NCBI RefSeq assembly: GCF_016861655.1
Contig: NZ_BOLN01000011.1
Span: 1 to 64,000, forward strand
Reading direction: 5' to 3'
DNA from: Levilactobacillus lanxiensis
Lineage (GTDB): Bacteria; Bacillota; Bacilli; Lactobacillales; Lactobacillaceae
DNA: 64,000 nt
Shown here one piece after another: positions 1-64,000 of the stretch. The notes beneath the pieces were generated by a model. The model had not been told where the DNA came from. It saw only the letters and a list, made by a program, of their open reading frames with translations, and searched no databases. The position numbers and the translations under genes are program-made. Each line of letters starts with the position of its first letter. The stretch's first letter is position 1.

Positions 1-42
1 ATTTGATGATATCTAGTTTTGAGGGAATAAGTTCTCTTATAG

Positions 43-159
<117 letters not shown>

Positions 160-168
160 AAACGTAAG

Positions 169-195
169 GAACCCAGTGATTGGGTTCTTTTTTTA
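169..195 (+). terminator. Rho-independent terminator after 5S rRNA
   Basis: GAACCCA (169-175) pairs with TGGGTTC (181-187), followed by a run of seven or more T. It separates 5S from the tRNA-Thr gene, so the tRNA depends on read-through or on its own promoter. Confidence 0.85.
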
Positions 196-232
196 TTGCC
201 ATTTTCTGCGAAGTTCGCGATAATGGACTTAT

Positions 233-305
233 GCCGCTTTAGCTCAGAAGGTAGAGCGTTTCCATGGTAAGGAAGAGGTCGTTGGTTCAAATCCAATAAG
301 CGGCT
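233..305 (+). tRNA. tRNA-Thr (anticodon GGT)
   Basis: A cloverleaf of 73 nt: acceptor arm GCCGCTT (233-239) pairs with AAGCGGC (298-304), D-arm GCTC/GAGC, anticodon stem TTTCC/GGAAG with loop ATGGTAA giving anticodon GGT (reads ACC), and T-loop GGTTCAAATCC. The discriminator is T and the 3' CCA is not encoded, so it must be added by tRNA nucleotidyltransferase. Confidence 0.93.
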
Positions 306-338
306 TATCAATAAGGAATTGCCGGTTTTCGTTTAGAA

Positions 339-377
339 GGAACCGCACTGGAGTCGTATTCCGGTGCGGTTCCTTTT
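339..377 (+). terminator. Rho-independent terminator after tRNA-Thr
   Basis: GGAACCGCAC (339-348) pairs perfectly with GTGCGGTTCC (364-373), followed by TTTTG. It closes the rRNA/tRNA unit. Confidence 0.85.
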
Positions 378-687
378 GTCTATTGGGACCTGGATTCCAA
401 AAAGTTTGCGCAGATTTTGCGCGTTGTTTTTGAACCGTTTTTGAATTCTTAAAATCGATGATGCCAGTTATGCTGCAAGATATGGTGTGGTGAAGCGACA
501 TCAGAATCTTAATGATCCACTGGGTATTGTGCATTGTTCTAATGCGGAATGAAAGGCAGAATACCAGGATAAACGCCACAGGGTGAATAACTTAGAATAA
601 GAGCAGTTAATGTTATGGGAAGCCTTGTCTTCCTTGCGTTACCGGCTGTATACTTTAGCTGTAACTATTTTTAAGGAGGATGAAATT
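378..687. other. Intergenic stretch without recognisable gene
   Basis: About 310 bases between the tRNA terminator and the first protein gene. Short open frames exist on both strands but none has a ribosome binding site or a recognisable product. It presumably holds the promoter of the following gene; no convincing -35/-10 pair stood out. Confidence 0.5.
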
Positions 688-1473
688 TTGACAACTAAAT
701 GGGGAATTGCGGTTGGCTTGTTACTGGGCTTGCTCAGTACGACTAGCGGATTCGCAGCCACGACGCAACCGGCAAAACAGATGACCGTACATTACCAATC
801 AACGACGGGCAAGACACTCAAACCCGCCAAGCAGATCACGACGACCGGCGCCACGGTTCAGGCTTATGGCAGTCAGTTTAGCGCTAGCGGGACTGGGACT
901 TTTGGTAACGGCGGCACCGGGTACGTTAAAAAGATCAAAGGCTACGTGCCGTTTTCATTGAAGAAGGCCTACAAATACAGTCAAGTGCCTACCAAGGTGA
1001 CCGTGACCTATGTGAAGGAGTCCGTCCTCAATAAGAAAGTGGCTGCGAGTTATCTTAAGCAGTTTAATGCCTATCGGAAGAAACAAGGGGTTCAACCATT
1101 GAAGCACCGGAAGAGCCTGCTGAAAAAGGTGAACGTCCGCGCCCATGAACTCTGGATTCGTGACGACCATGTTCGGCCTAACGGTAAATCCTACAACGCC
1201 AAGATGAGTGGCTATGCCGAGACCATGGCAGAATTGCCAGCCTACTACACACCAGCTGGCATGATGGTTGGGGGTCTTGGTGCCACGCTGGTCTACAACG
1301 CCAAGGGCAACATCACCTACAAGGGCACTGCCCAGACGGCTGTCAACGAGCTGATGACGGTTGATAAGTTGCATCGGAATACGGAACTGAATACTTGGGC
1401 ACATTATAGCCAAGTGGGCTTTAGCTTCGCCTCTGATGGCTCGGCCATGATGGCACAATTATTCCAAATTTAA
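688..1473 (+). CDS. Secreted CAP-domain (SCP-like) protein
   Basis: Start is the TTG at 688, placed 8 nt behind AAGGAGG (673-679); this gives 261 residues that begin with a clear signal peptide (hydrophobic GIAVGLLLGLLSTTSGFAA, cleavage after about residue 24). Residues about 30-110 resemble a MucBP-type beta domain (VHYQS..G..L, GY, VTVTYVK). Residues about 115-261 are a CAP/SCP domain: a QFNAYRKKQG helix, then HVRPNGKS and a C-terminal HYSQVGFSF strand. CAP proteins of lactobacilli are exported and cell-wall associated; a biochemical role is not established. First gene of a run of three exported-protein genes. Confidence 0.8.
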   Translation: MTTKWGIAVGLLLGLLSTTSGFAATTQPAKQMTVHYQSTTGKTLKPAKQITTTGATVQAYGSQFSASGTGTFGNGGTGYVKKIKGYVPFSLKKAYKYSQVPTKVTVTYVKESVLNKKVAASYLKQFNAYRKKQGVQPLKHRKSLLKKVNVRAHELWIRDDHVRPNGKSYNAKMSGYAETMAELPAYYTPAGMMVGGLGATLVYNAKGNITYKGTAQTAVNELMTVDKLHRNTELNTWAHYSQVGFSFASDGSAMMAQLFQI

Positions 1474-1488
1474 GTTAGGAGATCGCAC

Positions 1489-2391
1489 ATGTTTAAGCAA
1501 CTTAGTTTAGGACTTGCTGCCGGTTTAGCAGTCTTGGGGCTGGGCGCAACCGCACAAGCCGCTAGTAACCAGCAACTTGTTTCACAAAAATCGGTGACGC
1601 GGTCTGGTAAAGTGACCGGTAACGTTAAGGGTAAGTTATACGCCTTTAGGACCACTGGCCAGGTGTTAACTTTAACGGCGACTCATCAGTTGAAGAATTA
1701 CCCGCGCACGGCTTGGATCGTTAGCAAGTCTGCGGTTATTCAAAAGGCGAACGGCAAGCAGTATCGGTATAACTACGTGACGTCGACCAGTTCCAAAACT
1801 AAAAAGACGGTGAGTGGCTGGGTCTGGGCGCACTACCTCAAGACGCCCAAGACCGTTAAACTCGGCGCTCCCTATGTGAGTCAGCAGGCAGTGAAGGCCT
1901 GGATGGGGTGCGAGTCGGCCAGTTTACTTGAGGGCCTACACTACAAAGGTGTTTTGACTTCTACCGGGCTGGTCGCCTTTATGAAACACCTACCCCGTAG
2001 TAAAAATAATAATCCCAACAATGGGTTTGCTGGGAGTCCTTATAAGGTCACGCCCGGGGTGTTCCAATCCATTTTCCCTAAACCGTTAGCCAAGTGGGGG
2101 AACCGGTACGAGCCGGTTAAGAATATTAGTGGTGCCAAGTTAGCCCAATTACGCGCACAACTCCGGCTACATAATCCCGTTGTGGTCTATGTGACCTTGC
2201 ACTTTGCCAAGGCCCAGTATGGCCATTACTTCTGGGGGACTGGCATCAACAACAGCCACGTCATGCTGCTCGATGGCTATAAGTCTGGGGCGTACCACGT
2301 GGCCGACCCGAACCATGGTAAATATTGGGTCAGCGCCAAGAAATTTGCGCGGAGTTATAATTACAAACATTTCGCCGTTGCGGTACAGTAA
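1489..2391 (+). CDS. Exported C39-like peptidase family protein
   Basis: 300 residues with a signal peptide ending at TAQA|A (about residue 24), so it is exported. An N-terminal beta-rich region (about 30-115) precedes a C39-like papain-fold domain: putative catalytic Cys141 in GCESASLLEGL, His257 in NSHVMLLDGY and Asp in VADPNHG. Spacing and motifs match the peptidase_C39-like family found widely in lactobacillus secretomes. An AGGAGA ribosome site precedes ATG 1489. It starts 15 bp after the CAP gene and is followed by a paralogue, so the three are probably one operon. Substrate unknown; cleavage of peptides or a non-catalytic cell-wall role are both possible. Confidence 0.8.
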   Translation: MFKQLSLGLAAGLAVLGLGATAQAASNQQLVSQKSVTRSGKVTGNVKGKLYAFRTTGQVLTLTATHQLKNYPRTAWIVSKSAVIQKANGKQYRYNYVTSTSSKTKKTVSGWVWAHYLKTPKTVKLGAPYVSQQAVKAWMGCESASLLEGLHYKGVLTSTGLVAFMKHLPRSKNNNPNNGFAGSPYKVTPGVFQSIFPKPLAKWGNRYEPVKNISGAKLAQLRAQLRLHNPVVVYVTLHFAKAQYGHYFWGTGINNSHVMLLDGYKSGAYHVADPNHGKYWVSAKKFARSYNYKHFAVAVQ

Positions 2392-2408
2392 GAGATAGGA
2401 GAATGAAC

Positions 2409-3260
2409 ATGTCAAAGTGGCCAAAAATTTTTACCGGATTTGTCGTTGCTTTCGGGTTATTGGGACTGAGCCAAGCGGCCAGTGCTAGCAGTTATACCGT
2501 TAAATCTGGTCGAACCTACAATTCCCGCATCGTCCGGAGCAAGGGCTGGCGGTTATGGAACCAGCCGTACACCAAGCAAGCTAAAGCGTTGGGCAAGACG
2601 GGAAAGTTGAGCGGGCAACTGGTCCAAGTGGATCGGGTGGCCAAGCAAGGGAACGACACGTACTTTCAGATCAGCCGGCGCGGGCACAATTACGGTTGGC
2701 TCAACGCCCAGGGATTGAAGACCACCAGTCGTTATGTCCTGCCGTACACCTACACCAGTCAACTTTACCCGCTATACGCGCCCAATGCGTGCGAGGCGGC
2801 TAGTATGAAGATGGCGCTGTCGGTCAAGGGAATTGCGACCAAGACCAGCCTGAAGACCATCATCACTAAGATGCCCAAGGCCAAGACCCCTAGCAAGGGA
2901 TTCGTGGGCAATCCGTACACGGAGAGTCGTCCAGGGGAGACCCGGACCATTTATCCCAAACCGCTAACGGCCTATACCAAAACGTATGATGCGCAGGCCA
3001 AAAATATTACCGGTGCCAGCAAGCAACAGCTGATCACGGAAATCAAACGCGGCAATGCCGTGATTTTCTCAGGGGCTTGGCGCATGCAGGGATTCCGTCC
3101 TTATCACGTTTTAGCGCTTGTTGGGTATCAACATGGTCAATTCTTAGTTGCTGATCCGTACATGAAAAAGAGCTGGCCAAATAAAACTTATTGGACAAAA
3201 TCGTCAAACTTTATGAAGGTGTACCAATCCCGGCATTCACGGGCAATTACGGTACGTTAA
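2409..3260 (+). CDS. Exported C39-like peptidase family protein (paralogue)
   Basis: Paralogue of the preceding gene. Two ATGs are possible (2403, 2409); AGGAGA at 2397-2402 leaves no spacer for the first and 6-7 nt for the second, so 2409 is chosen (283 residues). A signal peptide ends near ASAS. The C39-like domain shows Cys128 in ACEAASMKMAL, a shared SKGFVGNPYT segment, His233 in RPYHVLALVGY and Asp in VADPY. The tandem pair keeps the same order of domains and active-site residues, so it is a gene duplication with both copies apparently intact. A terminator follows. Confidence 0.8.
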   Translation: MSKWPKIFTGFVVAFGLLGLSQAASASSYTVKSGRTYNSRIVRSKGWRLWNQPYTKQAKALGKTGKLSGQLVQVDRVAKQGNDTYFQISRRGHNYGWLNAQGLKTTSRYVLPYTYTSQLYPLYAPNACEAASMKMALSVKGIATKTSLKTIITKMPKAKTPSKGFVGNPYTESRPGETRTIYPKPLTAYTKTYDAQAKNITGASKQQLITEIKRGNAVIFSGAWRMQGFRPYHVLALVGYQHGQFLVADPYMKKSWPNKTYWTKSSNFMKVYQSRHSRAITVR

Positions 3261-3269
3261 TTTAAAAAA

Positions 3270-3305
3270 GGGAATCACCGTTCGAAGGCGGTGGTTCCTT
3301 TTTTG
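3270..3305 (+). terminator. Rho-independent terminator of exported-protein operon
   Basis: GGAATCACCG (3271-3280) pairs with CGGTGGTTCC (3288-3297, one G-T wobble), flanked by an A-run and a T-run. Confidence 0.85.
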
Positions 3306-3414
3306 ATTGTGCACAACGAATTGTGTTTCCTTCTGCGTATCAACCTGATAGGATATTGGTTATCGGAGAGAGAACAACAGACAATTAAATTTAAAAATTT
3401 TGGGGGAAAAGATA

Positions 3415-6400
3415 ATGACACAACACGTACGCACAAGTTTATGGTTAACGGCGGCAGCGACTCTGGTGGGGGCCGGAATGCTGATGACGGATGACCAAAG
3501 TAAGCACGTCTTTGCCGCAACGTTGGACGCCCAACACCGCGTGGTCGAAACGGGTGATTTAAAACCTGGCGACCGGTTGGACAAGGAAATGACCAACACC
3601 TATTTACAAGAAATTGTTTTGCAAGCGCTTAATCGCGAAAATCAAAGCCGAAAAAAATGGCATGAATTTTCTGAAGTAAAAGTACGAGACGTTGCCCATA
3701 TCAAGCGATTGTCCATTTCAACGGAGAATACCATTTACGGGACCAATATTCCGACGGGTGAATTCACCTTGAACGGGTTGAAATACTTTACCGACTTGGA
3801 AGAACTTTCGTTGGATGGGTCCGTTCGGAACTTTGATGACAAGAACCACTTTTCCGCTGGTGAAAAGCCCGTTTGTCAGGGACAGGGGAAAATTACGCGG
3901 CTGAAGCAACTTGAGCGGCTCCACAAGCTAAAGTCAGTCGACCTGAGTAACAACATGATCAGGGACGTTAGCTCGTTGGCTGGATTACCTGAACTGTCGG
4001 TGCTTCGGCTGGAAGGCTGTCGCATCAAAGATTTCTCACCACTGAAGGGAACGAACTTTGAGGTCTTGAAGCTTTCCGGACAGGTTATTACCGAGAACAG
4101 CCGGTTGAAGGGCCAAACGGTCAACGCCCATCTGGACAACGACTTCACCTGGGTCGATGGGACGAAGAAGCAAATGACTGCCGCCCAAGAATTTGGCATC
4201 ACCTCCTACTATCAGGAATACCGCAACGAGCTGGGAGAATGGCAAATGACGACGCGTTTCTACAAGCCACGGTTCAGCGGGGGCAAGGCAACGCCAAACA
4301 CCCAGGATTATGGCTTGGACTTCAAGGATTTAGCTGTCCAGGAAAAGGTGCGGAAGACGGATACGATTGGGGAAGGTAAGGTTGCCAACGCCGGTCAAGA
4401 TAACCGGTACGCTATGATCGGTGAAGTATTAGGGGATGATGGCAAGCCAATTTGGACGTACATTGACACCTACTCATCCCATGTTTATCCAGCGCCGGTC
4501 ACGGTTTCTTACGTTGATGAAAACGGCAAGACCTTGAGCGAGGACGTCGTGTTGAAGGACAATTTAGGTGTGGCGTATACGGCGGAAGAAAAGAAAATTG
4601 CGGGCTACAAACTGAAAAAGGTTGAGGGCCAAGCAAGTGGGACGTTTACCGAGGAAAAGCAAGCTGTGACCTTCGTTTATGAAGCGGATGGAAATGATAG
4701 CGGTTCCAATAGTAGTGATAACAACGGTGATGGTGACACGAACACCGGGAATGGCGACGGCGGTTCCGATGCCGGGAACGGTGATGGCGGTTCCGACGCA
4801 GGGAACGGCGATGGTGGTTCCGATGCTGGGAACGGCGATGGTGGTTCCGATGCTGGGAACGGCGATGGTGGTTCCGATGCTGGGAACGGCGATGGTGGTT
4901 CCGATGCTGGGAACGGCGATGGTGGTTCCGATGCTGGGAACGGCGATGGTGGTTCCGATGCTGGGAACGGCGATGGTGGTTCCGATGCTGGGAACGGTGA
5001 TGGCGGTTCCGACTCTGGGAACGGTGATGGCGGTGCCGGCTCAGGGAATGGCGATGGCGGTTCCGGCTCAGGGAATGGCGATGGCGGCTCCGACTCAGGG
5101 AATGGCGATGGCGGTTCCGACGCTGGAAACGGTGATGGTGGTTCCGACACTGGTAACGGTAACGGCGGCTCTGGCTCAGGCGGTAACGATGGCAACGTGA
5201 CTGGTCCTGGTGGTAGCGGTTCTGGCAACGGCGGTAGTAACGGTGAGGACAATGGTTCTGACGGTTCGGATGGTTCCGGCGATGGCGGTTCTGGTTCTGG
5301 CGGCGGCAATGACGGGGACGAAAATGATACCGGTACAGATGGTTCCGGCAACGGCAATGGTTCCGGTAGCGGGAATGGGAATGGTTCTGGCAATGGAGAT
5401 GGTTCCGGTAACGGAGATGGCTCTGGCAATGGAGACGGCTCTGGCAATGGAGACGGTTCTGGTGATGGAAATGGCTCTGGTAACGGAGACGGTTCCGGCA
5501 ACGGAGATGGTTCCGGCAACGGGAACGGTTCTGGCGACGGGAATGGCTCTGGTAACGGGGATGGCTCTGGCAACGGGAACGGTTCCGGTAACGGAGATGG
5601 CTCTGGCAACGGGGATGGTTCTGGTAACGGAGATGGCTCTGGCAACGGAGATGGTTCCGGTAACGGAGATGGCTCTGGCAACGGGAACGGTTCCGGTAAC
5701 GGAGATGGCTCTGGCAACGGAGATGGCTCTGGCAACGGAGATGGTTCTGGCAACGGGAATGGCTCTGGTAACGGGGACGGTTCTGGCAACGGAGACGGTT
5801 CTGGCAACGGAGACGGTTCTGGCAACGGAGACGGTTCCGGTAACGGGAACGGTTCCGGCAACAGCAATGGTTCCGGTAGTGGGAATGGTTCCGGCAACGG
5901 CAATGGTTCCGGTAACGGAGATGGTTCTGGCAACGGGAACGGTTCCGGCAACGGAGATGGCTCTGGTAGCGGTAATGGTTCCAATACAGGCAATGGCTCT
6001 AACACCGGCAACGGGTCCAACTCAGGCAACAACAACGACACTGGCGTTGGCAACGGTAGTGGTTCTGGCAATAATACCGGTAACCCGGGTGGCAGCGGAA
6101 ATGGCAACACCGGCAATACCGGCGGTTCCGGTTCCAATACGGGCAATGCTAATGGCAGTAACCAGGGCGGTGGGAACACTGGCAATGGTAATGATCACAA
6201 CACCGGCAATAACAACAGTGGTACTGGAACCGGAAACAACACCGGCTCAGGTAACGGCACGACCGACGTTAGCACGGGAACAACTGGCAATGGTACTAGC
6301 AGCGGCGTAACCGGCGAAACTGGCAGCGTGACTGGCACTGAGAATACCGATGATACGGGCGACCAAAACGTTACAGGTTCCGCTGCAGACACGTTAACGG

Positions 6401-6663
6401 GTGGGACGTCATCGACCAACGACGATGCGCCAACCGGGGTAAGTTACAGCGGGTCTGGTTCAACCAGCTCAACGGGTTCAACTGGCGGTAGCGGTTCCGG
6501 CAGTTACGGCCACAGTGGCAATACAATTGGTGGTCAGACTGCGAACGGTGTTTTACCACAGGCCAACGAACAACAGTCATCTGCTGCTTGGTTAGGAGCT
6601 CTGCTAACGGTCATCACGTTAGGTGGCTGGAAACTGGTCAACCGGAAACGACGTCAGAACTAG
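3415..6663 (+). CDS. Giant LRR/MucBP surface adhesin with Gly-Asn-Asp-Ser repeats
   Basis: Start ATG 3415 follows GGGGG with good spacing; product 1082 residues. Order: export signal (about 1-36, VFA|A); leucine-rich repeats of internalin type (about 90-225: [35 protein letters not shown]); a region about 235-355; a MucBP domain (about 360-423, [13 protein letters not shown] to VTFVYE); low-complexity repeats (about 424-1028), first 9-residue GNGDGGSDA units, then 6-residue GNGDGS units; and a C-terminal anchor LPQANE - hydrophobic helix - RKRR. LRR and MucBP domains in lactobacilli mediate host or matrix binding. The sorting motif lacks the usual Thr. Own transcription unit. Confidence 0.88.
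4747..5155 (+). repeat. 27-nt tandem coding repeat (GNGDGGSDA units)
   Basis: About 15 back-to-back 27-nt units inside the adhesin gene encode GNGDGGSDA and close variants. Several consecutive central units are identical at the nucleotide level, which points to recent expansion by slippage or unequal recombination. Copy number is in frame (multiple of 3), so changes alter stalk length without breaking the gene. Confidence 0.9.
5340..5980 (+). repeat. 18-nt tandem coding repeat (GNGDGS units)
   Basis: About 35 units of 18 nt encode [12 protein letters not shown] or GDGNGS. Codons for Gly and Ser alternate between synonyms (GGT/GGC, TCT/TCC), so units are less uniform than the upstream 27-nt block and the array appears older or diversified. 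All changes keep frame. Confidence 0.88.
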
Positions 6664-6788
6664 CAGGGTAACACGCAGAATAGAAGTGTTAGGCATTACT
6701 GAAAAAATAGAAGTTGAGCAGAATATAAGTCCAATGATTACCTGATGTAGTGAAAGACGAAAATTTGGAAAATTATGGGAGGCTGGCT

Positions 6789-6974
6789 ATGAGATCAAAG
6801 AAGCCGACAGCACCGGTTGCTGGGATAACGACCGGGCAGGGTGGCAAAATGGCACCAGCTAAGGATGCGCACAAGTCGTTGCGGACTGGGGGAGTCCCGC
6901 TACGACAACCAGCGACACCGTTGGTTTGGCTGGGAACACTGTTGGCGGTGCTACGGGGGCGCCAACAAAAATAA
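6789..6974 (+). CDS. Small ORF resembling a sorting-signal remnant
   Basis: Sixty-one codons from ATG 6789, preceded by GGGAGG (6778-6783). The product is Lys/Thr-rich, with one hydrophobic stretch (PLVWLGTLLAVL) and a positively charged end (RGRQQK), the pattern of a cell-wall sorting signal but without an LPxTG-like motif and without an export signal. It may be the degraded 3' end of another anchored surface protein next to the adhesin, or a genuine small membrane peptide. It lies 125 bp after the adhesin stop and before a shared terminator. Confidence 0.4.
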   Translation: MRSKKPTAPVAGITTGQGGKMAPAKDAHKSLRTGGVPLRQPATPLVWLGTLLAVLRGRQQK

Positions 6975-7017
6975 GTGAAGTAAGATAAGCGCTAGCAACG
7001 CCAAAGAGTAGGAAAAA

Positions 7018-7058
7018 TAAAAGGTATGGCCGTCAGTCGACGAGGCCATACCTTTTTT
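7018..7058. terminator. Bidirectional terminator
   Basis: AAAGGTATGGCC pairs with GGCCATACCTTT around an 11-nt loop, with an A-run before and a T-run after. It serves the + strand surface-protein genes and the convergent NUDIX gene. Confidence 0.85.
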
Positions 7059-7062
7059 GATG

Positions 7063-7593
7063 TCACGAATTAATTTGACTGTGTTGCTGGATGTGCGCCC
7101 AGGCGCGTTGAAGTTCCTGGGTGTAGGCGTTGAAGCCAATTTGTTTGAGATGTTCGTGGGCGGTTGGGAGATCAAAGTAGGCGACTCGCTGGAGTTCTTC
7201 CGTTTGAATCGTCAGTGCGCTTGCTGGTTGGTCTGTTTGAAAGGCGAACCAGGCTTCGATCCAGTTAGAATGGGGCTGGAGTAAGTAGTTATCCGCCGGT
7301 GTGACCGGTAAATCCAGTCCCAGTTCCTCTGACATTTCACGGTGCATGGCAGCCGTAATGGTTTCGCCAGCGACCACGGAACCCCCAACGGAGCAGTCCC
7401 AGCAATCGGGAAAGTTCAGCTTGTTGGGCGACCGTTTTTGTAAGAGCACGTCGCCGGCTGGATTAAAAATAAAGGCGTCCACGACCAGGTGAAATTCCCC
7501 GGCTCGCACGGGATTACGTCGCTGTTGTTGGCCGACGCGTTGTAGGCGCCGATTATAAATATCCCAATACTCACTTAAACGATCCGCGGCCAT
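7063..7593 (-). CDS. NUDIX hydrolase
   Basis: 176 residues from ATG at 7593, which sits 9 nt behind AAGGAG (7608-7603); the in-frame ATG at 7602 touches the ribosome site and is rejected. The complete Nudix box is present: G-SVVAG-E-TITAAMH-RE-M-S-EE-L-G-L, near residues 70-92. Family members hydrolyse nucleoside-diphosphate-linked compounds; the N-terminal DIYNRRLQRVG segment and overall length resemble the isopentenyl-diphosphate isomerase/ADP-ribose-like NUDIX group in Firmicutes, but the substrate cannot be told. Single gene, ending at a terminator shared with the adhesin side. Confidence 0.88.
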   Translation of the reverse strand: MAADRLSEYWDIYNRRLQRVGQQQRRNPVRAGEFHLVVDAFIFNPAGDVLLQKRSPNKLNFPDCWDCSVGGSVVAGETITAAMHREMSEELGLDLPVTPADNYLLQPHSNWIEAWFAFQTDQPASALTIQTEELQRVAYFDLPTAHEHLKQIGFNAYTQELQRAWAHIQQHSQINS

Positions 7594-7670
7594 GCCGGTC
7601 ATCTCCTTACCTTTTAGTCTAGCGTACCACTTTTAGGACAAAACGTTGACTGTTAAATTGACTGAATGGG

Positions 7671-8309
7671 TTAGGCTTCATCGTAGCGGGTAATCTCAAA
7701 CTGGTGATTTTCGTATTTAGCCATATAGACGTCCCGCACGTTCTGAACGTCGTGTTGCTTCAGCTGCGCCAGAAGCCAGGTTTCATCGTGGCTCATCAAT
7801 TCCAAAACGTCGTAGTCAATCTGCCCATCCACGATGACGGGGTAGCGAATGGAGCCGTCACCCTGCCGAAGCACGGTCAGACTCCCATTTTGCTCGACGA
7901 TAGCCCGTTTAACATCATCAATCTGGTAAACGCCCGCCGTTCGGAGTTTGAAATCAATTTCCTTGGCAGATAAATTGGCCTTTAAACAGTTATGGACGAG
8001 TAGCTGGCCGTTACGAATCACCGTGATGGGACCACCGTCAATGAATTTGCCAACGGCCCGGACGTGAATCTTGAGGTAGCGGGTGACCAATATCAGCAGT
8101 GACCAAATCAGCAACACCATAATGAACTGGATTAAGGTCACGGCCGAGTTATAGATGACCCCACCAACGATTCCCCCTAAAACATAGTTCTGCACTTGGT
8201 CGATAGCGGAGGTGGGGGCCAGGTTACCCTTCCCCGAAAAATTAATCAGGAGAGTCATAAAAATAAAACCAACCAGCAGTTTAACGAAAACATCTGAATA
8301 AACGAACAT
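7671..8309 (-). CDS. DUF421 (YetF-like) membrane protein
   Basis: 212 residues with three hydrophobic segments in the first about 85 (FVKLLVGFIFMTLLINF, YVLGGIVGGVIYNS, LIQFIMVLLIWSLLILV), then a soluble DUF421 domain starting at GGPITVIRNGQLL and running through LRTAGVYQIDDVKRAIVEQNG to the end. Members sit in the membrane; related YetF proteins are known from sporulating bacilli but the molecular role is not established. It follows the DUF3290 gene after 3 bp, the usual pairing in lactobacilli, so the two products likely form a complex. Confidence 0.85.
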   Translation of the reverse strand: MFVYSDVFVKLLVGFIFMTLLINFSGKGNLAPTSAIDQVQNYVLGGIVGGVIYNSAVTLIQFIMVLLIWSLLILVTRYLKIHVRAVGKFIDGGPITVIRNGQLLVHNCLKANLSAKEIDFKLRTAGVYQIDDVKRAIVEQNGSLTVLRQGDGSIRYPVIVDGQIDYDVLELMSHDETWLLAQLKQHDVQNVRDVYMAKYENHQFEITRYDEA

Positions 8310-8312
8310 AGC

Positions 8313-8759
8313 TTACTCCTTTATAAGTGTGATTTTCGGCCGGTGTAATTGGACCTTTTCCAAAACGTAGGCGGACCCATCGGCGTTGTAATCCAACCGG
8401 TAGTAGCCTTGCGGGGCCTTGATCAATAAATTGGTATTCGTATTGGTCGCATTGACCGCCAACTGCGCGGGTTTTACGTGGAGCTGCTTGGCGACGGTCG
8501 TGACGGTACTGGTAATCTCACCAGTCTGTTCGGTTGCCGACCGTAAGGAGACCAGACTGTTGATTTGAAAGCCCAGCACGAGTAAAAGTAGGGTCCCGGT
8601 AATAATACTCATATCTTTATATTTGACGTTCCACCGGTGGCGTAAGTAGTAAACGAACAACCCAATGAAAACAATCAAGAGGGCAATTAATAGGCCGATG
8701 CGGGCGTATTGCCAGGTGTTGTGATGATTGGTTAGATACCCATAAGTATAGAATGTCAT
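8313..8759 (-). CDS. DUF3290 family membrane protein
   Basis: 148 residues: a first transmembrane helix (ARIGLLIALLIVFIGLFVYYL), a second (MSIITGTLLLLVLGFQINSLV), then an extracytoplasmic-looking domain of about 85 residues. The arrangement and length match DUF3290. First gene of a two-gene operon with the DUF421 protein. Function unknown; constant co-occurrence suggests a joint envelope-stress or transport role (inference). Confidence 0.82.
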   Translation of the reverse strand: MTFYTYGYLTNHHNTWQYARIGLLIALLIVFIGLFVYYLRHRWNVKYKDMSIITGTLLLLVLGFQINSLVSLRSATEQTGEITSTVTTVAKQLHVKPAQLAVNATNTNTNLLIKAPQGYYRLDYNADGSAYVLEKVQLHRPKITLIKE

Positions 8760-8881
8760 CGTGTACTCCCTTCAATAGTTACTAGGGGTTATTTTATCAC
8801 GAAATGGCGGTGGCGGGTCGGACCACGTTTGCGGAGAAGTCGTTTCAAGTGTTCGATATTAAACTGACTTGGCAACCTAGC

Positions 8882-8918
8882 AATTAATATTTTAATTAAG
8901 AAATGATTAGAGTATAAT
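8882..8918 (+). promoter_or_regulatory. Promoter with overlapping inverted repeat before MFS gene
   Basis: TATAAT at 8913-8918 is a good -10. The -35 is poor and coincides with an inverted repeat AATTAA-N4-TTAATT (8882-8897), a plausible repressor operator. No regulator gene is adjacent. Confidence 0.45.
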
Positions 8919-8946
8919 GAGAATATTTACATTAGGAGGGACCACC

Positions 8947-10212
8947 ATGGACGTTCAAATCACGAATCGCCAGTCGGTCATTCAAATTGTTAAGGCCGCT
9001 AGCAGCGACATCATCGGGACGCTTGGTGGCGACACCTTCAGCTTTGCCCTGGGACTCATGCTGTTACATACGACCCACTCTGCCATCAGCTTTGGCTTGG
9101 GGTCGATCATTTATCCACTGGTAGGCTTACTGTTAGTCATGCCAGTCGGCAACTTAGTGGATTGCCGGCGCCATAAGCCACTCCTATTGACCAGTCGTGG
9201 CGTGGCTTTGCTGGCGTTCGTTGGTTATGCGTTGTTAGCGAACCGCGTCAACAACGTCATGGCATTGGCGGTTGTCGTGCTAACCATCCTTGCCTGCGCA
9301 GACAAGGTCACCTCGACGACCTATACCGCGTCCATCCACGAGCTGGTCAATGACGAGCACATTAAAACGCTCGCGACGATTGAGCAGGCGGCAACGGCTG
9401 GAATTCAACTGATTTCGCCGGTGTTGGCCGCTGCGTTGTATGGCTGGATTGGCTTTGAGGGAATCGTTGCAGTCGAAATCGTGGCCGAGAGCTTAACCTG
9501 GTTGATTGCCCTGAGCATGCATTTCCATCCGTTAAAAGTCACGGACGAAGACGCGGCAGACACGGACAAGACCCAGTGGGAACAATTTAAGGTGGGCCTA
9601 GTCTTCATTCGCCGCCACTTTACGCTCTTTACCATCGTGACGATTGGCATTTTTCTAAATTTCTTATTTTCTTCGATTGACGTCGGCTTGCCGTACGCCA
9701 TCGTACAGACCCGCCACCTGGGCAACGCCCGCTTGAGCTGGATTTTAAGTGCCTTTGCCGGTGGGGTCCTGGTCGGTAATTTAGTCCTGTCGGTTCTGCC
9801 TCGTTTTAAAAATGTGCTGGTTGCCGTCTTGCGGTTAGCCATGCTGTTGGGCGTTCTAATTGGCGTCATCGGCGGGCTCTTTCTGGTGCCCATCTCCAGC
9901 TTCATCCTGGTCGCTAGTCTGATTGGTATCTCCTTTATCATCGGGGGTGTCCTGGCCTTCGTCAATACACCGATGTCGGTCTACATGCAGATGACCGTGC
10001 CCACCAAATTGCTGGGAAGAGTCGGTTCAACGTTTTCCACGCTGTTGCAACTGGCCTTGCCATTGGGGACGGCGTTTTACGGGTTTGCTTTTCAAAAGGT
10101 TTCCGCGGGACCCATTTATTTGGTGACCGGGATCGTCATCGTCTTGTACATTGGCGGAAATTACCTGGCCATTCATCGGCATGCCAGCGCGGAGCAAAAT
10201 ACGCCTGATTGA
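8947..10212 (+). CDS. MFS transporter (multidrug/macrolide efflux type)
   Basis: 421 residues from ATG 8947, 6 nt behind AGGAGGG. Hydrophobicity shows about 12 membrane segments, with the cytoplasmic MFS motif between helices 2 and 3 (GNLVDCRRHKPLLL) and a central loop rich in Asp (DEDAADTDK). The architecture is that of the MFS_3/Mef-like exporters. Likely a proton-driven efflux pump; substrate unknown. Monocistronic, with an inverted repeat over its promoter suggesting local repression. Confidence 0.8.
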   Translation: MDVQITNRQSVIQIVKAASSDIIGTLGGDTFSFALGLMLLHTTHSAISFGLGSIIYPLVGLLLVMPVGNLVDCRRHKPLLLTSRGVALLAFVGYALLANRVNNVMALAVVVLTILACADKVTSTTYTASIHELVNDEHIKTLATIEQAATAGIQLISPVLAAALYGWIGFEGIVAVEIVAESLTWLIALSMHFHPLKVTDEDAADTDKTQWEQFKVGLVFIRRHFTLFTIVTIGIFLNFLFSSIDVGLPYAIVQTRHLGNARLSWILSAFAGGVLVGNLVLSVLPRFKNVLVAVLRLAMLLGVLIGVIGGLFLVPISSFILVASLIGISFIIGGVLAFVNTPMSVYMQMTVPTKLLGRVGSTFSTLLQLALPLGTAFYGFAFQKVSAGPIYLVTGIVIVLYIGGNYLAIHRHASAEQNTPD

Positions 10213-10267
10213 CCCATTTTCGTGCTAAACTCGGAAGCGTAATCAACACGAAATGGAGGCGTCTGAC

Positions 10268-11602
10268 ATGCAAGAATTTGATGTTGTCATCATCGGTGGC
10301 GGTCCCGGTGGCCTAGCCGCAGCTTATGGGTTACATGCGCGGGGGATGAACGTTGCCGTTGTGGAAAAGGACCTGTGGGGTGGCACCTGTCCCAACCGGG
10401 GATGTGACCCGAAGAAGATTTTGATGGCCGCGGTGGAAGCTCAGGGGCGCAGTGAAGCGCTTCAGGGTCACGGCCTCACCAGTGTGCCCCAGTTGGATTG
10501 GCCGGCCTTAATGGCCACCAAGCGGGCATACACGGCTAAAATTCCAAGTGGCACCCAGGGTGGGTTACAGTCCGCTGGCATCGCTAACTTTCACGGCACC
10601 GCTAGCTTTAACGCCGACGGCACGCTGACCGTGGGGGAGACGCAGCTGACCGCGACGAACTGGATCATTGCGACCGGCCAAGAACCCCATCTACCCGCCA
10701 TCAAGGGGCAGGAGTGGTTGCGGACCAGCAATGACTTCCTGGACCTGGACAATCTTCCGGCCGACATTACGCTGATGGGCGCTGGGTTTGTCGGCGTTGA
10801 GCTGGCGGCCATTGCAAACGCCGCGGGTAGTCGCGTCCACCTGGTGCATCACAGTGACCGGCCATTACGGGCCTTCGACGGCGACCTGGTCACGGACTTA
10901 TTGGCTCGGTTAACCGCTGAGGGGGTCGATGTTAAATTAAGCACCGACATCACCGAGGTGACGCCAGCGGATGACCAATATCGTGTCACGACAGCCACGG
11001 GTGAGAATTGGACGTCAGACTTAGTCTTTGCCACGGCTGGCCGGACGCCGGTCATCACGGACCTGCACCTGGAACGAATTGACGTGGTCACCAGTCGGCA
11101 CGGAATCAAGGTCAATGGCCAGCTCCAGACGACCAACCACCACGTGTTTGCCATCGGCGACGTGGTCGACCGGCCACAACCTAAGTTGACGCCGGTTGCC
11201 GGCTACGAGGGCCAGTACCTGGCGGATACCCTGGCAACGGGAGATGCGGCGGCTATCGTCTATCCGGCGATTCCGTCCGTCGTTTACGGCAAAACGCAAC
11301 TGGCCCAGGTCGGCGTCACAACCGCTGAAGCGGCAACGGCACCCGACAAGTATCACGTCACGGACCTGGATTTGACGCACTGGTACAGTTACCAACGGAT
11401 TCAGGACCCGGCGGCGCGAATCAAAGTCGTGGTCAATCAGATTAGCGGTGACATTGTGGGGGCGACGATACTTAGTAGCGAGGCCGAGCAGGTGATTAAC
11501 TACCTGGACTTTGTGATTCAAAACCACATGACTACGGCGGATATCAACCGGATGATCACGGCTTATCCAACGCTAGCTTCAGATCTCACTTACTTCAATT
11601 AA
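10268..11602 (+). CDS. FAD/NAD(P)-dependent disulfide-oxidoreductase-like protein
   Basis: 444 residues from ATG 10268 (GGAGG just upstream; the in-frame ATG 10253 lies at the ribosome site). Domains: FAD-binding GGGPGG (about 9-14) with the redox-pair motif GGTCPNRGC (two Cys four apart, about 37-45), NAD(P) Rossmann GAGFVG (about 173), second FAD motif FAIGDVVD (about 298), and C-terminal dimer domain. This is the glutathione/mercuric-reductase fold. The usual C-terminal catalytic HPTxSE is replaced by AYPTLASD, so the His-Glu dyad is missing. It probably reduces low-molecular thiols or another acceptor; annotations as glutathione reductase would be unsafe. Confidence 0.82.
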   Translation: MQEFDVVIIGGGPGGLAAAYGLHARGMNVAVVEKDLWGGTCPNRGCDPKKILMAAVEAQGRSEALQGHGLTSVPQLDWPALMATKRAYTAKIPSGTQGGLQSAGIANFHGTASFNADGTLTVGETQLTATNWIIATGQEPHLPAIKGQEWLRTSNDFLDLDNLPADITLMGAGFVGVELAAIANAAGSRVHLVHHSDRPLRAFDGDLVTDLLARLTAEGVDVKLSTDITEVTPADDQYRVTTATGENWTSDLVFATAGRTPVITDLHLERIDVVTSRHGIKVNGQLQTTNHHVFAIGDVVDRPQPKLTPVAGYEGQYLADTLATGDAAAIVYPAIPSVVYGKTQLAQVGVTTAEAATAPDKYHVTDLDLTHWYSYQRIQDPAARIKVVVNQISGDIVGATILSSEAEQVINYLDFVIQNHMTTADINRMITAYPTLASDLTYFN

Positions 11603-11616
11603 GCGGGGTAAATCAG

Positions 11617-11798
11617 CGCCTCCGGGCTGGTGAAAATGAGCCGTGACGCTGTGGGCGCGCGCCTGGAGCCGAAGGGCGGTCTCCAGGCTTACTTTGAGCC
11701 GCTGAGAAACGCGTCTCAAAGATAGCAGTTACCTAAGCGGGGAACCCGCTAAGGTAACTCCCACGGCTGAGCTCATTTTCACCAGCCCTGCGGCTGAC
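11617..11798 (+). repeat. Family A structured repeat (copy A1)
   Basis: Begins 14 bp after the flavoprotein stop. Four helices: P1 GGGCTGGTGAAAATGAGC with its exact complement GCTCATTTTCACCAGCCC; P2 CCTGGAG/CTCCAGG; P3 TTTGAG/CTCAAA; P4 AGTTACCTAAGCGGG/CCCGCTAAGGTAACT with one A-A mismatch. Conserved single strands are CCGTGACGCTGTGGGC, GGGCGGT, CACGGCTGAG and the 3' tail CCTGCGGCTGAC. Confidence 0.85.
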
Positions 11799-12078
11799 AC
11801 GGATTTGGCTCGCTGAATTGCGAGTAGCCGGTCTGCGTTGTTGGTCTTGGCTGTTTGGGTGGCCATCGCCTAAGTTAGGCTATTTACTAGGCTGAGGAGG
11901 GCTTATTCGTGGCGCGCCTCTGGACACTCCCACGACCGGCCCAGTTTTCCCAGCCCTGCGGCTGACACTGGTTTGGCCCGCTGAATTGCGAGTAGCCGGT
12001 CTGCGTTGTTTGTCGACTGTTTGGGTGGTCATTGCCTAAGTTAGGTTATTTACTAGACTGAGGAGGGCTAATTCGTGG
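11782..12078 (+). repeat. Tandem duplication of the A1 3' flank
   Basis: A segment starting in the CCAGCCCTGCGGCTGAC tail of element A1 and running about 130 bp to GGAGGGCTTATTCGTGG recurs at about 11950-12078 with few changes. The two copies are separated by about 40 bp. No gene is evident on either strand across 11603-12219. Confidence 0.8.
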
Positions 12079-12219
12079 ATTGCCTCTGGTCACTTTTACG
12101 ACAAGCCTAGTTTATTTGAGTTGTCATTAAATTATTGGTTCAATTACTTCTGTTGTTGTGAAGTGGTTGGGCCTTTTTGTGGTTGATTTGAGATTAGCTA
12201 TTTAGAAGTTACAATAACT

Positions 12220-12455
12220 ATCAGAAAATAGTTGTCCAGTATCAGTGACCAGAGGTGGATCAAATTGACCAGCTGTGTCGGTGGTCTTAACTGAGGGGGC
12301 TTCTCAGTTTAGAGCACGGGACGACCTTGAGACCGGGGCTTGGGCTCAAAGGCGAGGTGGCGGACCGCTCTTTAGGCCGCCACCGGTCCCCACAGCAGGG
12401 CTACTTGAATCCACCGCCGGGAACGGCCAGCTAAGACCAAAGCCATTTTCAGATT
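12220..12455 (+). repeat. Family B structured repeat (copy B1)
   Basis: Core 12245-12426: GTGACCAGAGG, CTGTGTCGGTGGTCTT, hairpin AACTGAG/CTCAGTT, GGGACGACC, hairpin CTTGAG/CTCAAAG, GTGGCGG/CCGCCAC, CCCCACAGCAGGG and CCGCCGGGAACGG. The flanks form an imperfect outer stem unique to this copy: ATCAGAAAATAG at 12220 against CATTTTCAGAT at about 12443. Ends about 90 bp before the small ORF at 12547. Confidence 0.8.
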
Positions 12456-12546
12456 GCGCGGTTACCCAAGTAACTGAATGGTTAGCGGCCACTACGGCTT
12501 CGTGAGCGTGGTACACTAGCGGCAATTCCAGGAGGGGGACTGGCTA

Positions 12547-12735
12547 ATGTGGGGGTTAGAACGGGAAAAGCGCGTGTGCAGTTTTCTGTTTAGTTGGTTT
12601 TTGTTACTACCCGCGGCGAGTTGGCTACTGATCTATCCGCGGCAATCCGCTGTGGATTTGACGGCGGAAGGCGTGGCCATTTTGTGGGGATTGCTGGTTT
12701 TGGGCTGGTCTTGTCGGCCGCATCATCAGGCATAG
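12547..12735 (+). CDS. Small two-helix membrane protein
   Basis: Sixty-two codons from ATG 12547 behind AGGAGGGGG (12530-12538). The product has two hydrophobic segments (FLFSWFLLLPAASWLLIY and AVAILWGLLVLGW-like) with a charged N-terminus, so it is likely a small integral membrane protein. No family recognised. Support comes from the strong ribosome site, the terminator just after the stop and position between repeat B1 and the antiporter gene. It could still be a chance frame. Confidence 0.5.
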   Translation: MWGLEREKRVCSFLFSWFLLLPAASWLLIYPRQSAVDLTAEGVAILWGLLVLGWSCRPHHQA

Positions 12736-12742
12736 CTTATGC

Positions 12743-12776
12743 AAGCACCACCAAAAAGTTTCCGGTGGTGCTTTTG
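12743..12776 (+). terminator. Rho-independent terminator
   Basis: AAGCACCACC (12743-12752) pairs perfectly with GGTGGTGCTT (12763-12772), then TTTTG. Confidence 0.85.
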
Positions 12777-12835
12777 TGTTGCTCAAATGTGGCGTATGAT
12801 AGAATTTATTAAATTTTATTGAAGGAGGGATCCGC

Positions 12836-14017
12836 GTGGCATTTCTAGGAACGTTGTGTTTAATCCTGGTACTGACGACGCTGGCGGGAAACTTAGCGAA
12901 CCGCCTGGGCGTTCCAGCAGTTATCGGGGAGTTGCTAGTAGGTATCATCGTCGGACCGGCATTGCTAAACTGGGTACAGCTCAACAGCTTAGTTAGTTTA
13001 TTTGCCGATATCGGGGTGGTGATTTTGATGTTTCTCGGGGGGCTGGAGAGCAACCTGCAGTTACTGATGAAATATCTGCGCCCGGCCATTGTGGTGGCAA
13101 CCTCTGGCGTCATTTTTCCGGTGACACTGATGGGGCTGACGTCTTGGTGGTGGGGCTTTACACCGTTGGAATCCCTCTTTATCGGGGTGATTTTCTCCGC
13201 CACGTCCGTTTCCATTTCGGTCGCGGTGTTGAAGGAATATCACGCTTTGACGACGCGGGAGGGCGCCACGATTTTGGGGGCGGCCGTGGCCGACGACATT
13301 ATTGGCGTGGTGCTTCTGTCCTTAATGATCAGCCTGTTGGCGAGTCAGGGCATCGAGACGGCCGGGAGTCAGCCAGCGCTGGCCTTGGTTTTGGTGGAAC
13401 AGGTCGCGTTCTTTGGCGGCACGTACATCCTGGTCAAATGGGTGGCCCCGTACTTAATGCATTTGAGCGAACGCCTGGTGATGGCCTCCAGTGTCACCAT
13501 CATGTCGATGGTCATCTGTCTGGGTATGGCCTGGATTGCCAATTTGGTCGGTCTGAGCGGGGCGATTGGTGCCTTCTTTGCCGGCATCGCGGTGGCGCAT
13601 ACGCCATACCGTGCCGTGTTGGCCGACCACGTGGAACCATTGGGTAATGCCATTTTCATTCCAGTCTTCTTCGTGAGTGTCGGGTTAAATATGACGCTAA
13701 ACCATTTAGCGGATAACTTAGGCATCATCGCAATCTTAACGGTGCTGGCCTGTGTAACCAAGTTAATTGGTTGTGGCTTGGGTGCTCGCTTGAGCGGGTT
13801 TACCATGGGCAGCAGTACCGTGATTGGTACCGGCATGATTGCCCGGGGCGAAATGGGGTTGATCACCGCCCAGATTGGGCATCAAGCCGGTCTGCTCGGT
13901 GGCAGCGACTACTCCGCCATGATTCTGGTCATTATTTTAGCCACCGTCATCGCCCCCTTGTTATTGAAACAGGCATTGAAACATATGCCAGAGGGCCAGC
14001 TGGAACAGGCGGTCTAA
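12836..14017 (+). CDS. Cation/proton antiporter (CPA2, NapA/KefB-like)
   Basis: 393 residues from GTG 12836, 8 nt behind GAAGGAGGG. About 12 membrane helices; N-terminal half carries GVPAVIGELLVGIIVGP and the ion-binding AVADDIIGVVLLSL with two adjacent Asp, the signature of electrogenic Na+/H+ exchangers such as NapA. No C-terminal nucleotide-binding (TrkA-N) domain, consistent with Na+/H+ rather than K+ efflux types. Role: sodium and pH homeostasis at the membrane. Monocistronic with its own terminator. Confidence 0.88.
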   Translation: MAFLGTLCLILVLTTLAGNLANRLGVPAVIGELLVGIIVGPALLNWVQLNSLVSLFADIGVVILMFLGGLESNLQLLMKYLRPAIVVATSGVIFPVTLMGLTSWWWGFTPLESLFIGVIFSATSVSISVAVLKEYHALTTREGATILGAAVADDIIGVVLLSLMISLLASQGIETAGSQPALALVLVEQVAFFGGTYILVKWVAPYLMHLSERLVMASSVTIMSMVICLGMAWIANLVGLSGAIGAFFAGIAVAHTPYRAVLADHVEPLGNAIFIPVFFVSVGLNMTLNHLADNLGIIAILTVLACVTKLIGCGLGARLSGFTMGSSTVIGTGMIARGEMGLITAQIGHQAGLLGGSDYSAMILVIILATVIAPLLLKQALKHMPEGQLEQAV

Positions 14018-14040
14018 CAGCATAGTTGAAAAAGTTAGTT

Positions 14041-14081
14041 AAAGGCCCGGCTAAATTCGTGATGAATTTAGCCGGGCCTTT
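14041..14081. terminator. Strong bidirectional terminator
   Basis: AAAGGCCCGGCTAAATTC pairs perfectly with GAATTTAGCCGGGCCTTT around a 5-nt loop. Confidence 0.88.
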
Positions 14082-14240
14082 AAGCTTTAGGAAAGCCAAT
14101 GTAGCGGTAATACTGATGTGAATGCCAGCCGGGATGCCGTAGTTGCCAGCCAAGCCAAATCAGCATCCCCACGCTGGCGGGCCTGAGCAGGAGCAACCCA
14201 ATCAGAATACAAGGTCGTGTAAAAGCTAGTCTGCTGGATT

Positions 14241-14470
14241 GGGGGTTCTACGGCGAGTCTGAGTGACCAGAGGTGGGCCAAGTTGGCCAGCTGTGTCGGT
14301 GTTGTTGGCTGGGGTCCTTTCCCAGCCTAGAACACGGGACGACCTTTGAGACCGTTCTTTGGCTCAAAGTCGAGGTGGAAGACCGCCCCTCAGTCTGGAA
14401 CCGACCCCATAGCAGGCCCACTTGAGCCCGCCGCCGGGAACGACAAAGAACCAGCCATAGAAACCCTCAG
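14241..14470 (+). repeat. Family B structured repeat (copy B2)
   Basis: Core 14263-14443 with hairpin GGCTGGG/CCCAGCC, CTTTGAG/CTCAAAG and conserved CTGTGTCGG, GGGACGACC, CCCCATAGCAGG, CCGCCGGGAACG. Outer stem specific to this copy: GGGTTCTACGGCGAG (about 14243) against the complement of CCAGCCATAGAAACCC (14451-14466). It ends about 90 bp before the next gene. Confidence 0.8.
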
Positions 14471-14559
14471 TCCAGTGAAAGACTTGCTTTATCGGGGGAA
14501 GACGCGTAAATTTAGGGAAAGCCAGACGCAGCGCGGAACATTTCACGGGAGGAATAATC

Positions 14560-15021
14560 ATGAAGAAACCCTATTTTTTAATCGGATTGGCAGCCGTCAC
14601 CCTCGGCTTAACGGCAAACAACGTGTCGTCAGCCCAAGCGGCGACGTGGCACGCGGGAACGCCGAAGGTTTTGCGCCACACCTGGTTTTACAACGGTAAG
14701 GACGACAACAAGGCCTACATCACCTACAGCAAGTCAAAGAGTACGGGGAATCTATTTGGCTATGACAGCACCAGCGAACGCTACTACCGGCTGCCCGGGT
14801 ATGGCTTGAAAAAGCTGAAATATCAATCCTTAGGCAAACACGTTTACCGGTTATCCGGCATTCAGTATTCACCCAAGGGCAGTCAGGTCCAGTTTGACGG
14901 TCAGCGCATGACGTACAAGGTCAAGGTGACCAAGCAACAATTGCACTTCTACAAGGGTTATAAAAAATATGTTCGCAAGGCGACCTTCGCCACGATGAAG
15001 GCACCAGCCGGCTTATCATAG
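14560..15021 (+). CDS. Small secreted protein of unknown function
   Basis: 153 residues from ATG 14560 behind GGGAGGA (14549-14555). Signal peptide MKKPYFLIGLAAVTLGL...AQA|A with cleavage near residue 28. The mature part of about 125 residues is basic and Tyr/Lys-rich (WFYNGKDD, HFYKGYKKYVRKATF) with predicted beta strands and no catalytic motif I recognise. Such small secreted proteins are common in lactobacilli and often sit near surface genes. Preceded by repeat B2, followed by a terminator shared with the convergent helD. Confidence 0.7.
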   Translation: MKKPYFLIGLAAVTLGLTANNVSSAQAATWHAGTPKVLRHTWFYNGKDDNKAYITYSKSKSTGNLFGYDSTSERYYRLPGYGLKKLKYQSLGKHVYRLSGIQYSPKGSQVQFDGQRMTYKVKVTKQQLHFYKGYKKYVRKATFATMKAPAGLS

Positions 15022-15029
15022 GTAAAAAT

Positions 15030-15066
15030 AAAGTCTCACCAACAATTTCTGCTGGTGAGACTTTTT
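15030..15066. terminator. Bidirectional terminator
   Basis: AAAGTCTCACCA (15030-15041) pairs with TGGTGAGACTTT (15053-15064) with T-rich tails on both sides. Serves the secreted-protein gene and helD. Confidence 0.85.
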
Positions 15067-15074
15067 AATTTCAG

Positions 15075-17381
15075 TTAATTTTGAAATTCGTGTTCGATCG
15101 TTAGGTCTGACGCGGGAATCTTGTTGGAGGCAATCAGCGGGGAGGCCGCGCCGATGCACAGCAGGGTCAGGTGGTGCATGGCCCGCGACGCAATCGTGTA
15201 GAGCGTCCCGGTCAGCTGCTCATCGGGATAGTTCTCCGCGGACACGTTGTAGGCGATGACACTGTCGAACTCGAGGCCCTTGGCCAGGTAGATTGGCAGG
15301 ACGACGATGCCCTTTGGCAGGGAACGGTCGGTGTCTGTCAGCCGCGTGATGTCGAAGTCGCGGTGAAGCTCCTGGTAAACGTACTTGGCTTCCGACGTGC
15401 TCTTGGTCAAAATGGCCACGGTGCCGTTGGTCGCGAGCTCTAATTTCAGCTCGTGGGCCAATGCCTTGAAGGCCGCCGCGGCATCGTAACGAATGATCAC
15501 CTTCGGCAGGTCGCCCGGCCGGTTGAAGGCTTCAATCTGATCACCATCGGGCAGGAGCGCCTTGGCAAACGTGGTGATGGGTAGCGTTGAGCGGTAGGAC
15601 CGCCGCAACGTGATCAGCCGAGACCGTTTGACGTTCAACGCGGCGTCTAACTTTTTCAAAATGGCTTCCGGTGCTTCCACGGCCTTGAACAGGGCCTGTT
15701 CGCTGTCGCCCAACAGGGTGAGCTTGGCCCGCGGGAAGGCGTGTTGCAGGTAAATCAGTTGGGCCATCGAATAATCCTGCATCTCATCGACAAACAGGTG
15801 TTGCATCCGGTGGTTGGCCCCGCCACCCGCGAGAATGTCCCGCAGGTAGAGCAACGGTGCCGCATCGGTCAGCGCCAGCCGGTGAAATTCGATGTCGTGT
15901 TGGTAGGCATCGACGACCGTTTGCCAGTCGGCAGCGGAAACGTCATCCGGTAGCGGGCATTGCTCCAGAAACGCCGTGTACTGGCTGTAGGCGTCCAAGA
16001 AGTAGCCGTTGTAAATGGCATCGTCGACCGACCGCAAGCGCCGCCGAACAATTTGACGGGCAATGAAGTCAATTTCATCGTCCAACTGTTCGAATTGGCC
16101 GAGGTGTTTTTCACCCAACAGATTGTGGTAATCTTCATCGCTGAGCTGGTCGATGGTATCGCGGACCCAGTCCTCCTTGGCCTCATCGGCAATGCGGTGC
16201 TTGAGCCGCTTTTCCAGGGCGTTCTTCGTCCGGAGTAGGCGGTCGGCCGGCGCCGTGGCGTCTGGAAATTGGCTGTAGATATCGCGAATTTCTTCCTTAC
16301 TGAAGAAGACGCGACTCTTGAAGCGAATGTCCGTGAATTTCAAATCAGCCGGGGAACACTGGTAACAGTAGTCCTTGACCGCCGTCATCATGGCCGCGCT
16401 CTCCCGGAAATTGCGCAGGGGCAGATTGACCGGTTTTTCCTGATCGGCCTCATAGCGTTCAAATTGTGTTTGTACATTGAGCCCCTGGAACCGTTGCGTC
16501 AGGAACTCTGCCAACGTGACCTGCCGCATGTTCCGCTCACCCAGGCTGGGGAGTACGTCGCTGATGTAGTGACTGAACAGGCGGTTAGGCGAGAACAGCA
16601 CAATCTGGTCGGCCTCTAAGTCGCGCCGACTGTGGTACAGCAGAAAGGCGATTCGCTGTAAAATGGCGGACGTCTTGCCGGACCCCGCCACCCCTTGGAC
16701 CACCAGGAGGTCACTCTTGGTATCGCGGATGATGTCGTTTTGTTCCCGCTGAATGGTCGCGACGATGTTTTGCATGGTGGCGTCGTTTTGCTCGCCCAAG
16801 GCATGCTGGAGCATCTCGTCACCCACGGTCTCGTTGGTGTCAAACATGCTCTCGATTTGACCATTTTGAATCAAAAATTGCCGTTTCTTTAAGAGGTCGG
16901 TCTGTTGGTCGCCGGCTGGCGTGCTGTAGGCGACCTTCCCCAACACCCCGTTGTAGTAGATACTGGAAATGGGCGCGCGCCAGTCGTAGACCAGAAAGTT
17001 CTGGTCATCGTCGACGAATGAGGCGGTCCCAATGTAGAGGGATTCGGACTGCGTTTCGCCCGGATCCTGGATGTCAATGCGACCAAAGTAAGGGGACTTC
17101 TGGAGTTCCTTAAAGGTATCCAATTGGTCTTGAATAATGTTTTGGTTTTCAGTCAGCCGGGAGACCAGCGCCCGTTGTTGTTGCAGTTCAGCACTGGTTT
17201 CGATTCGGTCATCGACTTCAAACCAGTTGACCGAGGTGTTTTCACTATAATTCTGCAGGACGTTGCGCAATTCTTGGTGCGCGGCGTTGTAATCGGCATC
17301 GGTCTTCGCGATGCGCTTACCAATTTCATTTGCCACGCGGTCGACGCGCTGTTGTTCCTGTGCTTCTTCGCTGGTGGTCAA
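15075..17381 (-). CDS. helD: HelD-type UvrD-like helicase, RNA polymerase recycling factor
   Basis: 768 residues from TTG 17381, about 8 nt behind AAGGAGG. Order: N-terminal coiled-coil arm (about 1-120, Glu/Gln-rich), a split superfamily-1 motor with Walker A GVAGSGKT (about 228-235), the DEMQDYS Walker B/motif II (about 545) and QGVGK-less motif VI region (KGLEFDSVI, about 700). Length and the N-terminal arm match HelD, which binds RNA polymerase and removes it from nucleic acid after termination, rather than a repair UvrD. No adjacent partner; it stands alone upstream of a repeat array. Confidence 0.87.
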   Translation of the reverse strand: MTTSEEAQEQQRVDRVANEIGKRIAKTDADYNAAHQELRNVLQNYSENTSVNWFEVDDRIETSAELQQQRALVSRLTENQNIIQDQLDTFKELQKSPYFGRIDIQDPGETQSESLYIGTASFVDDDQNFLVYDWRAPISSIYYNGVLGKVAYSTPAGDQQTDLLKKRQFLIQNGQIESMFDTNETVGDEMLQHALGEQNDATMQNIVATIQREQNDIIRDTKSDLLVVQGVAGSGKTSAILQRIAFLLYHSRRDLEADQIVLFSPNRLFSHYISDVLPSLGERNMRQVTLAEFLTQRFQGLNVQTQFERYEADQEKPVNLPLRNFRESAAMMTAVKDYCYQCSPADLKFTDIRFKSRVFFSKEEIRDIYSQFPDATAPADRLLRTKNALEKRLKHRIADEAKEDWVRDTIDQLSDEDYHNLLGEKHLGQFEQLDDEIDFIARQIVRRRLRSVDDAIYNGYFLDAYSQYTAFLEQCPLPDDVSAADWQTVVDAYQHDIEFHRLALTDAAPLLYLRDILAGGGANHRMQHLFVDEMQDYSMAQLIYLQHAFPRAKLTLLGDSEQALFKAVEAPEAILKKLDAALNVKRSRLITLRRSYRSTLPITTFAKALLPDGDQIEAFNRPGDLPKVIIRYDAAAAFKALAHELKLELATNGTVAILTKSTSEAKYVYQELHRDFDITRLTDTDRSLPKGIVVLPIYLAKGLEFDSVIAYNVSAENYPDEQLTGTLYTIASRAMHHLTLLCIGAASPLIASNKIPASDLTIEHEFQN

Positions 17382-17494
17382 ACTGACCGCCTCCTTTTGC
17401 TAGGCTAAAGTGCCTAACAAGTTTAGTCATATTCCCCGGCCGTGTCAATCAATCCCCCTTCGATTGTCGCCATTTTTCTTTTGGCCTTTGGTTT

Positions 17495-17679
17495 CGCCTC
17501 CGGGCGGGGCTAAATAGACCGTGACGCTGTGGGCGGACGACCGGAGCCAAAGGGCGGTCTCCAGTCTTGCTTTGAGCCTCAAAAGGCGAGTCTCAAAGTC
17601 ACCAATTCTCTAAGTGGCCCAGCCCGCCACTAAGAGAATTCCCACGGCTGAGTCTATTTAGCCCCGCCCTGCGGCTGAC
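17495..17679 (+). repeat. Family A structured repeat (copy A2, full length)
   Basis: P1 GGGCGGGGCTAAATAGAC with exact complement GTCTATTTAGCCCCGCCC (a sequence unrelated to P1 of A1 but equally perfect), P2 GGAG/CTCC, P3 TTTGAG/CTCAAA, P4 AATTCTCTAAGTGGC/GCCACTAAGAGAATT with the same A-A mismatch as A1. The joining sequences match A1. Confidence 0.85.
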
Positions 17680-17730
17680 GGTGGCGAAGGTTGGCGACAT
17701 CGGAGTGGGATTTGGCTGATACTTTGTTCT

Positions 17731-18302
17731 CCTCCAGGTGGACGTGTTTGGAAGGATGTCCCGAGCCTAGGGAGCGGTCTCGGGACTTGCTTTGAGCCTC
17801 AAAGGTCGAGTCTCAAAGTCACCATTTCCTGAGGTTCCCTCAGGAAATCCCGCGGCTGAGCCTATTTTGAACCACCCTGCAGGGCTGACGGTGGTGGAGG
17901 TTGGCGGCAATCGGAGTGGAATTGGGCTGACGCTTTATCTTTTTTCGGCTGACAGTGGGGGGTGTGGGCGGACGACCGGAGCCAAAGGGCGGTCTCCGGT
18001 CTTGCTTTGAGCCTCAAGAAGCGAGTCTCAAAGTCACCAATTCTCTAAGTGGCTAAGCCCGCCACTAAGAGAATTCCCACGGCTGAGTCTATTTAGCCCC
18101 GCCCTGCGGCTGACGGTGGCGGAGATTGGCGACAATCGGAGTGGGATTCGCTGACACTTTTTTTTTCGTGTGGGTGTGGTGGGGAACGGTCTCGGGACTT
18201 GCTTTGAGCCTCAAAAGGCGAGTCTCAAAGTCACCATTTCTTGAGGGCACCTCAGGAAAGTCCCGCGGCTGAGCCTATTTTGAACCACCCTGCAGGGCTG
18301 AC
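17731..18302 (+). repeat. Three 5'-truncated family A copies (A3, A4, A5)
   Basis: A3 ends at 17889, A4 at 18114 and A5 at 18302. All three lack the 5' arm of P1 but keep P2-P4 and the 3' arm. A4 is nearly identical to A2; A5 is nearly identical to A3, so the A2-A3 pair appears duplicated as a unit of about 430 bp. In A4 the P2 helix is GACCGGAG/CTCCGGTC, perfect where A2 has a mismatch. No gene is evident in 17400-18500. Confidence 0.8.
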
Positions 18303-18409
18303 GGTGGCGGGGGATGGCGATAATCGGAGTGGGATTGGGCTGACACTTTGTGTTTTTGCAATTTATTTACTGGCTTGTCAATTTCCTAGATTATAAGTTA
18401 TCCTTACTA

Positions 18410-18423
18410 TGTAAGCGCTTTTA
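18410..18423 (+). promoter_or_regulatory. Candidate CcpA cre site before alcohol dehydrogenase
   Basis: TGTAAGCGCTTTTA matches the cre consensus TGWNANCGNTNWCA at all but one position. It lies about 90 bp upstream of the dehydrogenase start near -10-like hexamers (TACTAT 18405, TATGAT 18422), a position fitting carbon catabolite repression. Confidence 0.5.
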
Positions 18424-18511
18424 TGATACGATTATCTTGTTCCATTAGTTTTACATTTTGTGGTACATAAGCATTGTTGTCGTTTCTCTGAGATTGGAAA
18501 GGATGATTTGA

Positions 18512-19462
18512 ATGCAAGGCTGGCAATTTACGAAGACGCATGAACCCCTGCAATTGGTTGAGGTCGCTGATCCTGTTGCGGCGGCTGGGCAAGTTGTGAT
18601 TGACATTAAGGCTTCTGGGTTGTGTCATACTGACGTGACCATCATTGATGACCCCGGGTGGATGGATTTGATTCAGCCACCAGTTATTTTGGGTCACGAG
18701 TGTGCGGGTGTGATTGCATCCGTTGGCACGGGTGTGACTAAATTTAAACCAGGTGACCGGGTTGGGGTTTGCCCCATTGATCCGGACACGCAAGTCTCAA
18801 TCGGCGGGGTCGTTGACGGGGCTTACGCCAACAAACTTGTTGTTCCGCAAACCGAGCTGATTCCGTTACCCGACAATGTGTCCTTTATCGATGGTGCCGC
18901 GGCAACTGATGCCGGCATGACGTCTCACCGGGCTATCTTTGGTGTCGGTGGTGCGAAGGCGGGGATGAAGGTTGGTATCGTTGGCATTGGTGGCATCGGT
19001 GACTTCGGTGCCCAGCTCGCGATTGCGGCGGGTTGTGACGTCTATGCTGCTGACCCGAAGCCAGCCGCTAAGAAGATGGCTGAAGCGATGGGCTGCAAGG
19101 GCATCTTCAACGATGTTAGCGAAATGAAAGATATCGCCCCAGACCTCATCGTTGACTTCGCAGGTTTTGACAGCACCACGAGCCACGCCTTATCCGTTGT
19201 CGCACCCGGTGGCAAAGTCGTCGTGGTAGGGATGGGGATTCTCCATTCAACCATCAGCACCTGGGACCTGATTATGAAACGCGCTCAGGTCGTTGGCAGC
19301 ATGGGCGGTGACAGCTCAGACATTGCGTTTTGCTACGACGCGCTGTCCAAAGGCCAGGTCAAGCCAACGTTGTCGACCATCGACTTCAGTAAAATTGATG
19401 AGGGGCTGGAAACATTGCGTCAAGGTGGCGTGACCGGTCGGCTGATTGCCACGCAAGACTAG
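18512..19462 (+). CDS. Zinc-type alcohol dehydrogenase (MDR), short form
   Basis: 316 residues. Catalytic zinc ligands are visible: Cys38 in GLCHTDV and His62-Glu63 in ILGHECAG; the cofactor fold has GIVGIGGIGDFGAQ (about 153-166). The loop that in most zinc alcohol dehydrogenases carries four Cys for a structural zinc (after about residue 90) is absent; GVCPIDPDT is followed directly by VDGAYANKLVVP. This explains the short length (usual about 340-350). Likely NAD(P)-dependent reduction of aldehydes to alcohols in the cytosol. Preceded by a cre-like site. Confidence 0.85.
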   Translation: MQGWQFTKTHEPLQLVEVADPVAAAGQVVIDIKASGLCHTDVTIIDDPGWMDLIQPPVILGHECAGVIASVGTGVTKFKPGDRVGVCPIDPDTQVSIGGVVDGAYANKLVVPQTELIPLPDNVSFIDGAAATDAGMTSHRAIFGVGGAKAGMKVGIVGIGGIGDFGAQLAIAAGCDVYAADPKPAAKKMAEAMGCKGIFNDVSEMKDIAPDLIVDFAGFDSTTSHALSVVAPGGKVVVVGMGILHSTISTWDLIMKRAQVVGSMGGDSSDIAFCYDALSKGQVKPTLSTIDFSKIDEGLETLRQGGVTGRLIATQD

Positions 19463-19669
19463 CTAATTTTAAATTTGAAATCATCATCGGCGGGTAAATG
19501 CTGGTGGTGATTTTTAGGTTATCAGGAATTATTTGGGCGTGTAAGCCGGGACAAACAATTCACGTGAGTTACCCCAAACTGGGACGCAACCGCCAACGCT
19601 TTCAGTATAAAAATCTTTGTGGAAGTTACCAGTTTACTTTACCCGAAAAAACCTCTAAAATAAGGAAAT

Positions 19670-19879
19670 AGAACTTGATAAAAGTAGGCCAATATTAGAG
19701 AAAAACCGCTCGTGCTGAAACGGTTTTACGGCCCAAATGGGTCAAGCAAGTTTCATTTAATCGATAATTAATTATCGCGGTGTCGCCGTTATTGACGAGA
19801 GTGGTGGTCCCAACGACCACAAATTAGGTGGTACCGCGCACGAGCGTCCTATTGGCAATTGGCCAGTAGGGCGCTTTTT
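19670..19879 (+). promoter_or_regulatory. T-box riboswitch (Trp specifier) controlling trpS
   Basis: Stem I base GAACTTG (about 19671) pairs with CAAGTTTC (19747-19754); upper hairpin AAAACCG/CGGTTTT; the specifier loop carries TGG at 19738-19740 followed by a purine. A stem II-like palindrome (ATCGATAATTAATTATCG), a hairpin GTGGTC/GACCAC, the T-box AGGTGGTACCGCG (19826-19838) and terminator GCGTCCTATTGGC/GCCAGTAGGGCGC-TTTTT follow. Uncharged tRNA-Trp would pair with the TGG and T-box to favour antitermination. Confidence 0.92.
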
Positions 19880-19896
19880 CAGAAAGGAAGAACAAA

Positions 19897-20916
19897 ATGA
19901 GTAAAAAACACGTTATTTTAACTGGAGACCGACCAACAGGTAAGCTACATATTGGGCATTACGTGGGGTCATTGAAGAACCGGGTCGCTTTGCAAAACAC
20001 CGGTGATTACGACACTTATATCATGATTGCGGACATGCAGGCCCTGACCGACAACGCCCGGGATCCCGAAAAGATTCGCCACAGCCTGTTACAAGTTGCT
20101 TTGGACTACCTGGCCGTGGGTATCGACCCTGCCAAGTCCACGATTCTGGTACAATCCCAGATTCCTGCTTTGAATGAACTGACCATGGCGTACTTGAACC
20201 TGGTTTCCGTTTCCCGCTTGAACCGGAACCCAACCGTTAAGAGTGAAATTAAACAGAAGGCCTTTGGTGAAAGTGTGCCGGCTGGTTTCTTCATCTACCC
20301 AGTTAGCCAAGCCGCTGATATCACGGCGTTCAAGGCCGATACGGTCCCTGTTGGGGAAGACCAAGAACCTATGTTGGAACAAACCCGCGAAATTGTGCGG
20401 AGCTTCAACAATATCTACCAACAAGAGATTCTGGTCGAACCTGAAGGCTACTTCCCACCTAAGGGCCAAGGCCGGATCCCTGGCTTGGACGGCAACGCCA
20501 AGATGAGTAAGTCCCTCGACAACGCCATTTACCTGGGCGACAGCGCCGACGAAATTCAAAAGAAAATCATGTCCATGTACACGGACCCAGAACACATTCA
20601 CATCGAAGATCCTGGCCATATCGAAGGCAACACCGTGTTCACTTACCTCGACATTTTTGCCGACGACCATGAACACGTTGAAGAATTAAAGGCCCAATAC
20701 CAACACGGTGGCCTGGGAGACGTGAAGATCAAGCGGTACCTGAACGAAGTCTTACAAGCCAAATTACAACCAATTCGCGAACGCCGTGAAGCCTTCGCAG
20801 CTGATGAGGGCGCCGTTTACGACATCCTCAAGCAGGGGAGCGAAAAGGCTAACCAAGTCGCCGCTCAGACCTTACGTGAAGTTCGGCACGCGATTGGCAT
20901 CGACTACTTCGGTTAG
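19897..20916 (+). CDS. trpS: Tryptophanyl-tRNA synthetase
   Basis: 339 residues, the usual bacterial length. Class I signatures: [15 protein letters not shown] (HIGH, about residues 8-22) and [10 protein letters not shown] (KMSKS, about 203-212). It charges tRNA-Trp in the cytosol. Start ATG 19897 follows AAAGGAAG. Expression is set by the T-box immediately upstream. The next gene starts 21 bp later, so ppx/gppA may be co-transcribed and then also respond to tryptophan supply. Confidence 0.96.
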
Positions 20917-20936
20917 ATTGAAACGGGGGATGAACA

Positions 20937-21857
20937 ATGCAAAACTTAGCCATTGTTGATTTGGGCTCTAACTCGGTCCGAATGGCCGTTAATGAACTGC
21001 ATGACGACGGTACGTACCGCGAAGTCAACCGCATCAAGGCTGACAGCCGTTTGTCAGAGGGGATGGGTCCCGAAAAGATCCTCCAACCGAAGGCGATGGA
21101 CCGCACGATTGCGGCGTTGAAGTCGTTTCGACCGTACTATGAGCAATTACCCCATTTAATTGTTAGGGGAATTGCGACGGCGGCCGTACGCCAAGCCCGC
21201 AACCGCGACGAATTTTTAAAACGCGTCGCAGCGGCCACGAACATTGAATTAGAAGTGTTGTCCGGGGATCAGGAAGCCTACTACGACTACCTGGGCGCGG
21301 TCAACCGGTTAAAAATTAAGGATTGTCTGTTGCTGGATACCGGTGGGGCCAGCTGTGAACTGGTTCACGTCAAGGATGGCCGCGATGCCAACCTGATTAG
21401 CGTGCCGTTTGGTGCGGTTAACCTGTCGGAACAATTCCGGCTCGATGACCGGGTTACGGCAGTAGATTTGTTCTCCGCCCAGGTTTTCCTCCGGGAACGC
21501 CTCCAGGATATTTGGTGGCTCAATGATGCCAAACACCTGCCACTGGTGCTCCTGGGTGGTGCCAACCGGACACTAGCCCGGATGAACCGTCAGCAGCAGA
21601 AGATTTTGCACGTCGAAAACATTCACGGGTATCGACTCACTACGGGTCAAGTCATGAAGACGTTTGAACGGTTACTGCGGGTACCTTTGCGGGAACGCAA
21701 GCGCATTTCTGGCCTAGAGACGGAGCGGGCTGATATTATTATCGGGGGGATGTTGCCTCTGGTCACGCTACTTCAAATGCTGGATTCCGACCGGGTCATT
21801 TTCTCTGAAAGTGGCGTCCGGGAAGGCATCATCTCCGAGTACCTGAGTCAACGTTAG
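20937..21857 (+). CDS. Ppx/GppA-family phosphatase
   Basis: 306 residues with the ASKHA fold: DLGSNSVRM phosphate-1 motif (about 8-16), RGIATAAVRQARN (about 80), and LLDTGGASCELV phosphate-2 (about 130-141). The family includes exopolyphosphatase and guanosine pentaphosphate phosphatase; the short form without a C-terminal HD domain is typical for lactobacilli. Likely acts on polyphosphate or pppGpp in the cytosol. ATG 20937 follows GGGGGATG; 11 bp separate it from mvaA, suggesting an operon. Confidence 0.88.
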   Translation: MQNLAIVDLGSNSVRMAVNELHDDGTYREVNRIKADSRLSEGMGPEKILQPKAMDRTIAALKSFRPYYEQLPHLIVRGIATAAVRQARNRDEFLKRVAAATNIELEVLSGDQEAYYDYLGAVNRLKIKDCLLLDTGGASCELVHVKDGRDANLISVPFGAVNLSEQFRLDDRVTAVDLFSAQVFLRERLQDIWWLNDAKHLPLVLLGGANRTLARMNRQQQKILHVENIHGYRLTTGQVMKTFERLLRVPLRERKRISGLETERADIIIGGMLPLVTLLQMLDSDRVIFSESGVREGIISEYLSQR

Positions 21858-21868
21858 GAGGGACATCA

Positions 21869-23131
21869 ATGAGCCAACCACCATTTTACCGGCTACCCTA
21901 TGAGGCGCGCCGGGACCAAATTGCCAGCCAAAGCCATTTGACGGTCGATCAGTTAGTTGAGCTGACCGCCCACCGGCAGGCGACCGACGAGAATTTAATT
22001 GAAAATTATCTCACGACGTACGGCCTGCCCGAGGGGGTGGCCGTGAACCTGACCGTCGATGGCCGACCGGTGACGGTGCCGATGGTGACCGAGGAACCCT
22101 CAGTCATCGCAGCAGCTAGCAATGGTGGCCGGCTATTGGCCAGTCCAACGGGGATTGAGACCCAGGTTACCCAGCGAGAATTGATGGGGCAAATCGTTTT
22201 CAGTCACGTCATTGATCCCCGTGATTTAGTGAAATGGTTGACGGCTAACCGTAAGCGACTTCTTAACGTTGCCGATGCGGCCCACCCCAGCCTGATTACC
22301 CACGGCGGTGGTGCCAGCAGTCTGCGGATTCGCCAGCTGCCGCCCGATTGGGTGTTGCTGGATGTCTTCATTGACGTGGGCGAGGCCATGGGCGCCAATT
22401 TGGTCAATACCATGACGGAAGCCGTGGCGGCGGACATCAAGGCCCACCGCGACGAGGATATTTTAATGAGTATTCTCAGTAATTACGCGACGCATAGCCT
22501 GGTGACCGCGACCTGTGAGGTGCCAGTCAACCAACTGAAAACGTCCACGATTGCCGGGGCCGCGGTGGCCCAACGCATCGTGGAGGCCAGTGACCTGGCT
22601 CAGGTCGATCCGTACCGTGCGGTGACCCACAACAAGGGCATTATGAATGGCATCGATGCCGTCGTCCTGGCTATGGGCAACGACTGGCGGGCCGTTGAGA
22701 GTGGCGTTCATGCCTATGCTAGCCGTAATGGCCAGTATCAGGGCCTCAGCCAGTGGTCAATCGTTGATGGGCACCTACGTGGCGAGCTGACGTTACCCTT
22801 AGCCTTGGGTTTTGTGGGTGGCGCAACGCGCGTGTTGCCGCTGGTCAAGGTGAACCAACAGATTGCGCACGTGACGAGTGCTCGTGAACTCATGGGCATC
22901 ACCGCGGCAGTCGGACTCGCCCAGAACGTGGCGGCATTGCGGGCCTTAGTGACCGATGGCATTCAACGCGGTCACATGTCCTTGCAACGCAAGTCGTTGG
23001 CGCTATCCGTTGGGGCGACCCCCGCGGAACTGCCAGAGGTGATGCACCGTTTAGCGACCATCACCCAGCCAACCATGGCGCAGGCCCAAGCGGCCCTAAC
23101 CGCCGTCCGTCAAGCAAATTTAAAGGAATAG
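21869..23131 (+). CDS. mvaA: Class II hydroxymethylglutaryl-CoA reductase
   Basis: 420 residues of the bacterial class II type. Motifs: catalytic Glu in ATDENLIENYL (about 50), GEAMGANLVNTM (about 170-181), Lys and Asp in THNKGIMNGIDAVVLAMGND (about 250-270), and the general-acid His in RGHMSL (about 370). It interconverts HMG-CoA and mevalonate; in lactobacilli it feeds isoprenoid synthesis through the mevalonate pathway. Good AGGAGG ribosome site. Other mevalonate genes are not in the window. Confidence 0.94.
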   Translation: MSQPPFYRLPYEARRDQIASQSHLTVDQLVELTAHRQATDENLIENYLTTYGLPEGVAVNLTVDGRPVTVPMVTEEPSVIAAASNGGRLLASPTGIETQVTQRELMGQIVFSHVIDPRDLVKWLTANRKRLLNVADAAHPSLITHGGGASSLRIRQLPPDWVLLDVFIDVGEAMGANLVNTMTEAVAADIKAHRDEDILMSILSNYATHSLVTATCEVPVNQLKTSTIAGAAVAQRIVEASDLAQVDPYRAVTHNKGIMNGIDAVVLAMGNDWRAVESGVHAYASRNGQYQGLSQWSIVDGHLRGELTLPLALGFVGGATRVLPLVKVNQQIAHVTSARELMGITAAVGLAQNVAALRALVTDGIQRGHMSLQRKSLALSVGATPAELPEVMHRLATITQPTMAQAQAALTAVRQANLKE

Positions 23132-23146
23132 GTGAAAACAAACAGT

Positions 23147-24112
23147 ATGCAAGCAAAAGATGTCAAATTAAATAAAGAGGTTCAAAGCCTGTTAGATCAA
23201 GTTAATGCTATCTATCCAGGTAAGGTTGAAGTCCAATTTATTGGGAAACTGCAAGCCGGTTTCGTCCGACATGACCAGGCCCAACAGATGCAAATGGGCA
23301 AGGATATTGCCATTCAAGTAGCCGATTTGACCGCGCCAAACTACACGGCCTCGCACGAACTGCTCCATTTGTTAATGATTCTATCCGGGTTCCCACAGGT
23401 CTTCTTCTCCCTGACGACCGGCCAACCCCAACTCGACGAACAACTGATGATCATGGGCACCGAGCTGTATGATATCGTCAGTCATGAAGTCGTGGTCAGT
23501 GAACAACGCAAGCACCATTTAATCGACGACAACATCAAGGATTTATACTTGAAAGGGGTCACGGCAACCATTAAGCCAGAACCCAATCCGGTTGACGATG
23601 AAATGACGCTACGGACGCTGACCTTACTGGATGCGTTGGTCTTCTTCGGGACCGACGACCAAGACTTGATGGCACAGTTCACCAAGGACTATCCAATCAG
23701 TTTCGCCGCCGCTCAGAAGCTGTACAAAGTTATCACGGAAAAGCCAGTCGACTCACCATTTAGCCTGCGCCGGAACGTGGTCAAACTGTTCAAGGCCTTT
23801 GATGCCCAACTGGAAGCCTGGAACTTACCAGCCCTGCACAACACTGAGTTCACAACGTTGACCAGTGTCTTGTCCAAGCGACAATTAAGTTTACAGGTCA
23901 AGCAGATCTTTGAGCTGTACCACTCAGACATGCACGAAAAGACCACGCAACGCCGCGGCTACGTCGGCTTCAATCACGCCGACGAGCAAAACGCGTTCGT
24001 GCTCCCAGCACCAGCGCCCAAGGACGATACGCCAGAGTACTTCACGAAGATTTACAGCATGACGGTCGAAGAGCTCTTCAAGCAGCTCAAGATGCCATAC
24101 ATCTTGCGGTAG
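23147..24112 (+). CDS. HExxH-containing protein of unknown function
   Basis: ATG 23147 is preferred over in-frame GTG 23132, which is too close to AAGGAA; 321 residues. No signal peptide or membrane helix. HELLH at about residues 70-74 (TASHELLHLLM) is the zinc-binding signature of gluzincin-like metallopeptidases, and an EVVVSEQRKHH segment about 45 residues later could supply a third ligand. The rest has many Gln, Asp and Leu and no domain I can name. Similar intracellular proteins are seen beside mvaA in lactobacilli (recollection, not checked). Starts 15 bp after mvaA; last gene of the trpS-ppx-mvaA series. Confidence 0.6.
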   Translation: MQAKDVKLNKEVQSLLDQVNAIYPGKVEVQFIGKLQAGFVRHDQAQQMQMGKDIAIQVADLTAPNYTASHELLHLLMILSGFPQVFFSLTTGQPQLDEQLMIMGTELYDIVSHEVVVSEQRKHHLIDDNIKDLYLKGVTATIKPEPNPVDDEMTLRTLTLLDALVFFGTDDQDLMAQFTKDYPISFAAAQKLYKVITEKPVDSPFSLRRNVVKLFKAFDAQLEAWNLPALHNTEFTTLTSVLSKRQLSLQVKQIFELYHSDMHEKTTQRRGYVGFNHADEQNAFVLPAPAPKDDTPEYFTKIYSMTVEELFKQLKMPYILR

Positions 24113-24131
24113 CTAGACGTGCGTCAGGGTT

Positions 24132-24308
24132 CGCCTTACCGGGCGGTTAAAGTAGGCCGGAACGCGGTGGGCAGGACGTCTCAAGCCAAGAAGCGGTCTT
24201 GAGACTCGCTTTGAGCCGCAAAGTCCGCGTCTCAAAGTCGCCATTTTCTAAGAAAATCACTTAGAAAATCCCACGGCTGAGCCTATTTTAACCGCCCTCA
24301 CGGCTGAC
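24132..24308 (+). repeat. Family A structured repeat (copy A6)
   Basis: Begins 20 bp after the preceding stop. P1 GGGCGGTTAAAGTAGGC/GCCTATTTTAACCGCCC (one G-T wobble), P2 GTCTCAAG/CTTGAGAC, P3 TTTGAG/CTCAAA, P4 ATTTTCTAAG/CTTAGAAAAT. All four helices differ in sequence from A1 or A2 except P3. The 3' tail is CTCACGGCTGAC. No gene or clear signal was seen from here to 24588. Confidence 0.85.
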
Positions 24309-24588
24309 ACTGGCGTATCCCGCGACAGTATAGGATGAGACTTGTTAGGCTTGTCAGACTGAATGATGATACGGTCATTCATCGAATTGGCAGGATATAT
24401 TTTAAACTTTACGAAAAGAATCCGCGACAAGCAGATGAAACCGGCATACAATGAGGGCGAAATCTGTTTATGGTTCGATTGTTTTCGGGCGAGTGTTAGT
24501 CATTGTGGCATCAAGAGTGTTGGATGAGATATGCACACTGTGCTTGACATAAGTACAGTTGTAATCAGATCAACGAACTGAAGTAACG

Positions 24589-24817
24589 TTAACTTAGATG
24601 GACCATGTCAGTGACCAGAGGTGGGCCAAGGCGACCAGCTGTGTCGGTGGTCTTGGCTGGAGTTCTTTTCCAGCCTAGAGCACGGGACGACCTGAGAGAC
24701 TGGTGGTTTTCCAGGCTTTCAGGCGAGGTGAAGGACCGCTTCTCAGGCCGGAACCGTGCCCCACAGCAGGGCACCTTGAGCCCACCGCCGGGAACGGCAC
24801 AGATCCATCTAAGTTAA
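24589..24817 (+). repeat. Family B structured repeat (copy B3) with perfect outer stem
   Basis: Core 24611-24797. Outer stem TTAACTTAGATGGA (24589-24602) is the exact inverted complement of TCCATCTAAGTTAA (24804-24817). Inside: GGCTGGA/TCCAGCC, CCTGAGAGACTGG/CCAGGCTTTCAGG, GTGCCC-CACAGCA-GGGCAC and CCGCCGGGAACGG. The element ends 22 bp before the sirtuin start, so the outer stem borders the ribosome binding site. Confidence 0.88.
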
Positions 24818-24839
24818 GGATTAAGAAGGGATGATGGGG

Positions 24840-25544
24840 ATGGAAGCGAGCTTGCAAGCAACCTTTGATGACGCCAAATACATCGTGTTTCTAACCGGTG
24901 CAGGCGTCTCGACGCCGTCGGGAATTCCAGATTACAGGTCGAAAAACGGCCTGTATACGGGACACCGCAACGCCGAGTATTACCTGAGTCACGCCTGCCT
25001 GGTACAGGAGCCAGAGGTCTTTTATGATTATGTGAAACAAAACCTGTACTACCCAGACGCCAAACCCAACGTCATTCATGAAAAACAGGCGGCCTTGACC
25101 CAACAGGACCGGGCGATGGTCATCACACAAAATATTGATAACCTGTACAACGTGGCGCACACTAAGCATTTGGTGGAATTTCACGGCAACATGTATCAGG
25201 TTCACTGTCAGCTCTGCGGGGCGAAGGTCGACTGGCAAGATTACTTGCAGGACCCGCACCACGACGCTGACGGCGGCTGGTTACGACCCGACGTCGTGCT
25301 TTACGACGAGGGCCTCAACGAGCTGAATATTCAGCGGTCAGTTGCCGCGATGGGCCAAGCCGATTTGGTCGTGATTGTCGGGACCTCCATGCGGGTTTAT
25401 CCGTTTGCCGGGCTCCTAGATTACCGCAATCAGCAGGCCAAGGTGGTCGTGGTCAACCAAGAGCGCTTGGATTTGGGCTTTGACTACACGATGGTTCAGG
25501 CGGACGCTACTGAGTTCTTCAACGAACTCCAAGTTCGGGGGTAA
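24840..25544 (+). CDS. Sir2-family NAD-dependent protein deacylase
   Basis: ATGs at 24831, 24834 and 24840 are possible; AGAAGGG (24824-24830) best suits 24840, giving 234 residues. Motifs: GAGVSTPSGIPDYRS (about 20-34), TQNIDNLY (about 97-104), catalytic His in EFHGN (about 114), first zinc pair CQLC (about 123-126), and VGTSMRVYP near 180. The second zinc Cys pair expected before the GGxLRPDVV motif is replaced by HHDAD. Likely removes acyl groups from lysines using NAD+. Sits directly under repeat B3 and is followed 4 bp later by a small membrane protein gene. Confidence 0.86.
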   Translation: MEASLQATFDDAKYIVFLTGAGVSTPSGIPDYRSKNGLYTGHRNAEYYLSHACLVQEPEVFYDYVKQNLYYPDAKPNVIHEKQAALTQQDRAMVITQNIDNLYNVAHTKHLVEFHGNMYQVHCQLCGAKVDWQDYLQDPHHDADGGWLRPDVVLYDEGLNELNIQRSVAAMGQADLVVIVGTSMRVYPFAGLLDYRNQQAKVVVVNQERLDLGFDYTMVQADATEFFNELQVRG

Positions 25545-25548
25545 GCCG

Positions 25549-25875
25549 ATGACGCATCAAGAAGTAATCCATCAACTACACGGGCTGGTGAGGCGTTTGC
25601 GTTGGTTAAACGTGCTCCAGCTGATTCCAGATACCCTGGTCATCTATGGGATTCTCCAGTTGGCCTTTAGCGGGCAAATCGTGACGCTGTTTGAGGCGAG
25701 TTTTTCTCGTAACCAAGCGGTTCTCGTGACGGTGCTCTTTGCGCTGATTGACCTCTGTGTGACCGGGATTCGTTACAACGACCGGATTGCCGGCAAGCGC
25801 CTGATCAGTCAGCTGAGCGGTCGCCTGACGACCCCTGAAGCCGAATTGATTAAGAAGTTTGAACGTTTTAAGTAA
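25549..25875 (+). CDS. Small two-helix membrane protein
   Basis: 108 residues from ATG 25549, 4 bp after the sirtuin stop and with GGGTAAG as a weak ribosome site, so translation is probably coupled. Two hydrophobic helices (LIPDTLVIYGILQLAF and AVLVTVLFALIDLCVTGI) flanked by basic and acidic ends. No family recognised. Position between sirtuin and DUF72 genes makes an operon of three. Confidence 0.65.
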   Translation: MTHQEVIHQLHGLVRRLRWLNVLQLIPDTLVIYGILQLAFSGQIVTLFEASFSRNQAVLVTVLFALIDLCVTGIRYNDRIAGKRLISQLSGRLTTPEAELIKKFERFK

Positions 25876-25888
25876 GGAGTGGTTTGGC

Positions 25889-26734
25889 ATGATTACCATT
25901 GGGTTGACCACCTGGACGGAGCATCCGGCGTTAATTGGCGGCGATACGCGGCCCGTCACGTTACCGGAGTATGCGGGGCATTTCCCCGTCGTTGAGCTGG
26001 ATACGCCGTTCTACGGGATTCCTCGCCAGAGCACGATTGAGAAGTGGCAAGCAGCCGTGCCGGATGGGTTTCAATACATTTTGAAGGCCAATCAGGTGAT
26101 GACCCGGCACGACCGGGATGAAACGTTGCCTGAGACCGAGCGGAACCTGGCCTTTGATCAGTTTCGCACGGCAATCCAGCCGCTGGTCACGCACCAGAAA
26201 TTATTAACGGTGCTCTTTCAGTTTCCACCGTTCTTCAACCGGACGACGGCGAACATTGAATACTTGCGGCAGGTCCGCGTGTTGATGGGTAACTTACCCG
26301 TTGCCGTGGAGTTCCGGAGTCCGAGTTGGTTTGCGACGCCCGAGATGCGTGCAGACGTGTTGGCCTATCTACAGTCGCTGCGGTTCACCAATGTGACGAC
26401 CGATGAGCCCCACAACTTAAACGATGGCATTCCCTTGGATGAGACCGTGACGACGCCTGACCTGGCAATGGTTCGGCTTCACGGGCGTAACGCCGAGGGC
26501 TGGTTCAATCAGGGCCAGAATTGGCGGAAGACCCGCACCCTCTACCACTATTCGGAAGAGGAGTTACAGGATTTTGCGGCCATGGTCAAGCGGCTAGACC
26601 AGCAGGCTAAAAACGTCTGTGTGATCTTTAACAACAACGCGGGTCGTGACGCCGCGCCCAATGCCCAGCGACTCCAAGAAATCTTGGACCTGTACTGGCA
26701 AAATTTGGCGCCGCAACAACTGGACCTATTTTAA
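25889..26734 (+). CDS. DUF72 (YecE-like) protein
   Basis: 281 residues from ATG 25889, 9 nt behind AAGGAG (which overlaps the end of the previous gene). A TIM-barrel-like DUF72 protein: ITIGLTTWTEHP start, YFQY-like FPVVELDTPFYGIP, FQYILKANQVMTRHDR, LLTVLFQFPPFFN, VAVEFRSPSW and NVCVIFNNNAG motifs in the usual order. Function is unproven; the fold suggests a hydrolase or nucleic-acid-related enzyme. Last gene of the sirtuin operon. Confidence 0.87.
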   Translation: MITIGLTTWTEHPALIGGDTRPVTLPEYAGHFPVVELDTPFYGIPRQSTIEKWQAAVPDGFQYILKANQVMTRHDRDETLPETERNLAFDQFRTAIQPLVTHQKLLTVLFQFPPFFNRTTANIEYLRQVRVLMGNLPVAVEFRSPSWFATPEMRADVLAYLQSLRFTNVTTDEPHNLNDGIPLDETVTTPDLAMVRLHGRNAEGWFNQGQNWRKTRTLYHYSEEELQDFAAMVKRLDQQAKNVCVIFNNNAGRDAAPNAQRLQEILDLYWQNLAPQQLDLF

Positions 26735-26907
26735 CTGAACAAATGAAATGAGGGGGTACGCAGCTGAGTGAATCGGTTGGGTACTTTTGTCTTTTTCAAT
26801 AGCTAGTTTCACCACAAAATCCTGGGTTAGCGCTATGGCTAAACCGGGGTTTATGCTATACTTGATTAGAATTTATCATGAATTTTAACCCGATAATAAC
26901 GGAATAA

Positions 26908-28971
<2,064 letters not shown>

Positions 28972-28990
28972 GGGTTTAACCCTCTGGCCA

Positions 28991-29169
28991 CGCCTCCGGG
29001 CTGGTGAAAATGGGCCGTGGCGCTGTGGGCGCGCGCCTGAAGCCTGAGAAGCGGTCTTCAGACTTACTTTGAGCCGAAGTTCACGTCTCAAAGATAGCAG
29101 TTGCCTAAGCGGTAAACCGCTAAGGCAACTCCCACGGCTGAGCCCATTTTCACCAGCCCTGCGGCTGAC
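28991..29169 (+). repeat. Family A structured repeat (copy A7)
   Basis: Begins 20 bp after metG. P1 GGGCTGGTGAAAATGGGCC with GGCTGAGCCCATTTTCACCAGCCC; compared with A1, one A-T pair has become G-C on both strands. P4 AGTTGCCTAAGCGG/CCGCTAAGGCAACT likewise swaps A-T for G-C relative to A1. P2 CTGAAG/CTTCAG. Confidence 0.87.
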
Positions 29170-29515
29170 GTGGTGTTAACCCGTAGCTCACTGACGTAGA
29201 TGTTGACAATGACACATGGTGTTGTCAGCACGCCACGTGTAACCTGTGGGCGCTAGGTGTTACGGATTAATTCTTTACTGTGAATCAGCCTAAGAAGCGG
29301 GTCCCATGGGCTAAGCTGAGCAGATCACTCAGCTAAGGCCATCGACACAGCTGGTCACTTTGGCCCGCCTCTGGTCACTAATATTGACTGCGTGGCCCAT
29401 TCTCACCAGCCCTGCGGCTGACATGGTGTTAACCCGTAGCTCACTGACGTCGTGTTAAATGGTACATGGTACTGTCAGCATGCCGCAGGTAGTTTGTGGG
29501 TTAGCGTTATAGCAT
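29145..29515. repeat. Duplicated A7 flank split by an inverted partial family B element
   Basis: The segment from CCAGCCCTGCGGCTGAC through GTGTTAACCCGTAGCTCACTG (from 29153) recurs from about 29399 with divergence further on. Between the copies, on the minus strand, 29300-29378 is a 5' part of family B (GTGACCAGAGG, CTGTGTCGATGG, hairpin AGCTGAG/CTCAGCT, CCCATGGGAC). No gene seen between 28972 and 29642. Confidence 0.7.
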
Positions 29516-29560
29516 AGTTAGGGCATACAATAAGTCACACGAACAAAATAAAACCATAAC

Positions 29561-29612
29561 CAAAACGTGGGCGGCGGATCGATGAGACGCCGGCTGCGTT
29601 TTGTTCGTTTAT
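29561..29612 (+). terminator. Probable terminator before tatD
   Basis: AAAACG..GGCGGCG pairs with CGCCGGC..CGTTTT around a GATCGATGAGA loop, with a short T-rich tail (TTTTGTTCGTTT). Imperfect stem; it may end metG-region transcripts or act in the tatD leader. Confidence 0.5.
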
Positions 29613-29642
29613 TAAATCAAACTAGGGTAAAGGAGAATGACG

Positions 29643-30422
29643 ATGAAAATCTTTGATTCGCATACACATTTGAACAGCGAAGAGTTCCTCGATGATGTGC
29701 CTGGATTCTTGAAGCGGGCCGCCGATTTGGGTGTGGTCAAGATGACCAATATCGGGTCGAATACGCAGTTGAACGCCGATGCCATCAAGTTGGCTCACCA
29801 GTACCCACAGCTGTACGCCGCCGTTGGTTGGCACCCTGAAGATTCCAAGAACTACGATGCCGCGGCTGAGAAGTTGCTGGAAGAACAGCTTGCCGATGAC
29901 CGGGTCGTTGCGCTGGGTGAAATTGGGTTGGACTATCACTGGGACACGTCGCCACGTGATGTGCAGCGGAAGGTCTTTGCCCGGCAGATTGCGATTGCCA
30001 AGGAAGTGGGCAAGCCGATCGCCGTGCATAACCGGGATGCCTTTGAAGACACCTACCAAATTATCAAGGACGCTGACATCAGCGAAATTGGGGGCGTCAT
30101 GCACAGTTTTAACGGTGACCCCGAATGGCTGAAGAAGTTCCTTGACTTGGGCATGCACATCTCGTATTCTGGCGTTGCTAGTTTCAAGAACGCCCACGAG
30201 GTCCACGACGCTGTTCGCGCGACGCCACTGGACGTCATGATGGTCGAGACCGACGCACCTTACCTGACGCCGGAGCCTCACCGTGGCGAGCAGAACGAGC
30301 CTGGCTTCACCCGCTACACGGTGGAAGCCATTGCTAAGGAACGCGAGACCACGCCGGAAGAAATTGCGGCCGCCACGTTTAAGAACGCAGAGGAGTTTTA
30401 CAAAATTAATGAAAAAGATTAA
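29643..30422 (+). CDS. tatD: TatD-family metal-dependent hydrolase/DNase
   Basis: 259 residues from ATG 29643, 7 nt behind AAAGGAG (ATG 29637 lies too close). Metal ligands in order: FDSHTHLNSEEF (two His), GEIGLDYHWDT (Glu), HNRDAFED (His), MHSFNG (His) and ETDAPYLTPEPHRG (Asp). TIM-barrel phosphoesterase of the TatD family, associated with 3'-5' DNA or RNA processing in the cytosol. Overlaps rnmV by 14 bp, so the two are translationally coupled. Confidence 0.94.
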   Translation: MKIFDSHTHLNSEEFLDDVPGFLKRAADLGVVKMTNIGSNTQLNADAIKLAHQYPQLYAAVGWHPEDSKNYDAAAEKLLEEQLADDRVVALGEIGLDYHWDTSPRDVQRKVFARQIAIAKEVGKPIAVHNRDAFEDTYQIIKDADISEIGGVMHSFNGDPEWLKKFLDLGMHISYSGVASFKNAHEVHDAVRATPLDVMMVETDAPYLTPEPHRGEQNEPGFTRYTVEAIAKERETTPEEIAAATFKNAEEFYKINEKD

Positions 30423-30972
30423 AGAGGTCCTCGTCGTTGAGGGCAAAGATGATACCAAACAAATCAACCGCGCAGTCAACGCCGATACCATTGAGACCCG
30501 CGGCTCCGCGATTGATGAGGACACGTTAGCCTTGATTCAGAAATTAGCGGATCAACGCGGCATTATTATTTTCACCGACCCAGACTTTTCTGGGGAAAAG
30601 ATTCGCAAGATTGTGGCCGAGGCGGTACCCAATGCTAAGCATGCTTTCTTACCCAAGAATGAAGGGCGTCCGGACAAGGCCGGTGGCTCGTTAGGGGTGG
30701 AGCACGCCAGTCCCGAAGCTATTCGGGCGGCACTGGACCACGTTTACACGGAAACGACCGCTGCGCCAACCCTGATCACCCACGAAGACTTGATGGCCGC
30801 TGGCCTGATTGGTGGCGCGGGCGCCAAGGAACGTCGGGAACAGCTGGGCGAGCTTTTACAAATTGGCTACGTGAACGGGAAGCAGCTTGAGAAACGACTG
30901 CGGATGTTTGGGATTCAGCCGGCTGATTTTGCGGCCGCCCTCAAGCAGGTGCGCGCAAAGGAGGATAAATAA
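30409..30972 (+). CDS. rnmV: Ribonuclease M5
   Basis: 187 residues from ATG 30409, inside the 3' end of tatD; GAGGAG (30391-30396) is a suitable ribosome site. A Toprim domain is visible: VVEGKDDT with catalytic Glu at the N-terminus and [12 protein letters not shown] with the DxD metal motif (about 63). It matures 5S rRNA from its precursor, fitting the Firmicutes gene order. Its stop overlaps the rsmA start. Confidence 0.94.
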
Positions 30973-31862
30973 TGATGAATGAAGTACCCGAAATTGGTTC
31001 ACCAGCACGGACAAAGGCGATTCTGAACCGGTACCATCTGGTGGCGAAGAAGAGTCTGGGGCAGAACTTCCTGTCCGACCTCAACATCTTGCGGAATATT
31101 GTGGCCGCTGGGGATGTCAATGAGCAAGACAACGTGATTGAAATTGGCCCTGGGATTGGTGCCCTGACGGAACAAATCGCCAAGCGAGCTCACAAGGTCG
31201 TGGCCTTTGAAATCGACGAAAACCTGTTGCCAGTCCTGGATGAAACGCTGATGGATTACGACAACGTCAAGGTCATCAACCAGGATATCCTGAAGGCCAA
31301 CCTGCCCGAGGTCGTGGCGGCTGAATTTGAACCGGGTCATCCATTGAAGTTGGTTGCCAACCTGCCGTACTACATCACGACGCCCATCCTGATGGGGGTT
31401 CTCCAAAGCACGGTTGATTTCGATGCCATCGTGGTCATGATGCAGGCCGAAGTGGCCGACCGTCTGGTGGCGGAACCAGGGACGAAGGCTTATGGGTCCT
31501 TGTCCGTGGTCATGCAGTACCCGGCACACGTCGAGGTCGCCTTCAGCGTGCCGCGCACGGCCTTCATTCCGCAACCGAACGTTGACTCCGCCATCATTCG
31601 CTTAACGCCGCGGGAGCCGCTACCAGTTAATCCGTACGAAGACAAAGCCCTGTTTAGTTTTGTTAAGGGATGCTTCGCGCACCGGCGGAAATCTTTGTGG
31701 AACAATTTGCAAGGCATCTTCGGCAAGCAACCGGAAGTGCGCGAACGAATTGAAGTTGTCTTAAATCAAACCGGAATTTCGCGTCAGCTACGGCCAGAAC
31801 GCTTAACGCTAGTGAATTTCATTGAATTGACGAACGCTTTCCACAATGAAGGGCTTATGTAA
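30972..31862 (+). CDS. rsmA: 16S rRNA dimethyladenosine transferase (RsmA/KsgA)
   Basis: 296 residues; ATG 30972 overlaps the rnmV stop by one base, with a second ATG at 30975. Motifs: SLGQNFLSD near residue 32, SAM-binding [12 protein letters not shown] (about 57-68), [10 protein letters not shown], and catalytic [11 protein letters not shown] (about 129). It dimethylates two adjacent adenines near the 3' end of 16S rRNA; loss gives kasugamycin resistance. Co-transcribed with tatD and rnmV. Confidence 0.96.
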
Positions 31863-31882
31863 CCCTTACCAACTGTGGATTC

Positions 31883-31950
31883 TTGCGGTTTGACGGCTGT
31901 TGTGGTATAATTTGCAATTTCTGTGAAACGGTGCTATAATTGTTTCACAG
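31883..31950 (+). promoter_or_regulatory. Tandem veg promoters with inverted repeat around the second -10
   Basis: First promoter TTGCGG (31883) -N17- TATAAT (31906-31911). Second TTGCAA (31912-31917) -N17- TATAAT (31935-31940). A perfect 9-bp inverted repeat, CTGTGAAAC (31921-31929) and GTTTCACAG (31942-31950), encloses the second -10: an operator, or a hairpin at the 5' end of transcripts from the first promoter. Confidence 0.75.
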
Positions 31951-31961
31951 AGGTGAAGTGC

Positions 31962-32201
31962 ATGCCAACAAGTTTAGCGAACATTAAGAACAAACTGGAC
32001 GATCGTATCGGCGAAAAGTTGATGGTGATTGCCCAGGCCGGTCGTAAGAAAACGACAGAGCGGCATGGAATTCTTCGGGAAACCTATCCAGCCGTTTTCG
32101 TGGTGGATTTAGACCAAAACGAAAATTCGTTCGAACGGGTTTCATACAGCTATACCGATATTTTAACTAAAAACATCGAAGTTGACTTTGATGAACAATA
32201 A
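31962..32201 (+). CDS. veg: Veg family protein
   Basis: 79 residues from ATG 31962, 7 nt behind AGAGGTGA. The pattern MPTSLANIKNKLDDRIG and QAGRKKTTERHGILRETYPAVFVVDLDQ is characteristic of Veg, a small SH3-like protein of Firmicutes. In Bacillus subtilis Veg stimulates biofilm formation; the mechanism is unclear. Location between rsmA and ispE is the conserved place. Strong tandem promoters upstream fit the known high expression. Confidence 0.93.
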   Translation: MPTSLANIKNKLDDRIGEKLMVIAQAGRKKTTERHGILRETYPAVFVVDLDQNENSFERVSYSYTDILTKNIEVDFDEQ

Positions 32202-32255
32202 TTGGGCCAATTAGGCCTTTTTATTTTGTCTAAATTTTTCAGACTGACCTGACCG

Positions 32256-32326
32256 AAAAGGGTGTGTCAAGGCCGGTAGTGGCGCTTAATCCCGCTAACT
32301 ACTTGGCTTTTGACACACTCTTTTTA
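32256..32326 (+). terminator. Long-stem terminator after veg
   Basis: AAAAGGGTGTGTCAA (32256-32270) pairs with TTGACACACTCTTTTT (32310-32325); the 39-nt apical part forms further short helices. T-run at the end. Confidence 0.8.
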
Positions 32327-32410
32327 TTTTGGCTAAAACCATAGTATAATAGGCTTAATTAGAATTACGAGAACGGTAGGCAACCTACCTAGTAGAATTC
32401 AGGTGAGCAC

Positions 32411-33265
32411 ATGCAACTGATTGAAAAGGCGCCAGCTAAGATAAACCTCGGGCTCGACACCCCGTACCACCATCAGGATGGGGCGGAGGAGTGGAACATG
32501 GTCATGACGTCCGTGGACTTGGCCGACTATGTCGAAATTCAAACGTTAACCAAACACAAACGCATCCGGGTCGCCTCGGATAGCGGTTTTTTACCAAATG
32601 ATCAGCGGAACCTAGCCTTTCAGGCCGCTCATTTGCTGCAAACAAACTACCACATTGATGAGGGGGTCAATATCCGCATCAAGAAAAATATTCCAGTAGC
32701 GGCCGGTTTGGGTGGTGGATCATCGGATGCCGCTGCGGTCCTGCGGGGACTGAATCAGGCCTGGTCGTTGGGGCTGAGCTGGCAGGAACTGGCCGAGCTG
32801 GGTCTCCAGATTGACTCGGACGTGCCGTACTGTGTTTACGGACGGACGGCCCACGTCCGCGGGCGGGGCGAGCGCATCACACCGCTGTCGAAGCTACCGG
32901 CGGCCTGGGTCGTTTTGGCCAAGCCCAAGGTGAGTGTTTCCACGCCGACGATTCTGCAGCAGATTCGCTACGACAACCTGGAACACCCAGACATTGAGGC
33001 GCTGCTGCGAGCTGTCCGGGACCAGGACATCGATGGGATGTGCGCCGTTATGGGCAATGCATTGGAACCGCTCACAGCGCACCGTTACCCCGAGATTACG
33101 CAGTTGAAGCAACAGATGATGAAGTTCGGCGCCGATGCCGCGCAAATGAGTGGTACGGGGCCCACGGTCTTTGGCCTGTGTAGCAAGCAGTCACGCGCCC
33201 AACGGGTCTTTAACGGCATGAAAGGGTTCTGTCGTGAAGTGTATTTGGTGCGGCCGTTGCCTTAG
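32411..33265 (+). CDS. ispE: 4-diphosphocytidyl-2-C-methyl-D-erythritol kinase-like GHMP kinase (IspE)
   Basis: 284 residues with GHMP-kinase motifs: EKAPAKINLGLDT at the N-terminus, PVAAGLGGGSSDAAAVLRGLN phosphate loop region (about 95-115, split here), and MSGTGPTVFGL near residue 250. IspE phosphorylates CDP-methylerythritol in the MEP pathway. Because this genome has class II HMG-CoA reductase, isoprenoids should come from mevalonate; IspE is a known MEP orphan in many lactobacilli, so its real substrate here is uncertain. A short GGTAGG/CCTACC hairpin (about 32375-32390) precedes the start. Confidence 0.92.
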   Translation: MQLIEKAPAKINLGLDTPYHHQDGAEEWNMVMTSVDLADYVEIQTLTKHKRIRVASDSGFLPNDQRNLAFQAAHLLQTNYHIDEGVNIRIKKNIPVAAGLGGGSSDAAAVLRGLNQAWSLGLSWQELAELGLQIDSDVPYCVYGRTAHVRGRGERITPLSKLPAAWVVLAKPKVSVSTPTILQQIRYDNLEHPDIEALLRAVRDQDIDGMCAVMGNALEPLTAHRYPEITQLKQQMMKFGADAAQMSGTGPTVFGLCSKQSRAQRVFNGMKGFCREVYLVRPLP

Positions 33266-33386
33266 TTGCTTTAGGGATTAGTTGTTTCTTTTTTAAGTGA
33301 ATTGATGGTCGTTTAGTACGGGCTATTTTGTTTAGGCCTGGTAACTTGCGTGTGCTATATTGAATGCTAAGGAGGCGAAGCTGGTC

Positions 33387-33965
33387 ATGAAACTTAAAGA
33401 AATATATTCATCTGATTTTATCAATCAGTTTGGTGAAAATGCTGATGGCTTTGGTCAATTATTATTGCTTCCCTCTTCTCCGTACATTGATTTAAAAAAA
33501 ATTGCGGAATTACTGGGTATTAAACTCAATTATGTTCACTTACCAGATAACCATTCTGGGGCATTTGACGAAACTAATCAGACGATTAAAATTAATCAAA
33601 ATCATCCTGCCACACGCAAGCGATTTACAATCGCCCATGAAATTGGTCATGATGTTTTAGGTCATCATGGGATTTCACTACGTTCAACTGCTCTCGGCTC
33701 TTATGAAAGTGTCTTAGAGAAGAGCAATGAGATGGCGGCGAATAACTTCGCAGCGACTTTATTAATGCCAAGAAAGTTATTGGTGAAATTAGTGAAGGAA
33801 GCAATTACCCAGTTGGGGTTAGACGATGCTGGGTTAACAAAACAGCAAATTGCTGAAGTGACTAAAATTATTTCTCAAGAATTGGCGGTATCTGAGGAGA
33901 CAATGACTTATCGTCTTCAGAACGTCAGCATGTTTGTGAAGATGGATGACTATAGAAATATATGA
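33387..33965 (+). CDS. ImmA/IrrE-family metallo-endopeptidase
   Basis: 192 residues from ATG 33387 behind AAGGAGG (33369-33375). A central IAHEIGHDVLGHHG (HEIGH about residues 84-88) gives two zinc ligands and the catalytic Glu, and EKSNEMAANNFAATLLMP supplies the third ligand, both diagnostic for ImmA/IrrE. Such proteases cleave or inactivate helix-turn-helix repressors in mobile elements. Here no repressor is adjacent; instead an FRG-domain gene overlaps its last 20 bp. Codons and bases are clearly AT-richer than neighbouring genes, so the pair was probably acquired. Confidence 0.9.
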   Translation: MKLKEIYSSDFINQFGENADGFGQLLLLPSSPYIDLKKIAELLGIKLNYVHLPDNHSGAFDETNQTIKINQNHPATRKRFTIAHEIGHDVLGHHGISLRSTALGSYESVLEKSNEMAANNFAATLLMPRKLLVKLVKEAITQLGLDDAGLTKQQIAEVTKIISQELAVSEETMTYRLQNVSMFVKMDDYRNI

Positions 33966-35112
33966 TGAGGTTCAGACGCGATTAAAGGATATTCCGCTCT
34001 TCACTGAGGCTGAAATTAAAATTGTTGTGAAACCGGATTTACGAGAAAAAGGCGACAGTCAAATTGCGTTAACTAATTTAGCGCAATATAGTGATTTTGA
34101 TCATTATCATATTGAGAAACTAGTTTATTGCCCGAGTACCGATTCAGATGTTGTTGCATTTGATCAAGTTGCTCAAACTGTTGAAATGATCAATCAGGAC
34201 CTAGAACATGGAAAAATTGATAACTGGCATATCTTTTACTTGTACAAGGAACTAATTCAAAAGTTAGTTCGGGATAGGAGTGAAGGATATTTTAATTACT
34301 TCAGAGGCCAATTTGATGATTGGCCGTTGATCCCCAGCCTATTTCGGGGAAATACCAAAAAGTCCTTCATTAGCTCATACGACAGAATTTATAGTGACAT
34401 TGCTAAGGAGTACCCTGATATCTTGAGTTATATTCCTTACGACGAAGATCAGGCAGAGGCGCGTGCTGAACAATTAGCGATGCTCCAGCATTACGGTATG
34501 CGAACAAGTCTGTTGGATATTACGCAGAATCCATTTATTGCCTTGCAGTTTATGGTTTTGGGATTTGAGACAGCTAAGCACTGGCATTACAGTTCGTTTG
34601 ACATGTATTGTATTGATGAAGAGAAGCATGCTGAGTCTAATATTTTCGTTGCCGTCGTCAAAAATGACCGTAATAAACGCATTAAAGCTCAGAAGGGAGC
34701 CTTTTTTGATTATGATTACTTGAATGACATTCGAGTAACCAATATTCAAAAGATACCGCGACTAAAGATTAGACTAGATTACGACATGAGTGCCATAAGT
34801 GATGCGTTACAGAAGCAGCAGACAGAGTTCACAGGTTTGGTAGGATTTTTAAAGGAATCTGAGAAGACAGCTGAGGCTTCAACTGTTGGAATGCAAAATC
34901 AACTAGCTGAAAATATTAAGATGATTACGGAAATTCGTGAGAAAAGTCCAGAATTGATTAAAGATAGATTGAGTTATTTGCTGAGTCGAGATATCAGTCA
35001 TAAGTTACGTGAGTATTTTTATTTGGAAAAGAATCTTTTTCCCGATTTCGATAAGTACATTTCGTATTTGCAACAGCGCAATATTGAACCAACAGAAAGA
35101 TTAAATCGTTAG
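33946..35112 (+). CDS. FRG-domain protein
   Basis: 388 residues; ATG 33946 lies inside the ImmA gene, so the two are translationally coupled. Residues 1-105 are unassigned. The FRG domain spans about 110-230: YFNYFRGQFDDWPLIPSLFRG, and the second signature AMLQHYGMRTSLLDITQNPFIALQFM (about 172-198). A C-terminal region of about 150 residues is Glu/Lys-rich and likely helical. FRG proteins are frequent in prophages and accessory islands and are suspected effectors in conflict systems; activity is unproven. Same AT-rich composition as ImmA. Its TAG stop is in frame with the next gene. Confidence 0.85.
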   Translation: MTIEIYDEVQTRLKDIPLFTEAEIKIVVKPDLREKGDSQIALTNLAQYSDFDHYHIEKLVYCPSTDSDVVAFDQVAQTVEMINQDLEHGKIDNWHIFYLYKELIQKLVRDRSEGYFNYFRGQFDDWPLIPSLFRGNTKKSFISSYDRIYSDIAKEYPDILSYIPYDEDQAEARAEQLAMLQHYGMRTSLLDITQNPFIALQFMVLGFETAKHWHYSSFDMYCIDEEKHAESNIFVAVVKNDRNKRIKAQKGAFFDYDYLNDIRVTNIQKIPRLKIRLDYDMSAISDALQKQQTEFTGLVGFLKESEKTAEASTVGMQNQLAENIKMITEIREKSPELIKDRLSYLLSRDISHKLREYFYLEKNLFPDFDKYISYLQQRNIEPTERLNR

Positions 35113-35124
35113 GAGCGAAGAGCC

Positions 35125-35703
35125 ATCGATGCAGAGGAGATTTTTCAAGCTATTCAGGATGATCCGGCCAACCAACGCTTTACTCAGCAGGGGATTTTAC
35201 CCCTCTACCACGTTGAGCCGCAGGCGGAAATCCTCTTGATCAGTCAGGCGCCCAGCCGTCAGGGCCAGGCGTCCATGACCTTCTGGGATGATGCCAGCGG
35301 GGACCGGTTACGTGACTGGATGGGGGTCACCAAGGACCAATTTTACAATTCCGGTAAATTGGGCGTGTTGCCCCTGGACTTTTACTATCCGGGCAAGCAC
35401 GCGCACGGGGGTGACCTGCCGCCACGCAAGGGTTTCGCAGACAAGTGGCACGCACCGCTCCTGGCGTTGATGACCAACGTCAAGCTGACCCTGTTGATCG
35501 GGCAGTACGCCCAAAAGTATTACCTCCCCAAGCACGAGAAGACGCTAACGGCAACGGTCGAGCACTACGCGGACTATTTGCCAGAGTTCTTTCCACTGGT
35601 CCATCCGTCACCGCTGAATTACGGCTGGATGCATCAGCACCCGTGGTTCGAGGCGTCAGTGGTGCCGGAACTGCAGGTCCGCGTTGGCGAGATTATTTCG
35701 TAA
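35125..35703 (+). CDS. Uracil-DNA glycosylase-like family protein with unusual start
   Basis: The open frame follows the FRG stop in the same frame with no ATG/GTG/TTG until TTG 35236, which would cut off about 37 family-typical residues (EEIFQAIQDDPANQRFT...). AGGAG (35111-35115) stands 9 nt before ATC 35125, the best-placed candidate start, giving 192 residues. Motifs ILLISQAPS, FWDDASGDRLRDWMG, DFYYPGK, LPPRKGFADKWH and HPSPLN fit the uracil-DNA glycosylase-like superfamily. Likely acts on damaged bases or nucleotides; precise activity unknown. Either an ATC start is used or the start codon was lost when the upstream AT-rich pair arrived. Confidence 0.75.
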   Translation: MDAEEIFQAIQDDPANQRFTQQGILPLYHVEPQAEILLISQAPSRQGQASMTFWDDASGDRLRDWMGVTKDQFYNSGKLGVLPLDFYYPGKHAHGGDLPPRKGFADKWHAPLLALMTNVKLTLLIGQYAQKYYLPKHEKTLTATVEHYADYLPEFFPLVHPSPLNYGWMHQHPWFEASVVPELQVRVGEIIS

Positions 35704-35709
35704 AATGGC

Positions 35710-35749
35710 AAAAGAGGTGTCTGGGAATTTTCCGGATACCTCTTTTTTA
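35710..35749. terminator. Bidirectional terminator
   Basis: AAAAGAGGTGTCTGG (35710-35724) pairs with CCGGATACCTCTTTT (35732-35746, one wobble), flanked by A- and T-runs. Convergent genes on both sides. Confidence 0.85.
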
Positions 35750-35759
35750 TAATGAGACG

Positions 35760-36023
35760 CTAAAAGGTCACACTAGCCAAAACAATCCAAACCAGGATGG
35801 CACCGTACAGGAGTCGGTCGCGTTTCGTCAAAGAAATTTGGCGGCGCAGGCGGTCGACCAGGTAAACACCGACAAGCAGGACAAAATCAAAAATCATCAC
35901 GACGGTCGTTGTAAACGTATTGGGCAGGGCGAACTGGAGAATCATCAGCTTGCTCAGAAGAAACACACCAGCGAGGAGACTGATGAGAACCAGACTATGA
36001 TGGTATTGCTGTAGTAGACGCAT
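35760..36023 (-). CDS. Small membrane protein, three helices
   Basis: 87 residues from ATG at 36023; AAGGGA lies about 11 nt upstream, and the in-frame GTG at 36032 is too close. Three hydrophobic helices (SLVLISLLAGVFLLSKLMI, TTTVVMIFDFVLLVGVYLV and LLYGAILVWIVLASVTF) joined by a basic loop (DRLRRQISLTKRDR). No family recognised. Monocistronic between two terminators. Confidence 0.6.
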   Translation of the reverse strand: MRLLQQYHHSLVLISLLAGVFLLSKLMILQFALPNTFTTTVVMIFDFVLLVGVYLVDRLRRQISLTKRDRLLYGAILVWIVLASVTF

Positions 36024-36146
36024 TGTACTCACGTCCCTTTCTTTGCGCGTATCGACTAAAGCTATTGTTAGCTATGCCTATTATGCCGCCGAAGACCAGC
36101 GAATGGCTAGTGGGGGCAACGGTCAGTAAAGGACCCCCGCGCAACT

Positions 36147-36202
36147 AAAAAATCCCCGTACCACTAACGACTCTCGGGTCGCTGGTAGTGCGGGGATTTT
36201 TG
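36147..36202. terminator. Bidirectional terminator after alpha-xylosidase gene
   Basis: AAAAATCCCCGTACCAC pairs with GTGGTAGTGCGGGGATTTTT-type arm (36184-36201), with an inner CGAC/GTCG helix. A-run on one side, T-run on the other; it terminates the minus-strand glycosidase gene. Confidence 0.8.
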
Positions 36203-36215
36203 TTTGAAATTTAAC

Positions 36216-38504
36216 TTAGAGCGTCACAGTGACCGCGTTGCCGGTTAAGGCTGCCTGGGTAACGTGACCATTTTCGTGAACGAGTACGGTGGCTGAACCA
36301 GTCAAACCGGTCGTCGTCACAGTCAGTTCGTTGCCATGACGGTCAACGGCGACCTGACCGGCATCCTTCCCTTTTTGATCCACAACAGCAACGGTCGTGG
36401 TGCCTTCGTGCATGTCGTAGAGGTGGATGTCGAGATCCTTGGTGAAGTCATAGTCGGCGTGAACGGCCTTAGGATTCCGCAACAGAATCGTGTTGTCGCG
36501 GGCCAGGACAGGGAGGTCTAACTCACTGTAGTCCTTGCTGAACCATTTGCCATCGGCGACGTCGTAAACTTCACTGTCGTCAATGATGCTGGTCCACTTG
36601 CCGGCTGGCAGGTAGAGGTTGACGTGGCCTTCATGGTTGAAGACGGGGGCAACCAGGATTTGGCTTCCCAACATGTACTGGTTATCCAGGGTGTGGGCGG
36701 TGAGGTCTTCGGTAAAGTCGAACCACATTGGCCGCATCAGCGGATTGCCGTAAGCCGTGTTGTGGGCGGCTTGGGTGTACAGGTAAGGCATCAGGGATAG
36801 TTTCAGGTTAACGAACTTCCGCGTGTTTTCAACGGCTTCGTCATCGAAATTCCATGGGACCCGGTAAACGTTGCTACCGTGGTAACGGCTGTGAGAAGAC
36901 AGCAGGCCAAATTGGGTCCACCGCTTGTACAGGTCGGCGGTTGGCGTGTCGGGACCGTCTTCGAACCCACCGATATCGTGGCTCCAGAAGGCAAATCCGG
37001 AACTCAGGAAGGACAGCCCACCATGTAAGGTGTCGGCCATGTTCTTGAAGGTCGACAGCGCGTCACCACCCCAGTGAACAGGGAACTTCTGCGAACCAAC
37101 CGTAGCGGAGCGGGCAAAGACGACCGCTTCATCTTCACCCTTGGCAGCGACAATCGTGTCGTAAACGGCCTGGTTGTATTGCAGGGTGTAGTAGTTGTGT
37201 TCGCGCTTGGGATCGGAACCGTCGAAGAAGACCGCATCGTCCACTGGAATTCGTTCACCGAAGTCGGTCTTGAAGCAGTCCACGCCCATGTCGATCAGCG
37301 CCTGGAGCTTGCCTTGGTACCATTTAACAGCGGCAGGGTTGGTGAAGTCGACAAAGGCGTTGCCGGCTTGCCAGAGGTCCCATTGCCAGATATTGCCATT
37401 TTCGCGTTTGACGAAGTAGCCGTTCTTCTTGCCCTCTTCAAACATCTTCCCCTTTTGGGCGATGTAGGGGTTGATCCAGACACAGACCTTGATGCCGCGG
37501 TCATGAATCTTCTTGATCAAGCCTTCAGGGTCGGGGAACTCGTCGCGGTCCCATTCCATGTTGGACCATTCAAAGCCCTTTTGCCAGAAGCAGTCAAAGT
37601 GGAAGACGTCCAGTGGAATCTCGTGGTCCTTCATGCCGTCGATGAACTTCATGACGGTTTCTTCACTGTAATCAGTGGTGAAGGAGGTCGTCAGCCAGAG
37701 GCCAAATGACCAGGCAGGTGGCAACTGGGTCTTACCAGTTAATTCCGTGTAGCGGTGAAGAATCTCTTGCGGCGTTGGACCGTAGATCACGTAGTACTGT
37801 AGAGATTGGCCCTCGGTACTAAATTGAACGCGGTCAACGTTTTCGGAAGTGATTTCAAAGTCGACGGGTTGTGGTTGGTCCACGAAGACCCCGTAGCCGG
37901 CATCCGTTAAGTAGAAGGGGATGTTCTTGTAAGATTGTTCGGAGGCCGTCCCACCATCTTGGTTATCGATGCGGACTTCTTGGCCGTTCTTGATGAAGTT
38001 ACCGAAGCGTTCGCCCAGGCCATAAACCTTGTCGTCCACGCCAACGTTCAGTTGTTCACGCATGTAGTCGATGTTGGTGTCCTTGTCGTGAATCACGCCT
38101 TGGGCCTTGTCCAGCGACTGGGTCAATAGGTGATCACCATGTAAGAAGTCTAATTGGAAGGCTTGCTTAAAGGGGATGCGGGCGGTCAGCCCACCCGTGG
38201 CAAAGGTCAGCTCGTCGTCACCCGTGGTGATGGCCACGTCCGGATTTTGATTGGCAATATGGTAGGAAGGCCCCTGCGTATCCTGATCGAAGTGGGTCAG
38301 CTTCACGCCAATCACGCCTTCAATCGGGGAGGTCAGGTCAATCGTACTCATCCCCAAGTTCAGTTCATCGCCACGTTCATTGATGAATTTGAAGGGGGCG
38401 TACAGCGTTAACTGTCGGTCCGTCTGCTTGTAATCGAAAACTTCTCGTGGTGAGTCAATCTGATATTGTGGCCGGTCTAACCAATAGCCATTCGTAAACT
38501 TCAT
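36216..38504 (-). CDS. xylQ: Alpha-xylosidase, GH31 (YicI/XylQ-like)
   Basis: 762 residues, typical for YicI. N-terminal beta-sandwich (about 1-240), then the GH31 barrel with WSFGLWLTTSFTTDYSE, PLDVFHFDCFW, and the nucleophile motif CFKTDFGERIP (Asp near 415); acid/base Asp expected in SHDIGGFED or the preceding loop, and C-terminal beta domains. YicI-type enzymes release alpha-xylose from isoprimeverose-like disaccharides in the cytosol. Divergent from the GPH transporter and ROK regulator, matching the XylQ-XylP-XylR set of lactobacilli. A cre site and a palindromic operator lie upstream. Confidence 0.92.
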   Translation of the reverse strand: MKFTNGYWLDRPQYQIDSPREVFDYKQTDRQLTLYAPFKFINERGDELNLGMSTIDLTSPIEGVIGVKLTHFDQDTQGPSYHIANQNPDVAITTGDDELTFATGGLTARIPFKQAFQLDFLHGDHLLTQSLDKAQGVIHDKDTNIDYMREQLNVGVDDKVYGLGERFGNFIKNGQEVRIDNQDGGTASEQSYKNIPFYLTDAGYGVFVDQPQPVDFEITSENVDRVQFSTEGQSLQYYVIYGPTPQEILHRYTELTGKTQLPPAWSFGLWLTTSFTTDYSEETVMKFIDGMKDHEIPLDVFHFDCFWQKGFEWSNMEWDRDEFPDPEGLIKKIHDRGIKVCVWINPYIAQKGKMFEEGKKNGYFVKRENGNIWQWDLWQAGNAFVDFTNPAAVKWYQGKLQALIDMGVDCFKTDFGERIPVDDAVFFDGSDPKREHNYYTLQYNQAVYDTIVAAKGEDEAVVFARSATVGSQKFPVHWGGDALSTFKNMADTLHGGLSFLSSGFAFWSHDIGGFEDGPDTPTADLYKRWTQFGLLSSHSRYHGSNVYRVPWNFDDEAVENTRKFVNLKLSLMPYLYTQAAHNTAYGNPLMRPMWFDFTEDLTAHTLDNQYMLGSQILVAPVFNHEGHVNLYLPAGKWTSIIDDSEVYDVADGKWFSKDYSELDLPVLARDNTILLRNPKAVHADYDFTKDLDIHLYDMHEGTTTVAVVDQKGKDAGQVAVDRHGNELTVTTTGLTGSATVLVHENGHVTQAALTGNAVTVTL

Positions 38505-38529
38505 GGGTAAACACCTCTTAGATTTTTTA

Positions 38530-38545
38530 GAAAATTGAATTTCTT
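38530..38545. promoter_or_regulatory. Candidate ROK-regulator operator (xylQ side)
   Basis: GAAAATTGAATTTCTT, containing the palindrome AAATT-G-AATTT, lies about 25 bp upstream of the xylQ start. A near-identical sequence stands before the divergent transporter gene. Confidence 0.6.
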
Positions 38546-38581
38546 AATCGACACCAACAGTGTACGTGGATTTGATTTAAA

Positions 38582-38595
38582 TGTCAACGCTTTCA
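38582..38595 (+). promoter_or_regulatory. CcpA cre site (xylQ side)
   Basis: TGTCAACGCTTTCA satisfies every position of the cre consensus TGWNANCGNTNWCA. About 80 bp upstream of xylQ, so glucose repression through CcpA is expected. Confidence 0.8.
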
Positions 38596-38846
38596 TGAGA
38601 AGAATTTGGTTAGTCTGGGAGCGGTGGGACGCCTATAGAGGTAAGAAAAAAGAGCCGCTGAAACGACAACCGGTTGCACTGACCAATTGAAACGAAATGG
38701 CTGTGTAGTGCTGAATCGCCACGATAATGGTTCTAGACCAATTAACCGAAATTTTAAAAATTAACTGCTAAACTAGGCCCGGTCTGGCTGGAAACCACTA
38801 TAGATCACTGCTAATTCGTTCAACCTCTAAAATTGTCGTTAACAAC

Positions 38847-38860
38847 TGAAAGCGGTTACA
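38847..38860 (+). promoter_or_regulatory. CcpA cre site (transporter side)
   Basis: TGAAAGCGGTTACA is a full match to the cre consensus, about 90 bp upstream of the transporter start. Confidence 0.8.
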
Positions 38861-38874
38861 GTAAACTGTGATTT

Positions 38875-38891
38875 GAAAATTGAATTTTCTT
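38875..38891. promoter_or_regulatory. Candidate ROK-regulator operator (transporter side)
   Basis: GAAAATTGAATTTTC (38875-38889) is a perfect 15-bp palindrome around a central G, followed by TT. It repeats the motif at 38530 and lies about 60 bp before the transporter start. The divergent pair and the neighbouring ROK regulator make it a likely XylR target. Confidence 0.65.
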
Positions 38892-38950
38892 GAACGTCGA
38901 CGGTTCAAACGCAAGACAATTGATTCAACCAAATAATGAGGTGTGTACTT

Positions 38951-40351
38951 ATGAGTGAAAATGCTCCTAAAGTCGCGGTTGCCGAGAAGAACATGGTGCC
39001 GTGGAACGAACGAATTGCCTATAGCTTTAGTGACTTTGCCTGCAACCTGTCCTTCCAAATGGTCGGGACGTACTTAATGATTTTCTACACGGATACGTTT
39101 GGTATCAGTGCCGCTGCAGTGGGGACGTTGTTCCTGGTCGCCCGGATTGTGGATGCCTTTGATGGGCCATTCTGGGGAATCATGATCGACCACACGCATA
39201 CCAAGTGGGGTAAGAGCCGACCGTACTGGTTATGGTTCTCGATTCCGTTTGCGGTCTTCTGTGTGTTAGTCTTCACCACGCCAAATATGAGTCTGACCGG
39301 TAAATTGGTCTGGGCCTACGTGACTTACATTGGGGTCGACGTGCTATACTCAGCCGTTAACATTCCCATTACTTCGATTTTGCCATCATTAACCAGCAAT
39401 CCCCAAGAACGGGTCACGCTATCCACGATTCGTCAATTCATGGGAACGGCCGGTGCCACCATTATTACCGGGATCACGTTGACCATGGTTGCCTTCTTCG
39501 GCCACGGCTCAACCACGAGTGCGCGCGGCTGGTTCATCTGGGCCTTGATTGTCGGAATCATTGTGGTCATCATCTTTGGGTTCGTCTTCAAGAACACGAC
39601 GGAACGGGTCCAAACCAAGAGTTCTCGGCAATCTATTCCAATTAAGGAATCTCTGAAAGCCTTGAAGCGCAACTGGCCTTGGGCCATCATCATCTTCATT
39701 AATTTCATCTACTGGATGGGGATGCAGACGCGGTCTCAAGTGACGGTTTACTTCTTTAAGTACAACATGCACGATGCCAAATTGGCTTCCTTTGTACTGA
39801 GTTTACAAATGGTTGCGCTGGTCGCCGTGGTCTTAACGCCATGGACGTCCAAGCTGATCGGTAAGCGGAACACGATGCTCGGTGGGATGATTCTTGCCGT
39901 GGTCGGTCAATTACTCTTGAGCCTGGGTGCCACGCATCTGAGTGTCCCAATGATTATCTTCGCCACCATCGTCGGTTACTTGGGAACTGGGTACGTTTCC
40001 GGTCTGATTGCCGTGATGTTAGCCGATGCTGTGGACTACGGGGAATGGAAGAACGGCGTCCGCGCCGAAGGAATTGTTACCTCTTTCTCTAGTTTTAGTG
40101 CTAAATTAGGTATGGGGATTGGTGGGGTCATCACCGGTTGGATTCTGACCGGGAGTGGCTACGTTGCCAACCATACGCAATCGGCTGCGGCCTTACACGG
40201 AATCGAATTGAACTACATTTGGGTTCCTCTGTTGGGCTTCGCACTTTCCGGAATTGCTTTGATGTTCTACCACGTTGATGGCATTGAAAAACAAATGCAA
40301 AGTGAGTTAGCAGAAAAGCACGCCCGTGAAAATGCAGAGGACGGCGAATAA
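38951..40351 (+). CDS. xylP: Glycoside-pentoside-hexuronide:cation symporter (XylP-like)
   Basis: 466 residues from ATG 38951, 7 nt behind GAGGTG (ATG 38936 precedes the ribosome site). GPH-family pattern with about 12 helices: YSFSDFACNLSFQMVGTYLMIFYTDTFG start, RIVDAFDGPFWGIMIDHTHTKWGKSRPY (family signature in the loop after helix 2), and DAVDYGEWKNGVRAEG in the second half. XylP imports isoprimeverose, a xyloglucan breakdown product, by cation symport; the divergent alpha-xylosidase would cleave it. Two sugar-responsive sites lie upstream. Confidence 0.9.
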   Translation: MSENAPKVAVAEKNMVPWNERIAYSFSDFACNLSFQMVGTYLMIFYTDTFGISAAAVGTLFLVARIVDAFDGPFWGIMIDHTHTKWGKSRPYWLWFSIPFAVFCVLVFTTPNMSLTGKLVWAYVTYIGVDVLYSAVNIPITSILPSLTSNPQERVTLSTIRQFMGTAGATIITGITLTMVAFFGHGSTTSARGWFIWALIVGIIVVIIFGFVFKNTTERVQTKSSRQSIPIKESLKALKRNWPWAIIIFINFIYWMGMQTRSQVTVYFFKYNMHDAKLASFVLSLQMVALVAVVLTPWTSKLIGKRNTMLGGMILAVVGQLLLSLGATHLSVPMIIFATIVGYLGTGYVSGLIAVMLADAVDYGEWKNGVRAEGIVTSFSSFSAKLGMGIGGVITGWILTGSGYVANHTQSAAALHGIELNYIWVPLLGFALSGIALMFYHVDGIEKQMQSELAEKHARENAEDGE

Positions 40352-40373
40352 CTAGATAAAGTGAGTGAACGGC

Positions 40374-41531
40374 ATGATTATTAATAAGGACGTGATGCGT
40401 GATCACAACGAACGGTCTGTCCTGCAGACCATCGTGAATCACGGACCGATTTCGCGGTCAGAAATTTCTAAATTGTTGGGGCTAAACAAGGTCTCGGTGT
40501 CAGACATCGTGGGCACGTTTAGCGACCGCAAATTAGTTCTGAGTCAGGGTGAAGCCACCTCCAATCAGGGGAGTGGTCGGCGCGCCGAACTGGTGGCCTT
40601 TAACGCCACTTACGGCTACATCATCAACTTTAGTATCTCCGGTGAAAAGCTGGAAATGCTGGTGACCCAGCTGGATGGGCGGGCCCTGGAATACAACGAA
40701 AGTCCCATTAGTCACCTTGCCGTGAAGGAAATCGTCGCCAAGATGGTCGACATGATTGGCCAATTGCCGAGTTTTAAGGCGGAGAACGGCCTCCAAGCCA
40801 TCTCCATCGCCATCTTCGGGGTCGTTTATGAAAATGAAATCGTGACGTCGCCCTTCGTGGACTTCGCGGACTTCGACCTGGTCGGCTACTTTAAGCGCCG
40901 CTACCACGTGCCCATCATTTTGGAAAACGAGGCCAATCTGGCCGCCGTTTTCGAACAAGACTTCAGTAAGCAGGAATTGCAAAGCATTGTTGCCATCAGT
41001 ATTCATGAGGGTATCGGTGCCGGCATTCTGGTCAACAAGCAGCTCTACCGGGGAAATTACGGGCGAGCCGGTGAGGTCGGGCACATCATGATTCAGGACA
41101 CGGGGCGGAAACGCCAGCGCTTAGCCCAGCTGCCAAGCTTTGATGAGGAGTGGTCGGAAACGGCCCTGCTCAAGAAGGCGGCCCAGATCAAGGGCGTTGC
41201 ACAGATTACCCTGCCGGAGTTGGTCACAGCGGCCAATCAAGATGACCCGGAGATTTCCGGGCTGATTGAGGAGCTGTGCTACCACCTGGCCATCGTAACC
41301 AGCGATTTGATTGTCGCCTACGATCCGCAGATGATTTTCTTCAACTCACCGTTGGTTGAACAATTGCCTGAAATTTTAAAGAACATTCAGATGAAATTGA
41401 GCTTTATGCCATTGGTCCCGCCACTGGTGATGTCCAAGGATGTGAAGTATGCCACCTTACTGGGTGGGGCTTCCTTGGCGATTCATGAGGTGTTGGCGAT
41501 GCCCGGCACGCGGCTGATTTTTCACCATTAG
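40374..41531 (+). CDS. xylR: ROK-family transcriptional regulator (XylR-like)
   Basis: 385 residues from ATG 40374 (in-frame GTG 40365 is an alternative; no strong ribosome site for either, and the gene starts 22 bp after the transporter). N-terminal winged helix: SVLQTIVNHGPISRSEISKLLGLNKVSVSDIV (about 15-47). C-terminal ROK sugar-binding domain from about 85: IVAISIHEGIGAGILVN and GRAGEVGHIMI. The ROK zinc motif CxCGxxGC is not present. XylR-type repressors release DNA on binding xylose or a xyloside; likely controls the divergent xylQ/xylP promoters through the two palindromes. Confidence 0.88.
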   Translation: MIINKDVMRDHNERSVLQTIVNHGPISRSEISKLLGLNKVSVSDIVGTFSDRKLVLSQGEATSNQGSGRRAELVAFNATYGYIINFSISGEKLEMLVTQLDGRALEYNESPISHLAVKEIVAKMVDMIGQLPSFKAENGLQAISIAIFGVVYENEIVTSPFVDFADFDLVGYFKRRYHVPIILENEANLAAVFEQDFSKQELQSIVAISIHEGIGAGILVNKQLYRGNYGRAGEVGHIMIQDTGRKRQRLAQLPSFDEEWSETALLKKAAQIKGVAQITLPELVTAANQDDPEISGLIEELCYHLAIVTSDLIVAYDPQMIFFNSPLVEQLPEILKNIQMKLSFMPLVPPLVMSKDVKYATLLGGASLAIHEVLAMPGTRLIFHH

Positions 41532-41613
41532 CACCAGCAAAGTGGTCCGCAAGCTCATTCTTGGGTTTGCTGGGCCGCTTTTCTTTTTTAGATTGGTTTG
41601 GGGATTGGGTTGT

Positions 41614-42062
41614 GTTTAGTTGCCGCCTGCGGCCTCTGGGTACTCCGCCTTCTGTGGGGCACGCTTGCGGCCTGAGGGGCGGTCCTCCAGCTCGGTTTGA
41701 AGCCGGAAGTCCGCCGTCTCCAAACACGTCCCATGCTGTAAGTCCGGGGAAATTCGCCCGAACTAACACCATCGACACAGAAGACTGCGTCCCCAGCTGC
41801 CTCCGACTCTTGACGGCGACCCGACCAGTCTCGTTGGTTCGAGGATTTGGGTTGTGGATGACTTGCCGCCTGCGGCCTCTGGGTACTCCGCCTTCTGTGG
41901 GGAGCGCTTGCGGCCTGAGGGGCGGTCCTCCAGCTCGGTTTGAAGTCGGAAGCCCGCCGTCTCCAAACACGTCCCATGCTGTAAGCCCGGGAAAGTTCGC
42001 CCGGACTAACACCATCGACACAGAAGACTGCGTCCCCAGCTGCCTCCGGCTCTTGATGGTGG
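41614..42062 (-). repeat. Two tandem family B-like elements in inverse orientation
   Basis: Two copies with a period of 243 bp, highly similar to each other, lie downstream of xylR on the minus strand. Read in that direction each shows CTGTGTCGATGG, hairpin GTTCGGG/CCCGGAC (or a variant), GGGACGTG, GAGGACCGC, CCTCAGGCCG and CCCCACAGAAGG, the same order as the family B core, but a different 5' part (GGAGGCAGCTGGGG). Open frames on both strands here are by-products of the GC-rich repeat. Nothing else seen from 41532 to 42227. Confidence 0.75.
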
Positions 42063-42227
42063 CTCGACCCAACTACTGGTTCGGGGCTCAACAAACCAGT
42101 CGGGGTGGGTTCTGGATGTGCCGGTTTGGCAGGTGCTTGCGCCTTGAATGGTTTAAATAATTGTGAATCGGTACATCAGATTAGCTAATTAATGTGTCAG
42201 TGTGATGAACAGAAATCAAAGCTGTGA

Positions 42228-42458
42228 TGAAAGTGAGGCGTCCATGTGAGTGACCAGAGGCGGGCCAAAATGCCCAGCTGTGTCGGTGGTCTTAACTGAG
42301 TGGGCTTCTCAGTTTAGAGCACGGGACGACCTTGGAAACTCGCGATTTTTAGCGAGGTTTCAAGACGAGGCGAAAGCCCGTACCTCAGGCTGAAACCGGC
42401 CCCATAGCAGGGCGTTTTGAGACCGCCGCCGGGAACGGATGGTCACACTCAGTTTCAC
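42228..42458 (+). repeat. Family B structured repeat (copy B4)
   Basis: Core 42250-42438: CTGTGTCGGTGGTCTT, hairpin AACTGAG/CTCAGTT, GGGACGACC, a long hairpin CTTGGAAACTCGC/GCGAGGTTTCAAG, CCCCATAGCAGGG, CCGCCGGGAACGG. Outer stem TGAAAGTGAG...TGTGA against TCACACTCAGTTTCA (one mismatch, 8-nt bulge). Ends about 100 bp before the GH1 gene. Confidence 0.8.
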
Positions 42459-42499
42459 CCTGCCCACCGCGAACCGGTCTCATTTTTCTCGCCCAGTAA

Positions 42500-44900
<2,401 letters not shown>

Positions 44901-44966
44901 TTTAACAAGAGCAAATGATTGTATTGGCCACCGAAGTCGCGCATAGTCTCGGTGGAGGTGAGCACT

Positions 44967-45158
44967 ATGGCTGTAGATGGCCTGAACCTATTGATAGATA
45001 AGCAGTTAGCCGACAAAGTAGATGGTATTCTCGAGGCTAATAACCTGACGATGGAAGACCTCATTAAGACCCTGTACGCACAAATTAGCACGGAAAAAGC
45101 CGTTCCCGACCTAACTGCCTTTGTCAAAAGTCAGTTAGCGAGTACTGAAACGAAATAG
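44967..45158 (+). CDS. RelB/DinJ-family antitoxin-like protein, no toxin partner
   Basis: 63 residues from ATG 44967 behind GGAGGTGAG. The layout (short N-terminal strand GLNLLIDKQLADKVDGIL, then NLTMEDLIKTLYAQI and a VPDL tail) matches DinJ/RelB ribbon-helix-helix antitoxins, which bind DNA as dimers and neutralise a RelE/YafQ toxin. No toxin reading frame follows before the repeat at 45350, so it is an orphan, a former toxin-antitoxin module or a stand-alone regulator. Confidence 0.7.
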   Translation: MAVDGLNLLIDKQLADKVDGILEANNLTMEDLIKTLYAQISTEKAVPDLTAFVKSQLASTETK

Positions 45159-45349
45159 TTAAGACGACAACTCACCCGATATTTTTCAAGTGAATTAGTG
45201 GCACCAGCGACAAATTTTCGGTACAGTAAGGGTAGAACATTGGCCAGGGATTGTGGCAATCACAGCTGTGTGATTAGTTAGCAAAAGCAACAAGAGCTGG
45301 ACCAATGACCTGAATGAGCGGCGACGGGAGAAACAGGCGTTGGTCGTAG

Positions 45350-45598
45350 GAATCGTGGAAATGCATCATCAATGTTAGTGACTAGAGGTAGGCCAAGGTG
45401 CCCGGCTGTGTCGGTGGTCTTGACTGAGTGATTTTCTCAGTCTAGAGCACGGGACGACCTGAGAGACTGGTGGTTTTCCAGTCTTTCAGGCGAGGTGTAG
45501 GACCACTCCCCAGGCCGGAACCGTTCCCCACAGCAGGGCACCTTGAGGCCGCCGCCGGGAACGGCAAGCCGACACCACGATTCATTTTCACGATTTCG
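45350..45598 (+). repeat. Family B structured repeat (copy B5)
   Basis: Core 45378-45564: hairpin GACTGAG/CTCAGTC, CCTGAGAGACTGG/CCAGTCTTTCAGG, CCGTTCCC pairing with GGGAACGG, CACAGCAGGGC. Outer stem GAATCGTGGAAATGCATC (from 45350) against the complement of CACGATTCATTTTCACGATT (45576-45595). Ends about 55 bp before the hydrolase gene. The stretch 45159-45349 shows no gene. Confidence 0.82.
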
Positions 45599-45652
45599 GA
45601 GACAACGCCGGTTTAGCCCGGATCAAGCAGATTAAGTAGAAATGGGGTAGTG

Positions 45653-46588
45653 ATGATGAAGACTTGGCAAAAGGTCGTTGGTGGCGTGGCCGCACTGTCT
45701 GCGGTGGGGGCCGTGAGCGTGTTAGGTGCCGCAGCCGGCCTGTATTTGTCGGCTACGCGGTCCTATGCCCGCAGCCGGCAACAGTCAAAGGAACGAGCCA
45801 TCAGTGAAAATACGGCGGCCGACAATGTGTGGTACTTGCGGCACAATCCCGTCGAGTGGACGCAGACCAGTCAAGATGGCCTGTGTTTACGCGCGAGCTG
45901 GATTGCGGCGGACCAGCCGACGACCAAGGTCGCTATCCTGGCCCACGGTCTCGGCCACGCTCGGGAACAAATGATTCCCTGGGCGCGCGCCTTTCATGAC
46001 TGGGGTTACGCAGTTTTGATGCCGGACGCTCGGGCACATGGCGAAAGCGACGGCCATACGATTGGCTATGGTTGGACGGACCGACACGATTATCAGGGCT
46101 GGATCAACCAGGTGATTGCACAGAATGGCAACGACAGTCAAATTGTCATGCTGGGCATTTCTATGGGCGCAGCGACCGTCATGGCCACAGCTGGAGAAAA
46201 CCTGCCAAGTAACGTCAAGGCCATCATCGCTGACTCGGGCTACGCGTCCGTCTTGGGCGAGGCCCGTTTCCGGATGCGGCATGAATTTCACGTGCCAACC
46301 CAACCGACGCTAGCGATTGCCGACCAGTATTCCCGGTTGGGCGATTACCGCTTGGCGGACGGTGACATTGCCGGGCAGCTGAAGAAGAGTCAGATTCCCC
46401 TGCTCCTGATTCAGGGCGCCAAGGATGAGACCGTGCCGATTGAAAACTTGGACTTGCTCTACCAAGCAGCGGCCGGTCCCAAACAGAAATACTGCGATCC
46501 GGATACCGCCCACATTGCGACGCGGGAGGATGATCCGGTGGCCTATGATCAGTTGGTCGCGGATTTCTTAGCGCCGTATGTTAAATAG
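45653..46588 (+). CDS. Membrane-anchored alpha/beta hydrolase
   Basis: 311 residues from ATG 45653 (a second ATG at 45656 is equally possible; GGGG at 45644-45647). An uncleaved signal-anchor helix (VVGGVAALSAVGAVSVLGAAAGLYL) covers about residues 8-33. The hydrolase domain has oxyanion region AHGLGHARE, nucleophile elbow GISMGAA (Ser near 165), Asp in GAKDETVPIE and His in TAHIA, a complete triad. Acts outside the membrane on an unknown ester or amide. Preceded by repeat B5. Confidence 0.85.
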   Translation: MMKTWQKVVGGVAALSAVGAVSVLGAAAGLYLSATRSYARSRQQSKERAISENTAADNVWYLRHNPVEWTQTSQDGLCLRASWIAADQPTTKVAILAHGLGHAREQMIPWARAFHDWGYAVLMPDARAHGESDGHTIGYGWTDRHDYQGWINQVIAQNGNDSQIVMLGISMGAATVMATAGENLPSNVKAIIADSGYASVLGEARFRMRHEFHVPTQPTLAIADQYSRLGDYRLADGDIAGQLKKSQIPLLLIQGAKDETVPIENLDLLYQAAAGPKQKYCDPDTAHIATREDDPVAYDQLVADFLAPYVK

Positions 46589-46603
46589 AAAAAATTGGTG
46601 TTG

Positions 46604-46642
46604 GACGTGTCTGCCCGTTGTTAGGGGAGCACGTCTTTTTTT
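46604..46642 (+). terminator. Rho-independent terminator
   Basis: GACGTGTCTGCCC (46604-46616) pairs with GGGGAGCACGTC (46624-46635) imperfectly, followed by T7. Confidence 0.75.
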
Positions 46643-46776
46643 GCCACCAAATTTTGGGTTGACGGCCACGCATTTCGGCGGTATTCTACGATTAATTTAA
46701 TTTCTGTTTGGTTCGAGGTCCAGTGAGACCGGCCAAACGTTTTCAGCAAGACATTAACGTATCACGGGAGGATATT

Positions 46777-47700
46777 ATGTCGACAATTAGTGTGCAGTTA
46801 CCCGGGCTTGATTTGAAGAACCCCATCATCCCAGCGAGTGGGACGGCGGCTTACGGTCAAGGCCTGGCCCAACATTTTGATTTGAATGAACTAGGCGCAC
46901 TGGTGATTAAATCCACGACGCTAGAACCCCGCCTGGGTAACCCCAAGCCCAACGTGACGGAAACGCCGGCGGGGTGGATGAACGCCATCGGGCTGACCAA
47001 TCCCGGTATTGAAGCCGTGATGGCGGACCGCTTACCATGGTTGGCCACGCACTACCCAGACCTACCCATCATTGGGAGTGTGGCCGGCAGCACGTTTGCC
47101 GAGTACGTGGCGGTGGCTCAGCGGCTGACCCAGGCGCCCAATGTGCACGCCTTAGAGATCAACATTTCCTGTCCCAACGTGGCGGCCGGGGGATTGGCCT
47201 TCGGCACGGACCCTAAATTGGTCCAAGACCTGGTCACCCAAGTGGTGGCGGTGGCCACAAAGCCGGTTTACGTTAAATTAACGCCGAACGTGACGGACAT
47301 CACGGTGATTGCCCAGGCAGCGGTCGCGGGTGGGGCCAGTGGCCTGACGATGATCAACACGTTGACCGGACTCCAACTGGATTTAACTACCCGGCAACCG
47401 ACCCTGAGCAATGGCACGGGCGGCTTGTCTGGCGCGGCGATTCATCCCTTAGCCGTTCGCATGATTCACCAGGTGCGCGCCGTGACGGACGTGCCCATCA
47501 TCGGGGTCGGCGGCGTCATGCGCCCCGAAGATGTCATCGAATTTTTCCTGGCGGGGGCCAACGCCGTGCAGGTCGGGGCGGCCACGTACGGCAACCCCTG
47601 TGCCTGTCGCGACATTGCCCGAGCATTACCGGCAACGCTGGCGCAATACCACTTACCGGACCTGATGACGTTGACGCGGGAGCAGGCGCAGCGGGGGTAA
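46777..47700 (+). CDS. pyrD: Dihydroorotate dehydrogenase, class 1B-type catalytic subunit
   Basis: 307 residues from ATG 46777 behind GGGAGGA. FMN-binding TIM barrel: GLDLKNPIIPASGT start, KSTTLEPRLGNP, catalytic Cys in NISCPNVAAGG (about 130) as in class 1 enzymes, VKLTPNVTDI and IGVGGVMRPEDVIEF. PyrD oxidises dihydroorotate to orotate in pyrimidine synthesis. Class 1B normally works with the iron-sulfur flavoprotein PyrK and lies in the pyr operon; here it stands alone with no pyrK or pyr gene nearby. Confidence 0.9.
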   Translation: MSTISVQLPGLDLKNPIIPASGTAAYGQGLAQHFDLNELGALVIKSTTLEPRLGNPKPNVTETPAGWMNAIGLTNPGIEAVMADRLPWLATHYPDLPIIGSVAGSTFAEYVAVAQRLTQAPNVHALEINISCPNVAAGGLAFGTDPKLVQDLVTQVVAVATKPVYVKLTPNVTDITVIAQAAVAGGASGLTMINTLTGLQLDLTTRQPTLSNGTGGLSGAAIHPLAVRMIHQVRAVTDVPIIGVGGVMRPEDVIEFFLAGANAVQVGAATYGNPCACRDIARALPATLAQYHLPDLMTLTREQAQRG

Positions 47701-47742
47701 TAGTATTGAAGATTGTGTTCAACTAAATGAGTGATTAACCCC

Positions 47743-47772
47743 AAGTCAGTCCGCCAACCGGGCTGGCTTTTT
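47743..47772 (+). terminator. Rho-independent terminator after pyrD
   Basis: AAGTCAGTCCG pairs with CGGGCTGGCTT (G-T wobbles) around a CCAAC loop, followed by T5. Confidence 0.7.
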
Positions 47773-47811
47773 ACATTTGTGCAAAGTTTCCACCCCGCCG
47801 CCCGAAAGCTG

Positions 47812-47863
47812 TTGACAAGTTTTCAATTTCTGGTAAACTACTAAACGGTAATCATTACTGTTT
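47812..47863 (+). promoter_or_regulatory. Promoter with Zur-like box for zinc transporter operon
   Basis: TTGACA (47812-47817) -N16- TAAACT (47834-47839) is followed at 47843-47863 by AAACGGTAATCATTACTGTTT, built on the perfect palindrome GTAAT-C-ATTAC, close to the Gram-positive Zur box. It overlaps the expected transcription start. The resulting leader of about 400 nt contains a family B-related element. Confidence 0.75.
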
Positions 47864-48039
47864 ACATAAAGGTATGTTTGTTTAAACATTCTGGTTAGTA
47901 TGCCTATTCGTGTCAGAATAATAATCGTGCGAATGGTTAGTTAGCTTATCTGTTGTCTAGCGTTTACCGACCTAATGGTGAAGAAGAGCACCAGAACTTA
48001 AGCGACACTCAACACTGATTCTTGATTGGTGCGCTACCA

Positions 48040-48213
48040 TAGCCGCAGGCAGCCAGGGATGGAGTCAGCGAGGTGGAAGCCCGCTCTTTGGCTGGAACCG
48101 GGCCCCACAGCAGGCGGAATCCCTGAAGGCCGGAGGCGGCTAGGCGGAGGAACGATTCACAGGCTGGAACCGTTCCCCACAGCAGGGCACTTTGAGCCCA
48201 CCGCCGGGAACGG
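48040..48213 (+). repeat. Compact and partial family B elements in the znu leader
   Basis: 48040-48142 keeps only the 3' domain of family B (GAGGTGGAAGCCCGC, GGAACCGGGCCCCACAGCAGG) on its own stem TAGCCGC..AGGGAT / ATCCCT..GCGGCTA. 48143-48213 is a second 3' fragment (CCGTTCCCCACAGCAGGGC ... CCGCCGGGAACGG). Both lie between the Zur-box promoter and the first transporter gene, so they are transcribed in its 5' leader. Confidence 0.75.
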
Positions 48214-48258
48214 ACAGCGAAGCACACAGCTCACTATTTGATAAAAAATGAAGTAAAG

Positions 48259-49191
48259 ATGGGGATGACGGACTTGCGAAAACAAATAGGACGACTGAAA
48301 GGCCTCCGGTGGCTAGCACTGGTGGCCAGTTTGGTGGCGGTTTTCACCTTGGCGGGGTGCCAAGCAACGACCCAGCCCAAGCAGTCCGGCAAAATCAACG
48401 TGGTGGCGACGCTAGGCTTTTATGGCGAAGCGGCGGAAGCGATTTTAGGTGATCAAGGCAACGTCCACACGATTATCAACAGTCCCAGTATCGACGCCGA
48501 GAGCTATGAGCCGGACGTGAAGACGGCTAAGCTGGTTGCTAAGGCCAACGTGGTGGTTGAGAATGGTCTGGGCTATGACAGCTGGATGGACCGCGTGGTG
48601 GCCGCAAATGAGGGCTCTGGGACGCAGACCTTGTCGATTGGCAAACTCATGGGCAAGACCACGGGGGACAATCCCCATCTGTGGTCGGACCCGACCGTGA
48701 TGACGCAGGTCACGCAGCGGTTGGTCACCCAGTTCAGCCGCATCTCACCCAAGCACGCAGCTGATTTCAAACGCCGTGGGGCCGCTTACGAGAAGCAACT
48801 GGCCGTATTAACGAAAACGGCCAAGCAAATCAAACGTCACGCCCACGGGCAGAAGGTCGCTGTGAGTGAACCAGTCTTTGATCTGGCGTTGACCGCGATG
48901 GGCTACCAGGTCAGCGACGGTCATTTTGCCCAATCCATCGAGGAGGACAGTGACCCAACTCCGGCCGACATCACCCAATTACAAAAGCAGATCAAGCACC
49001 ATCAAATTGCCTTTTTCGTGGAGAATACCCAAAACTCCAGTAAGAACGTGACCGCCATGGTCCAGCTCGCCCATAAGTACCACGTGCCCGTGGTTCAGGT
49101 GACGGAGACCATGCCGACCCACCAAACGTACCGGACCTGGATGCTGCAACAGTATCGCCAGGTCCAACGGATTCAGGAGGAGAATCGCTAA
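48259..49191 (+). CDS. znuA: Zinc ABC transporter substrate-binding lipoprotein (ZnuA-like)
   Basis: 310 residues from ATG 48259 (ATG 48265 possible). Lipoprotein signal peptide with lipobox TLAG|C, so it is anchored outside the membrane. Cluster A-I solute-binding fold: INVVATLGFYGE, NPHLWSDPTVM (His ligand), VAVSEPVFDLAL and FFVENTQNSSKN. The first His (usual DPHxYEP) and third His are not at their normal places; Glu occurs instead (DAESYEPD, SEPVF), so the metal site is atypical. The Zur-like box and the following ATPase and permease genes indicate zinc (manganese is an alternative). Confidence 0.87.
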   Translation: MGMTDLRKQIGRLKGLRWLALVASLVAVFTLAGCQATTQPKQSGKINVVATLGFYGEAAEAILGDQGNVHTIINSPSIDAESYEPDVKTAKLVAKANVVVENGLGYDSWMDRVVAANEGSGTQTLSIGKLMGKTTGDNPHLWSDPTVMTQVTQRLVTQFSRISPKHAADFKRRGAAYEKQLAVLTKTAKQIKRHAHGQKVAVSEPVFDLALTAMGYQVSDGHFAQSIEEDSDPTPADITQLQKQIKHHQIAFFVENTQNSSKNVTAMVQLAHKYHVPVVQVTETMPTHQTYRTWMLQQYRQVQRIQEENR

Positions 49192-49892
49192 TGACGGAAC
49201 CAGCCATTTTAAAACTTGAAAATTTAGGCGTGACTTTCCCCAATCACCCGGTGTTTACTGACCTCAACCTGACGATTCATCAGGGGGAGTTCTGGAGCAT
49301 CGTCGGGAAAAATGGGGTCGGGAAGACCACGCTGATGCGGGCCATCCTACACCAATTACGGCCGACGACGGGAAAGGTTTCCTACCTACCCAACGCCGGT
49401 GGGGTGAAGATCGGTTACGTCCCGCAATTTCGGAACATCGACAGTGATTATCCCTTGACTATCAAGGACTTCGTGGGGCTCAACCTGACCGGCTGGAAGT
49501 GGCCATGGTTGTCACGCAAGGAGCACGCGGAAATCGAACACATTTTAGCGGAGACGGGTCTGACAAAATTAGCGAAGCGGCCAATTGGCCAGGCGTCCGG
49601 TGGGGAGCGGCAGAAGGCCTACCTCGCGCAGGCGTTGGTGGAATCACCAAACCTGTTGATTTTGGACGAGTCGACGGCCAGTCTGGACCCGGTCACCAAG
49701 ACCGAGTTGCTGGACCTGGTCATCGAGTTGAATCAGCGGCTCCATCTGACCGTGCTCTTCGTGACGCACGATATTCCGATGGCCCGTAAGTATAGTTCAC
49801 AATACCTGATGTTAACGCCAGCCGGCGCCGAACAGGGCCCCATCAGTGGGTTGACGCAGGAAAAGGTCTGGGAGGGCGAGAAGAATGTTTAG
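49191..49892 (+). CDS. znuC: Zinc ABC transporter ATPase
   Basis: 233 residues; ATG overlaps the znuA stop by one base. Walker A GKNGVGKTTLM (about 40), Q-loop GYVPQFRNID, signature ASGGERQK, Walker B LLILDEST with the catalytic Glu, and switch His in FVTHDIP. Powers metal import through the permease encoded by the next gene, with which it overlaps by 8 bp. Confidence 0.93.
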   Translation: MTEPAILKLENLGVTFPNHPVFTDLNLTIHQGEFWSIVGKNGVGKTTLMRAILHQLRPTTGKVSYLPNAGGVKIGYVPQFRNIDSDYPLTIKDFVGLNLTGWKWPWLSRKEHAEIEHILAETGLTKLAKRPIGQASGGERQKAYLAQALVESPNLLILDESTASLDPVTKTELLDLVIELNQRLHLTVLFVTHDIPMARKYSSQYLMLTPAGAEQGPISGLTQEKVWEGEKNV

Positions 49893-50682
49893 TTATGAAT
49901 TTATGCGCAACGCCTTCGCGGCCGGCACCATCATCGCCATCATTTGCGGTATCATGGGCGTCTTCGTGATTGCCCGGAACATGTCGTTCTTGACGCACAC
50001 GTTGTCTGAAATTGGGTTCTCCGGCGCGGCCTTCGGGGTCTTTGCCGGCTGGGCACCACTGAACGGGATGCTCCTGTTCACGGTCATCAGCTCGGTCATC
50101 GTGGGGCAACTGAGTGCTCGCAGTGAACGGCGTGAGGCGGCCACCAGTGCCATCTCCGCGTTGTTTATTGGGCTAGGAATTTTGTTCCTGTCACTCGCTA
50201 ATAAAAATGCGAGCTACGCCACCAGTATCCTGTTCGGGAGTGTCATCGGCATTAGTGCCAGCGACGTCCAGCAAATGTTGTGGCTGTCGATTCTGGTCCT
50301 GATCATCGTGTTCGTGATCTACCGGTTCTTGAAATTTGATTCGTTCGACCACACGGGTGCCCGGGTCAAGGGACTGTGGACTAACACGCTGTCCATCACG
50401 TTCTTGGTTCTGGTCGCGTTGAGTGTCAGTGTCGCCGCCCAAATCGTGGGTTCCCTGTTAATCTTCATCCTGTTGACGTTACCAGCCGCAACGGCGAAAT
50501 ACTTCGCCCACACGGTCGGCGGCATGATGATCTTAGCGGTCGGCTTAGCCTTGATTGGCGTCTGGGCGGGCCTCACGTTGAGCTACGTGACCAACTACCC
50601 CGTGTCGTTCTTTATCGCCGCCATTGAAGCCGTCTTTTACTTCTTGGCGCTGGGCTGGCAGAAGTTGCAAACGGCGGAATAG
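49885..50682 (+). CDS. znuB: Zinc ABC transporter permease
   Basis: 265 residues with about eight membrane helices and the family ABC-3 pattern: FAAGTIIAIICGIMGVFVIARNMSFLTHTLSEIGFSG near the N-terminus (split by helix breaks) and VGSLLIFILLTLPAATAKYFA in the second half. Forms the membrane channel of the znu system. Last gene of the operon; a family C element begins 5 bp after its stop. Confidence 0.93.
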   Translation: MFSYEFMRNAFAAGTIIAIICGIMGVFVIARNMSFLTHTLSEIGFSGAAFGVFAGWAPLNGMLLFTVISSVIVGQLSARSERREAATSAISALFIGLGILFLSLANKNASYATSILFGSVIGISASDVQQMLWLSILVLIIVFVIYRFLKFDSFDHTGARVKGLWTNTLSITFLVLVALSVSVAAQIVGSLLIFILLTLPAATAKYFAHTVGGMMILAVGLALIGVWAGLTLSYVTNYPVSFFIAAIEAVFYFLALGWQKLQTAE

Positions 50683-50686
50683 AGTG

Positions 50687-50977
50687 TGGAGCGAGCCGTT
50701 TAGGTCCTGAGCATTAACGTCGACTAAGTGATGACCCTGGGCTTGGGTCATTGCTTAGTCGGGGTTAAGCGCAGGGACCTGGCTCGCGGAACACGTTTCG
50801 GAGGATGCCAGGGCCGAAAACTGTTCCGTGTAGAACGAAATTAACGAACTAAGCAAATCTAAGTTGAGCGTAAAGTCTGAGGCTTGGGTCATTGCTTAGT
50901 CGGGGTTAAGCGCAGGGACCTGCCCCACGGAACACGTTTCAGAGGACGCCAGGGCCGAAAACTGTTCCGTGAAGAAC
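50687..50977 (+). repeat. Family C structured repeats (C1 full, C2 5'-truncated)
   Basis: C1 (50687-50836): GCGAGCC/GGCTCGC; AGGTCCTG/CAGGGACCT; TTAA/TTAA; GACTAAGTGATGACCC/GGGTCATTGCTTAGTC, then a second hairpin GGAACA..TTTCGG/CCGAAAA..TGTTCC. C2 (50881-50977) starts at the apical loop and lacks every 5' arm, but repeats the rest closely. No gene was seen from 50683 to 51209. Confidence 0.83.
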
Positions 50978-51091
50978 AAGATTGGCGAACTGAACCAGTC
51001 TGAATTGAACGCAGGTCTCGGGTTGAAATGGGACTAAGTAATCCAATCGTTATCCATACCAAGCGACACTTAAATAAATTAAGCTAAAACT

Positions 51092-51122
51092 AAAGAGTTG
51101 GCCAAACCGGTCAGCTCTTTTT
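51092..51122 (+). terminator. Rho-independent terminator
   Basis: AAAGAGTTGGCC pairs with GGTCAGCTCTTT (wobbles) followed by T5. Probably ends znu read-through transcripts. Confidence 0.7.
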
Positions 51123-51209
51123 CCATACCCAGCGGTAATCACAAAGTGGTTAATCAATTTTGACGACGAATAAAATTTGCAAAAGGTTAACCCGCAACCC
51201 GAAAGTCAA

Positions 51210-51457
51210 CGCCACCAAAAATCACAAAGACAACTGTCAGTGACTAGAGGCGGGTCAAGCAACCCAGCTGTGTCGGCGGTCTTAGCTGAGGTTTCCTACT
51301 CAGCTTAGCCCGCGGGACAACCTTTGAGACCGCCTTTTGGCTCAAAGTTGAGGTGGAAGCCCGCCCCACAGGCTGGAACCGGCCCCATAGCAGGGCTGCT
51401 TGAACCCGCCGTCGGGAACGGAAGGCAACAGCCAGTCCAGTAATTTGGAAGGTGGCG
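51210..51457 (+). repeat. Family B structured repeat (copy B6)
   Basis: Core 51240-51421 with hairpin AGCTGAG/CTCAGCT, GGGACAACC, CTTTGAG/CTCAAAG, CCCCATAGCAGGG and CCGTCGGGAACGG. Outer stem begins CGCCACC (51210-51216) against GGTGGCG (51451-51457) and continues with AAAATCAC / GTAATTT and GACAACTGT / ACAGCCAGTC. Ends about 170 bp before purR. Confidence 0.78.
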
Positions 51458-51557
51458 TAGACCAATCGCCCAACGAAATCGTCAAAAACAAGGAAAATAT
51501 CCCGCTGATTTCTTAAATTTCCGCAAGTAATGTGAATTCTCACGAAAATGTAACGAA

Positions 51558-51570
51558 AAACCCGAACATT
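51558..51570 (+). promoter_or_regulatory. Candidate PurBox before purR
   Basis: AAACCCGAACATT matches the Gram-positive PurBox AWWWCCGAACWWT with one mismatch. It suggests PurR autoregulation; no clear second box was seen. Confidence 0.5.
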
Positions 51571-51624
51571 TATGCTAAAATTGGCTTTACAATTAACTCT
51601 AAAGAAATAGTTGAGGTGAAGAAG

Positions 51625-52464
51625 TTGAAAGTCAGAAGAAGTGACCGGTTGGTTGATATGACCCGGTATTTGTTGGAACGGCCGCATCAATTGGTGTCAT
51701 TGACATTTTTTGCAGCGCGTTATGAGTCGGCTAAGTCTTCCATCAGTGAAGACCTGACCATTTTGAAACGCACCTTCCAAGCACGGGGGACGGGTCTCTT
51801 GGAGACGGTTCCCGGCGCTGCTGGTGGGGCACGGTTCATCCCCTACATTTTGCGGGAAGAAGCCGAACAATTTGTTGATGAAATGCGGACCGAACTGTCC
51901 GAAGCTGACCGCTACCTGCCAGGGGGCTACGTTTACATGTCCGATATCCTGGGGCGGCCCTCAGCTTTGCGTCAGATTGGGCGAATCTTAGCGACCCAGT
52001 ACTTGAATCAGAATGTGGACGTCGTTGTGACGGTTGCCACGAAAGGGATTCCGTTGGCGCAAAGTGTTGCCAACTACCTGAACGTGCCATTTGTCATCGT
52101 GCGTCATGATTCACAAATCACGGAAGGCTCGACCGTTAGTGTGAACTACGTGTCCGGCTCAACCAAGCGTATCGAGCGGATGGCACTGTCTAAGCGCAGT
52201 GTGAAGCCAAACTCACGCGTGTTGATCGTCGACGATTACATGAAGGGTGGCGGGACCGTTGGTGGTCTGCGTTCTTTAGTCGATGAATTTGATTCACAAT
52301 TGGCTGGCGTGGCCGTCTTTGCCGAAGGCGATTTTGCCGGGCAACGGACCGTTAGCAAGTATACGTCGTTACTGAAGATTCAGACGGCGGACGAACAGAT
52401 TCGCGTTTCACAAGGGAACTACTTGACCCAAATCTTTGGCGACGAAAATTCCCAATTAAATTAG
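51625..52464 (+). CDS. purR: Purine operon regulator PurR (Bacillus type)
   Basis: 279 residues from TTG 51625, 6 nt behind GAGGTGAAG. N-terminal winged helix (RRSDRLVDMTRYLLERPHQLVSL, about 4-26) and a phosphoribosyltransferase-like domain with VTVATKGIPLAQSVANYL and the PRPP-binding VLIVDDYMKGGGT (about 202). In Gram-positives PurR responds to PRPP and controls purine genes. Followed 17 bp later by glmU and then prs, which makes PRPP, the conserved order. Confidence 0.94.
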   Translation: MKVRRSDRLVDMTRYLLERPHQLVSLTFFAARYESAKSSISEDLTILKRTFQARGTGLLETVPGAAGGARFIPYILREEAEQFVDEMRTELSEADRYLPGGYVYMSDILGRPSALRQIGRILATQYLNQNVDVVVTVATKGIPLAQSVANYLNVPFVIVRHDSQITEGSTVSVNYVSGSTKRIERMALSKRSVKPNSRVLIVDDYMKGGGTVGGLRSLVDEFDSQLAGVAVFAEGDFAGQRTVSKYTSLLKIQTADEQIRVSQGNYLTQIFGDENSQLN

Positions 52465-52480
52465 CTAGGAGATATTTGGA

Positions 52481-53860
52481 ATGACTACCAGAAATACCAT
52501 TATCCTCGCTGCCGGCAAGGGCACCCGGATGAAGTCGAAGCTGTACAAAGTGTTGCATCAGGTGTGTGGGAAGGCCATGGTCGACCACGTGTTGACCCAG
52601 GTCGAACAGACCAAGATGGATAAAATCGTGACGGTCGTGGGCTACGGTGCCGACGACGTGGAAGCCACGCTGGGCAAACGTACGCAATACGCGCTGCAAG
52701 CCAAGCAAATGGGAACTGGGCACGCGGTCTTACAGACGGAACCGATGCTCAAGGATGAAGAAGGCACCACGCTGATTGTCAGTGGGGATACGCCTTTATT
52801 CCGGGCAGAGACCTTCGACGACCTCTTCGCCTATCACGAAGCTAAGCACGCGGCGGCCACTATTTTGACCTCCGTTGCGCCAGATCCTACCGGTTACGGC
52901 CGGATTGTCCGCAACAACATCGGCATCGTCGAGAAGATTGTGGAACAAAAGGATGCCAGTTCCGAAGAACAAGAAATTCACGAAATCAATACTGGGGTTT
53001 ACGTTTTCGACAACCAAAAGTTGTTCAAGGCACTTCACGAAACCTCTAACAACAACGCGCAGGGGGAATACTACCTGACCGATGTTATTGAAATCTTAAA
53101 GCGCCAAGGTGACATCGTCGCAGCCTACCAAATGACTGACTTCGATGAATCTATGGGGGTTAACGACCGAGTTGCTTTGTCTGCGGCCACGAAGATCATG
53201 CGCAAGCGGATCAACGAAGCCCACATGCGTAACGGGGTTACCCTGATCGACCCAGAAACGACTTACATTGATGCCGGCGTGAAGATCGGTGCCGACACCA
53301 TCATTGAACCTGGCGTTCTGTTAAAGGGCGACACGGTGATTGGCGACGACTGCTACATCGGTGCGCACTCTGAATTACGGAATGCTAAATTAGCCGATCA
53401 CGTGACGGTCACGTCCTCTCTGTTGGAAGACTCCGACATGGCTACGGGCTCAAACATTGGTCCTAACAGTCATTTGCGGCCAGAATCACACATCGGGCCA
53501 AAGGTTCACCTTGGCAATTTTGTCGAAGTGAAGAAGGCCACGATTGGTGAAGGCACCAAGGTGGGTCACCTGACTTACGTTGGGAACGCCAAGCTGGGCA
53601 AGAACATCAACGTCGGTTGTGGCGTGGTCTTCGTCAACTACGACGGCAAGAACAAGCACGAGACGGTCGTGGGCGACGACGCCTTCATCGGATCTAACTC
53701 GAACTTGGTTGCGCCATTGGATGTGGCGGACCACAGTTTCATCGCTGCCGGTTCGACGATTACCGACGCCGTAAATAAATACGACATGGCAATTGCCCGG
53801 GAACGTCAGACAAATAAGCCTAATTATTATCAAAAACTGCCATATCGTGGCGAAGATTAA
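52481..53860 (+). CDS. glmU: Bifunctional UDP-GlcNAc pyrophosphorylase/GlcN-1-P acetyltransferase
   Basis: 459 residues. N-terminal nucleotidyltransferase starts with [18 protein letters not shown] (about 9-26) and has GTGHAVLQT and SGDTPLF; C-terminal left-handed beta-helix hexapeptide repeats run from about 255 ([37 protein letters not shown]). It makes UDP-N-acetylglucosamine for peptidoglycan. Complete and of usual length. Confidence 0.97.
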
Positions 53861-53943
53861 GCCGAAGGTCTTGTGTTTCCCGACCCGATAGCATAAAATT
53901 GTTGTAGGAAATTCAGGCAGACTATAGGCTATTGGAGGAAATT

Positions 53944-54924
53944 ATGGCTACGCAATATTTTGACCCTAAACTAAAGATTTTTGCGTTGAACTCCAACAAA
54001 CCGTTGGCAGAAAAAATTGCTAACGAAGTTGGTGTCGAATTAGGGAAAACCTCGGTGGACCGATTCAGCGACGGCGAAATTCGAATTAACATCGAACAGA
54101 GTGTGCGGGGCAGTCACGTTTACGTGATTCAGTCCACGTCAGCACCCGTCAACGATAATTTGATGGAACTGTTGATCATGATCGATGCGTTACGACGGGC
54201 AAGTGCGGCTACCATCAACGTGGTCATTCCGTACTACGGCTACGCGCGGCAAGATCGTAAAGCGCGTTCCCGCGAACCAATCACGGCGAAATTAGTCGCT
54301 AACATGTTACAAACGGCCGGCGTGACCCGGGTCTTAGCATTAGACCTGCATGCCGCCCAAATTCAAGGATTCTTCGACGTTCCAGTTGACCATTTGATGG
54401 GTGCACCGCTCTTAGCGGACTACTTCATCAACAGTGGTTTGGCTGAAAATGCCGTTGTTGTATCACCTGACCATGGTGGTGTGACGCGGGCACGGGCGTT
54501 AGCTGAATTCTTGAAGGCCCCAATTGCCATCATCGACAAGCGGCGGCCAAAGGCAAACGTGGCTGAAATCATGAACATCATCGGTGATGTCAAAGGCAAA
54601 CGCTGCATCATGATCGATGATATGATTGATACGGCCGGAACGATTACTTTGGGTTCGCAAGCCTTAATGGATGCGGGCGCCAAGGAAGTCTACGCTAGCT
54701 GTACCCACCCAGTCTTGTCCGGCCCAGCCATTGAGCGGATTGAGAAATCACCAATCAAGAAATTGGTTGTGACGGATTCCATTCAATTGACTGCCGACAA
54801 GCAAATCGATAAGATCGAACAAATTTCAGTCGGTCCGCTGATTGGTCAAGCCATCAAGCGAATCAACGAAAACCGGCCAGTCAGCCCATTGTTCAAGAAC
54901 CGTTTCCGGAGTCACGAACAATAA
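53944..54924 (+). CDS. prs: Ribose-phosphate pyrophosphokinase
   Basis: 326 residues from ATG 53944, 7 nt behind TTGGAGG. Motifs: [48 protein letters not shown] and the PRPP loop [13 protein letters not shown] (about 220). It makes PRPP from ribose-5-phosphate and ATP, feeding purine, pyrimidine and His/Trp synthesis. Last gene of the purR-glmU-prs set. Confidence 0.97.
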
Positions 54925-54936
54925 AAAAGATACGGA

Positions 54937-54978
54937 GAGACTCAAGTGGCGCGGTGGTGCGTGGCTTGGGTCTTTTTT
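54937..54978 (+). terminator. Rho-independent terminator after prs
   Basis: GACTCAAG pairs with CTTGGGTC (one wobble) around an 18-nt loop, followed by T6. Confidence 0.75.
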
Positions 54979-54981
54979 AGA

Positions 54982-55385
54982 GTGCGGAGCGAGCCGCTTA
55001 GACTCTGAGCATTAACGTGACTAAGAGAATATCCCCGCACTTGGGATATTTTCTTAGTCGGGTTAAGCGCAGGAGTCTGGCTCGCGTAGCACGTTTCAGA
55101 GGCTGCCAGGACCGGGAGAGTTCCGTGGAGAACCAGACAAATGGTTTAAAGCAATTTAGATGGAATACTTGGGGTCATTGCTTAGTCGGGGTTAAGCGCA
55201 GGGACCTGGCTCGTGGAACACGTTTCGGAGGCTGCCAGTATCGGGATGGTGCCGTGGAGAACAAGTCCAGATCACTAAAGCAATATTGGCGTCTGGGATA
55301 TTTTCTTAGCCACGTTAAGCGCAGGAGTCTGCCCCGCGTAGCACGTTTCGGAGGCCGCCAGGACCGGGATAGTTCCACACAGAAC
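54982..55385 (+). repeat. Family C repeat array (C3 full, C4 and C5 5'-truncated)
   Basis: C3 (54982-55134): GCGAGCC/GGCTCGC; AGACTCTG/CAGGAGTCT; TTAA/TTAA; GACTAAGAGAATATCCC/GGGATATTTTCTTAGTC; then CACGTTTC...CCAGGACCGGG. Compared with C1, the second and fourth helices have new sequences on both arms. C4 (about 55169-55262) carries C1-type arms and C5 (about 55291-55385) C3-type arms; both lack the 5' half. Confidence 0.83.
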
Positions 55386-55481
55386 TAATTTAACGAAATA
55401 AACGAGTATAATATTAACCACAAACCAGCACCACCAACCGAAAATCACCAAATAACCAAGTCAAAACAAAGGATGAAGCGA

Positions 55482-55835
55482 ATGAAAAACTGGAAAAGAG
55501 CGGCGACCGGAACCGTAGCGGCGGGGCTGTTAGTTGCGTTAGTCATGAAAATTTTAGGCCAATCGTTTATGGTCATTGGGAACCTCTTGTTCATGGTGGG
55601 CTTAGTACTCATCATGTTCGGTGGCATTTGCGTTTTGGCTAAAGGTCATTTGTTTACCGGATGGCGGCACCTCTGGCATCGCAAGGAAAAGGTCGAGCCG
55701 CTGCCAGGTGAAAAGGTGCCGGTGCGGCAAGTGGCTAGTACGAAGAACGCGCCCATCGTGGTCAACACGTTGGCCCGCTTCGGACTAGTTAGTGGCGCCT
55801 GCTACCTGATCTTAGGGGTCGTTTTTACAATTTAA
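55482..55835 (+). CDS. DUF3899-like small membrane protein
   Basis: 117 residues from ATG 55482, 8 nt behind AAAGGA (ATG 55473 overlaps that site). Helices: GTVAAGLLVALVMKILG, VIGNLLFMVGLVLIMFGGICVLA, and a C-terminal RFGLVSGACYLILGVVF, with a central polar loop (HLWHRKEKVEPLPGEKVP). This three-helix plan matches DUF3899 proteins of lactobacilli. Function unknown. Single gene after the family C array. Confidence 0.7.
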   Translation: MKNWKRAATGTVAAGLLVALVMKILGQSFMVIGNLLFMVGLVLIMFGGICVLAKGHLFTGWRHLWHRKEKVEPLPGEKVPVRQVASTKNAPIVVNTLARFGLVSGACYLILGVVFTI

Positions 55836-55844
55836 CTTACTTTG

Positions 55845-55882
55845 AAGAGTCCTTGGTCGTGATGACTACGGGCTCTTTTTTT
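55845..55882 (+). terminator. Rho-independent terminator
   Basis: AAGAGTCC (55845-55852) pairs with GGGCTCTT (55870-55877), followed by T-run. Confidence 0.75.
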
Positions 55883-55902
55883 GACGAAAATTGCTGGCAA
55901 AA

Positions 55903-55932
55903 TAAAAAATCGCCCAAATAGTTGGCGATTTT
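55903..55932 (-). terminator. Terminator of the LysR gene
   Basis: On the minus strand AAAATCGCC pairs with GGCGATTTTTT, giving a stem of 9 bp with a T-run (55905-55914 against 55924-55932). Confidence 0.75.
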
Positions 55933-55944
55933 GGCAAAGTCAGT

Positions 55945-56841
55945 TTAGTTGGTTTGCTTGAGGTGTAAGAGATCGTGCAAAGCTGGATTTTTATTTTGGG
56001 GGTCATAGACCATGACGATTTGATAGTGTTGCGAGTCTAGGGCAAAGGGCCGGTAAACGATGTCCGGGGTGTCGGCGGGTCCATTTTCTAAGAGGCCAGC
56101 TGGATAGAATGCTACGGCTTGATTGAGGGCTACCAGCAACTGCATATGTTCGATGCTGGTCACGCGTAACACGTGGTCAGCTTGTTGGCCCTGAGGCAGG
56201 CTGGCGAGAAAGCTTTCCAGCAGAAAAGTTGAGCTTTCAGGGGTGTAGTATAAAATTGGCGTTTCCTGTAGGTCCGCCACGTTGATTTTGGTCTGTTGGG
56301 CGAGGGGGTTATCCCGGCTGAGTCCCAAGACCATTTCGCCGGTGAAGACGGGGAGTACGGTGAGACCGGTTGTTTCTGGAAGGGTGGTCTTCCCGTAGGC
56401 AATTGAGTAAGCAATATCCAAGGAGCCACGGTGAATACTCTTGATTAGATGTTCATTGCTTTCCTCACGAACGGTGACGTGAACGTCGGGATAGTTTTGG
56501 CTCAGGGCATGGACATCGTTCTTTAGTAAATGACTCTCAAAAATGGAGAAGTAACCAATCTGTAGCGTTTGACTGGTAAGCCGGTCCAGTCCGTGAAGTT
56601 CGTGAACGGCATTGTTGTAATGATTCACAATGTCTTGTGCCTCTGCCCAGAAGAATTGGCCTTGCGTATTGAGCGTGATGGCGTTGGCTTTACGTTGAAA
56701 GAGGGTGACGCCTAGCTCGGACTCAAGTTGCCGAATCTGTTTGGAGACGGCACGTTGCGAGATGAAATGCCGGTCGGCAACCTGCTTGAAACTGCCGTAT
56801 TGCGCGACTTCGAGAAATAAATGAAGATGTTCTAAATCCAC
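55945..56841 (-). CDS. LysR-family transcriptional regulator
   Basis: 298 residues. N-terminal LysR helix-turn-helix: LEHLHLFLEVAQYGSFKQVADRHFISQRAVSKQIRQLESELG (about 3-44, split by turn); C-terminal substrate-binding fold with two lobes from about 90 (LQIGYFSIFESHLL). Divergent from a flavoprotein reductase operon with a 165-bp shared control region, the classical arrangement for a LysR activator of the neighbour. Its inducer is likely the reductase substrate (inference). Confidence 0.92.
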   Translation of the reverse strand: MDLEHLHLFLEVAQYGSFKQVADRHFISQRAVSKQIRQLESELGVTLFQRKANAITLNTQGQFFWAEAQDIVNHYNNAVHELHGLDRLTSQTLQIGYFSIFESHLLKNDVHALSQNYPDVHVTVREESNEHLIKSIHRGSLDIAYSIAYGKTTLPETTGLTVLPVFTGEMVLGLSRDNPLAQQTKINVADLQETPILYYTPESSTFLLESFLASLPQGQQADHVLRVTSIEHMQLLVALNQAVAFYPAGLLENGPADTPDIVYRPFALDSQHYQIVMVYDPQNKNPALHDLLHLKQTN

Positions 56842-57006
56842 GATGCTTCCTCCTAGGGGTCTTATTTGGTTCGCCTGACGAATTCTTTTGTGACTATATT
56901 AACATATATTAACAGGTTAGAATGAAGTCATTCGTTAATCAATTAGTTCAACCGATATTTTTTTATAACCTATTGTGTATAAATTCACTAACAAAATGGA
57001 GGAATA

Positions 57007-58488
57007 ATGATGTCTATCCCAAATGAAAAAAGTTACGATGTTGTCGTTGCTGGTACCGGTGCTGCCGGTATGTCAGCCGCTTTGACCGCTGCACAACAAG
57101 GCCTGAAGGTTTTATTGCTGGAAAAGGGTCACACGACTGGTGGAAGCAGTAACTATACGGAAGGCTTGTTCGCCGTTGATTCTTACTTACAAAAGGACGC
57201 TGGCATTCACGTTTCTGGGACGGAAGTCTTAAAGGAAGAAGTCGCCTACTCCAAGTACAAGGCCGATTCCAGAATTTGGCGGAAGTATGTCGATGCTAGT
57301 GCCGATAACGTGCAATGGTTAGCCGACCAAGGCGTTGAGTACGAAGGCGTTCAAGCAATGGGCGACGGTGAAGCCACCTGGCACATTTACAAGGGGATGG
57401 GGAACCAAGTCATTCACGGTGCCCTGCAGCCTAAAGCCGAAGAAGCTGGTGTCGAAATTTTAACGTCAACCTCAGCCCAAGGTCTGCATCGCAATGACAA
57501 CGGTGAAATCGTGGCCGTTGATGTGAAGGATGAAGATTCTGGTAAAGTCGTTGAGATTCAAACACCTGCAGTTGTCATGGCCACGGGTGGTTACCTCAAC
57601 AACCCTAAGATGATGTCAGAGTTAACAGCCTACGACACGGACCGTTTGATTCCCGTTAGTTCTGGCAAAGGAACCGGCGATGGGTTACAAATGGCCTGGG
57701 ATGCGGGCGCTAAGCCTTCTGGTACGGGGACTGCAATGCTCTTTGGCGGTTACTTGAAAGATCCAGACGAACCTTCATTCAAGTTCATGGGCTCACAAAT
57801 GAACGCAGCGGCCGGCCAACAACCTCTGCTGTGGGTCAATGAAAAGGGTGAACGTTTCGTTGATGAAAGTGTCGTTTACAACTTCTCCTACGCGGGTAAC
57901 GCTATGTACACCCAAAACGCCGTCTACAGTATTCTGGATCAAGGCGTCATCGACCGGATGGCAACTGAAGGAAACTTCATGGGCTTAGGCGTTTACGTTA
58001 AGCGTGGTGAAAAGATGACGAAGCTCCAAGACGAAATTGATGCCGCCGTTGCTGCCGACAAGCCATTCATTTTCAAGGCGGACACGTTAGAAGAGTTGGC
58101 TGAGAAGATGCAACAGCCGGTTGCGCAACTTAGCCAGACGATTCACCAATACAACCAATCAGCCGAAAAGGGCGAAGATGACTTGTTTGGGAAGGATGCG
58201 GCCTACATGGTGCCGGTCAACCAAGGACCTTACTACGGCTTCAAGCTGAACACGGGGGCCTTCTGTACGATGGGTGGTCTACAAGTGACGCCAGAAAATG
58301 AAGTTCTGGATAACGATGGCCAAGTGATTCCTGGTCTGTACGCGGCCGGAAATGATTCTTCTGGTTTGGTTGGGGACACCTATGGTCCGAACATGCCAGG
58401 GACGTGCGTGGGTTACGCCTTCTACTCAGGGCGGAATGCCGGGCAAAGCATTGCCAGCTATTTAAAAGTGGCAGAGGAGACGGCCTGA
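57007..58488 (+). CDS. FAD-binding fumarate-reductase-like flavoprotein
   Basis: 493 residues; ATG 57007 (or 57010) follows GGAGG. FAD motif VVVAGTGAAGMSAAL with LLLEKGHTTGG (about 10-45), VMATGGYLNN (about 195), substrate domain to about 370, and C-terminal GLYAAGNDSSGLVGDTYG and GYAFYSGRNAG (about 445-482). This is the fumarate reductase/succinate dehydrogenase flavoprotein fold without haem or FMN-binding domains. In lactobacilli such flavoproteins include hydroxycinnamate (HcrB) and vinylphenol (VprA) reductases. With a divergent LysR gene and a following FMN reductase gene, an enoate or phenolic-acid reductase is a good guess; fumarate remains possible. Confidence 0.85.
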   Translation: MMSIPNEKSYDVVVAGTGAAGMSAALTAAQQGLKVLLLEKGHTTGGSSNYTEGLFAVDSYLQKDAGIHVSGTEVLKEEVAYSKYKADSRIWRKYVDASADNVQWLADQGVEYEGVQAMGDGEATWHIYKGMGNQVIHGALQPKAEEAGVEILTSTSAQGLHRNDNGEIVAVDVKDEDSGKVVEIQTPAVVMATGGYLNNPKMMSELTAYDTDRLIPVSSGKGTGDGLQMAWDAGAKPSGTGTAMLFGGYLKDPDEPSFKFMGSQMNAAAGQQPLLWVNEKGERFVDESVVYNFSYAGNAMYTQNAVYSILDQGVIDRMATEGNFMGLGVYVKRGEKMTKLQDEIDAAVAADKPFIFKADTLEELAEKMQQPVAQLSQTIHQYNQSAEKGEDDLFGKDAAYMVPVNQGPYYGFKLNTGAFCTMGGLQVTPENEVLDNDGQVIPGLYAAGNDSSGLVGDTYGPNMPGTCVGYAFYSGRNAGQSIASYLKVAEETA

Positions 58489-59045
58489 TGAAAATTATTG
58501 GTTTAGTTGGGAACAACGCCGACTTCTCTTACAATCGCTTATTGCTACAGTTCATGGCCCAACACTTTACGACGGACGTGACGATTGAGGTGCAGGAAAT
58601 TAAAGAGCTGCCTTTATTCAACGAATCAACGGCCCAGCCAACGCCGGCATGTGTCATTGCCATGGCAGAAAAAATTGCGGCAGCAGACGGTGTGGTCATT
58701 GCGACACCGGAATATGACCACTCGATTCCAGCCAGCCTCAAGAATTGTTTGGAATGGTTATCCTACGCGGCACACCCCTTTGCAGATAAACCCGTGATGG
58801 TGGTCGGTGCATCACTCGGTCAACAGGGGACGTCATTCGCCCAAACGCAGTTACGAGAAATTTTAAATTCACCGGGCTTGAACGCGCACGTTCTGTCAGG
58901 CAATCAATTTATGCTGGGCTTCGCAAAACAACAATTCAACGAAGCGGGGCAGTTAACCGACGACCGGACACTGAAATTTTTGACGACGTGTTTTGAAACG
59001 TTCCAGCAGTTTATTCAAGCGCATCAGTTAGTTCCAGCCGAATAG
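58488..59045 (+). CDS. NADPH-dependent FMN reductase family protein
   Basis: 185 residues from ATG 58488, overlapping the previous stop (ATGA) with GAGGAGA upstream, so translation is coupled. Flavodoxin-like fold: KIIGLVGNNADFSYNRLLLQFM (phosphate-binding start), EIKELPLFNE, ADGVVIATPEYDHSIPASLKNCLEWLS (FMN contact, about 72-98), VMVVGASLGQQGT. It would pass electrons from NAD(P)H to flavin and on to the partner flavoprotein, as the HcrA-type subunit does. Terminator follows. Confidence 0.88.
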   Translation: MKIIGLVGNNADFSYNRLLLQFMAQHFTTDVTIEVQEIKELPLFNESTAQPTPACVIAMAEKIAAADGVVIATPEYDHSIPASLKNCLEWLSYAAHPFADKPVMVVGASLGQQGTSFAQTQLREILNSPGLNAHVLSGNQFMLGFAKQQFNEAGQLTDDRTLKFLTTCFETFQQFIQAHQLVPAE

Positions 59046-59069
59046 GCAAATTAAATAGATCAGCTATGC

Positions 59070-59101
59070 GGGACACTTCCAGTTAGGGGGTGTCCCTTTT
59101 T
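59070..59101 (+). terminator. Rho-independent terminator
   Basis: GGGACAC (59070-59076) pairs with GTGTCCC (59090-59096), followed by T5. Confidence 0.8.
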
Positions 59102-59156
59102 CGTGGTCGTCCAGGGGCTTAACTAGCCTGATAGCCAATACGATTCCCCTATTCAG

Positions 59157-59178
59157 CGAACACTTGTTCTGATATAGT
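59157..59178 (+). promoter_or_regulatory. LexA-like SOS box overlapping a promoter
   Basis: CGAACACTTGTTCT (59157-59170) carries GAAC-N4-GTTC, the core of the Gram-positive SOS box, and is followed 2 bp later by -10-like TATAGT (59173-59178). It would place the HigA-like gene under DNA-damage control. Confidence 0.5.
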
Positions 59179-59245
59179 AGACCATACACCAGATGAAACT
59201 AGTGATATAACAGTGTTTGTGGGCAGGCTGAAGGAGGTTTCTATA

Positions 59246-59530
59246 TTGAGCAGAAAAGGGTTCCCTTTGAATCGGGATTATGTATCAAAACCGGGAGAAA
59301 TATTGGCGGAATCGTTGGCAGCTTTGGGCATTTCACCAGGCGAATTGGCCCATCGAACTGCCACGCCACCCGATTATGTTGCGGCGGTTCTGAGCGGGGA
59401 TGCACGGGTAACGGTGGCTTTTGCGGAAAAATTGGCGACCGTCATCGCAATGAAACCGGGATTCTGGCTACGATTGGATAAAAACTACCAGTATTTCAAG
59501 AAGCATGGCCGTGAAATGCCCCCCATTTAA
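59246..59530 (+). CDS. HigA-type XRE antitoxin-like protein, no toxin partner
   Basis: 94 residues from TTG 59246, 8 nt behind AAGGAGG (59231-59237). PGEILAESLAALGISPGELAHRT (helix-turn-helix, about 16-38), then VAAVLSGDARVTVAFAEKLATVIAMKPGFWLRLDKNYQYF; the FWLRLDxxY tail is diagnostic for the HigA/VapI antitoxins. These repress their own operon and neutralise a HigB mRNA interferase. No RelE/HigB-like frame lies on either side, so it is an orphan. A LexA-like box stands at its promoter. Confidence 0.82.
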   Translation: MSRKGFPLNRDYVSKPGEILAESLAALGISPGELAHRTATPPDYVAAVLSGDARVTVAFAEKLATVIAMKPGFWLRLDKNYQYFKKHGREMPPI

Positions 59531-59544
59531 AAAAATAGGCCAAC

Positions 59545-59577
59545 AAAAAATCGGAGCTTCCCGATGGACACTCCGAT
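59545..59577 (-). terminator. Terminator of the MerR gene
   Basis: On the minus strand TCGGAG (59576-59571) pairs with CTCCGA (59556-59551), followed by T6. Confidence 0.65.
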
Positions 59578-59631
59578 ATCAGGGTTGCAGCATAGCAGCT
59601 ATCTCCGCGCGGCACGGGCCACGGTCTCCGG

Positions 59632-60048
59632 TTAAACGACTTGATCGTCCAACTCACCAATTTCCTCGATCATGGTATCTAGTTCACTCTTGGATAGGGT
59701 GGAGGTTGTGAGGGCCTCGGCCATTTGGTCGGTCAAAACGGCAAGTTCGGCGTAAAAATGTTGGTTATCAATGAACTGCGCGTGCTTTCCCGTGATGAAC
59801 CGGAGAGTATCGGCACAGCAGGTGGCACAGACGTTGGCCGAGCGTAGGTGGAGGATGTCTTGGATTTCATCCAAAGGCAGGCCCGCGCGTTTGAGACTAT
59901 GGATGATGCGATAGGTGGTGAGGTCTTCGACCGTGTATTGGCGGTAATTGCCGTCGGTACGACCTGGCACAAGAATACCCATTTTCTCGTAGAAACGCAG
60001 GGTGTCTGGATGACAGTCCACCTTTTCAGCGAATTCTTTTATATTCAT
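59632..60048 (-). CDS. MerR-family transcriptional regulator with Cys cluster
   Basis: 138 residues from ATG 60048 (GGAGATG upstream). MerR winged helix: IKEFAEKVDCHPDTLRFYEKMGIL and GNYRQYTVEDLTTYRIIHSLKRAG (about 3-60), a dimerisation helix, and a VCATCCADTL cluster near 77 followed by HAQF. The three clustered Cys, plus Cys12, could bind a metal or sense thiol stress, but sequence alone does not decide. No adjacent target gene is apparent; it may act at its own promoter or on the convergent HigA region. Confidence 0.85.
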   Translation of the reverse strand: MNIKEFAEKVDCHPDTLRFYEKMGILVPGRTDGNYRQYTVEDLTTYRIIHSLKRAGLPLDEIQDILHLRSANVCATCCADTLRFITGKHAQFIDNQHFYAELAVLTDQMAEALTTSTLSKSELDTMIEEIGELDDQVV

Positions 60049-60154
60049 AAGCCATTCATCTCCTCTGATTGCGACAAGATTACCACGTGAGCCAATGATA
60101 GGGTTAAGAAATGCTATCCAGGTTGGAATTTTAACCGAGGTTCGGTGAGTTAAT

Positions 60155-60191
60155 TAAAAAATCGACTTATCCGCTTAGCGGGTAAGTCGAT
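60155..60191 (-). terminator. Terminator of the lipL-HD-Cof operon
   Basis: On the minus strand ATCGACTTACCCGC pairs with GCGGATAAGTCGAT, then T6. A strong intrinsic terminator at the end of the four-gene operon. Confidence 0.85.
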
Positions 60192-60208
60192 AACGGGTCA
60201 GATTAGTT

Positions 60209-61018
60209 TTACTGTAGGGCATACTTCCGAATGGCGGCAGCAACACCATTTTCGGCGTTCGTCAGGGTGACTGCTTGGGCCGCTTCCTTGACCTCGTCGA
60301 TAGCATTGCCCATGGCGACCCCTAAACCGGCGTACTTAATCATGGTCAGGTCGTTGCCTTGGTCACCTAAGGTCATCACGTCGTCAGCGGTCAGCCCCAA
60401 CTGGGTAACCAATTCGCCCAGGGTGCCCCCCTTGCTGGCGTGATTGTTCATGACTTCGATAAAGTAGGGCGCACTTTGAACCACGCTGAAGCGCTCCTTA
60501 AAACTCTGTGGCATGTTGGCCTTAACCCGGTCAATCACAGCAGGGTCGTCAACGAACATAGCCTTAGAAATCGTCAGGTCACGGGGTGTTTCGCTAACTT
60601 CGCGGTACCGAATCAACATCCGGACCAGGTAGCTTTCCGCGATGGTGTAGGCACTGATGTTTTTGTTGGCCGTGTAAATGTAGTCGGGCGTTTCGATTTG
60701 GAAATGTGATTGGAGTTTGCGGGACAAACTTTCCAGGTCAATGTAGTCGTCATAGGTCAATGAATGATTGGTCAGGACCTTGCCCGAAATCGTTTGGGCG
60801 ACGGAACCATTAAAGGTGATGGCGTATTGGTCGTCACCGCTGATTTCCATGGCGTCGAGGTAAGGTTGGACCCCGGTCAGAGGCCGCCCGGTACACAGAA
60901 CGACCTTGATGCCTTGGGCTTTGGCTGCTTGTACGGCGTCAATCGTTTCTTGGGCCAACTCGTTTTTTTCGTTGAGTAGTGTGCCGTCGATGTCAATCGC
61001 AATTAATTTGATGGTCAT
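60209..61018 (-). CDS. Cof-type HAD phosphatase (copy 2)
   Basis: 269 residues behind AAAGGAGA. HAD motif I IDIDGTLL (Asp8, Asp10), motif II LCTGRP, motif III Lys around SKGGTLGEL, motif [16 protein letters not shown] (about 215). C2-type cap (about 85-190). Cof hydrolases dephosphorylate sugar phosphates or flavin/pyridoxal phosphates. Last gene of the operon and a close paralogue of the gene just upstream, with a 21-bp gap. Confidence 0.92.
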
Positions 61019-61039
61019 GGATGCGTCTCCTTTAGGTAA

Positions 61040-61852
61040 TTAAAGTGATAGTGCGTATTTCAAAATGGCGTTTGCTACACCGTCTTCGGCATTACTGCCG
61101 GTAACGGCATCGGCCGCGGCTTGCACCGTTGCCGTGGCGTTACCCATGGCGACGCCTAAGCCGGCGGCCTGGAGCATTGGCAAATCATTTTCACCATCCC
61201 CGATGGCCATGGTCTCGTCAGCGGTAATGTTTAGCCGCTCGGCGAGTTCCGTGAGGGCCGCGGCCTTGCTAACGTGGTGGTTAAGGACCTCGATGAAATG
61301 TGGGTCCGTCCGAACCACGTAGAACTGGTGATGCAGTGCAGGTGGTAAGGTCTGCTCGAAGTGGTCGATGACGTCTTTCTCGTCAATGTAGACGAAGGTC
61401 AGTAGATCCTCCCCAGCAGGAATCTTATCGGCCGGTTGGTAGTTTAATGGCAAATGGACTAACCGACTCTCACGAATCGAGTAGGCACTGGCTGGCCGAT
61501 TGGGTGTGTAAATGGCTTGGGGGGTAATTAAATGGTAGTGCACCTCTGAGTGATCAGCCAGGTCGGCCAGACGTTCGGCGTCATTTAAGCTAAGTGAATG
61601 GGTGATCAGCGGGTGCCCACTGGTGGTTTGAATCGACGCACCATCGTGGGTGATGACGTATTGGTCGTCACCGGTTAAATCGAGCATATCTAAGTAGGGT
61701 TGCACCCCAGCGAGGGGGCGACCGCTACAGAGAACGACCTTGATGCCGGAAGCGGTCGCTGCCTTAATGGCGTCGATGGTGGAGAGCGCTAATTTATTAT
61801 TGGGTGTGAGTAAGGTGCCGTCAATATCGAGTGAAATGAGTTTAACCGTCAT
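61040..61852 (-). CDS. Cof-type HAD phosphatase (copy 1)
   Basis: 270 residues; ATG 61852 lies 2 bp after the HD-protein stop, with AAGGAG inside the end of that gene, so translation is coupled. Motif I LDIDGTLL, motif II LCSGRP, motif III KAAALTELA and motif IV GDGENDLPMLQAAG. Length and domain order equal the downstream copy; the caps differ more than the cores, pointing to duplication followed by substrate divergence. Confidence 0.92.
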   Translation of the reverse strand: MTVKLISLDIDGTLLTPNNKLALSTIDAIKAATASGIKVVLCSGRPLAGVQPYLDMLDLTGDDQYVITHDGASIQTTSGHPLITHSLSLNDAERLADLADHSEVHYHLITPQAIYTPNRPASAYSIRESRLVHLPLNYQPADKIPAGEDLLTFVYIDEKDVIDHFEQTLPPALHHQFYVVRTDPHFIEVLNHHVSKAAALTELAERLNITADETMAIGDGENDLPMLQAAGLGVAMGNATATVQAAADAVTGSNAEDGVANAILKYALSL

Positions 61853-61854
61853 GC

Positions 61855-63219
61855 TTAGGACTCCTTGGGTTGAATCAATTGGTTGTTCTGAATGTAGGTG
61901 CCGAATTCATCATAGATGGGCTGGAAGAGCTCGGGGGCATCGTTGCCGGGGTTCAACATTTCTTTAGGGAAGAAGAACCGTTGGTCACCCGAGAATTTGC
62001 CACGAATGGCGTTGACTAAGTCGGAAACCGTGGACAGTTCTAGTAAAGTACCATCGGGTTCTTGTAGCTCAATCTGGGTCAACGGGTAAGTCATCTTCGG
62101 ATCGTAGGCATCATCGTAAGGCAGGTCGTAACTGTTATCGGTGGCCGTATAGTAGTCCGTGTTAAAGCCCACGGAACGAATCATTTGGCGCAGCTGTGGT
62201 AACAGGGCCTTGGTCGTCTCTGAGTATTCAGCACTCTTTAGCGGCTTACGGTCGAGGAAACGATGGGCCAAGTCAGCCAGAATCTCATCTGGAGATTGGC
62301 GCCAGTGAATGAAGTAGGTCGTCAGAACACCGTCGTCGAGGTTTAAATAATCTTGCAAGTCAAATTCATGATTGAAGAACGGCAGGAGCAAATGGGGGAT
62401 GAAACTCTCATCCGTTTCGTTGGCTTGGTACAGTTCGTTGGCCCGGCCTAAGAGGTGGTCTAAGATAACTTCCATGGATCGAGAGACCGGGTGGAAGTAG
62501 ACTTGTTGATACATTTGGAAACGACTGACAATGTAATCTTCAACCGCGTGCATCCCGTTCATGGCAAAGGCAATGCCATCCTTGTAAGGCCGCATCACCC
62601 GCAGAATTCGGGTTAGATCAAACGTTCCATATTGGGTCCCCGTGTAGTAGGCGTCCCGCAAGAGATAATCCATCCGGTCAGCATCAATCTGGCTGGAGAT
62701 CATTTGGACCACCTGGGGATTTGGATAAGTCTTTTGAATCACACTGGCAACTTCGGCCGGGAAGGTTGGACTGACCCGGCGGAGTACCTGGTTGACCTCG
62801 GTTTCCGGTGAGGTCAGGATTTCAACGGTGATGGCTTCATGGTTGGTATGGAAAATATGTTCAAAGGTGTGGGAGTACGGGCCATGGCCGATGTCATGGA
62901 GTAGCGCGGCACATAGCGCGGTCAGCCGTTCATTGTCGTCCCAGCCGCCATCCCCGGGCGTCTTGGTCGGGTAATTTCGTTGAAAGTTATCACAGATTTG
63001 CCGGGTGATTTCGTAAACGCCCAACGAATGTGTGAAGCGAGAATGTTCTGCCCCGTGGAAGATCAGTGAGGCGGTTCCCAATTGCTTGATGCGACGTAGC
63101 CGCTGGAACTCGCGGGTATTGATCAGGTCAAGAATAATTTGGTGTTGCACGTAAATGTAGTTGTGCACGGGATCCCGGAAAACTTTCTCCCGGGGGAGCC
63201 GTTGTTGGGCATAAGTCAC
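61855..63219 (-). CDS. HD-domain phosphohydrolase (dGTPase/SAMHD1-like, YwfO type)
   Basis: 454 residues from GTG 63219, 8 nt behind AAGGAGG. Start region KVFRDPVHNYIYVQH, IKQLGTASLIFHGAEHSRFTHSLGVYEI, and the metal-binding ALLHDIGHGPYSHTFEH (HD near 115) mark the dNTP triphosphohydrolase branch of HD proteins; Firmicutes homologues such as YwfO/EF1143 hydrolyse dNTPs. Probably tunes the nucleotide pool. Second gene of the operon after lipL, 15 bp away. Confidence 0.92.
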   Translation of the reverse strand: MTYAQQRLPREKVFRDPVHNYIYVQHQIILDLINTREFQRLRRIKQLGTASLIFHGAEHSRFTHSLGVYEITRQICDNFQRNYPTKTPGDGGWDDNERLTALCAALLHDIGHGPYSHTFEHIFHTNHEAITVEILTSPETEVNQVLRRVSPTFPAEVASVIQKTYPNPQVVQMISSQIDADRMDYLLRDAYYTGTQYGTFDLTRILRVMRPYKDGIAFAMNGMHAVEDYIVSRFQMYQQVYFHPVSRSMEVILDHLLGRANELYQANETDESFIPHLLLPFFNHEFDLQDYLNLDDGVLTTYFIHWRQSPDEILADLAHRFLDRKPLKSAEYSETTKALLPQLRQMIRSVGFNTDYYTATDNSYDLPYDDAYDPKMTYPLTQIELQEPDGTLLELSTVSDLVNAIRGKFSGDQRFFFPKEMLNPGNDAPELFQPIYDEFGTYIQNNQLIQPKES

Positions 63220-63234
63220 ACTGATTCCTCCTTG

Positions 63235-64000
63235 CTAGTTTGAAGTGAGCCGTGGTTGGCGGCGGGCCATTTGGGCCGTGGCGTGGTCGAGCGCTGTCGT
63301 GAATTTAGGCGTGGCCATCAAGGTGGCAAGCTTTTCACGACCGACGTGCAGGCCGGCCGATTCTGCCGCGGTGATAAAGCGTTGTTCCGCGTCGGCAACT
63401 GTTAAGTCTTGGTGCAGTAATGCTGAAGTCGTGGTCATGACTTCAGGGTCGACGTCGGGGAAGCCCCATTTATTCTCGGCATCCCCGAGACCAGCCTGGT
63501 AAAAGTCCCGAATCAGTTGACCACGAGCGGGCTGATCACCGTTCACACCCAGGTACAGCATGGTGACCAGCGCATGCGGACTCCGCCGTTGGGCGATTCC
63601 CGCAATCTTATGACCGTCGACGCTTAGGTCGTAGTCACCGGGGCAGTAAGACCGAGTAATTTCATAGTGCTTCAAGGTCAGTTCAGGCCAGGCGGCGTCA
63701 ACCAACGTGGTCATTTGCGCGTAGGCGGCTTCCACACTAATTGGTGGGGTGGTCAGTGGGGCAAACAGCGAGACGTTTAACACCCCGGCATCGCTGACGA
63801 CGGCCAGGCCGCCAGAATTACGAAGAACGTAATCGTAGTCGTGAGCCTGAACGGCACTGACAGCCGCTGTCAGGTCGGGAAGCCGTTTATCCTTCAGTCC
63901 CATGATAACGGTCGGCTGCATGGTCCAGAAGTGCAGTATGGGCTCCTGAAGGTCAACAACGAGGTCTAGGAGCGCATTGGTGTAACCAAAAGCTTGATTT
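63235..64000 (-). CDS. lipL: LipL-like octanoyl/lipoyl amidotransferase, 5' end outside window
   Basis: The frame stays open to the end of the window, beyond ATG 63921: upstream codons read NALLDLVVDLQEPILHFWT, which fits the family, so the true start lies past position 64000 and at least 254 residues are present. Biotin/lipoate-protein-ligase fold: VLRNSGGLAVVSDAGVLN, probable catalytic Cys in RSYCPGDYDLSVDGHKIAGIAQRR (split), with the conserved Lys in GHKIAG. LipL moves octanoyl or lipoyl groups from GcvH to E2 subunits. It heads an operon with the HD protein and two HAD phosphatases. Confidence 0.85.
   Translation of the reverse strand, partial: NQAFGYTNALLDLVVDLQEPILHFWTMQPTVIMGLKDKRLPDLTAAVSAVQAHDYDYVLRNSGGLAVVSDAGVLNVSLFAPLTTPPISVEAAYAQMTTLVDAAWPELTLKHYEITRSYCPGDYDLSVDGHKIAGIAQRRSPHALVTMLYLGVNGDQPARGQLIRDFYQAGLGDAENKWGFPDVDPEVMTTTSALLHQDLTVADAEQRFITAAESAGLHVGREKLATLMATPKFTTALDHATAQMARRQPRLTSN

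Follow-up and report, generated by a model that had tools for sequence, protein, structure and literature searches.

An undescribed, structure-conserved intergenic repeat superfamily in Levilactobacillus and other Lactobacillaceae

Among described bacterial repeats, BOX and bcr1 are the closest in kind to the elements studied here. BOX, treated together with RUP and SPRITE in Streptococcus pneumoniae, is described as a dispersed, non-coding and co-transcribable repeat with extensive predicted RNA structure (PMC3049150), and the repeats of the Bacillus cereus group are given as 100–400 bp long with features of mobile DNA, with as many as 130 bcr1 copies in one genome (PMC6542083). REP/BIME sequences are described as high-copy extragenic palindromes whose orientations often alternate (PMC2817692). 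Further accounts describe Lac-1, a stem-loop family of L. johnsonii assigned to type G (PMC2267715), and Lacto-int, a Lactobacillales motif that its source displays without an Rfam number (PMC2864571).

Here we describe a new, dispersed, non-coding intergenic repeat of lactic acid bacteria that is kept folded like RNA. It forms a real, undescribed, structure-conserved superfamily that is kin in kind to BOX and bcr1 as those are described: it shares with BOX a dispersed, non-coding and extensively structured character (PMC3049150), and with bcr1 the status of a high-copy repeat of similar kind (PMC6542083). The same descriptions also set it apart, since BOX is composed of boxA, boxB and boxC modules (PMC3049150) whereas the present element has one branched core, and bcr1 belongs to the B. 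cereus group only and carries a TTTAT motif (PMC6542083) whereas this family belongs to Lactobacillaceae and has other ends. It differs further from BOX in that most of its pairs have changed on both sides, in its occurrence in 9/40 sampled genera and in that copies sharing an intergenic region are never convergent. REP sequences, with a reported size of 20–40 bp (PMC3733652), contrast with the 230–300 bases and branched core found here.

The family was recognized in a 64-kb window of Levilactobacillus lanxiensis (the whole stretch of DNA analyzed, 64,000 nucleotides), where the original prediction had named seven copies of a "Family B". All seven are present. A covariance model built from 53 B-like copies gives 16 matches in the window at E <1e-5, namely these seven and nine copies on the minus strand, which the first reading missed together with the geometry described below; a seventeenth match (E 0.05) is the back of the 24589 copy. 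The copy at 48040, put forward as a compact form, is indeed a copy, and owes its shortness to an internal deletion. The 14-base arms at 24589–24602 and 24804–24817 are perfectly complementary, as described, and the compensated changes of the inner hairpins are likewise real, as are the arms reported at 45350 and 51210. We use "A" for the compact, shorter minus-strand copies of the window, and compare the genome itself (G000) with those of L. wangkuiensis (G029), L. mulengensis (G016) and L. brevis CD0817 (G030), among others. The copies in the window are as follows.

24589–24817, plus strand: the given copy, arms around the core; model match 24635–24770, 156 bits, E 4.3e-35
12240–12428, plus strand: B copy, core 12269–12399; weak pairing of the outer flanks (rank 19 of 57)
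14258–14445, plus strand: B copy, core 14287–14416; other hairpin II type in the L. wangkuiensis orthologue
42245–42440, plus strand: B copy, core 42274–42411
45373–45566, plus strand: B copy, core 45402–45537; outer stem TCGTGG/CCACGA, in L. mulengensis TTGTGG/CCACAA
51235–51423, plus strand: B copy, core 51264–51394; core mostly deleted in L. mulengensis
48065–48186, plus strand: internally deleted copy, complete in L. wangkuiensis and L. mulengensis; the 3′ part of a B copy follows
11616–11811, minus strand: A-type (compact) copy, core 11645–11770; 3′ end faces the upstream gene
17494–18303, minus strand: A-type tandem array, cores 17523–17651, 17743–17883 and 17961–18086; partial copy 18182–18303
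24139–24321, minus strand: A-type copy, core 24161–24280; divergent partner of the 24589 copy
28987–29190, minus strand: A-type copy, core 29019–29141
29274–29443, minus strand: B copy without its 3′ part (also in L. wangkuiensis and L. mulengensis), with a further internal deletion here
41648–41784, minus strand: second B-like subtype (A2), covariance model match
41891–42027, minus strand: second B-like subtype (A2), divergent partner of the 42245 copy

Three other features of the window were recorded alongside these copies. A different repeat, GAGCATTAACG...GGTTAAGCGC, lies at 50683–50990 and 54925–55300, and its inner and outer hairpins are swapped as whole complementary blocks among L. lanxiensis, L. 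wangkuiensis and L. mulengensis. The region 47701–48321 holds an extra reading frame of ~415 aa, transporter-like by eye, in L. wangkuiensis and L. mulengensis that is absent from L. lanxiensis. Short-period repeats at 5337–5981, within a reading frame (3400–6663) that has weak internalin-like family matches, align to relatives in many registers.

The observation of Family B was mostly right, and it understated the family. In the L. lanxiensis genome, 150/150 scored candidates (taken from 1228 first-look candidates) match the covariance model, the weakest at E 2.3e-23, and the genome therefore holds at least 150 copies, with lengths of ~230 bases for the compact and ~300 bases for the long form. 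The model built on B-like copies scores five compact A copies at 51–60 bits and a sixth at 33, which places A and B in one superfamily. Across Levilactobacillus, 34/35 genomes match the model, L. lanxiensis counted (25/35 by DNA search alone); L. brevis CD0817 has at least 144 copies, and the fewest matches are in G024 (0 of 95 scored), G012 (2) and L. brevis ATCC 14869 (G004; 9). Under stricter filters, 30/151 genomes of a Lactobacillaceae sample that includes L. lanxiensis match. The left-end pattern has 126 matches within 3 mismatches and its reversed form has none. Rfam 15, searched over the whole window at the gathering score, returned 5S rRNA and tRNA only; positions 24400–24900 gave no match at E up to 1, and eight other loci matched no Rfam family. 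Plasmids and phages searched with the 24589 copy likewise gave no match, and in the open-access literature searched we found no paper naming such a repeat in Levilactobacillus.

In its common form in L. lanxiensis the element begins with a left end, GGGYTAAACCAGTGTYAGCCGCAGGG, followed by an outer stem and a branched core of three hairpins with the conserved segments CTGTGTCG, GGGACGACC and CCCCACAGC, and closes with a right end, CCCGGAGGCG, after which GTTTAACCC is often found. Its core is under selection for the fold. A MAFFT alignment shows both sides changed in 25/39 core pairs (18.2 in shuffles) and 322 double-change cells (105 in shuffles), and 0/500 shuffles reach any of five measures; 96.2% of cells pair in this alignment, which was made without fitting to a structure, although that figure leans toward the structure because the latter was derived from the alignment. 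When 150 copies are fitted to the model, double changes appear in 36/39 pairs (1035 cells versus 255 in shuffles). Across the two analyses, covariation exceeds all 500 shuffles and all slides. The core also contains conserved unpaired positions. Since the copies are related, the counts of pair changes and of G-U pairs are of non-independent events.

Evidence on which strand folds comes from G-U and A-C counts across copies. For the 24589 copy the predicted folding energy is −120.5 kcal/mol (z −7.7) on the given strand and a little lower, −123.8 kcal/mol (z −9.6), on the opposite one, so single-copy folding tells no strand. Among the copies, G-U exceeds A-C in core pairs by 316 to 46; one pair contributes 106 G-U, and setting it aside still leaves ~210 against no more than 46. 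The excess is found where the gene at the 3′ side is sense (159:18) and where it is antisense (140:26), and points to the element's own strand as the one that folds, be it as RNA or as single-stranded DNA.

The outer stem is more variable. The original prediction held that every copy carries a different, unrelated stem whose two flanks pair with each other, and that this stem appears to be selected. We compared flanks in 57 copies (68 matches, of which 59 were full-length, less the truncated L015:1521 and one with a short flank). Own flanks pair at a mean of −28.6 kcal/mol, versus −18.3 kcal/mol between different copies; the longest perfect stem is 9.5 versus 6.0 bases, and among the 57 right flanks the own one pairs best in 20 copies and is in the top five in 32. 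Pairing within copies thus holds on average and fails in some: L024:2843, L030, L036:1552 and L035:1706 (ranks 56, 49, 48 and 48) have own outer pairing no better than foreign. Nor are the stems unrelated everywhere, as 30/57 left flanks carry, inside the conserved ends, a variant of GGTGAAAATG and so share variants of one stem. The 27 copies without this motif still favor their own flanks (−20.9 versus −13.8 kcal/mol; 13 rank first), and locus-specific stems are therefore real. Selection on the outer stem was borne out in part. When seven window copies are set against their orthologues, pairing is retained at 27/51 changed outer pairs (10 double changes) and at 42/50 changed core pairs (22 double changes), so the outer stem is constrained, less than the core. 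This comparison used the RNAalifold structure of the same sequences, was usable for 7/16 window copies (three in one species only) and excluded 19 gapped outer cells. In the 45350 copy, for example, the stem that pairs in both L. lanxiensis and L. mulengensis is partly broken in L. wangkuiensis.

Compensated pairing could also arise in an ordinary MITE, that is, a DNA palindrome on whose ends a resident transposase acts and whose arms are matched by template-switch correction. We regard this as rather unlikely. The ends GGGYTAAAC and GTTTAACCC are partly inverted by eye in many but not all copies, no coding capacity was seen, copy number is high and the 24589 copy folds slightly better on its opposite strand, all of which a MITE would share. 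Correction of a palindrome, however, predicts neither conserved unpaired positions nor G-U in excess of A-C, and neither an insertion sequence with these ends nor another autonomous partner was found in 29 of the 126 left-end loci.

Copies keep to a strict geometry, with the 3′ end nearly always toward the nearest gene. With genes called by a simple caller made for this analysis, 0/162 copies overlap a called gene by >40 bases; 12/162 lie at a locus edge without context, leaving 150 placeable. Neighboring copies in the same intergenic region (n = 60 pairs) are divergent in 43 cases, tandem in 17 and convergent in none (probability 3e-8 under an expectation of one quarter convergent). Minus copies precede plus copies in 43 of 50 multi-copy regions, the other 7 having one orientation only, and in single-copy regions, 46/52 of which had both neighbors, the 3′ end is nearer the gene in 42/46 and not in 4. 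Many of the L. lanxiensis loci were chosen for holding copies, and geometry played no part in the choice. Genome-wide, the best 150 L. lanxiensis copies form 11 divergent, 3 tandem and 0 convergent pairs at distances up to 700 bases; convergent neighbors occur only past 1.2 kb (3 within 2.5 kb, 15 within 10 kb), with genes between. At the same spacing, close neighbors are all divergent both among the matches listed for L. brevis CD0817 (3 pairs; 91 of at least 144 matches) and among those listed for a genome of another genus (G171; 7 pairs; 59 of 130 matches). Downstream of copies A exceeds T, as would suit an A-rich target, but element-free edges have this excess as well at gene starts (0.32 versus 0.26) and hardly at gene ends (0.28 versus 0.27). 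To our knowledge, outward geometry is not a feature of MITEs, and we count it against that explanation.

Such placement could instead reflect a host boundary element, in which outward copies limit or mark RNA entering genes from mid-intergenic transcription in both directions. The absence of convergent pairs, the 42/46 single copies, their recurrence in L. lanxiensis genome-wide, in L. brevis CD0817 and in another genus (up to 700 bases, among the matches listed), and the own-strand G-U excess whichever way the gene points all agree with this proposal. Against it, sites vary between species, and neither a promoter at a fixed distance nor a dedicated terminator was found, which leaves it unlikely in our estimation. 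A simple two-box scan upstream of 164 copies revealed no promoter at constant spacing; the better box is outward in 53/86 copies whose 3′ gene is sense and in 41/78 whose 3′ gene is antisense. Sense-direction terminators lie downstream of 4/88 copies where the 3′ gene is sense (shuffles, 2) and of 9/76 where it is antisense (shuffles, 1). We thus rejected an own promoter and an own terminator. The same terminator counts and the lack of a consistent upstream promoter also speak against a family of trans-acting small RNA genes, which the complex conserved fold and conserved segments might suggest and which we consider scarcely probable.

Several copies lie directly before start codons in sense orientation, among them the 24589 copy, which precedes sir2, and the 48065 copy lies behind promoter-like sequence by eye. 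These positions, and a bias in the first L. lanxiensis set (38/56 sense), would suit a cis-regulatory leader, a riboswitch-like or protein-binding RNA placed ahead of many genes. In the larger set the bias is gone: beside tandem genes, the 150 placeable copies include 53 sense and 53 antisense. Antisense copies have the same G-U excess, presence at a given gene varies by species and at two sites, by eye, the apparent promoter is downstream of the copy, all of which makes this function very unlikely.

Presence differs between species. In 12 readable plus-strand loci upstream of sir2, L. lanxiensis has one B copy, L. wangkuiensis and L. mulengensis have two, G005, G006 and G011 have other forms, and in six none was seen; sir2 itself is split into two frames in G002 (C12:26913–27609). 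Window region 32202–32410 and its orthologues L113, L114, L117, L121, L125, L132 and L133 contain no copy by the model, while orthologues L118 and L141 contain two and L130 one; L117 may retain traces of a decayed copy. By eye, copies precede the promoter-like sequence of the next gene both in this region and where L118 is compared with L117. Filled and unfilled sites have diverged too far to be read, and no empty site with readable ends or a target duplication was found among those compared; L132 at sir2, considered as an empty site, proved to be a deletion remnant.

Copies decay by deletion, and tandem arrays of them occur. At the 14258 site, the L. wangkuiensis orthologue keeps the arms and has the other hairpin II type with further core changes; in this single case the core looks as if it had been converted by another copy. 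Separately, L178, L180, L181, L195 and L197 contain truncated B 5′ pieces (~75–105 bases) followed 60–100 bases later by a complete A copy, with the same left-end variant in L178, L181, L195 and L197. The dispersed, species-variable distribution would fit mobility. The original prediction of an undescribed structured RNA or hairpin-type mobile element therefore holds for structure, given covariation beyond shuffles and no Rfam match; as to mobility, the distribution is compatible and no insertion with readable ends was found.

We also searched for candidate mobilizers. Y1 transposase matches occur in 23/35 genomes, and reverse transcriptase (RVT_1) in 10/35, L. lanxiensis included. Y1 matches are absent from G002, G003, G020 and L. 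wangkuiensis, in which 94 or 95 of 95 scored candidates match the model, and RVT_1 matches from L. mulengensis and other genomes with 95/95 matching candidates, although these drafts may lack genes. By inspection of the tables, neither was borne out as a necessary mobilizer. Lack of Y1 matches in four copy-rich relatives is unlike REP/RAYT, though L. lanxiensis itself has two.

Together, our results lead us to favor, with slightly better than even confidence, a Lactobacillaceae superfamily of structure-selected, non-autonomous mobile repeats resembling BOX and bcr1. Such an element would be copied through a folded strand, RNA or single-stranded DNA, with the help of a trans-acting factor, and the geometry of 3′ end to gene would come from the insertion mechanism and not from later selection. 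Partial homogenization of cores among copies, together with drift of the arms at their own loci under a weaker pairing constraint, would account for the pattern of the same core on different stems. More tentatively, the family may be a fixed-polarity element inserted or kept at both edges of intergenic regions, its 3′ end toward the gene whichever way that gene runs, either selfish, with folded-strand copying and insertion that follows outward transcription or local melting, or a genome-wide boundary system of structured RNA; if so, it would represent a bacterial repeat of a new kind in either case. The outward geometry offers a clue to how the repeat inserts or to a role at gene edges. With a well conserved fold that lacks an Rfam match and is present at least 150 times in a food-associated genus, the family provides a testable case of structure selection in a site-variable repeat.
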